Shown: piece by piece, positions 1-64,000 of the stretch
Position numbering within the stretch: the stretch's first letter is position 1
Layout of the letters: the number at the start of each line of letters is the position of its first letter
Assembly (NCBI GenBank): GCA_018333995.1
Contig: JAGXSG010000007.1
Span: forward strand, 1-64,000
Length of the DNA stretch: 64,000 bases
Source of the DNA: Clostridiales bacterium
GTDB taxonomy: Bacteria; Actinomycetota; Coriobacteriia; Anaerosomatales; SLCP01
Direction of reading: 5' to 3'
The notes under the pieces: model-generated
Told to the model about the DNA's origin: nothing
What the model saw: only the letters and a program-made list of their open reading frames with translations
Database searches by the model: none
Made by a program: the position numbers and the translations under genes

Positions 1-16
1 CCTCCTTTCGTTTACG

Positions 17-44
17 CGGCGGGCGAACTGAAACCGGCCCGCCG
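17..44 (-). terminator. GC-rich hairpin below the small minus-strand gene pair
   Basis: A perfect 8-bp inverted repeat (CGGCGGGC at 17-24, GCCCGCCG at 37-44) with a 12-nt loop. It lies downstream of the minus-strand genes ending at 186 and may terminate them, or may belong to a plus-strand gene off the left edge. Neither side has a clear T tract, so the terminator role is tentative. Confidence 0.3.
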
Positions 45-185
45 TTCGCATCTAGTGCACACCCATTCGTGGCAAAAGCACAGGTCAGAGGTACCGACTA
101 GTCGGAGCGATGGGACAGGTTGGCATAAGCGGTATACGCACGATTAGTGGAAACGTCAGCCGTTGTAGTGGAATAGACAACGTTC

Positions 186-479
186 CTACTCGATGTAGCT
201 GTCGAGCTCCTTGCGCTGCGCCTCGAGTGCGGCCCGCAGCATTGCCTGGCAAGTCTCGTGGGCCATGGCGTTGATCTCTCGTGTGCGCTGCATGACGGCG
301 GCTTGCTGGCGCACACGCTGCTCGGCCTCGAACTTGCCAAGCCGTCGTCGCATTGCCGCCTGCTCCAGCGCCCTTGATTCGCGCAGGCCTTCATTCGCCT
401 GACGTGCTAGATCGCAGAGGAAGATCAGGCCCACGATGACGATGAGGAACCACCAGATGGGATGCATTGCCGTCACCAC
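186..479 (-). CDS. small single-pass membrane protein with coiled-coil tail, function unknown
   Basis: Encodes 97 residues from GTG at 479; an ATG four codons later (467) is an alternative start. A hydrophobic N-terminal segment (roughly residues 8-24, WWFLIVIVGLIFLCDLA) looks like one membrane helix. It is followed by a charged, Ala/Gln/Arg-rich helix of about 70 residues likely to form a coiled coil. The start overlaps the end of the upstream gene by 7 bases, so the two are probably translated as a pair. The motif MAHET is shared with that neighbour. I recognise no family. Membrane anchoring is inferred from hydrophobicity alone. Confidence 0.55.
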   Translation of the reverse strand: MVTAMHPIWWFLIVIVGLIFLCDLARQANEGLRESRALEQAAMRRRLGKFEAEQRVRQQAAVMQRTREINAMAHETCQAMLRAALEAQRKELDSYIE

Positions 480-581
480 GCCATGATTGCCTTGGAGGCA
501 CCGATGCCGTAGGCCATGCTGAGCGCCCTCAGGTTGTCCTCGGCCATGGGCGCCATCTCGATCAGGGTCTCGTGGGCCATG
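253..581. repeat. 15-nt direct repeat in two adjacent small genes
   Basis: GTCTCGTGGGCCATG occurs at 253-267 and again at 567-581. On the minus strand both copies encode the MAHET motif, one in each gene of the pair. Flanking bases differ. This could be a relic of duplication between the two genes, a conserved protein motif, or chance. Confidence 0.5.
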
Positions 582-778
582 CCTACCGTGGCCGCGCCCA
601 TCATGGCGGCTTGGGCGATCTGCGCCCGTCCTTCCTCGCGCTGGCAGGCGATGATGGTGCGCTTGGCCATCAGTTCAACCTCACGCCGAGTGTGGCGCTG
701 TGTCGAGCGCGACATGTGATCGAGCATTTGAATCGCTTGTCCGTTACCCTGAAGAGCCAAGCCAGTTTGGTCAGACAT
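473..778 (-). CDS. small Met/Ala-rich protein, function unknown
   Basis: Encodes 101 residues, rich in Met, Ala and Gln. The ATG at 778 follows an AAAGGA ribosome-binding site at suitable spacing, which supports a real gene. The C-terminal half (TVGMAHETLIEMAPMAEDN) carries the MAHET motif also seen in the next gene. There is no signal peptide; the central part may be a short helical bundle. It is divergent from the gene at 863, and the 84-bp gap holds a perfect inverted repeat. No family recognised. Confidence 0.55.
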   Translation of the reverse strand: MSDQTGLALQGNGQAIQMLDHMSRSTQRHTRREVELMAKRTIIACQREEGRAQIAQAAMMGAATVGMAHETLIEMAPMAEDNLRALSMAYGIGASKAIMAW

Positions 779-805
779 CTCGCATCCTTTCTCGAAGAAG
801 GAGGT

Positions 806-828
806 CCAGACGCTTCGGTTGCGTCTGG
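806..828. promoter_or_regulatory. perfect inverted repeat in a divergent intergenic region
   Basis: CCAGACGC (806-813) and GCGTCTGG (821-828) form an 8-bp perfect stem around a 7-nt loop. It is centred between the minus-strand start at 778 and the plus-strand start at 863. It could be a dyad operator controlling both directions or an RNA hairpin in the leader of the plus gene. No -10/-35 pair stands out in the gap. Confidence 0.35.
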
Positions 829-862
829 CTGTATCTGACCGCAGAAGCGCGTAGGAGAGATA

Positions 863-2161
863 TTGGGCGAAGCGGAGGAATTCCGTATCTCAAACGAAGG
901 ACCGGATCCTACGCGCAGCGATTCGCTCCCGAGCGTTGAGCATATTGCGAAGGCCTTGGGTCCTATCGTCCGGAGAGGCCTGCCTGTCGTACCCGAGTTC
1001 GATGACGAGACGCTGCTGTCTCTGCCAAACGTACTCATCCGAACCACCGATCCGTGTGATCGCCTTGGCCGGGTTAACGCTCTGGATGAGCTACTCCGAT
1101 GGCATCTCAGTCGGTATCCGGATGACCGGCTAAAGGAGGTTGTCGCCGTTCTCTTCGGTGCCGCCCAAGGGAGTCGACGCCAACCCATCGGAGACAGGCG
1201 CAGGGAGTCGGGAAGGCATCTGGGCGTCAGCGCCGAGCACGTACGCACAGGTATTCAACCAGGCATCCTACAGACGCTGGCCTGGGAGATACATCGCGAT
1301 GCCCAAGACAGCCTGCCAACGCTTGGGGTGTCGGCAGGCTCTGCCCGCTCTGGTGCAGGCGGTGACTTGGTAGCTGAACGCACCAGTGGCGCGATTGAAC
1401 AGCTGTATCGCTATCTGCAGGAGGTCACGCTGAGGTTGGAAGCGGCCGACTTCTGCGCGCGCTGTTCACTTGAAATTCCGGCGAGCAATCGGTACCGGGA
1501 CACTGCGCGGTTCGTTTCAGAGCAGCCGAGCATGAATGGGGACTTGGCGCTGTGGATGTTCACGTACGTGCACTTGTACTTCAACGAGGTGCTTAGGGAT
1601 AAGGCCAGTCGGGACTTCCTTCGCGAGAATCTGCCGCTCGAGTGGTGGGTGTGGACGCGGCTGGACCGACCGTTTCTTACCGAGGAGCTGGAGGTCCTCC
1701 TGCAAGCACTGTCGTCTGCCAAGGATGACGATCCTCACACCTTTGCCTTGGAGCTGATTGAGGGTGAACACGGAGCACTACGTGGGCGTTGGAGCGCCAT
1801 GCTGGCTTCAGTTGAATGGCCAGTTTCTCCGATCGGCGCGACGATGCCTTGGGAGCGGCCAACGGCCCGGCACCGTGGTGCGGCAATCGAAGCTGCGAGG
1901 CTTGCCTGCGCGGTGCTGCAGAGCAGGTTCGGGTCTCTGACTATGGAAGCCAAGGAAGCTGAACGAGAATTCCTCTACTTGGTGGAGAACACGGTGGACA
2001 TCGCTTTGAGTGAATCTGGGGTCTCAGCGAAAAACAGCGACGGCAGAGCATTAGAGGCGATTCCTCGGGCAGCCTTGGACGCGCGGCCTCCACGGTACTT
2101 GCAGACGGCTGACGAGTCAGTTGACTGGGGTGTGCCATTCAGGGAGTGGTTCAGTTCGTAG
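863..2161 (+). CDS. uncharacterised 432-residue protein
   Basis: Begins with TTG at 863 behind AGGAG (853-857). The N-terminal 150 residues contain a segment (GRHLGVSAEHVRTGIQPGI, about 110-130) that resembles a helix-turn-helix-like region I associate with actinobacterial proteins of unknown function. The middle is helical and rich in Trp/Leu (PLEWWVWTRLDRPF). No transmembrane segment, ATPase or nuclease motif is evident. Codon use looks genuine and the frame is open over 1.3 kb. It lies just upstream of the defence operon, but a 230-bp promoter-bearing gap separates them. Function unknown; a role in the island is only suggested by position. Confidence 0.6.
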   Translation: MGEAEEFRISNEGPDPTRSDSLPSVEHIAKALGPIVRRGLPVVPEFDDETLLSLPNVLIRTTDPCDRLGRVNALDELLRWHLSRYPDDRLKEVVAVLFGAAQGSRRQPIGDRRRESGRHLGVSAEHVRTGIQPGILQTLAWEIHRDAQDSLPTLGVSAGSARSGAGGDLVAERTSGAIEQLYRYLQEVTLRLEAADFCARCSLEIPASNRYRDTARFVSEQPSMNGDLALWMFTYVHLYFNEVLRDKASRDFLRENLPLEWWVWTRLDRPFLTEELEVLLQALSSAKDDDPHTFALELIEGEHGALRGRWSAMLASVEWPVSPIGATMPWERPTARHRGAAIEAARLACAVLQSRFGSLTMEAKEAEREFLYLVENTVDIALSESGVSAKNSDGRALEAIPRAALDARPPRYLQTADESVDWGVPFREWFSS

Positions 2162-2390
2162 GTGCTGGAACACAGTCCTCAGTACAATATGCAGTTTTGT
2201 GAGCGATATATGCATGTGTTATTCTTAGTGTAGGTTTCAGCGCCATCTTCTGACGCGCTGTCCGTCCCAAGTTCACGCAGGTGTAGGGGGGATTCTGCGT
2301 GTTCGTGTCAGCGGCCGGACGTATCATGATGGGGGAGCGCTGCGGATCGCCGGGGATCTCATCCCGGAATAAGAAGATGGAGCACGAAGT
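2162..2390 (+). promoter_or_regulatory. AT-richer gap with candidate promoter for the defence operon
   Basis: TTGTGA at 2197-2202 and TATTCT at 2220-2225 are separated by 17 bp, a plausible housekeeping-sigma promoter about 165 bp upstream of the first small ORF. The stretch is distinctly more AT-rich than its surroundings. No gene or strong hairpin was seen in the remainder (2226-2390). Confidence 0.4.
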
Positions 2391-2504
2391 ATGGCACGCA
2401 CGGGCAAGACGCAGCACAGCAAGAGAACGGTTCAGCGGCATTGGATAGCCGCTGATGCGCTGAGTGGCAATCAGGGACCAATCGACAGCGTGGGGTGTCG
2501 ATGA
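2391..2504 (+). CDS. 37-residue basic ORF translationally coupled to the helicase gene
   Basis: ATG at 2391, preceded by GGAG (2379-2382) at 8-nt spacing, opens a 37-codon frame rich in Arg, Lys, His and Gln. Its TGA (2502-2504) overlaps the helicase ATG (2501) as ATGA, the arrangement used throughout this operon. It could be a leader peptide that couples translation, a small component of the system, or chance. No family can be recognised at this length. Confidence 0.3.
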   Translation: MARTGKTQHSKRTVQRHWIAADALSGNQGPIDSVGCR

Positions 2505-5401
2505 GCATCACTGCCTATCAGGCGAAGTACTACGCCCACGAGCTCCAGCGCTCCTACGCGAACGATCATGTCGGCAAGCTTGCTGGCCTTCTCTTTGACG
2601 CACAAGTTGAACCGAAGCCACATCAAATAGATGCGGCACTGTTTGCGTTGCAGACACCGTACCTGGCCGGAGTGGTTCTTGCCGATGAGGTGGGCCTCGG
2701 AAAGACAATTGAGGCGGGCATCGTCATCACGCAGTATTGGGCTGAACGCAAGCGACGTATCCTCATCATTTCGCCCTCAAGCCTTCGTCAACAGTGGCAG
2801 CAAGAGCTCTACGAGAAGTTCCTGATTCCGAGTCAACTACTCGACCCAAAGCTCAAGGACCAACAGCTCGCGCGCACCGCGCAACGCGGTGCCGAAGTGC
2901 TGATCTGCTCGTATGAGTTTGCATTACGTCATGAGGCTAGCCTGCTGCGCCAGTGGGACCTGGTGGTGTGCGATGAGGCCCATCGTCTGCGCAACTTCTA
3001 CACCGGACGCAACAAGGCTCCGGAGGCAATCAGCCACATCGTTCGTGAAGCTCACAAGACACTGCTGCTGACCGCGACGCCGCTGCAGAACCGCCTAGAG
3101 GAACTCTATGGCCTTGTCAGCGTTTTCGATCCCGACTACTTCTATTCACTCGATGCCTTTCGTGAGCGGTACGTCAAGGCCAAAGGCATTGGAGACAATG
3201 ACGATCTAGTTGATCGCGTGGCAGCCATCAGCAAGCGCACGTTGCGACGGGACGCCGACAAGTACATCCACTTCACCAAGCGCCTGCCGCTCACCGTGGA
3301 GTTCATGCCGAGTCCCGAGGAGATCCGACTCTACGACAGGGTCAACGACTATCTGCAGCGCGAGGATCTGTTTGCCTTCGGCAACTCCCAGAGGCACTTG
3401 ACAACGTTGATTATCCGAAAGCGCCTCGGCTCATCGACCTACGCCGTTTCCAGTACGTTGGGGAAGATCGCTGACAGGCTCCAAGCGGAGCTAGACGCGG
3501 GCGTCCGTCGCGACAGTCGTGGTGGCCTGATTGCGGCCGACCTCATTGACGACGACCTCCCGGATGAGGTGCTTGAGGAGCTCGAAGATGGTGGCGAACC
3601 CGCCTCCGAGCGGACCCAGTTCGGCCCCGGCTCCGGTGCGCGTCTCGATGATGAAACACTCGAAGCCATGCGTGCCGAGGTCGCCGAGCTTCGCAGCTAC
3701 GCCGATATGGCTCGCGCCATCACGGTGAATCAGAAGGCCGTGAAGCTCAACGAAGCTCTCGACAAAGGCTTCGAACGTCTGCGTGAACTTGGCGCACCCG
3801 AGAAGGCGATCATCTTCACGGATTCAACCAAGACCCAGGAGTACATTGCCCGTTCGCTCGGTGAGGCCGGTCGGGCCAAGGGATTGGTCCTGTTCAACGG
3901 CTCCAACAACTCATCCGAGAGCAACCAGATCTACAGGGACTGGCTTGAAGCCAACAAGGATGGCGACGTCATAACCGGCATTCCGGCTGCCGATCGCCGC
4001 AAGGCTCTCGTGGACTACTTCCGCGACCACGGCACCGTCATGATCGCCACCGAGGCCGCAGCCGAAGGTATCAACCTGCAGTTCTGCTCCATGGTCGTGA
4101 ACTACGACCTGCCGTGGAACCCGCAACGGGTCGAACAGCGCATTGGACGTGCTCACCGCTACGGACAGAAGTTCGACGTGGTCGTGGTCAACTTCTCAAA
4201 CAAGGGCAATGTAGCCGAGGCACGCATCCTCGAACTGCTGGCGACCAAGTTCCACCTGTTTGAGTCCGTCTTTGGTGCCAGCGATGAAGTGCTTGGTGCT
4301 ATCGAGGACGGTTTCGATTTCGAGAAGACGATCAACAGCATCCTCAGTACTTCTCGAAGTGACGCTGATATCGACAAAGCGTTCAGGGCACTGGAGGAGC
4401 AGTACGCCACCGAGATCACGGCTGAAATGGCTGCCGCCAAAGCCAAGGTGTTCGACAACCTTGACCCGAACGTGCAAGACCGCCTGAAAGCATATGACTC
4501 GCAGTCCGGCGAGGTTCTCAACAAGTTCGAGCGCCTGCTGCTATCAGTGACCAAGTTGCAGCTCGAACCTTTCGCGACATTTGAGGGCGATGGTCGCCGC
4601 TTCGTTCTGAATAGAGCCCCAGTCAAGAATGCGAAGACCGGCCGCTACTACTTCAAGTCAGAGCCGCTCGACAACGCCCACCAGTACCGTTTCGACAGTG
4701 ACCTTGCTCGCTATGTCGTGGAGTCATCCAAGGAGGCCGAAACCCCAAGCAGGGAACTCACTTTCAGCCTCGGCGAGTCCTCGCGTATTAGTACTGCCGT
4801 GAAGGAGCTTCAGGGCAAGTCTGGTGAGCTAACGGTCAAGCTTGTCACCTTCTCTATGAAGGCGAAGAACGATGACATTAGTGAGTCCTACATGCTTGCT
4901 GGGGGCCTGACCGACGATGGCCAGTGGCTCGATCATGAATACGTCGCCGATTTGCTGGACTTGGCTTGTGTAGATGAGGGGCCGGAAGTCACTGTCGATG
5001 ACTCGAGGTTTGATAGTCATCTGTCAGAGCGTCGCTCGCACTTGGAGAAGGAAGTCCAGGGCCGCAACTCCCGCTATTACGACCAGCAAGAGGAGCTCCT
5101 CTACCGCAATCAACAGGACCGACGAGCTGAGTCCGAGGGCAAGATTCGCGAGTACAAGGCCAAGGAGAAGGAGGCCCGCAGAGCCGCCAGGGCCACCGAT
5201 GATCCAATGGAACAGCTAAAGTTCAAGAAGGATGCACGCCGCTGGTCAGAGCGTGCGGAGGAAGAAGACGAAGAGGCACGCCTGGCTCGCAAGAAGATGC
5301 GTGAAGAAGCGGACCACTATCTCGAGTTGATTGAGCAAGCGCTCAAGGGAACTCAGGAGGTCGAGCACCTATTTGCCATCCGATGGAAGGTGGTCTCCTG
5401 A
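2501..5401 (+). CDS. SNF2-family helicase/translocase of the defence operon
   Basis: A 966-residue SNF2-type ATPase; GTG at 2495 would add two residues. Motif I (GLGKT, about 65-69), DEAH box (about 158-161), motif III (LLTATPLQN, near 190) and the C-terminal lobe with motifs V-VI (ATEAAAEGINLQ, then QRIGRAHRYGQ near 545) are all intact. The final 130 residues form a long, highly charged coiled coil (EEEDEEARLARKKMREE region). Overall layout resembles RapA/HepA-like proteins and the DrmD helicase of DISARM, but drmA, drmB and drmC are absent here. The gene is joined by a TGATG overlap to a 19-codon ORF and then to mod. It probably remodels or translocates along DNA during restriction or modification; substrate specificity is not readable. 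Confidence 0.9.
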   Translation: MSITAYQAKYYAHELQRSYANDHVGKLAGLLFDAQVEPKPHQIDAALFALQTPYLAGVVLADEVGLGKTIEAGIVITQYWAERKRRILIISPSSLRQQWQQELYEKFLIPSQLLDPKLKDQQLARTAQRGAEVLICSYEFALRHEASLLRQWDLVVCDEAHRLRNFYTGRNKAPEAISHIVREAHKTLLLTATPLQNRLEELYGLVSVFDPDYFYSLDAFRERYVKAKGIGDNDDLVDRVAAISKRTLRRDADKYIHFTKRLPLTVEFMPSPEEIRLYDRVNDYLQREDLFAFGNSQRHLTTLIIRKRLGSSTYAVSSTLGKIADRLQAELDAGVRRDSRGGLIAADLIDDDLPDEVLEELEDGGEPASERTQFGPGSGARLDDETLEAMRAEVAELRSYADMARAITVNQKAVKLNEALDKGFERLRELGAPEKAIIFTDSTKTQEYIARSLGEAGRAKGLVLFNGSNNSSESNQIYRDWLEANKDGDVITGIPAADRRKALVDYFRDHGTVMIATEAAAEGINLQFCSMVVNYDLPWNPQRVEQRIGRAHRYGQKFDVVVVNFSNKGNVAEARILELLATKFHLFESVFGASDEVLGAIEDGFDFEKTINSILSTSRSDADIDKAFRALEEQYATEITAEMAAAKAKVFDNLDPNVQDRLKAYDSQSGEVLNKFERLLLSVTKLQLEPFATFEGDGRRFVLNRAPVKNAKTGRYYFKSEPLDNAHQYRFDSDLARYVVESSKEAETPSRELTFSLGESSRISTAVKELQGKSGELTVKLVTFSMKAKNDDISESYMLAGGLTDDGQWLDHEYVADLLDLACVDEGPEVTVDDSRFDSHLSERRSHLEKEVQGRNSRYYDQQEELLYRNQQDRRAESEGKIREYKAKEKEARRAARATDDPMEQLKFKKDARRWSERAEEEDEEARLARKKMREEADHYLELIEQALKGTQEVEHLFAIRWKVVS

Positions 5402-5460
5402 TGAGCGCACTGGTCGAATATACAATTATTGGTAATATGAATAGAGGAAACATTCAATGA
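5401..5460 (+). CDS. 19-codon bridging ORF between helicase and mod
   Basis: ATG at 5401 shares its A with the helicase stop (TGATG). The frame runs 19 codons to a TGA at 5458-5460 that overlaps the mod ATG (5457) as ATGA. It therefore fills the whole gap and could carry terminating ribosomes from helicase to mod. The mod ribosome-binding site (AGAGGAAA) lies inside it. The stretch is unusually AT-rich (AATATACAATTATTGG) and might instead house an internal promoter for mod. Expression of a peptide is unproven. Confidence 0.3.
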   Translation: MSALVEYTIIGNMNRGNIQ

Positions 5461-7391
5461 GCAACGACGATTCACAGGACATCTACGAAACACCAAGCAC
5501 AACACCAAGCTTCCAAACGGAGCTCGCGGCACAACTCTCGGAGTTGATTCCTGAGGCCATTGCCGATGGCAAAGTCGACGTCGAAAAGCTCAAGGAGCTC
5601 TTGGGGGACGATGCGGGTGACGACCGCGAGCGCTTCGGCATGTTCTGGCCCGGAAAGAAGCGAGCTTTGCGTGCCGCGCAGGAGCCGACTACAGCAACCT
5701 TGAAGCCCGACTTCGAGAACTCGAAGGACTGGGACACCACCAAGAATCTGTTCATCGAGGGCGATAACCTCGAGGTGCTCAAGATTCTGCAGAAGCACTA
5801 TCACGGCAAGGTCAAGCTGATCTACATCGATCCGCCCTACAACACGGGCAACGACTTCGTTTACCCTGACAACTTCAAGGAGGGGTTGGACACCTACCTC
5901 GAATGGACTCGGCAGGTCAATGAGGAGGGTAAGAAGGTCAGCACCAACAGCGAGACCGAGGGTCGCTACCACTCAAACTGGCTCAACATGATGTATCCGC
6001 GCCTCAAGCTTGCGCGGAACCTGTTGACCGAGGACGGTGTCCTGTTCATCTCGATTGACCAGCACGAGCACGCTGCACTGCTGCGTCTGTGTGCAGAGGT
6101 TTTCGGTGAGAGCAACTTGCTCGGCTCAGTCTCCGTGGTCAACAACCTCAAGGGTCGCTCTGATGACCAGTACTTCGCTACGGCGAATGAATTCTTGGTC
6201 GCCTGTGCACGAAACAACGAGGGTGCGACCATCTATGGATTCGCAACAGCGGAGGACTATCAAGCCGAGTTCAAGCATTCAGATGAGATTAGCAACTACA
6301 AAGAGGTCGGGCTTCGCAAGACCGGTAAGAACTCACGAAGGATTGACCGCCCGAACATGTACTACCCGATCTACTACTGTCCGAGTTCTTCGGAATTCAG
6401 CCTCGAGCCAAGTACTGGCGCAATTGAAATCTTCCCGGTTGACTCAGCAGGAGTGGAAGGTCGGTGGCGTTGGAGCAGGGACACCTTTCAGAAGAACAAG
6501 GATACCGAGCTTGTAGCTAGAGAAGTCAACGGCAAGTGGAATGTCTATGTGAAGATGCGTGATGTCGTTGATGGCGAGGCGAGGACGGTCCGGCCTAAGA
6601 CAGTCTGGATTGACCCGAAGTATGATACGGCAGGCGGAGCGCGTGCAGTAAAGGCGCTCTTCGATGGACAGAACTACTTCGACAACCCGAAGCCCGTTGA
6701 TTTCATCCGTGATGTGTTGGCCATCGGGGCTCGCAAGGACTCGATCATCCTCGACTTCTTTGCTGGCTCCGGCACGACGGCACAAGCGGTCTTGAAGCAG
6801 AACGCAGCCGATGGTGGCAGCCGCAGTTTCGTGTTGGTTCAGCTGCCTGAACCAACACCCGAAGAGTCCGATGCTCGCAACGCGGGGTATGACACGATTT
6901 CCGCACTGACGATTGAGCGGATCAGGCGTGCTGGTGAGGAAGTTCACGGGTCGCTCCAGGGCCAGACTGTTGATGTCGGATTTCGCACGTTCACCCTCAG
7001 TGACACCAACTTCTCGAAGTGGCGCGTGGCAAGCGATGCGGACGCAAGTACGCTCGAGCAGCACTTGCTCGATTTGCGCGACAACGCTGCTGACGATGCA
7101 ACACCGGATGCCTTGTTGACCGAGATTCTACTGAAGCAGGGGTACTCTCTCTCCGAGCAGATTGACGAGATCGAAGTCTCAGGCTTGAAGCTGAAGACCG
7201 TTGGTGGGGGACTTCTGCTCGCATACCTGGACGAGCGCACCAAGCCGACGCTGAATCAACTGCGCTCTGTGCTGGCGGAGAAGCCAGCACGCCTCGTTAT
7301 CCTCGAAGACGCATTCCAAGGCGACGATGAGCTAAAGACCAACTTGGTCCAAGAATGCAGGTCACATAGCGTGGAACTCTGGACGGCCTGA
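5457..7391 (+). CDS. Type III-like site-specific DNA methyltransferase (Mod), adenine-type
   Basis: 644 residues. The catalytic motif DPPY (125-128, in DPPYNTGNDF) precedes the AdoMet-binding motif DFFAGSGTT (433-441). This order is typical of beta-class N6-adenine or N4-cytosine methyltransferases, including Type III Mod. The region between them (about 200-400) should hold target recognition. The N-terminal 100 residues include ENSKDWDTTKNLFIEGDNL, a common lead-in in Mod proteins. ATG at 5457 follows AGAGGAAA. The res gene starts 2 bp downstream. It is expected to methylate one strand of an asymmetric site and to form the Mod-Res complex; the recognition sequence cannot be read here. Confidence 0.92.
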   Translation: MSNDDSQDIYETPSTTPSFQTELAAQLSELIPEAIADGKVDVEKLKELLGDDAGDDRERFGMFWPGKKRALRAAQEPTTATLKPDFENSKDWDTTKNLFIEGDNLEVLKILQKHYHGKVKLIYIDPPYNTGNDFVYPDNFKEGLDTYLEWTRQVNEEGKKVSTNSETEGRYHSNWLNMMYPRLKLARNLLTEDGVLFISIDQHEHAALLRLCAEVFGESNLLGSVSVVNNLKGRSDDQYFATANEFLVACARNNEGATIYGFATAEDYQAEFKHSDEISNYKEVGLRKTGKNSRRIDRPNMYYPIYYCPSSSEFSLEPSTGAIEIFPVDSAGVEGRWRWSRDTFQKNKDTELVAREVNGKWNVYVKMRDVVDGEARTVRPKTVWIDPKYDTAGGARAVKALFDGQNYFDNPKPVDFIRDVLAIGARKDSIILDFFAGSGTTAQAVLKQNAADGGSRSFVLVQLPEPTPEESDARNAGYDTISALTIERIRRAGEEVHGSLQGQTVDVGFRTFTLSDTNFSKWRVASDADASTLEQHLLDLRDNAADDATPDALLTEILLKQGYSLSEQIDEIEVSGLKLKTVGGGLLLAYLDERTKPTLNQLRSVLAEKPARLVILEDAFQGDDELKTNLVQECRSHSVELWTA

Positions 7392-7393
7392 CG

Positions 7394-10372
7394 ATGGAAT
7401 TCAAGTTTGATGCTCACCAGGAGTTCCAGCAGGACGCAATCGCTGCCGTGGTCGATCTGTTTGAGGGTCAGCTGGCCGACGCCGCATCGTTGTCGACGAA
7501 GCTCCAGGGCGCGGTTCCCGACGCTGGCGATCAGATGATCGCCTTTGACATGGTTAGCGAAGTTGGCGCGGTTGGGAACAACCTGCTGCTCGACGACGCG
7601 ACAATACTGCAGAACCTGCAGACCGTGCAGGATCGAAACGGCCTCGAGGTAGTGAGCGAGCTGGCTGGGGGTTCGCTGGACTTTGACATCGAGATGGAGA
7701 CCGGCACCGGCAAGACGTATGTGTATCTGCGTACCATCTTCGAGCTGGCCAAGAACTACAGCTTCACCAAGTTCATCATCCTCGTGCCGAGCGTGGCCAT
7801 CCGTGAGGGCGTGACCACCAGTATCAAGCTAATGACTAAGCACTTCCAAGATCTCTACGCCACGCCGTTCGACTCGTTCGTCTACAGCGGCAGCACGCCG
7901 GAAGAAGTGCAGTCGTTCGCCACTTCCACGAGCGTGCAGATCATGGTCATGACCATCGACTCGTTGCGGGGCGACAAGAACACCCGCGTCATCCACCAGA
8001 CTCGTGACAAGCTTAACGGGCTGCGCCCAATTGACTATCTGAAGGCCACACATCCAGTGGTCATTATGGACGAGCCACAGAACATGGAGTCGTTGCTTAG
8101 CCAGTCTGCAGTGGGTGAGCTGAATCCGCTTTGCACCCTGCGCTACTCGGCAACCCATCGCAAGACGCGCAACGTCGTCTATCGCCTCGACCCGGTTGAC
8201 GCCCACGATCTCGGCTTGGTCAAGCAGATTGTGGTGGCGGAGGCGCTGCAGCAGGGCGCCGATGCAGCACCGTATGTGAAGCTCCAGTCAGTTCGTAATG
8301 ACAAAGGCTTTCTAGCATGTATGGAACTGGCGGTGCGCAAAGCATCGGACGGCACAATCCAGCGGAAGACGGTGTACGTCAAAAACGGCCAAGACCTCGC
8401 TCTGGTCACTGACAACTCTGCCTATGAGGGTTGGTTGGTCAACGAGTTGAGTATCGAACCCGAGTCAGTCGAGCTGTTCCCGCACGGGTGGCTTCAGGCA
8501 GGTGAGACCATCGGCGGCTCCAACGATTCCATTTACCGCGAGATGATCCGTGAGACCATCCGTGAGCATCTGCGTAAGGAGACGATGCTACGACCTCACG
8601 GGATCAAGGTGCTGAGCTTGTTCTTTGTCGACAAGGTCGCAAGTTTCCTTGGAGAGGGCTACAACAACGACACTGCTGACGGGCAGTTCGTCACTTGGTT
8701 CGACGAGCTGTTCATCGAGGAGCGCTCCAGGAGTCAGCAATGGTCGCAATCACTGCCTCTTGATCCAGTCGATTACCGGCGCGCCTACTTCTCGGCCATT
8801 AGGGGGAGGAAGGGTCAGCACGATACCTTTAAGGACACAACCGGCACATCGAAGGCTGATGATGACGCCTACGATTTGATAATGCGTGACAAAGCACGAC
8901 TCCTCGACGAGAACGAGCCGGTGCGATTCATCTTCAGCCACTCGGCGCTGCGTGAAGGCTGGGACAATCCGAACGTCTTTCAGATCTGTGCTCTACGTGA
9001 GATGGGCGAAGCGACGGAGCGTCGCCAAACGATCGGACGCGGACTGCGGCTGCCGGTCAGCCAGGCAGGAGAGCGGGTACCAGACAAGGGCATCGCTCAA
9101 CTCACCGTCGTTGCGAATGAGTCCTATCGAGAATTCGCCGATAGCTTACAGAAGGAGTATCGGGACTCCGGCGTCAGTATCGGCCTGGTGCGCCCTGGTG
9201 AGTTCGCGAAGATCCCGACAATCGACGAAGTTACCGGCGACGAGAAACGGCTCGGCTTCCAGGGCTCCAAACTGATCTGGGACGAACTGGTCGAACGCAG
9301 CTTCATTGACAAGGAAGGCAGAGTCACCGCCAACTTCCGTCCCGAGACACTCGGGTTCACACTTGGCCCGGTGCCGGAGTTCTTCTGGCCCCAAGACGAC
9401 ATAATCGATGTGATGCTCAACTGTCGCATCGAGCGCATAGTCAAGACTCGGCGCGAGCGTGTCGCTCGCAAGCTCAACAAGGAGATCTACTCAACGCCGT
9501 GGTTCGAGGACTTTTGGCGCACGATTTCGCAGAAGACCACCTATCGAGTGGCCCTTAATCGTGAGGAAGTCATCGACAACGCAGTCAACAGAATCAAGGC
9601 TGAGCAGCCCATCTTGCCGCTTCGAGTTCAGGTCACCCGTGCAGGCGTAAAGCTGGTGCGGGGCGGCACCAAGACCTCCGAGACTGCAACTCGTTCTGCT
9701 GAGCTGACTGGCGCCTATCAACTTCCCGACATCCTCAGCGAGCTGCAGGAAGCTACATCCCTTACGCGTCGGACCTTGATTGACGTGTTGACGCGCTCTG
9801 GCAAGCTGAGCGAGTTTATCGGCAATCCCAATGACTTCATTGCAATGGTGAAGCGAAACCTCCAGAACGTGGTGGCCGCTGCCGTTCAGGAAGGCATTCA
9901 GTACGAGAAGATCGGCGGCTACGTCTACGAGTTGCGTGAACTGCAGGCCGATGGTGCTGAGGCACGTGACCTCTTTCTCGATCGCGTCTACAAGGTCGAG
10001 AACACCGGCAAGACCGACTTCGACTACATCCAGATCGACTCAGACGGTGCGGACGCCCCTGAGCGCCAGTTCGCGGAGAAGCTGGACTCACGTGAAGACG
10101 TCAAGTTCTTCATGAAGCTGCCCGACAAGTTCAAGATCGACACGCCCGTCGGGCCGTACAACCCAGACTGGGCAATCATCAAGCAGGATGAGGATGGCGT
10201 GGATCGCATCTACATGATCCGCGAGACCAAGAGCACGCTGGATGAGTCCAAGCGTCGCCCGACTGAGAACGCCAAGATCAAAGCCGCGACTGAGCACTTC
10301 AAGCAGCTGGGCATCGGCACTGATACCGTCCCGGGCTACGCTGTCAGCGTCCCTGGCAATTGGAGCTTGTAA
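7394..10372 (+). CDS. Type III-like restriction subunit (Res), helicase plus PD-(D/E)XK nuclease
   Basis: 992 residues. Superfamily 2 helicase motifs are present: Walker A TGTGKT (103-108), DEPQ in place of DEAD/DEAH (226-229, characteristic of Res subunits), SATHR, and the later ERRQTIGRGLRLP motif VI. The C terminus carries an apparently intact PD-(D/E)XK nuclease: P924-D925 in YNPDW and E944-T-K946 in MIRETKS. Start ATG at 7394 lies 2 bp after mod. The stop overlaps the next start as TAATG. Function: ATP-driven communication between methylation sites and double-strand cleavage with Mod. No truncation or motif loss seen. Confidence 0.93.
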   Translation: MEFKFDAHQEFQQDAIAAVVDLFEGQLADAASLSTKLQGAVPDAGDQMIAFDMVSEVGAVGNNLLLDDATILQNLQTVQDRNGLEVVSELAGGSLDFDIEMETGTGKTYVYLRTIFELAKNYSFTKFIILVPSVAIREGVTTSIKLMTKHFQDLYATPFDSFVYSGSTPEEVQSFATSTSVQIMVMTIDSLRGDKNTRVIHQTRDKLNGLRPIDYLKATHPVVIMDEPQNMESLLSQSAVGELNPLCTLRYSATHRKTRNVVYRLDPVDAHDLGLVKQIVVAEALQQGADAAPYVKLQSVRNDKGFLACMELAVRKASDGTIQRKTVYVKNGQDLALVTDNSAYEGWLVNELSIEPESVELFPHGWLQAGETIGGSNDSIYREMIRETIREHLRKETMLRPHGIKVLSLFFVDKVASFLGEGYNNDTADGQFVTWFDELFIEERSRSQQWSQSLPLDPVDYRRAYFSAIRGRKGQHDTFKDTTGTSKADDDAYDLIMRDKARLLDENEPVRFIFSHSALREGWDNPNVFQICALREMGEATERRQTIGRGLRLPVSQAGERVPDKGIAQLTVVANESYREFADSLQKEYRDSGVSIGLVRPGEFAKIPTIDEVTGDEKRLGFQGSKLIWDELVERSFIDKEGRVTANFRPETLGFTLGPVPEFFWPQDDIIDVMLNCRIERIVKTRRERVARKLNKEIYSTPWFEDFWRTISQKTTYRVALNREEVIDNAVNRIKAEQPILPLRVQVTRAGVKLVRGGTKTSETATRSAELTGAYQLPDILSELQEATSLTRRTLIDVLTRSGKLSEFIGNPNDFIAMVKRNLQNVVAAAVQEGIQYEKIGGYVYELRELQADGAEARDLFLDRVYKVENTGKTDFDYIQIDSDGADAPERQFAEKLDSREDVKFFMKLPDKFKIDTPVGPYNPDWAIIKQDEDGVDRIYMIRETKSTLDESKRRPTENAKIKAATEHFKQLGIGTDTVPGYAVSVPGNWSL

Positions 10373-12057
10373 TGCGCGCAGTAGAGGTCCAGATTCACAA
10401 CTTCCGGAGCGTCCACGACGCGACGATTCGCCTTGAGCCACTCTCGCTAATCGCGGGAGCCAACAATGCAGGCAAGAGCAACATCATAGATGCCATCCGG
10501 CTGTTCTATGGGGACCTGAAGTGGGATGAGGGACGTGATGCCCCGAAGGTAGAGGCGAGCGATTCAGAAGCATGGGTTGAGATCGAGTTTCAGCCGACTG
10601 CGGATGAGCTCGCGCAACTGAAGGATGATTACAGGAGTGCAGAAGGCACCTTCCGCGTCCGGAACTACGTCAGCCCCTCGAGCGGAGCAGATGGCAAGGT
10701 TCGCGCGGGGTACTACGCCTACGAAGACGACAAGTTGTCCGACAACTTGTTCTACGGTGCGAAGAATGTGGGGTCTGGCAAGGTCGGACACATCGTCTAC
10801 ATTCCCGCTGTCAGCAAGGTCGATGACAACACAAAGCTCACCGGCCCTTCTGCGCTACGAGAACTCGTAGCGGAGGTTCTCAACAAGGTGGTCGCCGACA
10901 GCCCCGCATACCTAGAGCTTACCAAGGCGTTCGGCGCCTTTGAAGGCTCGATTAGGACGCAGACCTGTGCTGACGGGCAGTCGCTTAAGTCTCTTGAGAA
11001 GGAAGTAACCGACGAGATTGCTAATTGGGAAGCGTCTTTTTCGCTTGCAGTTCAGAACATTCAGCCGGAGGAGATCCTGAAGACACTCATTAAGCCGCAG
11101 TTCATCGACGAGACGCACGGCGGGGAGATAGATCAGGCGCGTTTTGGTGCGGGTTTTCAGCGTCACCTCATTTACACACTGATCAAACTCGCGGCGAAGC
11201 ATGCCAATCCACCTAGGACATCGGCCGGTGAGAAGAAGGAGTTCGCGCCTCAGCTCACGTGGATTCTGTTCGAGGAACCCGAGGCCTTCCTGCACCCCTC
11301 CCAGGAAGAGGTGTTGCACGACAGCCTACTGAAACTCGTTCAGGACGGCACTACACAGGTCTTGTTAACGACGCATAGCTCACGTTTCGTTAGCCGCTCG
11401 ATGGACGACCTGACTCGACTAGTCCGACTATGCCGCGACGCTGGTATCACTACGGCCCACCAGTTGTCGCAGGCTGAACTCGACAAGCTGTTCGACGACC
11501 TCCTCGTCGTTGATGACAGCATTACGCCGATCGGCACGACATCGGCGGATGTCAACAAGGCTGCGATGATGGCGTCCCTTAAGACTGAGCTATGGATGCA
11601 GGCAACACGTACGATAGCCTTCTTCAGTCAGCGAGTGATCCTTGTCGAAGGTGCTAGTGAGACGGCGTTATACAGTTACTTGACGACCCGGGGTCTAATG
11701 GACCCGCCTTTGAGAGGCCTTTCTGTCATCGACTGCATGGGTAAGTTCAACATCCATCGTTTCGTCGCGATTCTCGGCGCATTTGGCATCGACCACTCGG
11801 TCCTCTACGACGGGGACAACGGCGGTTCGCATGATTCCGAGGTAACCGCGGCGATTGATGGGGCGAAGTCGGCGTTCACCAAGAGGATCACTCGGTTCCC
11901 GAGCGACTTGGAGTCGGAGCTTGGGATCACCCCACTCCCCCGAAACGAGTCGCATCGCAAGCCGCAGTACATCCTCTATCACCTGGAGTCAGGGCTGGTG
12001 GATGCGTCAAAGATCGACGCGATAAAGCAGGAGTTCTGCGACCTCGCTACGGCGTGA
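10372..12057 (+). CDS. OLD-like AAA ATPase with TOPRIM domain
   Basis: 561 residues from ATG at 10372, which overlaps the res stop (TAATG) and follows GGAG; TTG at 10360 would add four residues. The ABC-type ATPase half has Walker [10 protein letters not shown] (29-37) and a Walker B-like [12 protein letters not shown], then LLTTHSS. The C-terminal half has TOPRIM acidic residues: VEGASE (425-430) and DGD (480-482). This is the architecture of OLD-family nucleases, which occur alone, with GajB-type helicases, or as accessory genes in restriction loci. Here it likely adds a nuclease or DNA-end sensor to the Type III core. Which OLD class it belongs to was not resolved. Confidence 0.85.
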
Positions 12058-12088
12058 TGAATTTAGGTCTGAAAGGAGGCCAGTTACT

Positions 12089-13300
12089 ATGCACGAGATC
12101 AAATGCCCGCATTGTGGCAAGACATTCAACGTTGATGAGGCCGGTTATGCGGACATCTTGAAACAGGTGCGCGACGAAGCCTTCGACAAGGCGCTGCACG
12201 ACCGGTTGGTGCTTGCCGAGCAAGACAAGAAGACGGCGATCGAACTCGCGCAGACCAAGGTCGCCAGCGAGATGGAGAGGAAAGCCGCCAAGAAGGATGC
12301 CGAGAAGGACACCGAGATCGCTCGGCTTAAAGCAGAGCTCGAGAAGGCAGATGTCGCCAATCAGCTCGCGCTGAAGGAAGCGCTCAGTACGGTCGAGAAG
12401 GAGCGCGACGATCTCAAGCGAGATCTTGACTCGAAGGACACTGAGAGAAAGCTGCTCGAATCGTCGCTCAAAGACAAGTACGAAACCCAGATCAAGGATC
12501 GCGACGATGCCATCGAGCGCCTGAAGGACCTCAAGGCCAAGTTGTCCACCAAGTTGGTCGGCGAGACCCTAGAGCAACACTGTGAAACCGAGTTCAACAA
12601 GATCCGCGCTACTGCTTTCCCTCGCGCCTATTTTGAGAAGGACAATGACGCCCGCAGCGGTAGCAAGGGCGACTACATATTCCGTGACTCCGACGAAGCA
12701 TGCACCGAATGTGTGTCGATCATGTTCGAGATGAAGAACGAGTGCGACACCACCGCAACCAAGAAGAAGAACGAGGACTTCTTCAAAGAACTCGACAAGG
12801 ACCGCATCGAGAAGGGCTGCGAGTACGCCGTACTCGTTTCTTTGCTGGAGCCGGACAACGAGCTCTACAACACGGGCATCGTGGACGTGTCTCACCGGTA
12901 TCCGAAGATGTACGTCATCCGACCACAGTTCTTTATTCCGATGATCACTCTGCTTCGTAACGCTTCTCAGAACGCACTGAAATACAAGACCGAGCTGGCG
13001 CTCGTGAAGGCGCAGAACATCGACATTACGAATTTCGAGGACGACCTGGAAACCATCAAGACAGGCTTTGCCCGTAACTATGACTTGGCGTCCCGAAAGT
13101 TTGGGACTGCCATCGCTGAGATTGACAAGACGATCAAGAGTCTTGAGAAGACGAAGGCCGAACTACTTGGCTCCGAGAACAACCTCCGTCTGGCCAACAA
13201 CAAACTGCAAGACGTGACGATCAAGAAGCTGACACGCGGCAACCCGACCATGGCGGCGAAGTTCGCAGAGCTGGAGAAGGCGGACTCTAGGGACGATTAG
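12089..13300 (+). CDS. DUF2130-like protein, predicted PD-(D/E)XK nuclease
   Basis: 403 residues, ATG behind a strong AAGGAGG (12073-12079). An N-terminal CPHCG zinc-ribbon-like half-motif (C6, C9) is followed by a Lys/Glu/Asp-rich coiled coil (about 40-160). A globular domain then shows D195 in SKGDYIFR and E214-M-K216 in FEMKNE, a D...ExK pattern expected of PD-(D/E)XK nucleases. The C-terminal 120 residues are again helical. The layout matches what I recall of DUF2130. The gap after the OLD-like gene is 31 bp, so it is probably part of the operon. The nuclease activity is inferred from the motif alone. Confidence 0.75.
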
Positions 13301-13314
13301 GCAGGAGCTGAGTG

Positions 13315-13527
13315 ATGCTGCGCACTCCGGTCACGAGCAGCAACTGTGTGTCGGTCGGCTATGACGCGACCACATGGACTCTCGAGGTTGAGTTCAGACA
13401 CGGTGGGATCTATCCGTACTTCGATGCGCCTGCGTCAGAGTGCGAGGCACTGTTGAGTGCCTCAAGCGTCGGCGGTTGCCTCGATGCGCGGATCAAGAAG
13501 GTGGGCTACCGCTACCGGAAGCTCTAG
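13315..13527 (+). CDS. KTSC-domain-like small protein
   Basis: 70 residues from ATG at 13315, 7 nt after AGGAG; GTG at 13312 is too close to the ribosome-binding site. The pattern VTSSNCVSVGYD, then TLEVEFRHGGIYPYFDAP, then LLSASSVGGCLDARIKKV matches KTSC domains, small beta-rich modules found near lysyl-tRNA synthetase and in nuclease or phage contexts. Its Cys content is slightly high. It lies 14 bp after the DUF2130 gene and closes the operon. Molecular function is unknown; it may bind nucleic acid. Confidence 0.7.
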   Translation: MLRTPVTSSNCVSVGYDATTWTLEVEFRHGGIYPYFDAPASECEALLSASSVGGCLDARIKKVGYRYRKL

Positions 13528-13576
13528 GTAGGCCCTTGTGCGTCACTCGGTTAGACTTCGTCATCTCGCATTCTTT

Positions 13577-13643
13577 TACCAGAGTTGGCCGCTGGTAGGT
13601 CCACCAAGAATGAATGCAGGACCCGGCCTCATGCTGGGTCCTG
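13577..13643. terminator. two tandem hairpins ending the defence operon
   Basis: TACCAG (13577-13582) pairs with CTGGTA (13592-13597). CAGGACCC (13617-13624) then pairs with GGGTCCTG (13636-13643). They sit between the KTSC gene and a converging acetyltransferase gene, so they may stop transcription from both sides. No strong T tract follows. Confidence 0.5.
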
Positions 13644-13670
13644 TCGCGTCTGGGGACACGTGCGTGCGCC

Positions 13671-14291
13671 TTACCCCGCTCCCGCCGCTCGCGCGTCGCG
13701 GCGGATCTGGAAGTTGCCGAGGGCGTCGCCTTTGTGCACGAACGTCATCTCACGCTCGACCTCGAACCCGTGGCGGCGGTAGAAGCGTAGCGCGTCGTTC
13801 TTGGTGATGTTGACGTCGGTGATCACCACGGGGTGCTCGGCGGTCACGGAGCTGAGGAGCGCGGAGCCTACGCCGCCGCCCCGGTGTCGCTCGTCGACGG
13901 TCAGCGCGCTCAGGTAAAACTCGTCGTCGGCGACCTCGGTGGTCGCCACGCTCTCGAGCTTCGACCCCCACCGCATCGCCCGCAGCATCCTGCGGGCGCC
14001 GAGAGCACGCCCCCACTCCCTGCCGCGCAGCCTGGTTGCGGCACGCCGTTCGGCGCCGGTGAGACCGGCCGCGATACCGACGACCTCCCCGGTCTCATCG
14101 ACCGCGCAGCGAACGTACCTTCCGCTGTAGTCGTTGTGCTCCATCTCCACGAGCGCGGTGAGCACAGGCACGGCTTCATCCTCCGCGCCTAAGACGAATC
14201 GCATGAGCGAGGGATCCGCCTGGTAGATCAGACGGGCGACCGTCGCGGAATCGTGACGTGCGGGGTCGAACCGCTCGATGGCTACCTGCAT
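13671..14291 (-). CDS. GNAT-family N-acetyltransferase
   Basis: 206 residues from ATG at 14291, 5 nt after AAGGAG on the minus strand. The acetyl-CoA binding loop appears as VDERHRGGGVGSALL, preceded by the FYLSALTV strand and followed by NDALRFYRRHGFE, a typical GNAT C terminus. It converges on the defence operon and is divergent from leuS. The substrate is unknown; the family includes antibiotic, amino-acid and protein acetylation enzymes. An upstream GTG-like extension exists but has no ribosome-binding site. Confidence 0.85.
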   Translation of the reverse strand: MQVAIERFDPARHDSATVARLIYQADPSLMRFVLGAEDEAVPVLTALVEMEHNDYSGRYVRCAVDETGEVVGIAAGLTGAERRAATRLRGREWGRALGARRMLRAMRWGSKLESVATTEVADDEFYLSALTVDERHRGGGVGSALLSSVTAEHPVVITDVNITKNDALRFYRRHGFEVEREMTFVHKGDALGNFQIRRDARAAGAG

Positions 14292-14367
14292 GACGGCTCC
14301 TTCCCCACGGCCGGGCCCGATCGGTGTCCGCGTGTACGTCATCGACTCTACCGCGCCTCCGCCGGGG

Positions 14368-14396
14368 CTGCAACCGGCTCGCCGACCCGCTATCAT
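14368..14396 (+). promoter_or_regulatory. candidate leuS promoter
   Basis: CTGCAA (14368-14373) and TATCAT (14391-14396) are separated by 17 bp, about 40 bp before the leuS start. I see no T-box specifier or antiterminator in the short leader. Confidence 0.4.
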
Positions 14397-14437
14397 GCGG
14401 AGTCACGGACTGATACGCCGCCACCAGGAGGTCATAC

Positions 14438-16975
14438 GTGACGCGACAGTACGATCCGCATGCGATAGAGACCAAGTGGCAGGAGACATGGGAGCGTGAC
14501 CGGCTCTACTCGGTAAACGAGGACCCCTCCCGGCCCGCCTACTACGTGCTCGAGATGTTCCCGTACCCTTCAGGCGACATCCACATGGGTCACGTTCGCA
14601 ACTACACCATCGGCGACGTCATCGCACGCCACCTCACCATGCGCGGCATGCAGGTACTCCACCCCATCGGCTGGGACGCGTTCGGGCTTCCCGCCGAGAA
14701 CGCCGCGATCAAGAGCGCGACACATCCTGCCGAGTGGACGTACGCCAACATCGCCAAGCAGGCCGCCTCGTTCAAGCGGATGGGATTTAGCTACGACTGG
14801 GACCGCACGGTCGTCACGTGCGACGAGGAGTACTATCGCTGGGGCCAGTGGATCCTTCTGAAGTTCTGGGAGCGCGGGCTCGTCGAGCGCAAGTCGAGCC
14901 CGGTCAACTGGTGTCCGAGCTGCGCGACCGTGCTCGCCAACGAGCAGGTCATCGGCGACGGCGTGTGCTGGCGATGCAAGAGCCACGTCGAGAAGCGCGA
15001 GCTCGAGCAGTGGTACCTCAAGATTACCGAGTATGCTCAGGAGCTCCTCGACGACCTCGACACGCTTCCCGGCTGGCCCGAGCGCGTCAAGACGATGCAG
15101 GCCAACTGGATCGGGCGTTCCGAGGGCGCCGAGGTCGATTTCGTGCTCTGCGACGCGGCCGGCGAGCCGTCCGGCGATACGATCACCGTGTTCACGACGC
15201 GCCCCGACACGCTCTTCGGGTGCACGTTCTTCCTGCTCGCGCCGGAGCACCCGCTCGTGCACGAGATCGTTCACGGCACGGAGTTCGCGCCTGAAGTGAT
15301 GCGGGTTGTCGAGAGCGCTTCGCGGGCGAGCGCGGTCGAGCGCGCCGCTGGCGAGCGTGAGAAGATCGGCGCGTTCACCGGGCGCTACGTCGTCAACCCC
15401 GTCAACGGGGAGAAGGTCCCCGTGTGGGTGGCGGACTACGTGCTCATGGAGTACGGCACTGGTGCCGTGATGGCCGTTCCCTGCGGTGACCAGCGCGATT
15501 TTGAGTTCGCCCGCCAGTACGGGCTGCCGATCCCGCCGGTGGTCGTCGCGGAGGACGATCCGCTTGCCGCGAAACTCGCTGACGCGCAAGAGCGAGTGCT
15601 CGATGACGTGACCTGGGAGTGCGCCTACGACGGCCCTGGCATTATGGTGCAGTCTGGTCCATTCACGGGCATGCGCACCGGAAAGGGCGGTATCGGTGTC
15701 GCGGCGGTCACGCGCTGGCTTGAGGATCATGGCCACGGCCGGTACGCGATCAACTTCCGTCTTCGCGACTGGCTTATCAGCCGACAGCGCTATTGGGGTA
15801 ACCCGATTCCCGCCGTCCACTGTCCGGCGTGCGGTCTCGTGCCGGTCCCCGAGAGCGACCTGCCGGTGCGCCTGCCGGACGACGTCGACATCACCAAGGG
15901 TGAGACACTTGCGGACAAACCCGACTTCTACGAGACAAAGTGCCCGGCGTGCGGCGGGGCCGCTCGGCGTGAGACAGATACCATGGACACGTTCACCTGC
16001 TCGTCGTGGTATTACCTGCGCTACTGCGACGCCCGCAACTCACAGGCGATATGGGACCGGGAAAAAGCCGAGCACTGGATGCCTGTCGACCAGTACATCG
16101 GCGGTATTGAACACGCGATCTTGCACCTGCTCTACTCCCGCTTCTTCACGAAAGTCTTGCGCGATGCGGGCTTGCTGAACTTCTCGGAGCCGTTTACCAA
16201 CCTGCTCACTCAAGGGATGGTTCGCAAAGACGGCGAGGTGATGAGCAAGTCCAAGGGCAACGTCGTCGCTCCCGAGGAGATGATCGCCGAGTACGGCGCC
16301 GACACGCTGCGCGCCTACATCCTGTTCATGGCGCCACCTGACAAAGATCTTGAGTGGTCCTTCGAGGGGCTTGACGGCATGTATCGCTGGCTTGGTCGCG
16401 TGTGGAGGTTCGTGACTGAGGCTGCCGAGGAGTCCTCGGCAGGTGACGTCGGCGGCGAGATCGCGCTCGACGGCCCGGCGGCCAAGACGCTCCACCGTGA
16501 GATGCACCGCGTGATCGGCAAGGTCACCGACGACATTGGACGCTTCAGTCTCAACACCGCCATCGCCGCGATGATGGAGCTCACCAACGCCGCGTACGAC
16601 TATCGCAACGCGGTGGAGCCAGGAATGCGCGATGCCGCGCTCACGCGTGCGGTTGCGGAGAACATGACGCGCCTGCTCGCTCCGTACGTTCCGCACATGG
16701 CCGAAGAGCTGTGGCGCGATGTGCTGGGACACGACACCTCGGTCCACAGGGAGGCGTGGCCAAAGTACGATCCAGCGGCGGCGGCCCTCGATGAGGTCGA
16801 GCTCGCGGTGCAGGTCAACGGCAAGATCCGGGGACGTGTCATCGTGTCCGCAGACGCCCCGGATGATGAGGTTCGTGAGGCGGCGCTCATCGAGGCGGAG
16901 GCGCATGTCGCCGGGAAGGAAGTCGTCAAGGTGCTGATTGTCCCGGGCAGGCTCGTGAGCATCGTCGTGCGTTAG
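14438..16975 (+). CDS. leuS: leucyl-tRNA synthetase
   Basis: 845 residues, a normal length. Charges tRNA-Leu in the cytoplasm. Class I signatures: [15 protein letters not shown] with HMGH at 49-52, and MSKSK at 602-606. Between them lie a zinc-like Cys cluster (CPSC...CWRC, about 165-190) and the editing (CP1) domain with TTRPDTLFG. The GTG start follows CAGGAGG (14424-14430). It stands alone, with its own promoter and a 160-bp gap after it. Confidence 0.97.
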
Positions 16976-17136
16976 GTGTTGGCGACGGGAGTTTTTACTC
17001 TCTGACCAGCAGGTATATCTCTGGTAAGACCCGGTTAGACCCGCCGTGGTGTACTTCGTCCGCGACGTGAGCGGGGTGTGTTTGCCTCTGTGCGACCGTC
17101 GCGAATCTGCTGGTCGTCACGGGGGGAGTGGTACGT

Positions 17137-19065
17137 ATGTCTGGAAAAGCTCATGGTTGGGGCGCACGTCGCGGTCGGACGGGGTGGAGGCGCTCAGGGT
17201 TTCGCTGTGTTGGAAGCGCACTCTGCGTGATTGCGCTCGCGACGGGGACGTCGGGGGTGTTGGCACAGAGTGCCCGTGGTGATGATGCGAGCCACCACGA
17301 GTACTCGGTGCTCTACGGGGGGAACTTCTCACCGTCGGATGCGCACAGGTTCGCGTTTCGACTTCACTATTTCGGCGGGACTGGGATCTGGACCGGCAAG
17401 ACGCAGACGTCGTACGACGCGCCGCAAGACGATGTCGCCCACTGGGACGTGACTAACGGCTATTCCGGAGTGGACAGATGGCCGGGGGCAAACCGGCGTG
17501 ACCTCATGTACCTGTCAACTCATGGATGGCCGGGGCAACTGCGCTTCTACTCGCCGAGATGGGTCGGCAGCACGCGGGACAACTCGGATTGGCGCAGACG
17601 TCTCGATCAGAATGGACACAACGACAACATCGGGCCGCGGGACAACGACCTGTGCGGAAGCAACACGTTTGGCTGGGAGCGCAACCTGTGGGAGATCGGA
17701 GCGACGTATCCCGGCTGGTCGGTGACGCGAACCAACAGCCGCTGGAACGATGACATCGAGTGGGTGTTCCTCGCCGCGTGCAATCAGCTGTCCGCAGGCG
17801 GCAACTCTCCGGGCTCCCGGGCGCTCTACGCGCGCACCCTTCTCGGAGACCCGCGACGGGCGCACTCTATCATGGGCTACCAGGCCACGGCTCCTGGTGA
17901 CGCGACTGACGTAGGGATCGTGGACAGCTTTTTCGATCAGGTCGCGCTCGGCAACTCGATTCGGTACTCATGGCTTCAAGCCAACTCTTACTTCTCGGGC
18001 AGCGCCAAGAACGCGGCTGTTCTCCTTCACGAACGCCATACCTACGAAGGACTGCCTCCGGTGAGGGCTCGCCAGGCCGATTCACCCACCGGCGAGATTG
18101 TCGACATGCGCTTCTGGTACCTGAACCTGCTTGGCAACCACATCGGCGGACCGCACCTCGGGTCGAACGAATCGCTTTGGTCGAGAGGGGTTGCAGCGCT
18201 GAGAGAAGCGTTCGCGATTCCCAAGGCGATGGCAAATTCGGAAACAAGGTTGATTCAAGGACGTAACACCACATTTCGGGTTGGCACAGAGTTCCCGAAA
18301 GCACCGAATGGAGTTTCCCCCTTGGTTTTGAAGTCTGACCGCCCGGAACCTGAGGAAGTGGCCCGCCGCACTCTTGGTGGAGGAAGAGCGGTTGCTGGCG
18401 CACTCGGTCAGACAAAGGGGTCCCGATTGTTCGAGCGGGACGGAAAGCGTCTGATGGTTTTCGAGGGTGATGGTTTTCTGTTAGACAACGGTGAGGAGTA
18501 CGGAAACGCCGTGGTTGACTTCACAGTTCACGAGGCCGTGGAGGCCGCAAAGCGCTATATCGGCGATCACGGAGGTCTCCCCGCCGATGCGGTTCTCAAC
18601 GGGGTTACTGGCGTGGCTGCCGCGTCAGTCGATCCACTTACGGGGAAGCTCACAGACGAGAAGACGCACGCCTACATCGTCGAGTACGGCCACGAGCATG
18701 CGGGGATTCCCATCGCTGGCACCGAGGGCGATTCGATCCGGATCGTGTTGGCGGCGGGAAAGCGCGTGTGCGAGATGCGAACCACCTGGCGTGAGGTGTC
18801 TCACAGCGGCCGCCCGGTACAGCTCATCGATGCGGAAGCGGCATTCGAAGCGGTCGCCCGTGAAGGTGAGCGGGTCACCGGACTTCCTCCTGTTGTTGAG
18901 GTTCAGAGGGCTCGGTTGGTCTACTACGCCAACAAGTCAAGCAGCCGCCAAAGCGTGATGTGGCCCGCGTGGGAGTTCACGCTCGTTGAAGAAGGCGCCG
19001 AGAGCGGTGCGATGCCGGCTGTCGTGTATGTCGATGCGCAGTCGGGCAGGGTGGTGACCGACTGA
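17137..19065 (+). CDS. secreted DUF6345-like protein with possible caspase-like His/Cys pair
   Basis: 642 residues from ATG at 17137 behind a G-rich ribosome-binding site. An Arg-rich start and hydrophobic segment ending near VLAQS suggest an export signal. Residues 60-330 include LMYLSTHGWPGQL (H129-G130) and WVFLAACNQLS (C215), each at the end of a predicted beta strand. This spacing resembles the catalytic His-Gly/Ala-Cys arrangement of caspase or gingipain-like peptidases and of DUF6345-type proteins. The C-terminal 200 residues look like PepSY-type repeats ending in VVYVDAQSGRVV. The next gene starts in the stop codon (TGATG) and encodes a lipoprotein, so the two may work together outside the cell. 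Substrate unknown; the peptidase idea is inference. Confidence 0.65.
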   Translation: MSGKAHGWGARRGRTGWRRSGFRCVGSALCVIALATGTSGVLAQSARGDDASHHEYSVLYGGNFSPSDAHRFAFRLHYFGGTGIWTGKTQTSYDAPQDDVAHWDVTNGYSGVDRWPGANRRDLMYLSTHGWPGQLRFYSPRWVGSTRDNSDWRRRLDQNGHNDNIGPRDNDLCGSNTFGWERNLWEIGATYPGWSVTRTNSRWNDDIEWVFLAACNQLSAGGNSPGSRALYARTLLGDPRRAHSIMGYQATAPGDATDVGIVDSFFDQVALGNSIRYSWLQANSYFSGSAKNAAVLLHERHTYEGLPPVRARQADSPTGEIVDMRFWYLNLLGNHIGGPHLGSNESLWSRGVAALREAFAIPKAMANSETRLIQGRNTTFRVGTEFPKAPNGVSPLVLKSDRPEPEEVARRTLGGGRAVAGALGQTKGSRLFERDGKRLMVFEGDGFLLDNGEEYGNAVVDFTVHEAVEAAKRYIGDHGGLPADAVLNGVTGVAAASVDPLTGKLTDEKTHAYIVEYGHEHAGIPIAGTEGDSIRIVLAAGKRVCEMRTTWREVSHSGRPVQLIDAEAAFEAVAREGERVTGLPPVVEVQRARLVYYANKSSSRQSVMWPAWEFTLVEEGAESGAMPAVVYVDAQSGRVVTD

Positions 19066-20408
19066 TGCCGCGATCGATGTCGGTTTGCGCGTTGTTGATG
19101 ACCGGAGTAGTGCTGTCCGTAGCGTTGTCGACAGCCGCCGGCTGCCGTTCAGCCGGGGGATTGAGCGTCATGGTGAGCGCAGAGAGCACGGGTACACACG
19201 TGGGCGCCGTAGAGATGGACGGGGGACCGCTCGTGTGGGCCGGCAAATCGCTCTACTCGTACACGAACGGGTCGCTCGTGGAGTCCGTGGGATTTTCAGC
19301 TGATTACTCCGCCGACGGGATCGGGTTCGGTGATTCAGTGGGTCCGGTATCGACGGGGGTCACACAACTCGGTGACGGGCGCCTGGTATTGGTCCGCACC
19401 GTCATCGACAGTGACCCCGAGGCAGGTCAGGAATCGCGCGGCTGGTACCACGAGGTTGTGGCCGCCCGGGTTGGCGACTCATCGGTAGAGACGGAGATCC
19501 TGTTCGCGTGTGCGGAAGTTCTCCGGTTTGGAGCGGTATCAGACGGTCCGAGTGTGAACGTGGCGTGCGTGGTCAACGACCCAGAGACAGATGAGGTATG
19601 GCTCGCGGGAGGCGTGCCCAATCCGGAAGGAGAGGGAGTCGATCATTGGGAACACCGGGTCGCAGGCAGGCCACAGGCGTGGGCGGTGTCCAAAGCGGGA
19701 TCGGGCGCTGTCGCGGTTGTGGGATTGTCGCCGGAGTCGCTCGAGCCGGTTTTGAGTATCACAGATGGGGACGGAACCAATGTGCGTACAGTAACTCTCG
19801 GCAACGGGCTGAAAAGGCCTGCGCGGATGTTTTCCATTCGTATGCCGGAAGGCGACGCTTGGCTAATCGAATGGTGGGAGGATGCCGGGACACGGCACAC
19901 TCTTACCACGTCCGACGGCAAGACCACTGAGGTGACGGACATACTAGCCGCCAACCCTCACGGCCAAGTGATCGCCGTTGGTGATGTGGTACCTGAATCC
20001 CCAGGGGATGAGGTGGTGCTGAACCACGGAAGTGCAGACGGTGAGTCGCGACGGACTGTGGTGGCAACAGTAAGTGATGGCGCTTTTCGCGAACTGTTCG
20101 AGCTGTCTTCAAGTTCAGTGAGCGCCGCCCAGTTCGCCGACATCAACGGTGACGGCCTTCTTGACGTTGTGTGTGTGGAGGGGGTTGCCGCTCCACAGCA
20201 GTTCAGCCATCGCAGCATCGAGCGAATGGGCGTCTGGCTCTGGAACGGATCAGGTTTTGATCCTCCAAGATACTCGGGTGACTACGATGCGGGTGTGGCG
20301 TCATTTGACAGCGTGGATATCGATGGTGATGGACGACTTGAGCTGATCGTGGGCTACGACGACTTGAGCGTGGAGCGCGCTCGAGTCGACATCTTGCGCG
20401 TCAACTAG
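19065..20408 (+). CDS. lipoprotein with C-terminal FG-GAP-like repeats
   Basis: 447 residues. The N terminus has a hydrophobic stretch ending in the lipobox STAAGC, so it is predicted to be lipid-anchored on the outer face of the membrane. The body is beta-rich, and the C terminus has two calcium-type FG-GAP motifs (FADINGDGLLDVV and SVDIDGDGRLELIVGYDD), suggesting a beta-propeller. It overlaps the upstream secreted protein gene by one base, indicating a shared transcript. Binding partner unknown. Confidence 0.7.
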   Translation: MPRSMSVCALLMTGVVLSVALSTAAGCRSAGGLSVMVSAESTGTHVGAVEMDGGPLVWAGKSLYSYTNGSLVESVGFSADYSADGIGFGDSVGPVSTGVTQLGDGRLVLVRTVIDSDPEAGQESRGWYHEVVAARVGDSSVETEILFACAEVLRFGAVSDGPSVNVACVVNDPETDEVWLAGGVPNPEGEGVDHWEHRVAGRPQAWAVSKAGSGAVAVVGLSPESLEPVLSITDGDGTNVRTVTLGNGLKRPARMFSIRMPEGDAWLIEWWEDAGTRHTLTTSDGKTTEVTDILAANPHGQVIAVGDVVPESPGDEVVLNHGSADGESRRTVVATVSDGAFRELFELSSSSVSAAQFADINGDGLLDVVCVEGVAAPQQFSHRSIERMGVWLWNGSGFDPPRYSGDYDAGVASFDSVDIDGDGRLELIVGYDDLSVERARVDILRVN

Positions 20409-20473
20409 TGTTCTTGCTGTGGGCGTTTGTTCGACGTACGTGAGGTTTCAAAGGTGTAGCGAAAGACAGTCCG

Positions 20474-20508
20474 GGCGCCCCCTCCGCCCCGGCGGGGAAA
20501 GGGGCGCC
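20474..20508 (+). promoter_or_regulatory. GC-rich hairpin covering the comEA ribosome-binding region
   Basis: GGCGCCCC (20474-20481) pairs perfectly with GGGGCGCC (20501-20508), with a further GC-rich inner pairing. The purine-rich segment GGGGAAAGGGG (20494-20504), the only plausible comEA ribosome-binding site, lies in the loop and 3' arm; the ATG is at 20514. The structure could act as a terminator for the lipoprotein gene or could hide the comEA start. Confidence 0.45.
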
Positions 20509-20513
20509 TGTTC

Positions 20514-21254
20514 ATGTTTGATGACGTGCGTGTGGAGCCGGAACGATCACATGGGCGTGGAGCAAGTTTTCTCCGAAGGACCGGTCTTACGGATATCTCT
20601 CCGGCGGCGCTCACCGGCGTAGTGGTGATGCTCCTCGTTGCGCTTCTCGTGGCCGCGTGGCGCGTTGGCGGTGCCCTGTTCGATGGAGGTGCGCCCCAGG
20701 TTGCATTTGAGTCAAATCTCGCCGAAGATGTCGCATCGCACGCCCACGGAGAGGACGATAGCTCGGGCGTTGCGACACCGGCTGCGGATGCGCAACCTGA
20801 AAGCGTGTGGGTGCACGTCGCTGGAGCCGTGAACTCTCCGGGGCTCAGAGAGCTGCCTGTTGGTTCGCGCGTCGGGGATGCGGTCGAGGCGGCAGGCGGG
20901 CCTTCGCCAGAGGCATCAATCGACACGATCAACCTGGCGCAGATCATCAATGACGGGGAACACGTCTACGTCCCAACTCGTGAACAGGCTGCGGCCGGCA
21001 CCGTGCCCTCGCCTGTGGGCACATCGAGCGGTGCGACACGTGGCGGTTCCAGCGCGGGACAGCACGTGAACATCAATTCCGCGGGGGAGAGCGAGCTTGA
21101 GGCGCTTCCAGGGGTGGGGCCTGCCACCGCTGCGAGAATCGTTGCTGACCGGGAGGCAAACGGTCCGTTCAGCGCACCCGAAGACATCATGCGGGTACCT
21201 GGCATCGGAGAGAAGAAACTTGAGGCGATGCGCGATTTCATCGTGGTGCGATGA
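20514..21254 (+). CDS. comEA: ComEA-like competence DNA-binding protein
   Basis: 246 residues. One membrane helix (about 32-52) anchors the protein. An SLBB-like domain follows (VWVHVAGAVNSPGLRELPVGSRV, about 100-165). A flexible Ser/Gly linker leads to two helix-hairpin-helix motifs (VNINSAGESELEALPGVGPATAARI, about 185-246). This is the standard ComEA layout: a surface receptor that binds double-stranded DNA for uptake. The comEC start overlaps its stop (ATGA). Confidence 0.93.
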   Translation: MFDDVRVEPERSHGRGASFLRRTGLTDISPAALTGVVVMLLVALLVAAWRVGGALFDGGAPQVAFESNLAEDVASHAHGEDDSSGVATPAADAQPESVWVHVAGAVNSPGLRELPVGSRVGDAVEAAGGPSPEASIDTINLAQIINDGEHVYVPTREQAAAGTVPSPVGTSSGATRGGSSAGQHVNINSAGESELEALPGVGPATAARIVADREANGPFSAPEDIMRVPGIGEKKLEAMRDFIVVR

Positions 21255-23977
21255 GCACCAATTATCGCCCGCGTCCGAGCATACCGGCACTCGCATGGTA
21301 TTCGATCATGCTGTTTTGCGGAGTTCTCACTAGTGAGGAGCTGTCCTGGCGGTACCTGACGGGTGATATGCAAGTGCCGCTGCCGACCGTTGCTGTGATC
21401 GCACTGACACTGGCATCGATTGGCTTCGTGGCGTGCATCGGCATGGCGCGCTTGCTTCGACGGTACGCTTATGGACGTGCCAGGGTGGTGCAGATCGGCT
21501 GTTTTGCCGGGGTGCTCTTCGTGTGGGCGGCGCTGGGAGTGGCCTCAGGTTCAGCCCGCTGGTCTGGTTGGCACGCAGCTCAAGCCCAATTGCCCACACC
21601 GAACGAATCGACAGCCGACGCACAAACTCCCAACACAGCAGTTGTCGCCATTCGCGATCCAACTCAGGGCCGGTTTGGGTGGGTGACGACCGTCCGCCCG
21701 CTTGAAGGCGCTCCAGTTCGTTTCCGAGTGATGCTGCCGCCCGGACAGGATCCGCCCGTTCGTCTCGGAGAAGTGTTTGCTCTTAAGCAGCGGGTAATGC
21801 CAATCGATCCATCCCAGGAGTGGGCGCGCCGTGCACATCGCCGGTTCGAGGCGGGCAGCGTGCCGGTGCGCGCGGTAGAGATTGAGGGATGGGCTTCCAC
21901 GCCAAGCGGATGGGCGGGCCCGATCAGGGCTACGGTCAACGAGATGGTGGCTAAAGTCCCTGGGGCGAGAGGGGATGTGCTCCAAGGGGTGCTCTTGGGC
22001 GACAGGACCCGTATGAGTGGCACTGTGACCGAAGAGGACATGCGTGTATGCGGGCTCTCGCATCTCATCGCAGTATCCGGCACACACTTGAGCATAGTGG
22101 GAATGCTTCTCGGACGCGTTTTAGGCCACGCGCGCCAGGGACTTGTGACCCGCGCTGCTGTGGTGGTCGCAGCGATGGGAATGTACGTCGTCCTCACCGG
22201 TGTTCAGCCCTCGGCACTTCGCGCGTTGGGCATGGGTGCTGTTGCGGGGCTCGCGGCCGTATCCGGCCGCCGCGGTGACGGGCTTGCTGCTTTGGCGGCG
22301 GCCGTCGCTGTGATGCTTATGGCCGATCCCGTTGTCGCGTTTGATATTGGGTTCCGCCTTTCGGTATGCGCTGTCGCGGGAATCGTTGTGTTTGGAGGGC
22401 TTGCCGGCGAATGGATTCGCTCGGCGTTCGGGACGGGACGTGTCCACCGTTGGGCTGAGGGCGCCGCCGACATGTTGGCGTTGACTCTCGTGGCCCAAGT
22501 GGCTACCTTGCCTGTCGCGCTGCCCGCTTTTGGCATGTTTTCGCTGATTGCCCCGCTTGCCAACGTGATCGCCATGCCCCTCGTCACTGTTGGTTTGATT
22601 GTAGGTCTCGTAGCTGCCGTGGCCGGTCTTGTGTTGAGCGTGGTGGCAGGTCCGTTCATGTCACTGGCCGCATTGCCTCTTGGACTGGTCACAACGCTGG
22701 CGCGTCACTTCGCGTCGATACCGGGAGCCGCTCTCGGCGTGGAGGCGCCGCCTGGCCCGCTTGTCGCAACCGTGACCGTGGCTACGTGCGCGCTTTGGGT
22801 CGCGTGGCCTCGACCGAGAGACTCAACAGCTCCGCGGATGGCGCTCGGTCTCGTGGTGGCGCTCACGGTATGGGGCATGATCGGCGCCCCCACACCCTCC
22901 GGCGAACCTCGCATCCGTGTGCTCGACGTCGGCCAAGGGGATGCGGTGATCGTTACCGACGACAACGCGACCCTGCTCATTGATACGGGACCGGATCCGG
23001 ACGTTCTCAGGACCGCGCTGACTCGTGCCGGAATCAGACGGATCGACGCGCTTGTGTTCACTCACGACCACGCCGATCACACCGGTGGCGCACCGGGCCT
23101 CGTCGGCGTCGTCCGGGTCGGGCGCGCGTTTGCGCCCAGCGTTGCTGATCCGGAGGCCTTCGCGCAACTAATCCCGCACCTCGACCGAGTTGTTGATTAC
23201 CGGAAAGACGAAGGTTCGCTACTTGGCTCCATAGCCGCGGGCGATGTGCTCACCGTGGGGCTCACGCGATTGGAGGCTTTGTGGCCGAGAGGGCCTGATC
23301 CAGCGCTTGCGACCAACGATACGAGTGTAATCCTGCACCTGACCCGTGGTGAATTCTCGGCGATCCTCCCGGGCGACGCCGAGGAGGTCGTGTGGGACCG
23401 TCTTGCGCGGGACGAAATGATTCCCGATATCGATGTGCTGCTGGTACCGCACCACGGTAGCTCAAACGGAATCACAGCAACTGCCCTCGATACCTTGCGA
23501 CCAGCCGTCGCGCTCATCAGCGCGGGTGCCGGAAACGAGTTTGGACACCCCTCGCGATCGGTGATTGATCTGCTTGAGGACCGTGAGATCGCGGTGTTTC
23601 GAACAGATATCCACGGTGAACTGCGGGTTTCTCACGATCTTGACGGTCGGTTCGCCGTTTTCACCACCCGTGGAGCCCGGGAGGCGGCGTGTGCGACAAT
23701 CTCGGGTGGTATCGCACGCACCCTCACAGAACCCGGAGATCATGACCGACCCTCGACTTGCAGACCTCAAACCCGTCTACCTCATCTACGGACCAGAGGA
23801 GCTGCTGCTTACGCAGGCGGTAGAGCGCTTGAAGCAAAGGCTGGCGGCCGTCGCGGATCTCGACTACAACTTGACGGTGCTCGATGGGGATCGGACCGAC
23901 GGCGACTCGGTCATCACGGTCTGCAACACGTTGCCGTTCATGTCCGAGCGCCGCCTGGTGATTGTGCGCAGGGCTGA
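21251..23977 (+). CDS. comEC: ComEC/Rec2 DNA-uptake channel with out-of-family C-terminal tail
   Basis: The open frame covers 908 residues. Several N-terminal membrane helices surround a competence domain with LSHLIAVSGTHLSIVG. The C-terminal metallo-beta-lactamase-like domain has LDVGQGDAVIV and THDHADH (H605, H607, D609, H610). Recognisable ComEC sequence ends near FAVFTTRG (about residue 810). The frame then reads on about 236 bases into holA in another frame, giving a basic, low-complexity tail. Either the original stop was lost or a frameshift lies near 23670. Role: passes single-stranded DNA through the membrane. Confidence 0.9.
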   Translation: MSTNYRPRPSIPALAWYSIMLFCGVLTSEELSWRYLTGDMQVPLPTVAVIALTLASIGFVACIGMARLLRRYAYGRARVVQIGCFAGVLFVWAALGVASGSARWSGWHAAQAQLPTPNESTADAQTPNTAVVAIRDPTQGRFGWVTTVRPLEGAPVRFRVMLPPGQDPPVRLGEVFALKQRVMPIDPSQEWARRAHRRFEAGSVPVRAVEIEGWASTPSGWAGPIRATVNEMVAKVPGARGDVLQGVLLGDRTRMSGTVTEEDMRVCGLSHLIAVSGTHLSIVGMLLGRVLGHARQGLVTRAAVVVAAMGMYVVLTGVQPSALRALGMGAVAGLAAVSGRRGDGLAALAAAVAVMLMADPVVAFDIGFRLSVCAVAGIVVFGGLAGEWIRSAFGTGRVHRWAEGAADMLALTLVAQVATLPVALPAFGMFSLIAPLANVIAMPLVTVGLIVGLVAAVAGLVLSVVAGPFMSLAALPLGLVTTLARHFASIPGAALGVEAPPGPLVATVTVATCALWVAWPRPRDSTAPRMALGLVVALTVWGMIGAPTPSGEPRIRVLDVGQGDAVIVTDDNATLLIDTGPDPDVLRTALTRAGIRRIDALVFTHDHADHTGGAPGLVGVVRVGRAFAPSVADPEAFAQLIPHLDRVVDYRKDEGSLLGSIAAGDVLTVGLTRLEALWPRGPDPALATNDTSVILHLTRGEFSAILPGDAEEVVWDRLARDEMIPDIDVLLVPHHGSSNGITATALDTLRPAVALISAGAGNEFGHPSRSVIDLLEDREIAVFRTDIHGELRVSHDLDGRFAVFTTRGAREAACATISGGIARTLTEPGDHDRPSTCRPQTRLPHLRTRGAAAYAGGRALEAKAGGRRGSRLQLDGARWGSDRRRLGHHGLQHVAVHVRAPPGDCAQG

Positions 23978-24722
23978 CGCCTTGCCCAAAGACTCGCTTG
24001 ACGTGATTGCTCGCTACGCCGCTGACCCGAATCCGGAGACGGTACTTGTTCTTGTTGCGCTCAAGCTTGCGAAGAACCTCCGTGTGTACAAGGCGATCGA
24101 CGCGCTGGGAGGGGTCTCGGAGTACAAGTCACCCAAGAAAGGTGAGTATGCGCAGCGCGTCCTCGAGTTCTTCGCGCAGCGCGGGAAGCGCATTGGGCTT
24201 GATGCGGCTGAAGTGCTAGTCCGTGCTGTCGGGTACGACCTGAGGCACCTTTCGACAGAAGTAGACAAGGTAGTGGCCTTCGCGGGAGACAAGGAGACAC
24301 TTTCGCGTCGCGATGTCGAGCATGTTGTCTCCACAACCGCGCCTCCGTCGGTCTTCGATTTCACCGACGCTCTCGGCGCGAGAGATGTTCGGGCTGCGCT
24401 GCGCCTGCTTGCGCTCCTCGTCGATCAAGGCGAGTCGGTGCACGGCATCCTTGCGCTCAGCGTGCGCCACGTACGCCACATGCTTTCAGTTCACGCGATC
24501 AAGGCCCGAAGCCCAAGCGGGTCTCCAGTGGGCGAGATAATGCGGGAGGTCGGGGTGGCCAACTGGCAGGCCAACAAGTTGCTGCGTCAGGCGGGACGGT
24601 ACTCTGGCCCTGAGTTGGTGGACGCCCTGAGAGGTGCCGCTCGCACGGATGCGGAAATGAAGACGAGCCGGGATGCCCGGCTCGTCTTCGAACGCTGGAT
24701 AGTGGATCTCTGCCGTGACTAG
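23742..24722 (+). CDS. holA: DNA polymerase III delta subunit
   Basis: 326 residues, normal for HolA. The clamp-loader subunit opens the beta sliding clamp. The start ATG at 23742 is set by the family N terminus ([20 protein letters not shown]). [17 protein letters not shown] and the C-terminal alpha-helical bundle ([18 protein letters not shown]) are typical. It lies wholly inside the comEC reading frame for its first 236 bases. Its 3' end contains a 14-bp inverted repeat, and its TAG stop shares the palindrome CTAG with the converging rpsT stop. comEA-comEC-holA-rpsT is a common order in Gram-positive bacteria. Confidence 0.92.
24659..24689 (-). terminator. perfect 14-bp hairpin inside holA, likely rpsT terminator
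   Basis: GAAGACGAGCCGGG (24659-24672) and its exact complement (24676-24689) flank a 3-nt loop. On the minus strand the hairpin sits 30 bp beyond the rpsT stop and is followed by CATTTCC, so it could terminate rpsT. In the plus direction it codes for [12 protein letters not shown] of HolA. Confidence 0.6.
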
Positions 24723-24985
24723 TCGCCACTCCCAGTTGCGCGCTTCATGATGCCCGACTTGCGGTTCGCTGCCTGATTCTTGTGGATAACGCCATTGCTT
24801 GCCGCTTTATCAAGCATGCGTGATGCATCCTGCGCGGCGGCGACGGCGGCGTCAGAATCTCCTGCGCCGACAGCGACATCCACCTTCTTGATGGCTGTCT
24901 TGATGGCGGACTTGGCCGCCTTGTTGCGGTCATGTGCTTTCGCGCTGGTCAAGATGCGCTTCTTTTGGCTCTTGATGTTCGCCAC
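24719..24985 (-). CDS. rpsT: 30S ribosomal protein S20
   Basis: 88 residues, the normal size. The N terminus [20 protein letters not shown] is diagnostic. The start is GTG at 24985, 7-8 nt after GAGGAA; a longer in-frame extension lacks family similarity. S20 binds 16S rRNA during early small-subunit assembly. It converges on holA. Confidence 0.96.
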
Positions 24986-25047
24986 TGGTACGGTTCCTCT
25001 CTCGGTCAACATGGTGCCCGTCGCAGTGGGGCTGGACGAACCCAGGT

Positions 25048-25076
25048 AGGATAGCACACGGCGATGACGTGAGGAA
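25048..25076 (-). promoter_or_regulatory. candidate rpsT promoter
   Basis: On the minus strand TTCCTC and an extended -10 TGCTATCCT are separated by 17 bp, about 65 bp upstream of the rpsT start. Confidence 0.4.
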
Positions 25077-25388
25077 GGATTCCTCCAGCTCAGTTTATCC
25101 GGCCCTTCCGGCTTGCGCCAAGCATGTCGCGGCTCTCGCGTACCTATGGAAGACCCTGAAACAACCCCGACCTCTACGCGAAAACTGGTATGCGAGTGAT
25201 TGCTCAGCCTTGGCGGCGGCCACCCTGTCTAACCCGCGCTTCTCGACGCGCAGGAGCGTTCGGCCGCTTCGCGGTGTAAGCTGGTGGCGCGCAGCTTATG
25301 CGCAAATCGTTGACCGACAGGCCACCGGCATGCGGGCTCGATGGCAAGGCCGGGTTTCCAGCGGGTACCATGTTGGTGGAGGATCGCC
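25077..25388. other. gap with no recognisable gene
   Basis: About 310 bp between the rpsT promoter and the MNT gene. Open frames here look like chance and none has a ribosome-binding site and family signal. The last bases hold the GGAGG of the MNT gene (25378-25382). The region marks the left edge of the small accessory patch. Confidence 0.5.
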
Positions 25389-25697
25389 ATGGTTGCTGTG
25401 ATCGAAGACAGAATGGATGCGATACGCAAGGCGTGTGAGCGTTTCCACGTGGTACGCCTCGATGTCTTCGGCTCGGTGCTGCGTGACGACTTCGAGCCTG
25501 GACGAAGTGATATTGATTTCCTGGTCGATTTCGGTTCCATGTCGCCCTACGACAAGCCGGATGCATACTTCGGCCTGCTGGACGAACTGCGCGCCATCCT
25601 CGGAACTGATGTCGATCTCGTGATGGTTGGCGCGCTCAAGAACCGCTACATCCGCGACGATGTCAATCGGACGAAACAGCAGCTCTATGCAGCGTGA
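25389..25697 (+). CDS. MNT-type nucleotidyltransferase, antitoxin of a HEPN-MNT pair
   Basis: 102 residues, ATG after GGAGG. The minimal nucleotidyltransferase motif is intact: GSVLRDDFEPGRSDIDFLVDF contains G28-S29 and the catalytic pair D41/D43. MNT proteins neutralise HEPN toxins, in studied cases by AMP transfer onto the toxin. The downstream HEPN gene overlaps it by 11 bases but is frameshifted, so the pair is probably inactive as a toxin system or the antitoxin is now an orphan. Confidence 0.85.
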   Translation: MVAVIEDRMDAIRKACERFHVVRLDVFGSVLRDDFEPGRSDIDFLVDFGSMSPYDKPDAYFGLLDELRAILGTDVDLVMVGALKNRYIRDDVNRTKQQLYAA

Positions 25698-26039
25698 GCC
25701 GCGCGCATACCTTGCCGATATCCTGGAGTCGTGCGACGCGATTGATGCTGCGGTCGTTGGCATGCGGATCTCGGACTATCTCGCGAACAGACTCGTTCGA
25801 TCCTCCGTGGAGCGCGAGTTCACGATCATCGGGAAGCGGTGCTAGCTCTGTCACACAAAGCGCCAGAAGTCTTCGCTTCGATCACGGGCGCACGGCGGAT
25901 CGTCGACTTCCGGAATCGCCTGACACATGAGTATCCGACCGTCGATGACGAGCTAGTGTGGGGACTTGCGAAGGTTGATTTGCAGGTTCTCAGAGGCGAG
26001 TGCGAAGCGCTGATTTCGCAGTTCGACTCTGCGGACTAG
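25687..26039 (+). pseudogene. HEPN-domain (DUF86-like) toxin gene, frameshifted
   Basis: The first frame reads MQREPRAYLADILESCDAI through to FTIIG and then stops at 25843-25845. The remainder continues in another frame as ALSHKAPEVFASITGARR and includes FRNRLTHEYP, the HEPN RNase motif (R, N and H). Adding one G to the GGG run at 25831-25833 would restore IIGEAVLALS, a natural join. The break is therefore a one-base deletion or a sequencing error. Restored length is about 117 residues, normal for DUF86. Confidence 0.8.
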
Positions 26040-26199
26040 CAAGCAGTTCGTGCCGACTTGATGGCAACACCTACGACGAAGTCATGGCGCGGTTCCACCA
26101 GCAACTGCTGACGGCCACAAGGTTGACTGTGGAAGAGGGGCGCATCCGTTGTGGCAGATGCCTAAGGGCGTTAGATTCAGCGGCACATCCATTACGCGC

Positions 26200-26233
26200 T
26201 TGCACGGTTGCCGTGATAGTGGGTATACTCACT
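26200..26233 (+). promoter_or_regulatory. promoter and dyad operator of the HigBA-like pair
   Basis: TTGCAC (26200-26205) and TATACT (26224-26229) are separated by 18 bp. The -10 lies inside the near-palindrome AGTGGGTATACTCACT (26218-26233), with one mismatched pair around a GTATAC core. HigA-type antitoxins usually repress their own promoter, so this is a reasonable operator. Confidence 0.55.
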
Positions 26234-26252
26234 CCGTGACCAGGGAGGCCCA

Positions 26253-26546
26253 TTGATCGTCTCGTTCGGCGACCGCGCGACAGAGGACCTGTACCATGGC
26301 CGGTCCACCAGCGGGGCGCGTCGGTTTCCAAACGACATCGTGAACCTTGCCTTGGTCAAGCTGGATATGCTCAACGGTGCCGCGGCGGTACTCGATCTGA
26401 AGTCGCCACCCGGCAATCGGTTGGAGGCGCTCAAGGGCGACCTGAAGGGTTTCCACTCGATCAGGGTGAACGACCAATGGCGGATCGTGTTCAGTTGGCA
26501 GAACAACGGCGCTCACGACGTCCGGCTGATGGACTATCACAAGTAG
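26253..26546 (+). CDS. higB: HigB-like (RelE superfamily) toxin
   Basis: 97 residues. TTG at 26253 follows AGGGAGG. The pattern LDLKSPPGNRLEALKGDLKGFHSIRVNDQWRIVFSW matches HigB-type mRNA interferases that cut transcripts on the ribosome. Toxin-first order and a 12-bp gap to the antitoxin gene are typical of higBA. No truncation seen. Confidence 0.88.
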   Translation: MIVSFGDRATEDLYHGRSTSGARRFPNDIVNLALVKLDMLNGAAAVLDLKSPPGNRLEALKGDLKGFHSIRVNDQWRIVFSWQNNGAHDVRLMDYHK

Positions 26547-26557
26547 GAGGCGTGACC

Positions 26558-26845
26558 ATGATTCCGGAAAACCGCATACCCACTCATCCCGGCGTGATTT
26601 TGAGCCAGGAGTTTCTCGCCCCGCTCGGTATCACCCAGGTCGCCTTCGCCGCGCACCTGGGTGTTCCCGTCCAGCGCATCAACGAGTTGATTCGCGGCAA
26701 GCGGGGTGTGACGCCGGAGACGGCGTGGCTGCTCTCTGAGGCGCTCAACACGACTCCGGAGTTCTGGATCAACCTGCAAACGGCACATGATTTGGCACGC
26801 AGTCGCCCGTCGGAGCCGTTGAAGCCGCTCGCCGCAATCGCGTGA
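26558..26845 (+). CDS. higA: HigA-like antitoxin with HTH domain
   Basis: 95 residues from ATG at 26558, 7 nt after TAGGAGG; GTG at 26552 is possible. A helix-turn-helix (ITQVAFAAHLGVPVQRINELIRGKRGVTPETAWLLSEAL, about 25-65) is followed by TTPEFWINLQTAHDLA, both standard for HigA/VapI-type antitoxins. It should bind HigB and repress the promoter at 26200-26229. Confidence 0.9.
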   Translation: MIPENRIPTHPGVILSQEFLAPLGITQVAFAAHLGVPVQRINELIRGKRGVTPETAWLLSEALNTTPEFWINLQTAHDLARSRPSEPLKPLAAIA

Positions 26846-26977
26846 GCACCCGCGAATCTCAATAGCAACACTTGACTTGCTGCGTTCGCAGGTTATCCGC
26901 TACACGACTAGCCGGAAGCTGGCCCGCTGGGTATCCACTTTCAGGAATACCCGTCCACGATGCCTTCGGAGGCCGCG

Positions 26978-27219
26978 ATGAACGAGTCGGGTTCCCTGCT
27001 GGAGTCCGTGTTTGCCGCAGGTGATGCTGGCGACACGGATGCATTCAGCAAGTTTATGCATGACGACGTCATAGTGCATGCCCCTGCCGGTCTCTCGACA
27101 CGCGGACTCGGTCGAGAGTTCAGAATCAACCAGGCCGTGTTCGCCCACGTCCGCGACGGCAAGAGCTATGGGAGATCGTCGATGTGGACTCGTTGCGCGA
27201 GCAGTTGTACGGCGAGTGA
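26978..27219 (+). pseudogene. SnoaL/NTF2-like gene, broken
   Basis: ATG at 26978 follows CGGAGG. SESLLESVFAAGDAGDTDAF-like start and FMHDDVIVHAPAGLSTRGLG resemble SnoaL-like polyketide-cyclase folds. The middle of the domain is missing (about 40 residues), leaving only QAVFAHVRDGK. The end EIVDVDSLREQLYGE lies in a different frame after 27170. The gene therefore has both an internal deletion and a frameshift. It is probably non-functional. Confidence 0.6.
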
Positions 27220-27306
27220 TCGAGTTCCTGCCTGAAAGCGCATAGTGCGCAGCTCCTTCGCCATCGTGAACCTGGCCCCACCGTTCCAGCGAATCGCGCA
27301 CTCACC

Positions 27307-27315
27307 TGATACACT
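27307..27315 (+). promoter_or_regulatory. extended -10 close to the lepA start
   Basis: TGATACACT fits TG-N-TACACT and ends 9 bp before the lepA ATG (27325). Transcription would begin within a few bases of the start codon, and no ribosome-binding site is present. The -35 is weak. Confidence 0.3.
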
Positions 27316-27324
27316 TTCGCAGAC

Positions 27325-29127
27325 ATGAGCGACCCCACCCACATACGCAACTTCTCTATCATCGCGCACATCGATCACGGAAAGTCGACGCTCGCCGACA
27401 GGGTTCTCGAGCTGACGCATACCGTCGCCGATCGCGACATGGTCGAGCAGGTTCTCGACTCGATGGACATCGAGCGCGAGCGCGGCATCACGATCAAGGC
27501 CCAAGCGGTGCGTGTTCTCTACACTGCCGAGAACGGCGAGACGTATCAGCTCAACCTCATCGACACTCCCGGACACGTTGACTTCACGTACGAGGTATCG
27601 CGCTCACTTCAAGCCTGTGAAGGCGTCATCTTGGTTGTGGATGCCGCTCAGGGCGTGGAAGCCCAGACCGTGGCTAACGCCATGATGGCGATGAACGCGG
27701 GCCTTGAGATCATCCCGCTCATCAACAAGATCGATCTTCCCGCCGCCGATCCAGACCGGGTGCGCCACGAGATTGAAGAAGGCCTCGCTATTCCTGCCGA
27801 TGACGCGGTGCTTGCCAGCGGTAAGACCGGTGAGGGTGTCCGAGAGGCGCTTGAAGCGGTCATCACGCGGATTCCACCACCCAGGGGTGATGCTGAAGCA
27901 CCGTTGAAGGCGCTCATCTTCGACTCGTACTTCGATGCGTATCGGGGAGTCGTTGCGCTCGTTCGCATCATCGACGGTTCGGTGCGCAAGGGCCTGAAGA
28001 TCCGCATGCTGGCGACCGGCGTCGTGACAGATGTTGAAGAGGTTGGTGTTCGGCGCCCTGCCAACATGCCCGTTGACGAGCTCGGGGTAGGGGAGGTGGG
28101 ATACCTCATCACCGGACTCAAAGACCCGGCGCTCGTCAAAGTTGGAGACACCGTCACCGTCGCGAGGCACGGGGTGACGGAGCCGCTGCCGGGGTATCGC
28201 GAGGTCAAGCCGATGGTCTACGCGGGCCTCTATCCGATAGACGGGGACCAGTATCCGGATCTGCGTGACGCGCTCGACAAACTCAAGCTCAACGATCCGG
28301 CGCTCGTCTACGATCCGGAGTCGAGCCACGCTCTCGGCTTCGGGTTTCGCGTAGGGTTTCTCGGCTTGCTACATATGGAAGTGATCAAGGAGCGCCTCGA
28401 GCGCGAGTTCGGCCTTGATCTGCTCGCCACCGCTCCCAGCGTGGAGTACCGCGTCTTCAAGACCAACGGCGAGCTCGTCATCGTGCACTCTCCCCAAGAC
28501 ATGCCGGAACCCGGACACATCGACCGGATCGAGGAGCCGTTTCTTAAGGCGACTGTGCTCGTGCCACCTGAATACGTTGGCGCTGTGATGGAGCTGGCGG
28601 AAAGCCGCCGGTCGACGTTTAAAGACATGCAGTACCTCTCTGCCACGACGGTCGAGATGCACTACGAGACCCCGCTTTCCGAGCTCATCATGGACTTCTT
28701 CGACCAGCTCAAAAGCCGTACCCGCGGCTATGCGAGTCTCGATTACGAGTACATCGGCTACAGGCCTGGCAACCTCGTCAAACTCGACATCTTGCTCGCC
28801 GGCAAAGCGATCGACGCGCTTTCGTTCATCGTTCACCGCGACAAGGCGTATGCGAGAGGCAAGGTGCTTACCGAGAAGCTCCGCGAGATCATCCCCCGGC
28901 AGATGTTTGAGGTTCCGATTCAAGCGGCGATCGGCGGCAAGATCCTCGCGCGCGAGACGGTGCGCGCAAAGCGCAAGGACGTGCTTGCGAAGTGCTACGG
29001 CGGCGACATCACCCGTAAGCGCAAACTGCTCGAGAAGCAGAAGGCTGGCAAGAAACGGATGAAATCTGTCGGAGCGGTAGAGGTGCCCCAGGAGGCGTTC
29101 ATGGCGATTCTCAAGGTCGATGAGTAG
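27325..29127 (+). CDS. lepA: elongation factor 4
   Basis: 600 residues, full length. GTPase motifs: AHIDHGKST (14-22), ERGITI, DTPGH and NKIDLP. C-terminal LepA-specific domain ends in [22 protein letters not shown]4 acts on ribosomes during elongation or initiation stress. Start ATG at 27325 matches the family N terminus. hemW, often next to lepA, is not found here; hrcA follows after an 80-bp promoter region. Confidence 0.97.
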
Positions 29128-29154
29128 CGCGCCAGGATGTCCTCGCGCGGTGGC

Positions 29155-29181
29155 TTGGCACTCGCTACAATAGAGTGCTAG
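29155..29181 (+). promoter_or_regulatory. CIRCE operator of hrcA-dnaJ
   Basis: TTGGCACTC (29155-29163) and GAGTGCTAG (29173-29181) are separated by exactly 9 bp. This is the CIRCE inverted repeat bound by HrcA, with one substitution in each outer arm. A TACAAT -10-like element (29166-29171) lies in the spacer, so HrcA would block RNA polymerase directly. It ends 24 bp before hrcA. Confidence 0.93.
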
Positions 29182-29205
29182 ATTCGCCGGAAGGAGCGGG
29201 AAGAG

Positions 29206-30237
29206 ATGTTGAGCGAACGCAGGCGTCTGGTGTTGAAGGCGCTTGTCGAAGAGTACATCGGGAGCGGACAGCCAGTAGGGTCGCAGTGTCTTGTTGATCG
29301 CTACCGGCTGGGCTGTAGCCCCGCCACGGTAAGAAGCGAGCTTTCCGCGCTCGAAGAGACCGGCTACGTCTACCAACCGCACGTCTCCTCCGGTCGTGTG
29401 CCCACGGACATCGGCTACCGCTCGTTCGTCGACGACTTGATCGTCTCGGACGGCATCGCCCGTCTCGATGTGGCTGTGGAGCTACGCAGCAAACACCTTG
29501 CGCTTGCGAGTGAACTTGATTCCCTCATGCGCCAGACATCGGCGCTCCTGTCACACTTGACGCACTACGTCGCGGTTGTACTCGCTCCGGCGCTCGACGT
29601 GTCCCGTGTCCGCAAGGTCGACCTCGTTCCGATGGGGCCGCGCCGCGCGCTTCTCGTGCTGATCACTGAGGGAGGCCAAGTGGTCAACAGGCACATCGCA
29701 CTCGCCGAGGAGGCCACTCCGGATCTTCTCGCCGAGGTGGAGCGGGCGCTCAACGCTCGTCTCGACGGCAAGAGGGCGGTCGAGGTTCGCCCGCTCGCTG
29801 AAGCCGCGCACGACAACCACCTCAAAGAGGAGCTTTTCAGTGAGGTGATGGGTCACGTCGTCGCGTGCCTCGAGCAGGCTGATCGCGACCGGCTCTACCA
29901 CGTGGGCGTGCCGGAGCTGCTTCGGCTCCCCGAGTTCGCCGACGCCGGACTCGCCGTCCCGCTGCTCTGTGTTCTTGAGGACGGCCTTGCGCTCCTCAGC
30001 GCGTTCCAGGAAGTCGTGCGCTCAGGCGGGCTGACTGTGCGCATCGGCCACGAGAACACCTTGAGCGAACTCGGCCAGATGAGTCTTGTTGCTACTCGCT
30101 ACGGTTCACCGAGTGCTGATGGCATGGTAGGCGTCATCGGTCCGACCCGCATGGACTACTCGAGGGCGATAGCGGCGGTCCACTGTGTGGCTGAGGGTTT
30201 AAACGAGGTGCTCGACGGCCCGGGAGCGTACGCGTGA
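29206..30237 (+). CDS. hrcA: heat-shock repressor HrcA
   Basis: 343 residues. N-terminal winged helix (RLVLKALVEEYIGSGQPVGSQCL, then SPATVRSELSALEETGYV and HVSSGRVPTDIGYR). The C-terminal domain has VGVPELLRLPEF. HrcA represses chaperone genes through CIRCE and refolds with GroEL. ATG at 29206 follows AAGGAG. dnaJ lies 56 bp downstream; grpE and dnaK are not in the window. Confidence 0.95.
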   Translation: MLSERRRLVLKALVEEYIGSGQPVGSQCLVDRYRLGCSPATVRSELSALEETGYVYQPHVSSGRVPTDIGYRSFVDDLIVSDGIARLDVAVELRSKHLALASELDSLMRQTSALLSHLTHYVAVVLAPALDVSRVRKVDLVPMGPRRALLVLITEGGQVVNRHIALAEEATPDLLAEVERALNARLDGKRAVEVRPLAEAAHDNHLKEELFSEVMGHVVACLEQADRDRLYHVGVPELLRLPEFADAGLAVPLLCVLEDGLALLSAFQEVVRSGGLTVRIGHENTLSELGQMSLVATRYGSPSADGMVGVIGPTRMDYSRAIAAVHCVAEGLNEVLDGPGAYA

Positions 30238-30293
30238 GAGCGTAACGAACCGCGTGCGATGTGGCGGCAATAATCAATTGACGGAGGGTGACT

Positions 30294-31421
30294 GTGCCAG
30301 CGGGTACGAAGGATTACTATGCGGTGCTCGGCGTATCGACCGACGCGAGCGAATCAGAGATTAAGAAGGCGTTCAGACGCAAGGCGCGCGAGTGCCACCC
30401 CGACGTGTGTGGCGACCACGACGCCGAAGACCGCTTCAAGGCGGTCAACGAAGCTTACGACGTCTTGTCCGACCCTGCCAAGCGCGACGTGTACGACCGG
30501 TACGGCACCACCGATCCCCGCGCCGGGGGTGGCTACGGTCCGGATATCGGCGACATATTTGGCGGCGGCTTTGGAATGGAAGACCTGTTCAGCGCGTTTT
30601 TTGGCGGGATGGCCGGTGGCGGTTCGGGGCGCCGGGTTCGCCGAGAAGGACGCGATATGGCCATGCAGCTCGTCATCACGCTCGAAGAGGCTGCCGAGGG
30701 CGTCGAGAAGGAGACATACCTCAACCGCCTCGTTCCGTGTGATGAGTGTGCTGCCACCGGCTCAAGCGACGGATCGCAGCCGAGTGCGTGCGCCACGTGC
30801 AACGGGACAGGTCAGCGTCGCACCGAGCGCCGGACGTTCCTCGGCGTGATGCAGACGCTTACCCCGTGTGAACCGTGCGGCGGGACCGGCGAGACCATCG
30901 CGTCGGCGTGTTCCGAGTGTCAGGGGCAGGGCCGTGTGCCCGACCGCGAACACGTGACCATTCCTATACCCGCTGGCATCGACGACGGTATGCAGGTAAG
31001 AGTGCCCGGCCATGGCGAAGCTGGTGTTCGCGGCGCGACTTCCGGCGACCTCATCGTGACGGTGCGCGTTGCCCCTCACGAGTATCTGCATCGCGAGGGG
31101 GCAGACCTGCACGCGCGTATGCCGCTTACTGTCACCCAGGCGGTCCTCGGGGCCGAGGTGACCCTCGCCGGGCTTGCCGGTGACGTGACGGTCGAAGTTC
31201 CAGCGGGGACACAGCACGGCGATGTGCTCAGGGTGCGTGGTGCGGGGATGCCGCGCGTGCGCGGTGGCTCCCGTGGCGATTTGCACGTCCACGCTGCTGT
31301 CGACATCCCCCGAAAGCTCACTAAACGTCAGCGTGAGCTGTTCGGGGAGCTTTCGGAGACGTTCGGTGAGGCCGCGCGGCCTACCACGTTTGAGCGGCTC
31401 AAAGACTGGCTTTCAGGATAG
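30294..31421 (+). CDS. dnaJ: chaperone DnaJ
   Basis: 375 residues. The J domain has HPD (in ECHPDVC); a Gly/Phe-rich linker follows (about 75-115). Four zinc-binding CxxCxGxG-type repeats are visible: CDECAATG, CATCNGTG, CEPCGGTG and CSECQGQG. GTG at 30294 is preferred to GTG at 30288 because GGAGG lies at 30283-30287. It stimulates DnaK ATPase. It is probably co-regulated with hrcA through CIRCE. Confidence 0.95.
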   Translation: MPAGTKDYYAVLGVSTDASESEIKKAFRRKARECHPDVCGDHDAEDRFKAVNEAYDVLSDPAKRDVYDRYGTTDPRAGGGYGPDIGDIFGGGFGMEDLFSAFFGGMAGGGSGRRVRREGRDMAMQLVITLEEAAEGVEKETYLNRLVPCDECAATGSSDGSQPSACATCNGTGQRRTERRTFLGVMQTLTPCEPCGGTGETIASACSECQGQGRVPDREHVTIPIPAGIDDGMQVRVPGHGEAGVRGATSGDLIVTVRVAPHEYLHREGADLHARMPLTVTQAVLGAEVTLAGLAGDVTVEVPAGTQHGDVLRVRGAGMPRVRGGSRGDLHVHAAVDIPRKLTKRQRELFGELSETFGEAARPTTFERLKDWLSG

Positions 31422-31493
31422 CTGCCCGCATGTCCGTCGGCGTGGAAGTCTCGTAAAAATCCGCGCGGGTCAGATCCGTGCGAAAGGATACCG

Positions 31494-32282
31494 ATGGCCC
31501 TGCACCGATTCTTCCTCACTGGGCCGCTCCCGGCAGACGTGAGTGCTGACCAAATCGTCACCCTTGCGCTCGACATGCGTGACGTTCGACACGCTACCCG
31601 CGTGTTGCGCCTCGGTCCTGGCGGCCAGATCGTTGTGGTCGACACGGGTGGCGCGGTATGGAAGGCGCGGATCACCTCGGCGAGTGATGCCGGGATCGTC
31701 GTAGCTCTCATTGAGCGCGTTGAAGACGAGAGGCTTCCCTACGTCACTCTCGTAGCGGGCGTGACCAAGGGCGACAAGATTGATCTTGCCGTCGAGAAGT
31801 GCGTCGAGATCGGCGTAAGCCGCGTCACGCCTATTCTCGCCGAGCGTTCCGTCGTTCGCTTTACTCCCGAGAAAGCCTCGGCGAGAGGGGATCGTTGGCG
31901 CAGAGTCGCTGCGGCTGCCGCGAAGCAGGCGCAGAGGGCTTCGGTCCCGGTGGTAGATGACCCGGTAGCTCTCTTTGAGGTCGCGCAGGCGATCATCGAC
32001 TCGCATGACGTCGTGCTCGTGGCGTGGGAGGATGCGGCGGCGACCGCTCCTGGGATCGGTGAGGCGCTCGATGAGGCGGGAGCGAATGCCGAGAGCCGCG
32101 TGGCCGTGGTTGTGGGGCCAGAGGGAGGGCTTACCGCCGCCGAAGTGTACGCTTTCGAGCGGGCTGGCGCACGTGCGGTCTCGCTTGGCGGGTGCGTTCT
32201 GCGCGCTGAGACCGCCGGGATCGTCGCGGCGGCCGTGGCCCTCTACGAACTGGGCGCACTTGGAGGTCGAGCGCGTGGCTGA
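31494..32282 (+). CDS. rsmE: 16S rRNA (uracil1498-N3)-methyltransferase
   Basis: 262 residues. N-terminal PUA-like domain (RFFLTGPL, HATRVLRLGPG) and C-terminal SPOUT knot domain with VVVGPEGGLTAAEV and LGGCVLRAETAGI. Methylates U1498 of 16S rRNA in assembled 30S subunits using AdoMet. ATG at 31494 follows GAAAGGA. The mtaB gene begins inside its last codons. Confidence 0.95.
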   Translation: MALHRFFLTGPLPADVSADQIVTLALDMRDVRHATRVLRLGPGGQIVVVDTGGAVWKARITSASDAGIVVALIERVEDERLPYVTLVAGVTKGDKIDLAVEKCVEIGVSRVTPILAERSVVRFTPEKASARGDRWRRVAAAAAKQAQRASVPVVDDPVALFEVAQAIIDSHDVVLVAWEDAAATAPGIGEALDEAGANAESRVAVVVGPEGGLTAAEVYAFERAGARAVSLGGCVLRAETAGIVAAAVALYELGALGGRARG

Positions 32283-33588
32283 CGGCATCACGGGTCAAAG
32301 CGTCGCCTTCACGACGCTTGGCTGCAAGGTCAACCGTGTCGAGAGCGACACCATCGCGGCTCACCTGCTTGAGGCCGGCGTGCGACTCACAGAGACCCTG
32401 GAAGCAGACGTGATCGTCGTAAACACCTGCACGGTCACTGGCGAGGCCGATCGCAAGGCCCGCAAGGCCGTGCGCCGTGCGCTCTCACAGCCTCGCAACC
32501 CCACTGTTGTGGTGACGGGTTGTCTTGCGGCGCTCGACACGGGTGCTTTGGCGGCTCTTGGCGACCGGGTCGTAGTGGTGGCGGACAAAGAGGAGGCTTT
32601 CCGGAAGATCACCGAGCTGCTCGGCAGGCGCAGCGGTGAGACGGCCCCCGGCTCCGCAGAGAGAGCCGCCGCTGAAGACGTCCTCAAGACAGGCGGTGCG
32701 CTGCGCGCGAATGAGGGATTTAGGACCCGGGTCGCGGTCAAGATCCAGGACGGCTGCGACGCGTATTGCACATACTGCATCGTGCCCTACGCCCGCGGTG
32801 GCCCCAGCTCTGTCCCGCTTCGAGACATCGTCATCCAGGTTGGTGCCCTCGCCGAGGCGGGAACGAGTGAGGTCGTGCTCACCGGAATCAACCTCGGCAG
32901 GTATAGGGATCCCGCTACCGGCGCCGTACTCGCTGACGTGGTCAGCGCACTCGATACCACGGGGATTTCCCGCATCCGCCTTTCTAGCCTCGAGCCAGCG
33001 GACCTCACGCCGCACCTGCTCGATGCGCTCGCCTCAAGCCGTGCTCTCTGCGCGCACCTGCACGTGCCTTTGCAGGCCGGGTCTGACCGTATCCTCTCGG
33101 CGATGGGTCGGCCCTACACGGCCTCCGGGTACGCTGTCACGATCGCAGCGGCTCGCGAGGCGCTGCCGGGGCTTTCGGTTACCACCGACGTGATCGCTGG
33201 CTTTCCTGGCGAGACCCATGCAGAGGCCGAGCGCACGCGTGAGTTCGTGCGCGATCTGGGATTCGCGCGCCTCCATGTGTTTCGTTACTCGCGCCGAGAG
33301 GGGGCACCTGCCGCCCAAATGTCCGGACACCTTCCTGCGAAAACGATCGCCGTCCGAGCGAGAGAGCTGCGTTCACTCGACGAGTCCTTGAGGCAGCAAC
33401 ACGCCGCATCGCGCATCGGCACGACTGTTGAGGTGCTCGTCGAGTCGGTCAAGGACGGCATTGCCACAGGCACCACACGCGAGTACCTGACCCTTGCCGC
33501 GCCCGCGGCGCACTACGCTCCCGGTTCGCTCGGCCATGCGTGTGTGGTCGGGCGGCGGGAGGCGACCCTCATCGGCGAGTGGGCGTGA
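32275..33588 (+). CDS. mtaB: tRNA t6A37 methylthiotransferase MtaB
   Basis: 437 residues from GTG at 32275, overlapping rsmE by 8 bases, 8 nt after TTGGAGG. N-terminal MTTase domain with TLGCKVNRVESD, radical SAM cluster motif CDAYCTYC (C161, C165, C168), and a C-terminal TRAM domain (GTTVEVLVESVKDG). It inserts sulfur and a methyl group to form ms2t6A in tRNAs that read ANN codons. The rsmE-mtaB order is common in Gram-positive bacteria. Confidence 0.94.
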   Translation: MADGITGQSVAFTTLGCKVNRVESDTIAAHLLEAGVRLTETLEADVIVVNTCTVTGEADRKARKAVRRALSQPRNPTVVVTGCLAALDTGALAALGDRVVVVADKEEAFRKITELLGRRSGETAPGSAERAAAEDVLKTGGALRANEGFRTRVAVKIQDGCDAYCTYCIVPYARGGPSSVPLRDIVIQVGALAEAGTSEVVLTGINLGRYRDPATGAVLADVVSALDTTGISRIRLSSLEPADLTPHLLDALASSRALCAHLHVPLQAGSDRILSAMGRPYTASGYAVTIAAAREALPGLSVTTDVIAGFPGETHAEAERTREFVRDLGFARLHVFRYSRREGAPAAQMSGHLPAKTIAVRARELRSLDESLRQQHAASRIGTTVEVLVESVKDGIATGTTREYLTLAAPAAHYAPGSLGHACVVGRREATLIGEWA

Positions 33589-33680
33589 GTGTGAGCTGAC
33601 GCACGGGTGGTAGAATTGAGGGAGACAAGCGGCGTCCGGCACGGTTGACGCCGCACACACGGACAGAAGGTGCACACACG

Positions 33681-34706
33681 GTGGATTCAGCCCAGATTCG
33701 TCTCGTCGTGCCGCCCGAACTCGACATGACCGACCTGCTCGGACAAGCCGACGGAGTGTTACGCATGATCGAGGCACACTTCGAACCTCAGATCACGGTG
33801 CGCGGAAATGAGATCACCATCTCAGGGCAGGCTGCCCAGAGCCAGGTGGTATCGGCGCTCTTTGCCGAGATGATCTCGCTTGTGCAGAAGGGCGAGCGAC
33901 TCACTCCGGAGAGCCTCGAGCGCTCCATCGAGTTGCTTGAGGGCGGGGAGTGTTCTCCGAGCGCGCTTTATGCGGACGTCCTGCTCACCCACAAGGGCAA
34001 GCAGTTGAGGCCCAAGACGGCCGGACAGAAGCGCTACGTCGACGCGATCCGCGCGAACACGGTGACGTTTGGCATCGGGCCGGCTGGTACAGGCAAGACC
34101 TACCTGGCGATGGCGATGGCGGTCGACGCCCTCAAGAAGCGGGAGGTAGGGCGGATCATCCTCACTCGGCCCGCTGTCGAGGCGGGCGAGAGTCTCGGCT
34201 ATCTTCCTGGCACGCTGTACGAGAAGGTCGACCCGTACCTGCGGCCGCTTTACGACGCGCTGTTCGACATGATGGACATCGAAAAGTCGCAACAGTTCAT
34301 GGATAGGGGCATCATCGAAGTCGCGCCGCTGGCGTTCATGCGCGGCCGAACGCTAAACGACAGTTTCATCATCTTGGACGAGGCGCAAAACACGAGCCCA
34401 GAACAGATGAAGATGTTCCTCACACGGCTGGGTTTTGGGAGCAAGGTGGTGATCACCGGAGACGTGACGCAGATCGACCTGCCCAAGGGCAAGTCAGGTC
34501 TCAAGCAGGTGCGCGAAATACTCATGGACGTGAGCGAGATTGCCTTCGTGGAACTCGACTCAAAAGACGTGGTGCGCCACAAGCTCGTTCAGCGGATCGT
34601 CAACGCGTACCACGTCTTCGAGGAGGCCCGCGCTTCCGCTTCCGCCACCGTAACCGCCGCAGCAGCGGCAGACATCGCCGGTCGACGTCAGGACCGGACG
34701 CCGTGA
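33681..34706 (+). CDS. phoH: PhoH-family ATPase
   Basis: 341 residues from GTG at 33681; TTG at 33645 would add 12 unlike residues. An N-terminal KH-like region (about 1-90) precedes the ATPase core. The Walker A motif is GPAGTGKT (133-140) and the Walker B-like motif is FIILDEAQN, followed by SKVVITGDVTQIDLP. The function of PhoH/YbeZ proteins is linked to RNA metabolism with YbeY, whose gene lies two genes on. Confidence 0.94.
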   Translation: MDSAQIRLVVPPELDMTDLLGQADGVLRMIEAHFEPQITVRGNEITISGQAAQSQVVSALFAEMISLVQKGERLTPESLERSIELLEGGECSPSALYADVLLTHKGKQLRPKTAGQKRYVDAIRANTVTFGIGPAGTGKTYLAMAMAVDALKKREVGRIILTRPAVEAGESLGYLPGTLYEKVDPYLRPLYDALFDMMDIEKSQQFMDRGIIEVAPLAFMRGRTLNDSFIILDEAQNTSPEQMKMFLTRLGFGSKVVITGDVTQIDLPKGKSGLKQVREILMDVSEIAFVELDSKDVVRHKLVQRIVNAYHVFEEARASASATVTAAAAADIAGRRQDRTP

Positions 34707-34739
34707 TAGTGTCGCGGCGTCGAGATGCCGGGATAGCCG

Positions 34740-36848
34740 ATGAGTGACTCCACCGAGGCACCCCCCGTCGGGCAAGTATCGACCACCGTCTGGTGGCGGA
34801 AGAAGCGATACCGCGTCTTGCTGCCGGTTGTGGCCATCGTCCTGATCGTCATGCCGCTCGTGGTTCAGGCCCCTCCAATAGGTGTGACCGAGGGCGAGCC
34901 CGCGCAGCGTACGTTTAGAGCAAATCGTACCGTCCAGTTTGTCGACGAGCCCGCAACAGCTCTTGCGCGACAAGCCGCCGCGGACTCAGTCGAGCCGGTA
35001 TACGTGTTCGACGCTCAGGTGCTTGCCGAGGCTCGCGGGGACGTCGCCGCCTACTTCGACGCCGTGCGGACGACGCGTCCCGCGATGGCCGAGAATGACA
35101 CCGCAACGGTCGCCGCACTAGTGACGTCGCTTCGAGGATACGATGCCGAGTGGACCGAGACACTCCTCACTACCGATGACGCGACGTTCGGCAGGGCCGC
35201 CCGAGCAGCCGAGCAGCTCGTCACAACGGTGTTGTCCAGGCGCTTTTCCGCCGATGAGCTCGACGCGGTCATTCAGCAACTCACCGAGAGCGCGGAAAGT
35301 CTCGAGTTCACCGCCCCGGTTCGTGCGGCCATCAAGGGGGTTGCCACCCGGAGCGTCCAGCCAACACTCAAGCTCGACGATGCGGCTACCGCCGCCGCTC
35401 GAGCCGCCGCCGCCGATGGCGCCGATCCCGTTGTGATCGTCAAGCAGGCGGGAGAGAACATCGTCCAGCAAGGCGAGATCGTCAACTCCGAGCACCTGGA
35501 GATTATTCGCCGCCTTGGCCTGCTTGATCAGGGCGGATCCGTTTCGTCGCTGCTTGCACTCTTTTTCCTTGCGACCATGGCGGTGGGTACGTGCGCCGCG
35601 TACGTATGGCGCTTCGAGCGCCGGGTATTCGAACGTGTACGCGACTTGCTGCTTGTGACCGTGCTCGTGGCCGGGGCGATCTGGGTGACGCGCACGATAC
35701 TCTGGCTCTTCCCGGAGATATCGCTGTTTCTCCTTCCGGTCCCGCTCGCGGCCATCCTTGCGACCCTTCTCGTGAACAGTCGTATCGGTCTGCTGACCGG
35801 ACTGCTCTCCACCATCGGCGGCGTCTTGCTCGGCTTTTCCGAGGGAGCGAGCGCGGTCGCCATGCTTGTCTGGAGCGTGAGTTCCGTCGTAGCGGTCTCG
35901 TTCATGACTGAACGGCGCCGTCTTTTCTACGTCGGGATGTTTCTTGTAGCCGCAGGTGCGTTTATCGGAGCGGTCGCGTCGCTTGCAGCCGGCGAACCAA
36001 CTCGCGAGGCGATAAGCGCGGCTGGCAACGGCGCCCTGGGAGGGATGTTCGCAGCGGTGCTAGGTTACGGGCTGTTGCCCTTCTTTGAATACGCGTTTGG
36101 TGTGACCACCGACGTCCGGCTTCTCGAGCTGGCGAGCCCCAGCCACCCCCTGATGCGCCGTCTCATGCTTGAGGCGCCGGGCACCTACAACCACTCCGTC
36201 TTCGCCGGAACACTCGCTGAATCGGCCGCCGAGGAGATCGGCGCGCGCGGCTTGCTCGCGCGCGTGGGTGCGTACTACCACGACGTCGGCAAACTATCGC
36301 GTCCAAGTTTCTTCGTCGAGAACCAGAGCGGCTCAGGCAATCCGCACGATTCGACCGCGCCGGGCCTCTCGGCGCTCATCATCACCGCGCACGTTCGCGA
36401 GGGCGTGAAGCTGGCCGAGGAGAACCGCCTGCCAGCCGAGGTTGTCGAGATCATCGAGCAACACCACGGAGACAGCCTCGTCACGTACTTCTACGACAAG
36501 GCGGCAAGTGAGTCCGGGGCAGCCGTTCCCGAGGAGGATTTCCGCTACCGTTCCGCGCGTCCGCAATCCCGCGAGGCAGCGCTTGTCATGCTCGCCGACG
36601 GTGCGGAGGCGGCGGTCCGCGCGCTCGACAAGCCCTCAGTGCCGCGCATTCAGGCCGCGGTTCGCTCGATCGTCGACGCTAAGGTCGCTGACGGACAGCT
36701 CCACGACTCCGACCTGACTCTCGCCGATATCGACAAGGTGGTCGCGGTCTACTCGAAGCTTCTTGCGGCCGTATATCATCCCCGCGTCGAATACCCGGAG
36801 ACGATTCCGAGGAGGTCTGTGCATGCGCATCGCTATCACGAGTCATAG
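34740..36848 (+). CDS. 7TM-HD cyclic-di-AMP phosphodiesterase, PgpH-like
   Basis: 702 residues. One N-terminal helix (about 25-43), an extracellular 7TMR-HDED-like domain (45-260), seven hydrophobic segments (about 265-460), then a cytoplasmic HD domain. HD metal ligands include H514-D515 in AYYHDVGK, with YNHSVFAG upstream and IIEQHHGDSL downstream. In Firmicutes such proteins degrade c-di-AMP. phoH-pgpH-ybeY-dgkA-era is a conserved order. Substrate assignment is by family. Confidence 0.9.
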   Translation: MSDSTEAPPVGQVSTTVWWRKKRYRVLLPVVAIVLIVMPLVVQAPPIGVTEGEPAQRTFRANRTVQFVDEPATALARQAAADSVEPVYVFDAQVLAEARGDVAAYFDAVRTTRPAMAENDTATVAALVTSLRGYDAEWTETLLTTDDATFGRAARAAEQLVTTVLSRRFSADELDAVIQQLTESAESLEFTAPVRAAIKGVATRSVQPTLKLDDAATAAARAAAADGADPVVIVKQAGENIVQQGEIVNSEHLEIIRRLGLLDQGGSVSSLLALFFLATMAVGTCAAYVWRFERRVFERVRDLLLVTVLVAGAIWVTRTILWLFPEISLFLLPVPLAAILATLLVNSRIGLLTGLLSTIGGVLLGFSEGASAVAMLVWSVSSVVAVSFMTERRRLFYVGMFLVAAGAFIGAVASLAAGEPTREAISAAGNGALGGMFAAVLGYGLLPFFEYAFGVTTDVRLLELASPSHPLMRRLMLEAPGTYNHSVFAGTLAESAAEEIGARGLLARVGAYYHDVGKLSRPSFFVENQSGSGNPHDSTAPGLSALIITAHVREGVKLAEENRLPAEVVEIIEQHHGDSLVTYFYDKAASESGAAVPEEDFRYRSARPQSREAALVMLADGAEAAVRALDKPSVPRIQAAVRSIVDAKVADGQLHDSDLTLADIDKVVAVYSKLLAAVYHPRVEYPETIPRRSVHAHRYHES

Positions 36849-37269
36849 GGATCCCGAGCCACTCGATCTTGCCGCGTTCCAGACGCTTGCCGAGTTCGTC
36901 TTAGAGCGCGAGGATGTTCCTGAGGGCGCCGAGCTTTCGATCGCCGTTGTTGGCGTCGAGGAGATGGCGCTGCTAAACGAGCGCTACCGTGGCCTGTCCG
37001 GTCCCACCGACGTTCTCTCGTTTGCATGCGATGATCCCTGCCCGGTACAAAGTGGAGAACCGATCATGCTGGGTGATGTGGTCATCGCACCTGAGGTAGC
37101 CGAGAAGCAAGCGGCCGAGCATGGCGCCACGGTGGAGGAGGAGCTGAACCTGCTCCTTGTCCATGGAGTGCTCCATCTGCTCGGTTACGAGCATGACGAC
37201 GATGACGCCGCGGAAGTCATGCAGGCGCGTGAGAGTTCGCTGCTCAGCGCCTGGTCCGAGCTAGCGTAG
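36823..37269 (+). CDS. ybeY: endoribonuclease YbeY
   Basis: 148 residues from ATG at 36823, 7 nt after AGGAGG; the start lies inside the 3' end of the upstream gene. Zinc motif HGVLHLLGYEHD near the C terminus is diagnostic, and PTDVLSFA is present. YbeY takes part in 16S rRNA 3'-end maturation and ribosome quality control. Normal length. Confidence 0.95.
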   Translation: MRIAITSHRDPEPLDLAAFQTLAEFVLEREDVPEGAELSIAVVGVEEMALLNERYRGLSGPTDVLSFACDDPCPVQSGEPIMLGDVVIAPEVAEKQAAEHGATVEEELNLLLVHGVLHLLGYEHDDDDAAEVMQARESSLLSAWSELA

Positions 37270-37280
37270 AGGGGGAGCCG

Positions 37281-37982
37281 GTGAGAAGCCGGTCGCTGCT
37301 TTGGAGTTTCGACTACGCGATCCAGGGGATCGTCTATACGCTGCGCACTCAGCGCAACATGAGGATTCACTCGGTTGCGGCGATCGTGGTGCTCGTTTCA
37401 GCGCTTGTGGCCGGTGTCGGCCGTTTAGAGATGATCGCCCTGTTGTTCGCGATTGGATTCGTGCTCGTTACCGAGCTTACCAACACGGCGATCGAGGCCG
37501 CGGTCGATCTGCACGTAGACCGCTTCGATCCCCACGCGAAGATCGCGAAGGACGTCGCCGCAGGCGCTGTTCTCGTTTCTAGCGTGGTTGCGCTTGGTGT
37601 CGGCTATATGGTGTTCCACGAACGCATGGCGGCAGTTGTAGACCAGGGATTGCTTCTTGCGAAACGCTCGCCTGTGCATCTCACGCTTATCGCACTGGGA
37701 CTGACTGCTCTGCTCGTCGTCGGGGTCAAGGCGATGACACGCGCGGACAGCTTCATGCGCGGCGGCTGGCCTTCAGGGCACACCGCGCTCGCTGCTTCCG
37801 CGGCCACCACGATCGCCTATCTCACCCAGAGTGCGGCGGCGGCCGTTCTCGCACTGTTCATCGCGGCCCTTGTCGCGCAGAGCCGCGTTGAGTCCGAGGC
37901 GCACACACTACCTCAGGTTGGGCTCGGCGCTCTTCTGGGCGTTCTCGTCACTACCGCCGTGTTTCAGGTATTCTTTCTGTGA
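37281..37982 (+). CDS. diacylglycerol kinase-PAP2 phosphatase fusion
   Basis: 233 residues. The N-terminal half is a DgkA-like lipid kinase with three membrane helices and TELTNTAIEAAVD (about 60-75). The C-terminal half is PAP2-like: GGWPSGHTALAASA and SRVESEAHTLPQV carry the conserved His motifs. A single protein could thus both phosphorylate and dephosphorylate lipid head groups such as undecaprenol or diacylglycerol. GTG at 37281 follows GGGGGAG. Direction of net flux is unknown. Confidence 0.88.
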   Translation: MRSRSLLWSFDYAIQGIVYTLRTQRNMRIHSVAAIVVLVSALVAGVGRLEMIALLFAIGFVLVTELTNTAIEAAVDLHVDRFDPHAKIAKDVAAGAVLVSSVVALGVGYMVFHERMAAVVDQGLLLAKRSPVHLTLIALGLTALLVVGVKAMTRADSFMRGGWPSGHTALAASAATTIAYLTQSAAAAVLALFIAALVAQSRVESEAHTLPQVGLGALLGVLVTTAVFQVFFL

Positions 37983-38007
37983 TCGTCGAGCCGTACAGGA
38001 GTGATCG

Positions 38008-39288
38008 TTGGTCGTCCCCATAGTCGTTGCAGTCATCATCGTGCTTGTCGTGGTGAAGGCGCTCATGGTCGCCGGGGATTCGGCGGCGTCACACATATCG
38101 CGTGGACGCGTCTTGCGTCTCGTCGAGTCCGAGCGCGCCGGAGCTTCCGCGCTCGAGAGAATCGTTGATCACCCGGGTCGTATGCACGCAGCGACGGCGC
38201 TGGTGTCGGCCCTTGCGTACACCGCAGCAGCTGCTCTGATCGGCATCGCCGTTTTGCTGGCGTACAGTGCGTGGCCCGATTGGGCAGCGGCGCTCGTGGG
38301 GGCCGGAGTCGCACTCGTGGTGCTCTTTGCGTTTGGCGACGCGCTTCCGCGTACTGTCGCCGCGGCGAACCCCGAGGGCGTTGCCCTTGCGTTTGCGCCG
38401 TTTGCGGTTCGCGTGGTTGCCGTGCTCTACCCGGTCGCTCGCGTCCTTAACGCTCCGTGGCAGTGGGCGATGAGGCTTGTCGCGGGTGAGAACGTAACGC
38501 ACTCGACATGGGCCGCCGACCACGAGCTTCGCGGTAACGGGGCAGATGACGAAGACGCCGCTCGTGAGGAGGCCGAGGAGGCCCTGATCGAGGCTGTGGC
38601 CGAGTTTGGAGAGAAGATCGTCCGAGAGGTTATGGTTCCCAGAACGGACATGACGTGCATTCCGGACACTGCGACCACGGGTGAGGCGATCGCGCTCATC
38701 GAGGAGCTCGGCTATTCGCGTTTGCCGGTCTACCATGCCACCGTCGACGACATCCGGGGCGTGCTGTACGCCAAGGACCTGCTCGCCGCTCTCATTCGTG
38801 ATCCCCAGGTGGTTCCGGCGAAGCTCGCTCGTCCGCCGTTCTTCGTTCCCGAGACCAAGCCGGTGGAAGAGCTCCTGATGGAGATGCGCTCGCGCACCCA
38901 TATCGCTATTGTCGCCGACGAGTACGGTGGTACAGCTGGACTCGTGACGATAGAGGATCTGTTAGAGGAGATCGTAGGTGAGATCTTCGACGAGTACGAC
39001 TCGGAAGTCCCGCTCATCATCGAGCTCGGCAATGGTGCGGTGCGTGTGGATGCGCGCCTTCCCGTTGACGACCTGAATGCGCGATTTGACACCGCCATCG
39101 AACTCGACGCCGACACGGTCGGTGGAGTGTTCACCGAGGTCGCCGGGCATATACCTGTCGTTGGCGAGAGTATTGAGATCGAAGGGTTGCGTCTGACGGT
39201 GGAGGGGCTTCAGGGAACACGTATCATGCAGTTGACGGTAGGACCCGCCGCTTCGACGGCCGATCGAGTGGAGGAAGCTGATGCGTGA
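38008..39288 (+). CDS. DUF21/CBS/CorC-domain membrane protein (hemolysin C/CNNM family)
   Basis: 426 residues from TTG at 38008, 6-7 nt after CAGGAG. Three or four membrane helices (about 1-140) form a DUF21 domain. Two CBS motifs follow (MVPRTDMTCIPD through LPVYHATVDDIRGVLYAKDLL, then HIAIVADEYGGTAGLVTIEDLLEEIVGEI), then a CorC_HlyC domain. Members take part in Mg2+ or Co2+ transport. The stop overlaps the cdd start by 8 bases. Confidence 0.9.
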   Translation: MVVPIVVAVIIVLVVVKALMVAGDSAASHISRGRVLRLVESERAGASALERIVDHPGRMHAATALVSALAYTAAAALIGIAVLLAYSAWPDWAAALVGAGVALVVLFAFGDALPRTVAAANPEGVALAFAPFAVRVVAVLYPVARVLNAPWQWAMRLVAGENVTHSTWAADHELRGNGADDEDAAREEAEEALIEAVAEFGEKIVREVMVPRTDMTCIPDTATTGEAIALIEELGYSRLPVYHATVDDIRGVLYAKDLLAALIRDPQVVPAKLARPPFFVPETKPVEELLMEMRSRTHIAIVADEYGGTAGLVTIEDLLEEIVGEIFDEYDSEVPLIIELGNGAVRVDARLPVDDLNARFDTAIELDADTVGGVFTEVAGHIPVVGESIEIEGLRLTVEGLQGTRIMQLTVGPAASTADRVEEADA

Positions 39289-39712
39289 GGTCACTCAACC
39301 GGACCTGGCACTGCTCGCATTCGCGCGCGAGGTCAAGCCAAAGGCCTACGCACCGTACTCCAACTTCAGGGTTGGTGCTGCAGTGTACGCATCGGGTGAG
39401 ATCTTTCAGGGCGTGAATGTGGAGAACGCCGCGTACGGCTCGACGCTCTGCGCGGAGCGGGGAGCGCTCACGGCGGCGATCGCGGCGGGGTGCACCGAGA
39501 TCGACGCGATAGCCGTTGCGGGTGACTCGGAGACGCCTACGGTTCCGTGCGGAGCATGCCGTCAGGCGCTCGCAGAGTTCAATCCTGAGATGCGCGTGAT
39601 CATGGGTGGACGGGCCGATGAGGTTCGTGTCACGACACTCGATGAGCTACTGCCCGAGGCGTTCGTTCGGGGCTACCTTGATCAGGACGAGGGTCCGGAC
39701 GACGCGGAGTGA
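39281..39712 (+). CDS. cdd: cytidine deaminase
   Basis: 143 residues. Zinc and catalytic motifs CAERGAL (with Glu) and PCGACRQAL are intact; APYSNFRVGAAV is the substrate-side motif. Converts cytidine and deoxycytidine to uridines in pyrimidine salvage. cdd next to era is common in Gram-positive bacteria. The last codons overlap the era start (GTGA). Confidence 0.95.
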   Translation: MREVTQPDLALLAFAREVKPKAYAPYSNFRVGAAVYASGEIFQGVNVENAAYGSTLCAERGALTAAIAAGCTEIDAIAVAGDSETPTVPCGACRQALAEFNPEMRVIMGGRADEVRVTTLDELLPEAFVRGYLDQDEGPDDAE

Positions 39713-40656
39713 TCGGCGGGAACCCGGTGGACCTTCCCGGATCGGCCCCTATGTGGGAGACGGTAAAGAGCGGATTCGTCGCTTTAGCAGGACGTCCAAA
39801 CGCAGGCAAGTCAACGCTGCTCAACGCGGTTGCTGGCACCAAGATCGCGATCACGTCGCACGTCCCGCAGACGACCCGCCATCGTCTCCGTGCCATCATC
39901 GACCGCGACGACTCCCAGATGGTGCTCATCGACACTCCCGGCATGCACAAGCCGCACGATGTGCTCGGCGAGGAGCTCAACCGTTCCACCTTGCTTGCTC
40001 TTGCGGATGTGGATGTCGTGTGTTTTGTGGTTGACGCCACGGCAACGGTCGGCAGCGGTGACAGATGGGTCGCGGCTCACATAGCGCAGTCGCGGGCGGC
40101 AAAGGTTCTTGTCGTGACCAAGGTCGGCTTGGTGGACGAACCCCGCCTGGCCCGTCAGATTGACGCGGCTCGCACCCTCGCGAACTTCGATGATGTCGTG
40201 GCCGTCTCGGCGCTCGAGGGTTTCAACGTGGAGGGCTTTGTCGAGTGCGTACTTCAGTTCCTGCCGGATGGCCCTCGCTACTTCCCGCGGGACATGCCTA
40301 CCGATCAGCCGATCGAGGTGATGATGGCCGAATTCGTGCGGGAGAAGGTGTTACTTTTCGCGCGTGAGGAGGTGCCTCACGCCGTCGGCGTGGTCATCGA
40401 CGACGTCGAGTGGCCCGAGAGTGATGACGGCTTGACCCGCATCTCGGCGACGGTGTTTGTCGAGCGTGAGTCCCAGAAGGGGATCATCGTGGGTAAGCGC
40501 GGCGAGATGATCAAGCGCGTGGGGACCGACGCTCGTCACGACCTTGAGCGCCTGCTCGGTACGAGGGTCTATCTAGACCTGGTGGTCAAGGTGAAGAAGA
40601 ACTGGCGTCGTGACGCCTCTCAGATCAGGCGTTTTGGTTACGGAGAGGGATTGTGA
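39709..40656 (+). CDS. era: GTPase Era
   Basis: 315 residues from GTG at 39709; GTG at 39727 or ATG at 39751 are possible and would leave the GTPase domain intact. G1 is GRPNAGKST (28-36), G3 is DTPGM, and the usual NKxD G4 is replaced by TKVG at the corresponding position. The KH domain has ERESQKGIIVGKRGEMIKRVG. Era binds the 16S rRNA 3' end during 30S assembly. The stop overlaps the deoC start (GTGA). Confidence 0.94.
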   Translation: MIGGNPVDLPGSAPMWETVKSGFVALAGRPNAGKSTLLNAVAGTKIAITSHVPQTTRHRLRAIIDRDDSQMVLIDTPGMHKPHDVLGEELNRSTLLALADVDVVCFVVDATATVGSGDRWVAAHIAQSRAAKVLVVTKVGLVDEPRLARQIDAARTLANFDDVVAVSALEGFNVEGFVECVLQFLPDGPRYFPRDMPTDQPIEVMMAEFVREKVLLFAREEVPHAVGVVIDDVEWPESDDGLTRISATVFVERESQKGIIVGKRGEMIKRVGTDARHDLERLLGTRVYLDLVVKVKKNWRRDASQIRRFGYGEGL

Positions 40657-41342
40657 AGACCATGGACAGAGCGACGCTTGCACGCTACATCGATCAGACG
40701 TTGCTCAAACCGACCGCGGGATTGGCCGAGGGCGCGGAGTGGATCGCACGCTCCCGCGACGCCGGGTTTGCCGCGATCTGTGTCTCACCGTTCCTGGTAC
40801 CGGTCGCTGCCCAGCGCCTCGCTGGCACCTCAACGGCGGTTTGTTCGGTCGCCGGGTTCCCGCTTGGGTACGTCAACACGGAGTCGAAGGCCGAAGAGTC
40901 CCGGCACCTTGTGGAACTCGGGTGCGCCGAGGTGGACATGGTGCTCAACATCGCTGCGCTGCTCGAGGGCGAAGACGAGTTCGTGACCGACGACATTCGC
41001 GCGGTGGTCGACAGCGTCGCACGCGCGTCGGGTGGCGCGGCGATGGTGAAGGTTATCCTGGAGACCGGGTACCTCACCGATGCCGATATCGACCGCGCCT
41101 GCCGGCTTGCCGTGGCCGCGGGAGCGCACTACGTCAAGACGTCCACGGGGTTCGGGCCGAGGGGAGCGAGCGTGCGCGACGTCGAGATTATGCGCGCTGC
41201 GGTTGGGCTTGATATCGGCGTAAAGGCCGCAGGCGGAATACGTGATCTTGACACCGCTTGTGCCATGATCGAGGCGGGCGCGAGCCGCGTAGGCGCCTCA
41301 TCGGGGCTCGAGATACTTGAGGCGCTCGAGCGCCGCGGTTAG
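40653..41342 (+). CDS. deoC: deoxyribose-phosphate aldolase
   Basis: 229 residues, typical length. Schiff-base lysine K162 in VKTSTGF; VKVILETG holds the second active-site lysine. Cleaves deoxyribose-5-phosphate to acetaldehyde and glyceraldehyde-3-phosphate in deoxynucleoside breakdown. It lies between era and recO, which are usually adjacent, and pairs in pathway with cdd two genes upstream. Confidence 0.96.
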   Translation: MKTMDRATLARYIDQTLLKPTAGLAEGAEWIARSRDAGFAAICVSPFLVPVAAQRLAGTSTAVCSVAGFPLGYVNTESKAEESRHLVELGCAEVDMVLNIAALLEGEDEFVTDDIRAVVDSVARASGGAAMVKVILETGYLTDADIDRACRLAVAAGAHYVKTSTGFGPRGASVRDVEIMRAAVGLDIGVKAAGGIRDLDTACAMIEAGASRVGASSGLEILEALERRG

Positions 41343-41352
41343 AGGACGGGCC

Positions 41353-42105
41353 GTGCCGTCGTATCCCATCAGGGCGCTCGTACTGCGCAAGACAAAGCTC
41401 GGCGAGGCCGACATCATTGTGACGTTGCTCGCCCACGACGGGCGCATCGTTTCCGCTATTGCCAAGGGTATGCGCAAGCCCACGTCGCGATTCTCCGGCC
41501 GCCTCGAGCCGGGAGCGGTTGTTGATCTCGTGCTCAACACCGGACGCACTCTCGAGGTCGTCTCCGACGCGCGCTCAGTCGACCTGCACGCTGTTTTGCG
41601 CACCGAGTACGATCGCTCTTGCGCGGCGTCGGTCGTGCTCGACGTCATCGACAAGCTTGCAATTGAGGGGCAAACGGAAGTCCGGGTGTATGGACTCGCG
41701 TGCGCGACACTCGATGCCCTGGCCGCGGGCGACGTGATGAGCCAGCGCGCTGTCGTGACGGCGTTTCTCGTAAAAGCGATGGCGATGCACGGCTATCGTC
41801 CCCACCTCGAATCGTGCGTGTCGTGCGGATGCGTAGCTTCAGGAGCTTGCGGGTTCTCCCTTCGAGATGGGGGAGTGGTATGCCACACGTGCGGAGGGGA
41901 GGCGCCTGGCGCGACGCGGCTCAGCGCCTCCGCATACGACGCGCTGTGCCTCCTCATGCGCTCTACGATGTCCGAGATCGCCGCGACGCCGCCTCCGTCT
42001 AGAGCCGTCAGCGAGAATCTCGCACTGATGCGCGGGTACATCTCGTATCATGTGCCGGTCCGGATCAAGGCGCTCGACTTCTTCATCGGAGAGGCGGGAC
42101 CGTGA
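41353..42105 (+). CDS. recO: DNA repair protein RecO
   Basis: 250 residues from GTG at 41353, 7 nt after GAGG. The N-terminal OB fold (RALVLRKTKLGEADIIVTLL, then GRLEPGAVVDLVL) and the zinc site (CVSCGC...CHTC) are typical. RecO loads RecA with RecR and anneals DNA strands. The stop overlaps the next start (GTGA). Confidence 0.92.
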   Translation: MPSYPIRALVLRKTKLGEADIIVTLLAHDGRIVSAIAKGMRKPTSRFSGRLEPGAVVDLVLNTGRTLEVVSDARSVDLHAVLRTEYDRSCAASVVLDVIDKLAIEGQTEVRVYGLACATLDALAAGDVMSQRAVVTAFLVKAMAMHGYRPHLESCVSCGCVASGACGFSLRDGGVVCHTCGGEAPGATRLSASAYDALCLLMRSTMSEIAATPPPSRAVSENLALMRGYISYHVPVRIKALDFFIGEAGP

Positions 42106-42638
42106 AAGAGACCACCACCGGGTCCGCAGAGGCGCCCTGCGCCGAGCATCTTGAGGTGGCGTTCACCGCCACCCTCACGCCGCGAGGATACCGTGGCGTG
42201 ATGCTTCACCTCGCAGCGCGCGCCTTGCGGTTCGCGCCGCCGCTTGTCGCCATCGGCGGGGTCATCGCGTATGGGAGCGGCGCGTCGGCAACCGGGTTCA
42301 CGATGTTTGCGGCGCTGCTCGCGATCCCGCTCGTGGTGTGGGGCTATGTCTCGTGGCTCGCCAACTCGCCCAGCGCGAAAGTGCTCTATACGCCGGTCGC
42401 CTGGGTGTTTTCCGGGGAGCAGATCGGCTACTCGTCAGCGGAGGGGGACGGCCAGATCGCGTGGAGTTCAGTCACGCGCTGGCGAAACGTTGTTGACCAC
42501 CTCATGCTCTATACGAGTGGTTCGAACTATGTGCTCATACCAGTCGAGGACGTCCCGCTCGAGCTGCGCCCCACACTCAGGGAGTTGCTTGTTGCGGGTG
42601 CTGGCAATCCGCCTCGGCGTGATGATGGCTTGAGGTAA
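42102..42638 (+). CDS. YcxB-like membrane protein
   Basis: 178 residues. Two hydrophobic segments (about 40-60 and 65-85) separate a short N terminus from a C-terminal domain. The latter ([20 protein letters not shown], then [20 protein letters not shown]) matches the YcxB-like fold. Function unknown. Translationally coupled to recO; glyQ begins 76 bp later. Confidence 0.7.
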
Positions 42639-42714
42639 GATACAGGACACGTCTCGCCCAAACGAAGTCGAGCCGTGCCGCACCTGGCGCTGGCCGAGAG
42701 GAGAGCGCACCTCC

Positions 42715-43611
42715 ATGCACGGATCGAGTTTTCAAGACATTATCCTGGCGCTTTCGCGCTACTGGGCCGATCAGGGTTGCGTGGTCTTGCAGCCCTACGA
42801 CACCGAGGTGGGCGCGGGCACGTTCCACCCGGCCACGACGCTTAAATCCCTCGGCCCGGACCCGTGGTACACGGCGTACGTGCAGCCCAGCCGCCGTCCC
42901 GCCGATGGTCGCTATGGCGAGAATCCCAATCGCCTGCAGCACTACTACCAGTACCAGGTCATCTTGAAGCCGTCCCCCGACAACGTGCTCGACCTGTACT
43001 GGGACTCGCTGCGCGCAATCGGCATCGAGCCCGCCGAGCACGACGTGCGACTCGTCGAGGACGACTGGGAGTCGCCGACCCTCGGCGCGTGGGGGCTCGG
43101 TTGGGAGGTGTGGCTCAATGGCATGGAAGTCACCCAGTTCACCTACTTCCAGCAGGTAGGTGGCTTTGACTGCCGACCGGTACCCGCCGAGATCACTTAC
43201 GGGATCGAGCGGCTCGCCATGTACATCCAACAGGTGGACAGCGTCTACGACCTGATCTGGGTCGAGCGCGACGACGGCACCTCCTTTACCTACGGTGACG
43301 TCTTTGCGCGAAACGAGTTCGAGTACTCGACCTACAATTTCGAGATCGCCGACACCGCGATGCTCTACCGCCTCTTCGACACGTATGAGGCCGAGTGCCG
43401 CCGCATCCTTGAGGCAGGTGTCGTGCTACCGGCGTACGACTACGTGCTCAAATGCTCGCACGCGTTCAACCTGCTCGACGCGCGCGGTGCGATCGCGGTG
43501 GCGGAGCGCGTGAGCTTTATCGGCCGGGTCCGCGTTCTTGCCAAGGCATGTTGCGAGGCGTACCTCGTCTCGATCACGCCCGCCGAGGAAAAGGGGGGTG
43601 TTCGCTCGTGA
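42715..43611 (+). CDS. glyQ: glycyl-tRNA synthetase alpha subunit
   Basis: 298 residues, normal. Starts [26 protein letters not shown], then [25 protein letters not shown] and [17 protein letters not shown], all diagnostic. The alpha subunit carries the class II catalytic core. No T-box is seen in the 76-bp leader. The stop overlaps the glyS start (GTGA). Confidence 0.98.
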
Positions 43612-45680
43612 GCGCACGCGACCTCATCTTCGAGATCGGGGCCGAGGAGATCCCCTCTGCGCCCCTAAACGCCGCCATCGCCCGGCTCGGTGGAGACGCA
43701 AAGGCGTTGTGCGCTGAGGAACGCCTCTCGTACAAGGAAATCGATGTGTTTGGCTCGCCTCGCAGGCTCGTTGTGCGCATCACCGGGCTTGATGAGTCGC
43801 AAGCCGACCGCACGTCACGAGTGAAAGGACCTGCGGTCAAGATCGCCTTTGACGCACAGGGAAATCCAACAAAGGCCGCAGAAGGGTTCGCGCGAGGCCA
43901 GGGAGTGGACGTCTCGGCGCTTGAGCGCGTCACCGATGACGCGGGCGAGTACGTGTATGCGGTCATCGAGCAGAAAGGTCGTCCCACGGCAGACGTGTTG
44001 CCCGGGCTTCTGAGCCGCCTTGCCACCGGAATCGAGTGGCCAAAATCGATGCGGTGGGGCTCAGGCGAGGCTCGCTTTGCGCGCCCGGTCCGCTGGCTAC
44101 TCGCGCTGTACGGCGCCGACGTCGTGCCAGTCGAGTTCGCCGGCGTGTGTGCCGGGCGTGTGACCTACGGGCACCGCTTCCTCTCGACCGGAGCCATTGA
44201 GGTTCCCGCCGTCGCGAAGTACGAGAGTTGCCTGCGTCGCGCATACGTTGAGTTCGACCAGACGAGACGTTCGACTACTATCAGTGCGTCGATCGACTCG
44301 GCGACTGCCGCTATAGGGTTAACTCCGGTCGTCGCCGAGAAGGTCTTTTCCGAGGTCGTGAACCTTGTCGAGTGTCCCACTGTGGCAATTGGACGCTTTG
44401 ACGAGGCGTTCCTCGAGGTGCCCCGCGAGGTGCTCGAAACGGCGATGCAGTCGCATCAACGCTACTTCCCCACGCAGCATAAAGACGGCACGCTTTCTAA
44501 CGCGTTTATCGTAGTGCACAACGGCGCACCTAAGCGTACCGCCGCGATCGTCGCTGGCCATGAGCGGGTGATCAGGGCGCGCCTCGCTGATGCCGCTTTC
44601 TTCTACCGCGAAGACCTTGCCCGTCCGCTCGAAGATCTTGTCTCGGCGCTGGACCAAATCGTGTTCCAGGAAAAGCTCGGCACCCTCGGCGCCAAGGTAA
44701 AGCGGCTCGTGGCATTGACAGACCGTCTTTCCGCGCTCAGTAACGCAGACGCGAAGACTGCCGCGGCGGCGGTTCGGGCCGCACGCCTTGCCAAGGCAGA
44801 CCTCGTGAGTCACGTGGTCATCGAGTTTCCGTCGCTCCAGGGCATTATGGGCCGGCACTACGCGGCCGCCGCGGGGGAGAGCGCCGCTGTCGCCGCGGCG
44901 ATCCCCGAGCACTACCTGCCACGGTTCGCGGGGGATCGCCTGCCTGTCAGTACGGCGGGCCGTCTCGTTTCTGTGGCCGACAAGCTCGACACGATATGCG
45001 GGATCTTCGCGATCGGCATGGCTCCTACCGGCTCAGCGGATCCGTACGCCTTAAGACGCGGCGCGCTGGGAATCCTGAACATCGTCATGAGCGGGCCCGA
45101 GCTCATCCTCGACGTCATGGTCGGTGCGGCGCTCGACGGCTATGCCGATACCCTCGACGTGGACACGGCTGCGGTGAGCGCCCAGATTATGGAGTTCTTC
45201 GTGGCTCGGCTTGAAGGCGTATTGCGCGATCGTGGTCATGCCTACGACACCGTTGCCGCCGTGCTCGCAACGGCCTCCAACGATCCTGCCGACGCCCTGG
45301 CGCGCGCCGGGGCGCTCACGGCGATGCGCGCCGCGAGCGATGCGATGGAGGACCTCTCGGTAGCGTTCACTCGCGCTCGCAACCTCTCCAGGCCCGAGCT
45401 CGGGATCGCTGCGGTACCCGCGTTGATGGGTGCCGAGGAGTCCGCTCTCGCCGCCGCACTCGGCGACGCTGAGGAGAATGCGTTCGAGTTTCTCTCCAAT
45501 GGCGAGTACCCCCAGGCGCTCGCTGTGCTCGCGTCGCTTCGACGGCCAATCGACGCGTTCTTCGACACGGTGCTCGTCATGGACCCGGACGAGGCCTTGC
45601 GCGACAACCGGTTGAAACAGTTGAACCGCTTCGTCGCTTTGTTCGAACGTTTCGCCGATTTTGGGAAGCTTGCGGGGTAG
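43608..45680 (+). CDS. glyS: glycyl-tRNA synthetase beta subunit
   Basis: 690 residues from GTG at 43608, behind AAGGGGGG. Begins [20 protein letters not shown]. An HD-like region ([17 protein letters not shown]) and the C-terminal tRNA-binding domain ([32 protein letters not shown]) are present. The upstream in-frame extension is out-of-frame glyQ. Forms alpha2beta2 with GlyQ. Confidence 0.97.
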
Positions 45681-45683
45681 CGC

Positions 45684-46526
45684 GTGGACTTGCTGGGTGG
45701 ACCGGGCGCACCGTCCGGGCCGATAACCATTCATGTGATCTCGGACTCTCTCGGTGAGACGGGAGAGATGGTGGCGCGCGCCGCGAAAGCGCAGTTCGCC
45801 CGTGGTTCATTTCGCATAGAGAGGTTGCCCAAAGTCACAACTCCGGAAGAGCTGCGGGAGACGGTCGAGACGCACTGCGGCCGCGACTGCATCTTCTTTT
45901 ACACGCTTGTGGACGCAGCGCTCTGTTCTGAGATGGAGCTCTTGTGTGAGGGTGGCGTGCGCGGGGTCGATCTGATCGGTCCAGCGGTGCGTTTGCTACG
46001 CGAGGTCGCCGGGCTCGCCCCAACCGGTGAGGCCGGAGCTGTTCGCCGCACCGACCAGGGGTACTTCGATCGCATCGAGGCGATGGAGTTCGCGGTCAAG
46101 CACGATGACGGCCGCAATCCCGAGGGGCTGACCGAAGCGGACATCGTTCTTATCGGCGTGTCACGCACGAGTAAGACGCCGCTTTCCATGTACCTTGCGT
46201 TCAAAGGGTGGCGGGTCGCCAACGTGCCTCTCGCTTCCGGGCTCGTACCGCCTCCCGAGCTTCACGACGTTGACCCCAGGCGGGTGTTTGGCCTCGTGAC
46301 GAGCGTCGATGTCTTGGTGGACATTCGTTCCGAGCGGATGCGCGAGATCGGCGCTTTCGTGTCCGGGTACGCTAACCGGGAAGCTGTTGAGCGGGAGTTG
46401 GAGGAAGCACGTGCATTCATGCGGACCCTCGGCTGCATCGTGATTCACACCGAGAACCGCGCGATCGAGGAGGCGGCTCAAGAGATCATCCGCTACGTGC
46501 AGGGTGGATTCGCCACCCTGGATTGA
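45684..46526 (+). CDS. PPDK regulatory protein (bifunctional kinase/pyrophosphorylase)
   Basis: 280 residues, DUF299 family. ITIHVISDSLGETGEMV at the start and IGVSRTSKTPLSMYLAFKGWRVANVPL near residue 150-180 are family marks. Such proteins inactivate PPDK by ADP-dependent Thr phosphorylation and reverse this with phosphate. The ppdK gene is the next gene, supporting the role. A relation to PEP synthase regulators is less likely here. GTG at 45684, 3 bp after glyS. Confidence 0.92.
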   Translation: MDLLGGPGAPSGPITIHVISDSLGETGEMVARAAKAQFARGSFRIERLPKVTTPEELRETVETHCGRDCIFFYTLVDAALCSEMELLCEGGVRGVDLIGPAVRLLREVAGLAPTGEAGAVRRTDQGYFDRIEAMEFAVKHDDGRNPEGLTEADIVLIGVSRTSKTPLSMYLAFKGWRVANVPLASGLVPPPELHDVDPRRVFGLVTSVDVLVDIRSERMREIGAFVSGYANREAVERELEEARAFMRTLGCIVIHTENRAIEEAAQEIIRYVQGGFATLD

Positions 46527-46642
46527 TCCTTCTGTCGCGAGTGCCCACAGTCACAGGAGACCATACGCACCACACATGCGGCGCATAGCGCTGCGGTATC
46601 ATGCAAGGCGCCGGGAACCCAGACGTAAGGGAGATAGCCATC

Positions 46643-49348
46643 GTGTCTGAAGTCAAGCGTGTGTACGCGTTCCGTGAGGGCGACTCATCGATGAAGTTCG
46701 TCCTTGGTGGCAAGGGCGCCAACCTCGCCGAAATGACCAAGTTAGGGCTGCCGGTGCCGCCCGGCTTCACGATCACGTGCCAGGCGTGCGTTGAGTACTA
46801 TGCCTCAGACCCGCCAGCGTTTCCCGCAGGACTTTCAGACGAGATCGCCGGTCACGTCGCCGACCTCGAGGCCCAGATGGGCAAGAAACTCGGCGACCCT
46901 GCCGATCCCCTGCTCGTTTCGGTTCGCTCCGGATCACCGTTCTCGATGCCGGGAATGATGGACACGGTGCTCAACCTTGGCTTGAACGACACGTCTATCC
47001 AGGGCGTTATAGCGCAGACGGGAAACGAGCGCTTCGCGTGGGATAGCTACCGCCGCTTCATCCAGATGTTTTCAAAGGTCGTGCTTGGCGTTGAGGGTGA
47101 CCTGTTCGAAAACGCGATGAACAAAATGAAGTTCGATCGCGGAGTGAAAAATGACACCGATCTTACCGCTGACGACCTGCGAGAGCTTGCAGATCAGTTC
47201 AAGGGAATCGTGGCGTCGCACGTCTCGGCGGATGTGTTTCCCGAGCTTGCCGTCGCGGGAAGTGTCGAGTTCCCACAAGATGTCGACGTTCAACTCCGCC
47301 TCGCGATTGAGGCGGTATTCAAGTCGTGGAACAACCGCCGAGCGATCGATTACCGCCGCATGGAAAAGATCCCCGACGACCTTGGCACCGCGGTCAACGT
47401 GCAGACGATGGTCTTTGGCAACAAGGGTGACAGTTCGGCCACGGGGGTAGCGTTCACGCGAAACCCGGCCGATGGCGCACACGAGTATTACGGAGACTTC
47501 CTCGTCAACGCCCAGGGAGAAGACGTTGTGGCTGGTATCCGCAACACTTCACCCATCGCCGAGCTGCACGACGTGATGCCCGAGGTCGCCGCCGAGCTCG
47601 AGCGCGTGTTCGTGACGCTTGAGAATCACTACCGTGACATGTGCGACATCGAGTTCACCATCGAGCAGGGCACGCTGTGGATGCTTCAGACACGGGTTGG
47701 CAAGCGCACCGCGCGCGCGGCGCTCAAGATCGCCGTCGACATGGTGGCCGAAGGGTTGATCACTCGCGAGGAAGCGATCGTGCGGATCAATCCCGAGCAA
47801 CTCGACCAGCTTCTCCACCCGCAGTTCGACCTTGACGCTCAGTACGACGTGCTCACAAAAGGCCTTAACGCCTCACCAGGCGCGGCGGTGGGCGAGGTCG
47901 TCTTCACCGCTGACGCCGCCGAGAAGGCCGCTTCCGAGGGCCGTGACGTGATTCTTGTTCGCTGGGAAACCAACCCCGATGACCTGCATGGCATGGTCGC
48001 CGCGAAGGGGATACTTACCTCGCATGGCGGCAAGACGTCGCACGCTGCGGTGGTCGCTCGCGGCATGGGCAAGCCGTGCGTGTGCGGCGCCGAGGCGCTC
48101 CGCATCGACGCTGCCGCACGGAAGGTCACCGTTGCGGGCACCGACGTCACGCTCACGGAGGGCGACGTCATCTCGATCGACGGGACGACCGGCATCGTGG
48201 TGCTCGGCGCCGTTGAGCTCGTCTCGCCGGAGATGTCAGACGACTTCGACACAATTCTCGGGTGGGCCGATGAGTATCGCCGCCTTGGCGTTCGAGCCAA
48301 CGCCGATACACCCGAAGACGCCGCGCTCGGCCGGAAGTTCGGTGCCGCCGGAATAGGGCTGTGCCGTACCGAGCACATGTTCCTCGGGGATCGCAAATCG
48401 ATCGTGCAGGACATGATTTTGGCCGCTGACCAAAGAAGCCGAGATGCAGCGCTCGCGAAGCTCCTCGATGTTCAGGTTGAAGATTTCCTCGGCATCTTTG
48501 AGGCGATGGACGGGCTTCCGGTGACGGTGCGCCTGCTCGACCCGCCGCTCCACGAGTTTCTCGATGACCCCCGCGAACTAGCTGTCGAGATAACGCGCGC
48601 CGAGTGCCTTGGTGCAAACGCCGGGGAGCTCGCGGACAAGCGCGCGCTGCTCGAGCGCATCGACCACCTGTCCGAGGCCAATCCGATGCTCGGGCTTCGC
48701 GGGTGCCGGTTGGGGATCATGTACCCGGAGATCTACGAGATGCAAGTACGTGCGATCGTTCGCGCTGCATGCGAGCTCAAGCGCGCGGGTAAAGATCCGC
48801 AACCGGAGATCATGATCCCGCTCGTGTCGCTCTCCGCGGAACTTGAGGTGCTCCGATCGGAAAGTGAGCGTGTCCTCGCCGAGGTCCAGGCCGAGTGCGG
48901 AGTACAGATCGACATCTCGATAGGAACGATGATCGAACTTCCACGTGCGGCGGTGCTCGCGGATCGTATCGCGCGATCCGCTGACTTCTTCTCATTTGGC
49001 ACCAACGACCTCACCCAGACGACGTTTGGCTTTTCACGCGACGACATCGAGTCGAAGTTCCTTCCCCGCTACCTTGAGCGCAAGATACTTCCACTCAATC
49101 CTTTCGAGACCGTCGATGACGGTGTGGCCGCGCTCGTGGAGATGGGTTGCGTGCGCGGGCGCGAGGGCAACCCTGCGCTCAAGCTCGGTGTGTGCGGCGA
49201 GCACGGTGGCGATCCCGCATCGGTGCGAGTGTTCCACGCGATCGGCCTCGACTATGTGTCGTGCTCGCCGTATCGTGTGCCGCTCGCGCGTCTGGCGGCC
49301 GCACAGGCGGTACTCGCTGAGCGCGCGGCCGCCTCGGAGAACCGGTAG
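46643..49348 (+). CDS. ppdK: pyruvate phosphate dikinase
   Basis: 901 residues from GTG at 46643, 8 nt after AAGGGAGA; ATG at 46601 would add 14 residues. Domains: ATP-binding (FVLGGKGANLAEM, RSGSPFSMPGMMDTVLNLG), phosphohistidine (GGKTSHAAVVARG, catalytic H467), and PEP-binding TIM barrel (SFGTNDLTQTTFGFSRDD, LGVCGEHGGDP with C851). Converts pyruvate, ATP and phosphate to PEP, AMP and PPi, or the reverse. With hppA downstream, PPi may serve as an energy currency. Confidence 0.98.
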   Translation: MSEVKRVYAFREGDSSMKFVLGGKGANLAEMTKLGLPVPPGFTITCQACVEYYASDPPAFPAGLSDEIAGHVADLEAQMGKKLGDPADPLLVSVRSGSPFSMPGMMDTVLNLGLNDTSIQGVIAQTGNERFAWDSYRRFIQMFSKVVLGVEGDLFENAMNKMKFDRGVKNDTDLTADDLRELADQFKGIVASHVSADVFPELAVAGSVEFPQDVDVQLRLAIEAVFKSWNNRRAIDYRRMEKIPDDLGTAVNVQTMVFGNKGDSSATGVAFTRNPADGAHEYYGDFLVNAQGEDVVAGIRNTSPIAELHDVMPEVAAELERVFVTLENHYRDMCDIEFTIEQGTLWMLQTRVGKRTARAALKIAVDMVAEGLITREEAIVRINPEQLDQLLHPQFDLDAQYDVLTKGLNASPGAAVGEVVFTADAAEKAASEGRDVILVRWETNPDDLHGMVAAKGILTSHGGKTSHAAVVARGMGKPCVCGAEALRIDAAARKVTVAGTDVTLTEGDVISIDGTTGIVVLGAVELVSPEMSDDFDTILGWADEYRRLGVRANADTPEDAALGRKFGAAGIGLCRTEHMFLGDRKSIVQDMILAADQRSRDAALAKLLDVQVEDFLGIFEAMDGLPVTVRLLDPPLHEFLDDPRELAVEITRAECLGANAGELADKRALLERIDHLSEANPMLGLRGCRLGIMYPEIYEMQVRAIVRAACELKRAGKDPQPEIMIPLVSLSAELEVLRSESERVLAEVQAECGVQIDISIGTMIELPRAAVLADRIARSADFFSFGTNDLTQTTFGFSRDDIESKFLPRYLERKILPLNPFETVDDGVAALVEMGCVRGREGNPALKLGVCGEHGGDPASVRVFHAIGLDYVSCSPYRVPLARLAAAQAVLAERAAASENR

Positions 49349-49366
49349 CAAGGTGATCTGGCGCCT

Positions 49367-50410
49367 GTGAGCAGTCCCATTCTCACCCGTGAATCCTACG
49401 AGGCCGAGGAACACCTCCGGCTTCAGCCGCGCGCGGCGTTCTCGGCACGCACGCGTGGGCGTGAGCGCGCGATCGACCTTGATCCGTTGCGCACGGAGTA
49501 CCAGCGGGACCGTGACAGGATCATTCACTGCAAAGCGTTTCGCCGCCTCTCGCACAAGACACAAGTCTTCCTTGCGCCAGCGGGGGACCACTACCGCACC
49601 CGGCTCACCCACACGCTTGAGGTCGCGCAGATCGCGCGGTCGATTGCGCGCGCGCTGCGATTGAACGAGGATCTCACCGAAGCGATCGCGCTCGCGCACG
49701 ACCTCGGCCACACGCCTTTTGGTCACATTGGTGAGGACGCGCTTAATGACGCGTTGGCCGAGATGTTTGGCGACCCCGCGGGTGCTCCGCCTCGCTTCCG
49801 GCACAACGTGCAGTCACTTCGCATCGTTGAGCGACTCGAGTATGGAGGCAAGGGTCTCAACCTTACGTGGGAGGTGCGCGACGGGATATCCCACCACACC
49901 GGATCGGGCCGAGCGTCTACCCTTGAGGGACAGATCGTCGCGACAGCGGATCGTATCGCCTACATAAACCACGACATTGACGACGCCATTCGCGCCGGCG
50001 TGATCCGCGAAGACGAGCTGCCCACGGGTCCTACAGACGTACTGGGCCACAACCATGCGGCGCGGGTCACGACAATGGTGAACGACATGGTGGCGACCTC
50101 GCTGGATGCCCCCGAGATCCGGATGAGCAAGCCAGTCTGGGACGCAATGATGGACCTGCGGTCGTGGCTGTTTGACGCGGTGTACCTCGGGGGCGAGGCG
50201 AAGGCAGAGGAGCCCAAAGCTTACCGAGTGGTTCAAGCGCTGTTCCGGCACTACCTTAAGAACCCGGACGATCTTCCCGACGAGTACCGCGTCGAGAGTA
50301 CCGAGGTCGATCTGGCGCAGACGGTCACGGATTACATCGCAGGCATGACCGACCGGTTCGCGATCCGCTCGTTTCAGCACCTGTTCGTGCCGAGGGCGTG
50401 GCGGGTGTAG
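49367..50410 (+). CDS. dgt: dGTPase-like deoxynucleotide triphosphohydrolase
   Basis: 347 residues from GTG at 49367. HD-superfamily metal ligands: HTLEVAQIARSIARAL, then AHDLGHTPFGHIGEDALN (H and D near 111-117). CKAFRRLSHKTQVF at the start is typical. Hydrolyses dNTPs to deoxynucleoside and tripolyphosphate. Its position just upstream of dnaG-rpoD is common. Confidence 0.92.
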   Translation: MSSPILTRESYEAEEHLRLQPRAAFSARTRGRERAIDLDPLRTEYQRDRDRIIHCKAFRRLSHKTQVFLAPAGDHYRTRLTHTLEVAQIARSIARALRLNEDLTEAIALAHDLGHTPFGHIGEDALNDALAEMFGDPAGAPPRFRHNVQSLRIVERLEYGGKGLNLTWEVRDGISHHTGSGRASTLEGQIVATADRIAYINHDIDDAIRAGVIREDELPTGPTDVLGHNHAARVTTMVNDMVATSLDAPEIRMSKPVWDAMMDLRSWLFDAVYLGGEAKAEEPKAYRVVQALFRHYLKNPDDLPDEYRVESTEVDLAQTVTDYIAGMTDRFAIRSFQHLFVPRAWRV

Positions 50411-50546
50411 GGGCGGGTGTACGGCGGCGTAGGGCGGTTTATTGCCCGCCACCTTCGCTTCGCTTACTATTCACCGGAACGCCCGCACGGAAGGTGGGCA
50501 CTGTTCGTACACTCTGCTGAAGCATGTGGAAGGAGAGGCACGCCTA

Positions 50547-52655
50547 ATGGCTGACTGGATAGCGTGGGCCGCACCGGCCTCCGCGGTTCTTGGAATCGCG
50601 GTCGCAGTCTATCTCGCTTCGTGGGTCCTCAAGCAGGATCCTGGCACCGAGAAGATGCAAGAGATCTCTGAGGCGACGCAACAGGGCGCGTTGGCGTTCC
50701 TTCTCCGCGAGTATCGCGTGCTCGTCATCTTCGCCGCCGTTGTAGCGATCATTATCTGGATCGTCCCGGCGATGCCGCCGCTCACAGCAGTCGCGTTCCT
50801 TACGGGCGCCATTCTGTCGGCCGCAGCGGGCTACTTTGGTATGTACGTAGCGACTCGCGCCAACACACGTACCGCACAAGCTGCGACTATAGGCGTTCAC
50901 AAGGCGCTCACTGTCGCATTCCGTTCCGGTCTTACGATGGGCCTCACGGTCGCTTCGTTTGGTCTCGGCGGTATCTCGCTTTGGATTATCTTCCTGATCC
51001 TTTCAGGCGATACTCCGCAGCCGGAGGTAGTCAACGGTTTTGCCATGGGTGCGAGCTCGATCGCGCTCTTTGCCCGTGTGGGTGGCGGTATCTACACGAA
51101 AGCCGCGGATGTGGGCGCAGACCTTGTGGGTAAGGTCGAGGCGGGCATCCCCGAGGACGACCCACGCAACCCCGCTGTCATCGCGGACAACGTTGGCGAC
51201 AACGTAGGCGACGTCGCCGGCATGGGAGCGGACCTCTTCGAGTCGTTTGTCGGCTCGATCATCGCACCCGTCGTTCTCGCTATCTCCCTGTGGGGAATAA
51301 CCGTCGGTTTTGACTCCATCGACTTCGTCTATGGCGCTACGGCACCTCTGCTCATCGCCGCGCTCGGCATCGTAACGTCGATCATCGGCCTGTTCGCTGT
51401 CCGTGCGAAGGAGGGTGCGAACCTGCACTCAGCCCTGAACATGGGCACGTACGTTGCCGCGGCGCTGCAGCTAGGCGCGATGGGTTACCTGTTTTGGCAC
51501 TGGTCGACTCGCGAGGGCTCAGATCCCGCGCGGATGTGGTTTTTCGCAGCCGTCGTCGCCGGTCTTTCCGCCGGAATCGCGATCGGCAAGATCACCGAGT
51601 ACTTCTGCTCCGATCACTTCCGTCCCACCCGCAAGATTGCCGAGGCCTCTGTGACGGGTACCGCGACCAACATCATCGCCGGTATCGGTACGGGCATGAT
51701 GTCGACCGCCGCTCCGATCTTCGTAGTGTCGGCCGGAATCATCATCTCGTTTGCGGCCGGTGAGGCGGCGTATGACGGTGGCGGCATCTACGGCATCGGT
51801 CTTGCCGCGCTGGGCATGCTTTCCATCATTGCGATCACCGTGGGCGTAGACGCGTACGGTCCTGTGGCCGACAACGCCGGAGGCATCGCCGAGATGGCCG
51901 GGATGGGTGCTCCCATCCGCAAGATCACCGACAGTCTCGACAGCGTAGGCAATACCACCGCTGCCATCGCCAAGGGCTTTGCGATTGGCTCGGCGGGCCT
52001 TACCGCACTCGCACTCTTTGTCGCCTTCCGCACCCAAGTCAACGCCGGCCTTATCGGCGAGGGTGCCGCGCCGCTGAACATGGGCCTGGACAACCCCTAC
52101 GTCATCGTGGGCTTGTTCATCGGCGGGATGCTTCCGTTCTTGTTTGGAGCGCTGACTATGAACGCGGTGGGTCGCGCGGCGTTCTCGATGATCGAAGAGG
52201 TCCGCAGGCAGTTCCGAGAGATCCCCGGCATCATGGAGGGTACCGGCAAGCCGGATTACGCCGCCTGTGTCGACATCTCGACCAAGGCCTCACTCAAGGA
52301 GATGGTCGTTCCCGGCGTCATCGCCGTGGCCGCTCCGCTCGTCGTGGGCATGGTGTCGGTCGACATGCTCTCGGGTTTGCTCGCCGGAGCGCTCGTGACC
52401 GGTTTCCTGCTCGCCATCTTCATGGCAAACGCCGGTGGCGCGTGGGACAACGCTAAGAAGTACATCGAGGCCGGCAACCACGGCGGCAAAGGCTCTGAGG
52501 CTCACAAGGCAGCTGTTGTTGGTGACACGGTTGGTGACCCTTTCAAAGACACCTCGGGCCCTTCGATGAACATTTTGATCAAGCTCATGACCATCGTAAG
52601 CCTCGTGTTTGTCCCGCTCTTCGTGGCGATGGGCGGAGGGTTCCTCGGCAGGTAG
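50547..52655 (+). CDS. hppA: membrane-bound ion-pumping pyrophosphatase
   Basis: 702 residues from ATG at 50547, behind AAGGAGA. About 16 membrane helices. PPi-binding motif [32 protein letters not shown] is conserved. The pattern GNTTAA (with Ala) fits the K+-dependent class; H+ versus Na+ selectivity was not resolved. Couples PPi hydrolysis to ion pumping, complementing ppdK upstream. A strong hairpin follows. Confidence 0.96.
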
Positions 52656-52719
52656 CGCACTCAGAGTTACGCGGCTGTCGAGCGAGTGCGCTCGTCGCAG
52701 CCTGGACATGACGCCGGGA

Positions 52720-52751
52720 GCTCCCGGGTGGCCGAGCGCTCACCCGGGAGC
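52720..52751 (+). terminator. hppA terminator hairpin
   Basis: GCTCCCGGGTG (52720-52730) pairs perfectly over 11 bp with CACCCGGGAGC (52741-52751), with a 10-nt loop, followed by CTCGTCGTATT. It lies 65 bp after hppA and 64 bp before dnaG. Confidence 0.7.
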
Positions 52752-52814
52752 CTCGTCGTATTAGCGCGGCCCCGCCTGGGGTACGTTGCAGTGTGACTGT
52801 CGAAAGGAGGGCGC

Positions 52815-54686
52815 GTGGGACGGATCCCTGAATCGGATGTCGCGCGGGTGCGTGACGCGACCGATGTCATCGCCCTCATCTCTGAAAGCGTGGTCCTCAA
52901 CAAGAAGGGACGCCTGTATTGGGGGTTGTGCCCGTTTCATTCCGAGAAGACGCCGTCGTTTAAGGTCGACCCGGCTACTCAGATGTGGCACTGCTTCGGG
53001 TGCGCCGCGGGCGGGGATGTGTTTGGCTTCCTTATGCGCCGAGAGAACCTCGAGTTCCCTGAAGCTGTACGACTGCTCGCCGAGCGCGCGCATATCGAGA
53101 TCGCCGAGGACGCCGCGGGCCCTCACCGGGGACAGCGCGAGCGCTTGATAGCCGCGTGCGAGGACGCCGCCGAGTACTACCACCACCTGCTCACGCACTC
53201 CTCCGCTCCCGAGGCGGCCGCGGCTCGCGAGTACCTGGCGGCTCGCGGGTTCGGTATCGAAGTCGCACGCCGGTTCACGCTCGGCTTCGCTCCCGGTTCA
53301 AACGCGCTCACAAAGAGGCTCGCCGCTGAGGGGTTCACGGTCGATGAGATCGTCGCGGCCAATCTCGCCTATGTCAGGGAGTCCCCGGACAAACGCCTTG
53401 TTGACCGCTTCTACGGTCGCATTATGTTTCCCATTCGCGACGTCCACGGCCGCGTCATCGCATTTGGGGGACGTGTGGTCGGCGGAGGTGAACCTAAGTA
53501 CCTGAACTCCTCGGACACTCCGGTATTTCGCAAGTCGGAAAACGTGTACGCCATCGACCGGGCCAAAAACGCGATCATCGCCGAAAAGACCGCGGTCGTG
53601 GTCGAAGGCTACACCGACGTGATCGCGCTTCATGAGGCGGGGATCACACACGTGGTCGCGACTCTTGGCACCGCCCTTACGCGCCAGCACGTCAACTTGC
53701 TCGCGCGATTCACCGAGAACATTGTCTACCTCTTCGACGGTGACGCAGCGGGACTGAGGGCCGCCGCACGCGCGGCCGAGTTCATCGACGCCGCCTTAGC
53801 GTCGCCCGGCAGAAGGGAGATCGATCTCAAAGTCGCGCTGCTCCCCGACGGACTCGACCCCGCGGAGCTTGTGGCGACGCGTGGCGCCGCTGCGATGCAC
53901 GAGGTGATCGCTGCCGCCGAGCCGCTCTTGCGGTTCGCGATCGATCAGCGGCTCTCGACGCACGATCTTTCCGCGGCCGAAGGCCGAGCGAGAGCCCTGC
54001 GGGACGCCGCCCAGGTCATCGCACCAGTCAAGGGTACGCTGCTTGCTCAAGACTACGCGAACCATCTAGCCGATCGCTTGCGGATCGACTACGTCACGGC
54101 GCTCGCCGCCATCGATAACGCGAAGCCCGCGTCGCGAGGATCAGACGCGGATACTCGGGACGCACCCCCTACGGGAGGCCGAGCTTCAGACTCCGAGCGC
54201 TCCCACGAGCACATCGATCCCTCCACACGCGCGGAGCGCGCGCTCGTGAGCGTTGCGGCGGCGGTTCCGGATCTGCGCATGGGGGCACGCCGCTTGCTAG
54301 ATACCGACCTGCTTGTTGATCCAGTGTCGCGCCTTCTCATCGAGACGGTGTGCGCGATGCCGTCAAGCGCGACGACCGATGAGTTGTATCGGGCGGTAGC
54401 CGAGCGGGACACGTACGCCGGCAGTGTGTTTTCCGGGCTTCTCATGGACGTGCCCGCGTCTGGAGATGTAGACTCGGTTGTTCGTGACCTGGTGACTAAG
54501 CTCAAGGAGTTCGCGCTCGAGCGACAAATCAGGGAGAGCACGGCACGGTATCGGGAGTCTGATACTTCAGGAGACGCAACCGATGCCGATGAACAGTTCA
54601 GACGTGTTGTCGCATTGCAGTCGGAGCGTGACTCGCTTCGTCGCGGTGTGCTCCCAAAGGAAGCGGAAGTGTGGGGTTTCGAGTGA
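52815..54686 (+). CDS. dnaG: DNA primase
   Basis: 623 residues. N-terminal zinc ribbon [11 protein letters not shown]...HCFGC (about 38-62), TOPRIM catalytic domain with [16 protein letters not shown] (Glu 264) and DGDAAG, and a C-terminal DnaB-binding helical domain. Synthesises RNA primers at the replication fork. GTG at 52815 follows AAAGGAGG. The stop overlaps rpoD (GTGA), the classic dnaG-rpoD macromolecular-synthesis pair. Confidence 0.97.
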
Positions 54687-56008
54687 CAGAACCGATCAAG
54701 ACCGAACGCAAGAAGACCACCGCGGCCAAGTCTCTTGAGGCCGTCGAGTTTGCCGAGGTGAAGAAACTCGCAAAGACGGGTGCCGCAAAGGGTAAACTCA
54801 CCGATGAAGAGATCCAGGGTGCGATCGGGCACATCGATCTGTCTGAAGAGCAGATCGAGAGCGTGTACGGGTACTTCCGTGACGTCGGTATCGTTGTTGT
54901 CGAAGAGCCGGGCGTTGGTGACGTCGTAGGCACCGCCACAGAGCACGCCGACGACTCCGACTCCGACGACATCGGCGATGACATCCCCGGCACTGAGAAG
55001 GAGCACATAGACATCCCGCTTCCCAAACCCGCCAAGGCCACCAAGAAGAAGACCAAGCGCCGGACGGATAGCTCCGCGCTCGCTCCGCTGACGGGTGATC
55101 CCGTGCGGATGTACTTGAAAGAGATCGGCAAGGTTCCGCTACTCACCGCTGCGCAAGAGATCGATCTTGCGATGAAGATCGAAGCGGGCCTCGAAGCGAC
55201 TGACAAAATCGAGAAGGCCGAGGAACTCGGTGTTGCGCTTGAGCGCCCTGAGCGGCGCCGCCTTACCCGCATCGAGGCGGTGGGCCTCGACGCCAAGCAG
55301 CAACTCGTGGAGGCGAACCTGCGTCTCGTGGTCTCGATAGCGAAGCGCTACGTGGGACGCGGGATGCTCTTTCTCGACCTCATCCAGGAGGGAAACCTCG
55401 GACTCATCCGTGCAGTTGAGAAGTTTGACTACACAAAGGGTTTCAAGTTCTCGACATACGCCACGTGGTGGATCCGTCAGGCCATTACCCGGGCTATCGC
55501 CGATCAGGCGCGCACCATCCGCATCCCGGTGCACATGGTCGAGACGATCAACAAGCTCATCCGCGTGCAGCGTCAGCTGCTGCAAGAGCTTGGCAGAGAG
55601 CCAAGCCCCGATGAGATCGGCGAGAAGATGGAGATGACCGCCGAACGCGTGCGCGAGATCTTAAAGATCTCTCAGGAACCGGTGAGTCTTGAGACGCCGA
55701 TAGGCGAGGAGGAAGACTCCCAGCTCGGTGACTTCATCGAGGACAGTGACGCGGTCGTGCCTCCCGAGGCGGCGAGCTTCTCGATGCTTCAAGAACAACT
55801 CTCCCGTGTTCTCGACAGCTTGTCGGAGCGGGAACGCAAGGTTATCGAGCTAAGGTTCGGGCTCACCGACGGTCATCCACGCACGCTTGAGGAAGTGGGC
55901 CGGGAGTTTGGGGTCACGCGCGAGCGCATCCGCCAGATCGAGAGCAAGACGCTTTGTAAGCTGCGCCACCCGTCGCGCAGCAGCAGACTCAAGGATTACC
56001 TGGAGTAG
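54683..56008 (+). CDS. rpoD: primary sigma factor RpoD/SigA
   Basis: 441 residues from GTG at 54683; GTG at 54671 would add four residues inside dnaG. An acidic region 1.1 (about 1-130) is followed by region 1.2 ([11 protein letters not shown]), region 2 ([36 protein letters not shown]), region 3, and the region 4 HTH ([20 protein letters not shown]). Directs RNA polymerase to housekeeping promoters. It is translationally coupled to dnaG. Confidence 0.97.
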
Positions 56009-56049
56009 GTCGCAGGAGGGGTCAGCCGCCGCGCGTGCGGTTTCGAGCC

Positions 56050-57156
56050 TCACAATGCGAGCGGGGAGCTCGACGACTCAGGGATCACGTAGTGGTGCAC
56101 CCGGAAGAGTTGTAGGCACGCTACGGCAACATCCCGGTCGTAGAGAATGCCTGCGTTAGAGTCGATCTCGTCTAACGCGGCATCGAGTCCGACGGCGAGC
56201 TTGTAGGGGCGATGCGACGACATCGCCTCGACCACGTCGGCGACAGCGAGGATCCGCGCGCCGTCAACGATCGCATCATCCTTGATCCCAAGCGGGTAGC
56301 CCGAGCCATCGGCGCGCTCGTGGTGCTGGTAGATGTACTCGGCGATTGGCCACGGGAACTCGATGGGGGCGAGAACATCGTAGGCGACCTCGGGGTGAAG
56401 TTTGACGATGTTGAACTCGACTTCGGTGAGACGCCGTGGTTTTGTGAGGATCTCGGCGGGGACGTAGATCTTGCCGATGTCATGCAGCAGGCCCGCCATC
56501 CGGATTCCGCGCTGGAAGTGAGAGTCGTATCCCATCTCGGCTGCGATAGCCGCGCCAAGGTCGGCGACGCGTTCCTGGTGTCCGGAAGTGTATGGATCGC
56601 GTGCCTCGACAAGTTTGGCGATCGCCTCAATCGTGCCGTCTACGAGCAGCGTGAGCGATTCGTTGACGCGCTGGACCTCGATGAGCTGCTGCTCGAGCTT
56701 GCTCACGAGACGGGCGTTGTACTCCTTGAGAACCTCGGTCTCGTCTTCCGACGGGAGCATCCGGCGGGTAAGGTCCCCGGATCTGGTGAATTGGAGGACG
56801 GAGTCGACCTCGGCGAGAAGGACGTCGGGGTCCAGCGGTTTGAGGAGGAAACGGTCCGCGCCGAGGCTCAAGGCGAACCGCTCGTCGTCAGGATCGGTGT
56901 AGTTGGCGGTGTAGTACACAAGGGGGATGGCGGAAAGACGCTGGTCGGAACGCCACGCGCGGCACAGCGCGTAACCATCCATGTTGGGCATGAGGATGTC
57001 GGTGACGATGAGGTCTGGAGGTTGCCTGTGGGCGGCTGAGAGGGCTTGTTCGCCGTCGGGCACGGACTCGACATCGTAGCCTGCCGAGGACAGGATGGAT
57101 TCGAGCAGGTAGCGGCTCGACGTGTCGTCGTCGGCGACTAGCACACGTGGGCTCAT
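56050..57156 (-). CDS. HD-GYP domain response regulator
   Basis: 368 residues from ATG at 57156 behind GGGAGG on the minus strand. The receiver domain (LVADDDTSSRYLLESIL, phospho-acceptor Asp in LIVTDILMPNMDGY, Lys in FLLKPLD) is joined by a coiled coil (about 125-165) to an HD-GYP domain: LLHDIGKIYVP, HPEVAYDVL and HHERADGSGYPLG. It probably hydrolyses c-di-GMP under control of a histidine kinase not in this window. It converges on rpoD. Confidence 0.92.
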   Translation of the reverse strand: MSPRVLVADDDTSSRYLLESILSSAGYDVESVPDGEQALSAAHRQPPDLIVTDILMPNMDGYALCRAWRSDQRLSAIPLVYYTANYTDPDDERFALSLGADRFLLKPLDPDVLLAEVDSVLQFTRSGDLTRRMLPSEDETEVLKEYNARLVSKLEQQLIEVQRVNESLTLLVDGTIEAIAKLVEARDPYTSGHQERVADLGAAIAAEMGYDSHFQRGIRMAGLLHDIGKIYVPAEILTKPRRLTEVEFNIVKLHPEVAYDVLAPIEFPWPIAEYIYQHHERADGSGYPLGIKDDAIVDGARILAVADVVEAMSSHRPYKLAVGLDAALDEIDSNAGILYDRDVAVACLQLFRVHHYVIPESSSSPLAL

Positions 57157-57237
57157 GGCGCCTCCCGGTCGCACTTGCACACTCAGAGTATTTCCAGATT
57201 GTGCACAACGTATCGCTTATCGCCTAACACAATGCGA

Positions 57238-57261
57238 CAGGCCGCCTGGGTGGGCGGCCTG
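57238..57261 (-). terminator. tRNA-Asn terminator hairpin
   Basis: CAGGCCGCC (57238-57246) and GGCGGCCTG (57253-57261) form a perfect 9-bp stem with a 6-nt loop. It lies just beyond the tRNA-Asn 3' end on the minus strand and upstream of the HD-GYP gene. Confidence 0.6.
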
Positions 57262-57271
57262 GAAAGGTTTC

Positions 57272-57346
57272 TGGCTCCTCGGGTAGGACTCGAACCTACA
57301 ACCCTCCGGTTAACAGCCGGATGCTCTACCATTGAGCTACCGAGGA
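57272..57346 (-). tRNA. tRNA-Asn (anticodon GTT)
   Basis: 75 nt including an encoded 3' CCA. The acceptor TCCTCGG pairs fully with CCGAGGA. D arm (AGCTCAATGGTAGAGCA), anticodon loop CTGTTAA with GTT, and T arm GGTTCGAGTCC are all standard. Confidence 0.96.
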
Positions 57347-57385
57347 AAGCAGGAACGCCGCAGAGCGGGTGCGGCGCCACCGCGC

Positions 57386-57414
57386 AGTATACTCAAGCGC
57401 TTCGCGGGGTGCAA
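57386..57414 (-). promoter_or_regulatory. tRNA-Asn promoter
   Basis: On the minus strand TTGCAC (57414-57409) and TATACT (57391-57386) are separated by exactly 17 bp, a strong sigma-A match about 40 bp upstream of the tRNA. Confidence 0.75.
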
Positions 57415-57437
57415 CACGCGCGCCGATTCGCTATAGT
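57409..57437 (+). promoter_or_regulatory. candidate promoter of tRNA-CAU and downstream amidase
   Basis: GTGCAA (57409-57414) and TATAGT (57432-57437) are 17 bp apart. The -35 hexamer is weak and coincides with the opposite-strand -35 of the tRNA-Asn promoter. Confidence 0.45.
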
Positions 57438-57480
57438 CACCCGTGCGGCGCATGTCGCGATAGTTCGAGTCTACCCAAGA

Positions 57481-57555
57481 GGGCCCGTAGCTCAATGGTG
57501 GAGCAGGGGACTCATAATCCCTTGGTTGCAGGTTCGAATCCTGCCGGGCCCACCA
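57481..57555 (+). tRNA. tRNA with anticodon CAT (elongator Met or lysidine-type Ile2)
   Basis: 75 nt including encoded CCA. Acceptor GGGCCCG pairs with CGGGCCC; the anticodon loop is CTCATAA; T arm GGTTCGAATCC. The anticodon CAT serves elongator Met or, after lysidine modification, Ile (AUA). The first acceptor pair G-C excludes the initiator type. The anticodon-arm context leaves Met or Ile2 open. Confidence 0.93.
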
Positions 57556-57583
57556 CAACGCACCACCCACCATCACACACACT

Positions 57584-58678
57584 ATGAGACGATCTCGCAC
57601 CGACAGGGGGCAACGCTCCCGCACCGAACGCGCACGACGCACGATGGTCGTGCTTGCGGTCGTGGGATGCGTTGGACTCCTCGCCACCGCTACCCTCGTC
57701 CTCGCTTTGAGCCAGGATAGCGACGCTTCGCCCCAGACGCTTGATGCCCAGCCATCAGCGCTTGCTGCGACCGAAACCGCCGCCGGTAGCTCAACAGCCG
57801 CCACGCAGACCCCCAAAGCCATTGAGGTGCCCGACGTTGTTGGGCGCACGCTTGCCGAGGCGTACGTGGTACTCGAGGCGGCCGGTCTGGTTGTCAAGGT
57901 CGCCGACGATGTTTCGGTTGCGGCTGACGCGGTAGGCGAGGCGCGTAAGGTGCGTTCGCAGGAACCCTCGGCGGGAATGCTCTTGCCCGAGGGCATGGCG
58001 GTCACGCTTGTTGTTCCTGCCGAGACGGGCACGACGGCAACCTCACTGCTCACCGGTGTTGTCGTGTGCATCGATCCCGGGCATCAGTCGCGCGGCGACA
58101 ACCGGCGCGAACCGGTAGGCCCGGGCGCAACGGAGACGAAAGCGCGTGTGACTGGCGGAACCACCGGCGTTGAGACGCGCGTGCCCGAGTACGAGATCGC
58201 GCTCCAGATATCGATGAACCTCAAAGCGCGTCTCGAGGCAGCGGGCGTGACGGTGGTGATGACGCGTACCACCAACGACGTCAACATCTCCAACTCCGAG
58301 CGCGCCCGGATGGCCAACGAGGCCGGCGCGGACCTGTTCGTGCGTATCCACGCCGACGGCAGCACAGACCCCGCGCGCGCGGGAATCGCGACGCTCTTTC
58401 CGGGGCCCAACCGCTGGACCGGCGGTATCGCGGGCCCCAGCGAGCGGGCGGCGCGCCTCGTCCACGACGCGGTGGTGGCTTCGACCGGCGCGGGCGACCT
58501 GGGCCTCAAGCCCCGGACCGACCTCACCGGGTTCAACTGGGCGACAGTTCCAAGCGTACTGATAGAATGCGGGTTCATGACCAACCCGGTCGAGGATCGC
58601 CTACTCTCGAGCCCTCACTACCAGGACAAACTGGCCGAGGGAATCGCAGCGGGGATCCTTGCGTTTGTAGGGGAGTGA
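57584..58678 (+). CDS. PASTA domain N-acetylmuramoyl-L-alanine amidase
   Basis: 364 residues. A basic start and one membrane helix (about 22-43) suggest an anchored or exported protein. One PASTA domain (VPDVVGRTLAEAYVVLEAAGL, about 83-148) probably binds peptidoglycan. An Amidase_3 catalytic domain follows, with VVCIDPGHQSRGDN, the zinc-binding Glu in VPEYEIALQISMNL, FVRIHADGS, and LIECGFMTNPVED. It hydrolyses the MurNAc-L-Ala bond. No ribosome-binding site precedes ATG at 57584, which lies 28 bp after the tRNA. Confidence 0.92.
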   Translation: MRRSRTDRGQRSRTERARRTMVVLAVVGCVGLLATATLVLALSQDSDASPQTLDAQPSALAATETAAGSSTAATQTPKAIEVPDVVGRTLAEAYVVLEAAGLVVKVADDVSVAADAVGEARKVRSQEPSAGMLLPEGMAVTLVVPAETGTTATSLLTGVVVCIDPGHQSRGDNRREPVGPGATETKARVTGGTTGVETRVPEYEIALQISMNLKARLEAAGVTVVMTRTTNDVNISNSERARMANEAGADLFVRIHADGSTDPARAGIATLFPGPNRWTGGIAGPSERAARLVHDAVVASTGAGDLGLKPRTDLTGFNWATVPSVLIECGFMTNPVEDRLLSSPHYQDKLAEGIAAGILAFVGE

Positions 58679-58679
58679 G

Positions 58680-59360
58680 ATGGGCCAGGGCAGGGGTGTT
58701 GGCAGGGCTGTTGCGGGAGGCGTCGGAGCGGCACTTGTCATCACGGTCGTGGCGGTTGTCTACGTGCTCGCCTCAGGGGTGCTTGACGGCGACCGTGCCA
58801 CGCTGCCAGACGAGGTAGTGATCGCGCTTGCGTGCGAGGGCGAGGACGGCGGGATTGTAACGCCTCTGGTGGCGGTGGTAACCGTGGCCGATGGATCGGT
58901 TCGCTCCTACGACCCGCTTACCGAGGTCACCATCCCTGGCACCACGTACAACGAGCTTCGTGACGCCTACGCGTTTGGAGGCGGACCGGCGGTCGCGGCC
59001 GCTATCGCGCGCCTCGGCGACGGAACCCACCCGGCGTATGTGATACTCGATGCTGACGTGTGGGCCCAGTGGGTCGACGCCGCTGGCGGACTCGAGTTTG
59101 AATCGCCCCGCCCGGTTGACGTGTTCACGGGCGAACGGTTACTGTCGTTTCCTGCCGGAAGGCAGGTGCTAGAAGGTGTCGAGACGTGCGAATACCTCAA
59201 GGGGGCGGCGTATCTTACCGATTCGCAACGCGAGAGGGTAGCGGAGCGTTTCACCGAAGCACTTGCCAGTGCGGTCGCCGAATTGGAACCGCAAACGGCA
59301 GGGGTGACGACCGACCTTTCACCTGAGGCCCTCGAGAGTCTTCGACGTATTCTTCGCTGA
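58680..59360 (+). CDS. short LCP-like exported protein
   Basis: 226 residues with one N-terminal membrane helix (about 12-34). The core YAFGGGPAVAAAIARLGD, YVILDADVWAQWVDAAGGLEF and LSFPAGRQVLEGVETCEYL follows the LytR-CpsA-Psr pattern. The Arg-rich phosphate-binding residues of true LCP ligases are not obvious and the protein is shorter than usual. It may have lost catalytic activity. It starts 1 bp after the amidase gene. Confidence 0.65.
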   Translation: MGQGRGVGRAVAGGVGAALVITVVAVVYVLASGVLDGDRATLPDEVVIALACEGEDGGIVTPLVAVVTVADGSVRSYDPLTEVTIPGTTYNELRDAYAFGGGPAVAAAIARLGDGTHPAYVILDADVWAQWVDAAGGLEFESPRPVDVFTGERLLSFPAGRQVLEGVETCEYLKGAAYLTDSQRERVAERFTEALASAVAELEPQTAGVTTDLSPEALESLRRILR

Positions 59361-59369
59361 TGGTATACT
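59341..59369 (+). promoter_or_regulatory. promoter of the envelope genes starting at 59422
   Basis: TTCGAC (59341-59346) and TATACT (59364-59369) are separated by 17 bp, with a TG at the extended -10 position. It overlaps the end of the LCP-like gene. Confidence 0.6.
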
Positions 59370-59421
59370 ATCGTGGCTTCATCAACGTACCGCGTGCGCG
59401 CGGGTAGAGGGGTGTAACATC

Positions 59422-60285
59422 ATGACTGATGAGCCAAAGAGCCAATTGCCCGCGAAGCCGCGTTCGCTTGTGATACCGGTGGCGGCTGTCTTGCTCGCCA
59501 CAGCGGTCTTCGCCGGGGCGTTCGTCTTTCTGGGCGGGATCGATCTTGTCGACAACATCCTTGGCGGCGGGGATAACGCCCAGGTAACAGCCCCGGTACC
59601 GCCCAAGCCTACCGAGGATCCGGATGCGGAAGCGCCAACGCCCCCCGGGGACGGCACAGCCGCCGAGGAGACCCCCACAGCTCCTGCCGCGCCTGCGCCG
59701 CCGGTCTCGCCCGTCTCCTCACAGGCCCCCGCGCCTACTCCTCCGGCTACGGTGGTGCCCGCAACGGGCGTGACCGTGCCTGCGGACGCGCGTGCGCGCA
59801 TGTACTGGGAGCAGGTCGACAGCCAGGAGCAGATAGGCAAGCTCGTGGGTGGCAAGATTTCATCGTTCTCCCTGACTCCGCAGTCCGCAACGGCTACCGA
59901 GGCTCGGCTGCGCGTGTCCACCAACGGCAATGACCCGATTTCCGGCACGGTTGTGCTACGCGCACACGACGGCGCATGGTTTTTCTCGAGCATCACGCGT
60001 GACGGCAACGCCTCTCGCGGTGCTGCCGGTCGCAGGGGAGACATCTCAGTCATCGACACGATAGTCGAGCAGCAGACCGCGAGTCAGGACGTTATTGCAG
60101 CGTTTGTCGACGGCGGCTACCGCACCGTGAAGGTCAACCGTGTGTCCACAGGCTCTGGCACGGTGACGATCGATGTTGAGTTTGGCGGGGGAACAAAGCC
60201 GCGTAGCGCGGGCCAGATCGTTGCGATCTCAAAGGACATCAACGGCGTCAAGCACTGGTTCTTGACGTCCTTCCGAGAGCTGTAA
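59422..60285 (+). CDS. membrane-anchored protein with Pro/Ala/Thr linker, function unknown
   Basis: 287 residues. One membrane helix (about 18-38) is followed by a Pro/Ala/Thr-rich linker (about 50-115) that could span the cell wall. A beta-rich C-terminal domain follows (ARMYWEQVDSQEQIGKLVGG, then GTVVLRAHDGAWFFSSITRD). No family recognised. It directly precedes the Wzz/BY-kinase gene with no gap, so it may belong to the polysaccharide locus. Confidence 0.65.
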   Translation: MTDEPKSQLPAKPRSLVIPVAAVLLATAVFAGAFVFLGGIDLVDNILGGGDNAQVTAPVPPKPTEDPDAEAPTPPGDGTAAEETPTAPAAPAPPVSPVSSQAPAPTPPATVVPATGVTVPADARARMYWEQVDSQEQIGKLVGGKISSFSLTPQSATATEARLRVSTNGNDPISGTVVLRAHDGAWFFSSITRDGNASRGAAGRRGDISVIDTIVEQQTASQDVIAAFVDGGYRTVKVNRVSTGSGTVTIDVEFGGGTKPRSAGQIVAISKDINGVKHWFLTSFREL

Positions 60286-62136
60286 GTGGAAGAGCTCGAA
60301 CTCAGGGACTACCTGCAGGTCATCAAGGCCCGCAAGTGGGTGATCGTCCAGGCTATCGTGGTCGTGACGCTCGCCGCGCTTGCCGTGAGTTTCTTGCAGA
60401 CGCCCACTTACGAGGGCGAGGCCAAGGTCCTCATCACCGACCGTGACGCCGGCGCCGCGCTTCTTGGCTTTGCCGTGGGCGAGTTCACCGGCCCGGCCGA
60501 GCGCAATCTGCAAACACAGGTCCAGCTCATGCAGGTGCGCCCAATCGCCGAGGAAACCGTTCGCGAGCTCGGCTTGCGCACCACCCCCGCCGAACTCCTG
60601 GAGCGCGTCACCGTCGCAGCTGTGGGGCAGACGAACATCATCCGTGTTGTCGCCACCGACCCCGACCCCGAGATGGCGGTCGCGATCGCCAACCAGATGG
60701 CCGAGGGCTTTGTTAACTGGTCGCAGCAGGTGCGCCGCGAGAGCATCGCTGCCGCCGCCACCGAGGTAGAACTGCGCCTCGAAGACGCGCAGGACCAGGT
60801 CCTTGAGGTGGGCCGTCGCATCTCTGATGAGGGCAGGACCGATGAGCTCGATGCGGAGTTGCGCATCCTCGCCGGTCTCTATACCACACTCGCCGAGAAG
60901 CTCGAGTCGCTGCGCATCCAGCAGCAACTCGAAACAGGCGCGGGACGCGTGGTCAGCCCGGCGGTTGTGAACGAGACACCCTTGTCGCCCCAACCTTTGC
61001 GCAACGGCGCGCTTGGGCTCGCGGTGGGACTCGTGTTTGGTCTTGGCATGGCGTTTCTCTACGAGTACCTGGACAACACCATCAAATCGACCGAGGTGGC
61101 CGAGAAGCTCTTTGGCGCGCCGGTGCTCGGGATGATCCCGCTCGAGACGTTTGAGAAGGGCGAGCAGCGCAGGCTCACGATCGTCCAGCACCCCGGCTCG
61201 CCGGCTGCCGAGGCATACCGAGCGCTGCGCAACTCACTCGATTTCATCAACTTCGAACACGATATCAAGACGCTGCTCGTCACGAGTGCCGCGCCCGCGG
61301 AGGGCAAATCGACGGTGGCCGCGAACCTTGCCGCATCGCTCGCCCAGGCCGGCAAGAAGGTCGTTCTCGTGAGCTGCGACTTCCGTCGCCCGACGTCTGG
61401 TGACTTCTTCGGGTTGCAAAACATGATCGGGCTTTCCGACGTGCTCTTTGGCTCGCACTCGATCAAGGCGGCGCTCCAGCGTCCCGGAGATGAGAATTTG
61501 CTGGTCATGACGAGCGGAAAGATGCCGCCCAACCCGAGCGAGTTGCTGGGTTCGCAGAAGATGCACGAGTTACTCACCGAGCTAGGCGAGTGGGCCGATT
61601 GGGTCATTCTCGACACGCCTCCGCTGCTCGCGGTCGCGGATCCGGCGGCAGTGGCGCGCTGGGCCGACGGCGTGCTCATGGTAACGCGCGCGGGTGTGAC
61701 TACGCGCGAAGCCGCCGCGAAGGGCGCGGAGATGCTCGAGAACGTTGGCGCGCGCATCGTGGGCTCCGTAGTGTGGGGCCTTGAGGGCGGCGCGGCGGGT
61801 GGGGGCTACTACGCTGGGTACTTTGGCGACTACTACTACGCTGATTACTACAACGCGCCAGAAAGTGGTCGCGCGGCCGCCAAGAAGGGTGGCAAGAGGC
61901 ACGACTCGGGCGCGAAAGCGACGGTGAACGTGAGGTCTGCCGAGCAGTTCCCGCCGCCTGCGGTAGTCTACCTGCCGGAGATCTCGCCGATGCGCAAGTT
62001 CCTCGGCTTCGTGGGCCGCGTGATGGCCGGGCTACTCGGGTTCCTCGCTGTTGTGGTGGTCGCGGCACTTACAGCGTACTTCCTCGACCAGTACTTTGGG
62101 TGGGGGCTGCTCGATGTGGTTACCGGTGCGCGATAG
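60286..62136 (+). CDS. Wzz/BY-kinase polysaccharide co-polymerase with extra C-terminal membrane helix
   Basis: 616 residues. Wzz-type domain with membrane helices at about 18-38 and 240-262, and a coiled-coil loop between. The tyrosine autokinase has Walker A APAEGKST (336-343), Walker A' SCDFRRPT and Walker B WVILDTPP. A dense Tyr cluster GGYYAGYFGDYYYADYYN lies near 506-524. About 90 residues follow, including a further membrane helix (about 578-605). BY-kinases normally end at the Tyr cluster. It controls chain length or export of surface polysaccharide. Confidence 0.9.
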   Translation: MEELELRDYLQVIKARKWVIVQAIVVVTLAALAVSFLQTPTYEGEAKVLITDRDAGAALLGFAVGEFTGPAERNLQTQVQLMQVRPIAEETVRELGLRTTPAELLERVTVAAVGQTNIIRVVATDPDPEMAVAIANQMAEGFVNWSQQVRRESIAAAATEVELRLEDAQDQVLEVGRRISDEGRTDELDAELRILAGLYTTLAEKLESLRIQQQLETGAGRVVSPAVVNETPLSPQPLRNGALGLAVGLVFGLGMAFLYEYLDNTIKSTEVAEKLFGAPVLGMIPLETFEKGEQRRLTIVQHPGSPAAEAYRALRNSLDFINFEHDIKTLLVTSAAPAEGKSTVAANLAASLAQAGKKVVLVSCDFRRPTSGDFFGLQNMIGLSDVLFGSHSIKAALQRPGDENLLVMTSGKMPPNPSELLGSQKMHELLTELGEWADWVILDTPPLLAVADPAAVARWADGVLMVTRAGVTTREAAAKGAEMLENVGARIVGSVVWGLEGGAAGGGYYAGYFGDYYYADYYNAPESGRAAAKKGGKRHDSGAKATVNVRSAEQFPPPAVVYLPEISPMRKFLGFVGRVMAGLLGFLAVVVVAALTAYFLDQYFGWGLLDVVTGAR

Positions 62137-62147
62137 CGTGCATTGGC

Positions 62148-62181
62148 GAAGAGTGGGTGCCGGACTCGGTTTGCACTCTTC
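62148..62181 (+). terminator. hairpin between BY-kinase and flippase genes
   Basis: GAAGAGTG (62148-62155) pairs with CACTCTTC (62174-62181) over 8 bp around an 18-nt loop. It could terminate or attenuate transcription before the flippase gene. No strong T tract. Confidence 0.35.
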
Positions 62182-62306
62182 CGAGCGGTGGTTGATTTGT
62201 GACACGGTTTGGCTGGTTGCGTCAAAGGTTGCCATTCCTCTTATCTTGATGCTAAGAGCAGCCACACTTTTGGCCAGTGGCATTTTGGTTGAACGAGCCG
62301 ATCATC

Positions 62307-63731
62307 ATGTTGCTACGGCACGCTAGCCAGTACCTGATTATCCGCCTACTGACCGGCCTTTTCGGGTTCGCGGGGCTTGCGGTATATACACGCTTGCTGT
62401 CGCCTGCCCAGTACGGTAGCTATACCCTGGTGATTGCGGCAGTTGGTCTCGGTAATGCGGTGCTGTTCCACTGGATGCGTGCGGCGTTGCTCCGGTTCCA
62501 CCCAGCAGCTGGACAAGAGCTTAAGGATCTTGCCTCTACTACCTTAGGTGCCTTCATACTGCTCGTCGTAATGACGGGTGTAGCGGGAGCCGGGTCTGCT
62601 TTCTTCGTTCTGGACTCTCAAATTCGTCAATTGATCATGATTGGCATTCCGTTGCTCTGGGCGATGGCATGGATGGAAACCGTGCTCACGCTGAGTCGGA
62701 TTCAGCTCAGGCCGATGCGGTACGGCCTACTGTCTGTCGCGAAGAGCGCATCTGCACTTCTTCTAGGAGCGGTCGGTGTTCTGGTATTTGAACTTGGCGA
62801 GCTCGGCCCGTTGCTTGGCTTGCTGGTTGCGGCTCTCTTGTTTGGTGCCGCAGGACTACGAGACTCGACATGGCAAGTGAGGCCGCGCCTGAATCGACAA
62901 TGGCTTGCAAGGACACTGAGATACGGTTGGCCGCTTACAGCTACGTTTGCTCTTGTATTCGTAATCAGCGCATCTGATCGGTTCTTGATTGCAGCGCTAC
63001 TGACCACCGCTGACGCCGGTGTCTACGCGCCGGCTTACGACCTTGCGAATCAGACGCTTACATCTCTGATGGTTGTAGTGAATCTAGCTGCGTATCCTCT
63101 TGCACTCAAGGCACTTGAAGCAGAAGGCGTAATAGCAGCACGTGATCAATTGCGGAACAATGCTACGTTGTTGCTGGCTGTTGGGTTGCCTGCGTGCATC
63201 GGCCTTATCCTTCTCTCTCCCAATATTTCGGCGGTACTCCTAGGTGAGGAGTTTCGCGAAGCAGCAAGTGTATTGTTGCCGCTGGTTACGGTTGCTACCT
63301 TCTTGTCAGGAGTGAGATCGTACTACTTCGATCTAGCATTTCAGATGGGCCACCGGACCATCGGTCAGCTGTGGGTGATGCTACCGGCCGCTATGGCTAA
63401 CGTATTGTTGAATCTATGGTGGATTCCTTTGCACGGGCTTGTTGGTGCCGCGTGGGCTACTGTGGTTAGCTACGGTCTTGCGCTGCTCTTGAGTATCTTC
63501 CTCGGCAGAAGGGCTTTCGTGCTGGGATTCCCGTGGCATGATGCAAGCAAGGTGTTGATAGCTGCTGGAGGGATGGCTATCGCGGTCGCCCAGGTTTCGG
63601 ACCAGTTGGGTGTCGTAGCGCTACTGGGCCAAGTGGCTCTAGGGGGCATTGTGTATGGCGGGTTGGTCATTCTCCTGAATGTCGCGAATTGCCGTGAACG
63701 GCTTTCGTGCAGCCTCGGAGGGTTGTCTTGA
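62307..63731 (+). CDS. Wzx-like polysaccharide flippase
   Basis: 474 residues from ATG at 62307; GTG at 62277 would add ten. About 12-14 hydrophobic segments and GLFGFAGLAVYTRLLSPAQYGSYTLVIA at the start match the MOP/MATE-type flippases. It would move lipid-linked sugar repeats across the membrane. Base composition looks less GC-rich than the housekeeping genes, which is usual for surface polysaccharide loci. Its stop overlaps the next start (TTGA). Confidence 0.88.
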   Translation: MLLRHASQYLIIRLLTGLFGFAGLAVYTRLLSPAQYGSYTLVIAAVGLGNAVLFHWMRAALLRFHPAAGQELKDLASTTLGAFILLVVMTGVAGAGSAFFVLDSQIRQLIMIGIPLLWAMAWMETVLTLSRIQLRPMRYGLLSVAKSASALLLGAVGVLVFELGELGPLLGLLVAALLFGAAGLRDSTWQVRPRLNRQWLARTLRYGWPLTATFALVFVISASDRFLIAALLTTADAGVYAPAYDLANQTLTSLMVVVNLAAYPLALKALEAEGVIAARDQLRNNATLLLAVGLPACIGLILLSPNISAVLLGEEFREAASVLLPLVTVATFLSGVRSYYFDLAFQMGHRTIGQLWVMLPAAMANVLLNLWWIPLHGLVGAAWATVVSYGLALLLSIFLGRRAFVLGFPWHDASKVLIAAGGMAIAVAQVSDQLGVVALLGQVALGGIVYGGLVILLNVANCRERLSCSLGGLS

Positions 63732-64000
63732 GTGAGCGGATAGCGATCTACATCCCCTCGCTTCGCGGCGGAGGCGCGGAACGGGTCATTGTTGGCCTCG
63801 CAAATGCCTTCGCGGATGCTGGGCACAAGGTCGACTTGGTTCTCGTTCGGGCAGAAGGCCCCTACATTGACCAAGTTGCAGAGAATGTCAGGGTTGTAGA
63901 TCTGGGTGCATCTAGGGTGGCCTTAAGTCTACCAATGCTGGTGCAGTATCTGCGCCGCGAGCGTCCGGCCGCGATGCTCTCCGCGCTAGGGCATGCAAAT
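63728..64000 (+). CDS. glycosyltransferase family 4-like, 5' part
   Basis: TTG at 63728 overlaps the flippase stop. The 91 visible codons begin SERIAIYIPSLRGGGAERVI and continue to GHKVDLVLVRAEGPY, the standard GT4 N-terminal nucleotide-sugar fold (GGGAERV loop). The gene runs off the window. Confidence 0.85.
   Translation, partial: MSERIAIYIPSLRGGGAERVIVGLANAFADAGHKVDLVLVRAEGPYIDQVAENVRVVDLGASRVALSLPMLVQYLRRERPAAMLSALGHAN

Follow-up and report, generated by a model that had tools for sequence, protein, structure and literature searches.

A candidate exported caspase-type peptidase of the DUF6345 family, with a PepSY-like C-terminal half and an adjoining FG-GAP lipoprotein gene

Introduction

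The CHAT component of SAVED-CHAT is a cytoplasmic effector activated by a nucleotide. Domains of the YycI/YpeB type are known from surface and regulatory proteins, and FG-GAP repeats serve in binding. In the clan CD core, as described in PMC4357240, the dyad His stands at the end of strand beta3 and the Cys at the end of strand beta4. A limited collection of literature contained no paper naming DUF6345 or PF19872 and none combining caspase-like, PepSY and FG-GAP.

Here we describe a pair of genes, ORF1 and ORF2, on the forward strand of an actinobacterial stretch of DNA of 64,000 nucleotides (the window). We judge it fairly probable that ORF1 is a cysteine peptidase of clan CD that is secreted, carries a regulatory half of PepSY type and has a lipoprotein partner anchored at the surface, the activity, regulation and contact being what we infer. 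Computation supports the following: 1) the family of ORF1; 2) the fold of its N-terminal half; 3) the conserved dyad; 4) the fold of its C-terminal half; and 5) the gene pair in the window and in two relatives.

Results

ORF1 (17137-19065; 642 aa) begins with an ATG at 17137; an in-frame GTG lies upstream at 17128. An earlier note on this DNA had proposed an export signal, and by eye the N-terminus does carry arginines followed by a hydrophobic stretch. We place the putative signal region at residues 1-46 (17137-17274), with an approximate cleavage site, and the product is apparently exported, as far as the sequence goes. Residues 17-49 form a helix, of low confidence, in the AlphaFold2 model.

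ORF2 (19065-20408; 447 aa) starts inside the stop codon of ORF1, the two sharing one base in TGATG, just as the earlier note had read it. The description of its product as an FG-GAP-like lipoprotein with calcium-type repeats also holds. FG-GAP_3 scores 39.2 bits over two stretches against a cut-off of 26.9, and calcium-type loops are found at residues 359-364 (DINGDG; 20139-20156) and 418-423 (DIDGDG; 20316-20333). The strict lipobox pattern is absent from ORF2; C27 (19143-19145), in TAAGC, fits what we take to be a relaxed lipobox pattern and is the candidate lipid-attachment cysteine.

The proposed coupling to a lipoprotein gains support from the two nearest relatives of ORF1, L042 and L043. 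Both carry a downstream lipoprotein-like ORF of a length similar to ORF2: in L042 it has 463 aa and overlaps by 8 bases, and in L043 it has 469 aa and lies 22 bases away. A profile of ORF2 and L066 matched the pair of lipoproteins from L042 and L043 (prob 90.3, E 1.5e-6), and these appear from sequence to be distantly related to ORF2. Other tests gave no sign of this kinship. Compared with the L042 lipoprotein by itself, ORF2 scored within the range of shuffled sequences (23/300 reached that level), and a phmmer search with ORF2 of the 644 ORFs in 14 loci returned nothing at E 0.01. The L043 lipoprotein, searched in four genomes, G081 among them, matched in one, its own, where it found only itself; the L042 lipoprotein in G081 was missed. 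FG-GAP models matched neither the L042 lipoprotein nor any of five other lipoprotein-like neighbours scanned. The link of ORF2 to the downstream lipoproteins emerges only when few sequences are compared, pairwise or by profile.

The C-terminal half of ORF1 (about residues 370-642; 18244-19062), absent from the earlier note, is a separate unit, delimited by Foldseek, VIA and a home-made HMM. It is predicted from the model to have the YycI/YpeB/PepSY superfamily fold. VIA gave Z 11.3 to YycI (2o3o), 10.5 to 5coz and 10.3 to the C-terminal domain of YpeB (5boi), and Foldseek gave E 6.9e-8 (5coz) and 1e-6 (2o3o). The Pfam PepSY model matched one of nine A1 members (E 0.0052) and gave 23.0 bits, under its cut-off of 24, to the relative L038; it did not match ORF1 itself. 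The home-made HMM of this domain recovers the half in other DUF6345 proteins, and in several relatives it follows the DUF6345 domain. In L047 and L048, both of one genus, it is encoded by a separate ORF beside the DUF6345 ORF; by eye, this separate ORF carries a hydrophobic signal of its own. A permuted order in L029, with the accessory domain preceding DUF6345, was suspected by eye and dropped, as the HMM found no match there.

The C-terminal half and the lipoprotein could instead both be surface-binding modules, for wall or polymer, attached to a constitutively active enzyme. Such a role would suit the functions familiar for YycI/YpeB-type domains (surface, regulatory) and FG-GAP repeats (binding), as well as a lipoprotein-like copy of this half that stands alone in genome G064 (L050), a genome with no match to the DUF6345 alignment. 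Against it, the half accompanies DUF6345 either in one protein or, in the two members of one genus, as the neighbouring ORF, and metallopeptidase propeptides are among its structural neighbours, though at Z 5.9-6.5 only; the vibriolysin propeptide, at Z 6.3, falls below VIA's own trust level of about 8. We regard pure surface binding as rather unlikely and prefer a regulatory half with a lipoprotein partner.

Membership of ORF1 in DUF6345 (PF19872), which the earlier note did not contain, is marginal by score: the whole protein passes with 27.2 bits against a cut-off of 26.9, and residues 47-330 alone give 30.8 bits. No other Pfam model matched ORF1 at E<=1, a search in which HMMER filters may drop weaker matches. 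NCBIfam models, a PDB sequence search and a plasmid search gave no match, and a single-protein search of genome contigs found no relatives of ORF1. The same search with L053 returned one identical match, apparently L053's own source record.

The His and Cys named in the earlier note are present in the translation, H129 (17521-17523) in STHG, within LSTHGW, and C215 (17779-17781) in LAAC, within LAACNQ. We aligned 17 DUF6345 domains (alignment A3), including that of the window and two nearly alike rows of one genus, L047 and L048, that are not independent. C215 is kept in all 17 and H129 in 16. With identities down to 13%, the alignment has only two invariant columns, one of them C215, and the sole row without the His is L068, which has Q in its place and an in-frame stop upstream. 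The invariance of C215 and near-invariance of H129 over such divergent rows indicate that the motifs exceed chance. The alignment leaves out L027 and L028 (not DUF6345), L035 (a near copy of L034), L037 (the same gene as L053), L038/L070 (the open frame begins after the His region), L071 (it begins past the Cys region) and L043, in which residues 152-465, the Cys among them, are lost and the gene pair is still kept. Also left out are two large G479 proteins (L036/L039 and L040/L041), where H and C are visible by eye, and the broken frame of L072/L074, where both can be made out by eye in the frame upstream.

The N-terminal half is predicted to have the clan CD (caspase-haemoglobinase) fold, as the caspase-like reading in the earlier note had anticipated; the domain spans residues 52-312 (17290-18072) by its PF19872 match and its fold matches. 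A fold of another kind, which the note had named as a refuting outcome, is not what the models show. Confidence of the AlphaFold2 models is modest (mean pLDDT 66.7 and 57.9; pTM 0.71 and 0.70), with most of residues 130-202 below pLDDT 50. The strand order, beta-alpha-beta-beta(H)-beta(C), agrees with the clan CD core. H129 lies just after strand 123-127 and C215 just after strand 209-213, neighbouring core strands, so that in the model both conserved residues stand at strand ends as had been claimed: the candidate general base after beta3 and the candidate nucleophile after beta4. The 50 VIA matches listed with the domain model all belong to clan CD; each entry has one row, and caspases 3, 6 and 7 and legumain recur many times. 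The best is CHAT (Z 14.2), and others are gingipain RgpB (13.6), caspase-8 (12.1) and Kgp (11.8). CHAT, MALT1 and GPI transamidase, among the structural matches, are proteins that we take to be clan CD. Foldseek with the full-length model reached clan CD (MALT1) only at E 0.1, its matches at E<=0.001 being to the C-terminal half only; the domain-only model resolved this weak signal, with E 3.2e-6 to the SAVED-CHAT filament. VIA with the full-length model gave clan CD up to Z 11.3 and flavodoxins 5.5 or less.

A clan CD fold need not imply a general peptidase. ORF1 might be a highly specific processing enzyme, a ligase of peptides or a pseudo-enzyme that binds, with broad proteolysis absent; CHAT (8tl0) and plant asparaginyl peptide ligases are found among its structural neighbours, and a dyad residue is lost in some members (L043, L068). 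However, both of these losers look damaged, by the deletion of residues 152-465 and by the upstream stop, respectively, and few positions of the domain are kept as well as the His and Cys, although the aligned rows diverge widely. We find it rather unlikely that ORF1 is a clan CD protein other than a general peptidase. Still less credible is a non-enzymatic, flavodoxin-like Rossmann domain with H129 and C215 structural or metal-binding: flavodoxins do occur in the Foldseek list (best E 0.06, domain model) and at VIA Z 5.2-5.5 (full-length model), but clan CD scores far higher (Z about 11-14) and the His and Cys are placed as in its dyad.

By sequence, ORF1 is outside the clostripain family, C11. 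PF03415 matched neither ORF1 at E<=1 nor any protein in 69 genomes of the order, its own included, at E<=0.001. An attempt to prove clan CD ancestry from sequence with hhalign was rejected: for the 17 DUF6345 rows aligned with 13 C11 domains prob was 0.2, the same as for an unrelated lipoprotein profile used as negative control. A cross-match of the DUF6345 model to L028, a true C11 peptidase (C11 149.8 bits, DUF6345 18.4), was likewise rejected as noise, because the same model gives 21.8 bits to L027, by eye a pyruvate:ferredoxin oxidoreductase. As a separate observation, the short hhalign alignment with C11 pairs Cys with Cys.

Discussion

The favoured reading is that ORF1 is an exported cysteine peptidase of clan CD fold from the uncharacterised family DUF6345. 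H129 would activate C215, which would attack the peptide bond of the substrate. The C-terminal half may inhibit the enzyme from within the same chain, as a propeptide would, or may assist its folding. The ORF2 lipoprotein would be located at the outer surface of the cytoplasmic membrane, where it would hold the enzyme, or present substrates to it, through its FG-GAP repeats. These repeats may form a complete beta-propeller, in line with the propeller partner proposed in the earlier note. Export, proteolysis, inhibition by the C-terminal half and contact with the lipoprotein are steps that we infer.

More tentatively, with confidence a little short of even, DUF6345 as a whole may comprise unrecognised exported clan CD peptidases, held in check by a fused or separate inhibitor of PepSY/YpeB type and working together with a fast-evolving lipoprotein partner at the cell surface. 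Such control is a principle known from metallopeptidases; here it would bring a caspase-type enzyme together with a regulatory domain of PepSY type. The present reading gives an uncharacterised Pfam family a testable function.

Within DUF6345, ORF1 has its His and Cys in common with strong members such as L029-L031. It differs in its marginal score, its YycI/YpeB-like half and the long insert, of low confidence, that separates its His and Cys strands. CHAT of SAVED-CHAT is the best structural match of the domain (Foldseek E 3.2e-6, Z 14.2), whereas ORF1 is apparently exported and has no SAVED match. With the clostripain family ORF1 has in common the His-Gly and xAC pattern and the predicted clan CD fold (iotapain Z 7.5, full-length model), but not a PF03415 match or a significant hhalign alignment.

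The gingipains (C25) RgpB and Kgp resemble ORF1 in predicted fold (Z 13.6 and 11.8) and in being exported bacterial proteins, ORF1 apparently so; HG and AC-type motifs are presumably common to both. By contrast, identity is 8-9%, the C25 sequence model gave no match (Pfam, E<=1; HMMER filters may drop weaker ones), the sole Pfam match of ORF1 is DUF6345, and its partner is an FG-GAP lipoprotein. The gingipain propeptide also differs in position and type from the propeptide-like half of ORF1, which is C-terminal. That half is predicted to have the fold of YycI (Z 11.3) and YpeB (10.3) and, more distantly, of thermolysin-type propeptides (5.9-6.5). It lacks a Pfam PepSY match, and its fusion partner is a clan CD domain, not a metallopeptidase.

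Gene pair and family assignment of ORF1

ORF1 (P0001; 642 aa) extends from an ATG at 17137 to 19065, with an in-frame GTG ahead of it at 17128. ORF2 (447 aa; 19065-20408) follows directly, one base being common to its ATG and the ORF1 stop. The pair is flanked by leuS (14438-16975) and comEA/comEC (20514 onwards), genes named by eye; the comEA candidate carries HHH and SLBB domains. Elsewhere in the window, a helicase-like ORF (by eye), an OLD-type AAA ATPase with a TOPRIM domain (10360-12057) and a DUF2130 protein (12089-13300) lie in a row at 7394-13300, a possible defence-type island. A nucleotidyltransferase-domain ORF (25341-25697) followed by an apparent HigB/HigA-type pair, recognised by eye (26253-26546 and 26477-26845), occupies 25341-26845.

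DUF6345 (PF19872) was the sole Pfam family matched by ORF1 at E<=1, scoring 27.2 bits where the cut-off is 26.9; residues 47-330 alone gave 30.8 bits. Searches of NCBIfam, and of the PDB by sequence and by profile, returned no match, and ORF1 was not assigned to C11 or C25 by sequence. Its relatives occur patchily. In tallies that all count the window's own genome, 11 of the 396 genomes searched in the class matched the protein and 10 matched the DUF6345 model (8 above cut-off). The model was also matched in 11 of 296 genomes of the phylum (above cut-off in 9), and the DUF6345 alignment A2 found matches in 9/69 genomes of the order and 7/396 of the phylum. Among 14 control genomes, only Methanosarcina acetivorans gave a match. 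The two matches below cut-off in the class were rejected as members: L027 appears to be a pyruvate:ferredoxin oxidoreductase, and L028 is a C11 peptidase.

Predicted N-terminal fold and candidate dyad

The full-length AlphaFold2 model of ORF1 (mean pLDDT 66.7, pTM 0.71) places a strand (54-60), a helix (67-78), a strand (85-91) and a strand (123-127) before H129, and a further strand (209-213) before C215, followed by more strand/helix units. PMC4357240 places the dyad of the clan CD core where beta3 and beta4 end; the modelled element order of ORF1 is that of this core. VIA-align matched about residues 52-312 of the full-length model to CHAT (Z 11.3), separase, legumain, caspases and MALT1, with flavodoxins at Z 5.5 or less. 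A domain-only model built from 17 rows (pLDDT 57.9, pTM 0.70) was compared by re-examining Foldseek's top 1000 with VIA-align. All 50 matches listed were clan CD, many repeating the same few proteins; CHAT 8tl0 (Z 14.2, rmsd 3.4, 172 aligned), gingipain RgpB 4ief (Z 13.6, rmsd 3.7, 179 aligned) and caspase-8 3h11 (Z 12.1, rmsd 3.5, 167 aligned) headed them. Foldseek's own E values were 3.2e-6 for 8tl0 and 3.2e-3 for caspase-8. Between the strands that precede the dyad residues, model confidence is low over most of residues 130-202. These superpositions of predicted structures favour the caspase-type fold proposed in the earlier note.

H129 (LSTHGW) and C215 (LAACNQ) lie at the positions that note had read for them. 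Across the first nine alignment rows, which hold the window protein together with eight relatives, invariant columns include D122, H129, G130, W203, E208, C215 and Y248. Of the 17 DUF6345 domains, which include the window protein and are as little as 13% identical to it, 17 keep C215 and 16 keep H129. The exception, locus L068 (genome G560), has Q in place of H129; it may be a pseudogene, because its gene is broken by an in-frame stop with the signal and first strands upstream in the same frame. The relative at L043 (6611-7696, G013) lacks residues 152-465, Cys included, and keeps the signal, His region and C-terminal half; its downstream lipoprotein-like ORF is open. Searching that locus for the lost segment gave no convincing match (best E 0.13).

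C-terminal half of ORF1

VIA-align superposed residues 370-642 on YycI 2o3o (Z 11.3, rmsd 4.0, 210 aligned), 5coz (Z 10.5) and the YpeB C-terminal domain 5boi (Z 10.3); Foldseek gave E 6.9e-8 for 5coz and 1e-6 for YycI. Metallopeptidase propeptides scored 6.5 (4k90), 6.3 (3nqy) and 5.9 (3nqz), under the tool's trusted level. Propeptide domains of thermolysin-type enzymes both aid folding and inhibit.

A home-made HMM of this half matched DUF6345 proteins at L072, L069, L038 and L068, those at L034/L035 weakly, and also ORF pieces at L051. In L047 (4004-5907) and L048 (1813-3710), from one genus, the DUF6345 domain and the YycI/YpeB-like half are encoded by adjacent ORFs, which overlap by 64 bases from the first start and not at all from an internal ATG; the separate C-terminal-half ORF has its own hydrophobic signal (by eye). 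At L050 (6271-7356, G064), a lipoprotein-like ORF with only the C-terminal half stands alone. The separate and stand-alone ORFs therefore suggest a unit able to work in trans. The L047 pair lies about 500 bases upstream of leuS, the window gene downstream of it; G064 shares its genus with G081, whose genome holds a full-length protein. According to PMC13393411, YpeB interacts with SleB and perhaps holds it inactive.

The lipoprotein-like neighbour

In the two nearest relatives, lipoprotein-like ORFs similar in length to ORF2 follow the DUF6345 gene: in L042 (G081) at 7726-9117 (463 aa, 8-base overlap) and in L043 at 7719-9128 (469 aa, 22 bases away). The L043 ORF matched FG-GAP models below cut-off (21.6 vs 22.1; 22.2 vs 26.9), and the L042 ORF matched none. 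The two are alike (BLAST 7e-6 or 3.9e-4 by direction in a four-sequence set; score reached by 0/300 shuffles), but the L043 lipoprotein, used as query against G081, did not recover the L042 counterpart. ORF2 resembles the L043 lipoprotein (0/300 shuffles) and shows no clear likeness to that of L042 (23/300). A profile of ORF2 and L066, its homologue in G008, matched the L042/L043 pair (prob 90.3, E 1.5e-6, 110 columns). On the basis of these downstream ORFs and comparisons, the window and its two nearest relatives share the arrangement.

Among 69 genomes of the order, two gave a match to ORF2: its own and G008. In the latter, L066 occurs alone, G008 having given no match to P0001 or to DUF6345 models. 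Five other lipoprotein-like neighbours (L044, upstream; L046, L048, L049 and L053, downstream) matched no FG-GAP model.

Proposed mechanism and relation to known systems

ORF1 is by sequence a DUF6345 protein whose mode of action would be that of a clan CD peptidase. In the most probable reading it is a secreted cysteine peptidase with the clan CD fold, C-terminal control and a lipoprotein partner. Computation gives the fold, dyad and gene arrangement; export, activity, inhibition and lipoprotein contact we infer. The exported protein would use H129 as base and C215 as nucleophile, its C-terminal half would exert propeptide-like control, and ORF2 would be its surface partner. In the literature searched, no paper names DUF6345 or PF19872, or joins caspase-like, PepSY and FG-GAP. 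Caspase homologues in prokaryotes are already well known, as are C11 peptidases, and the ORF1 system is therefore a variation on a known theme.
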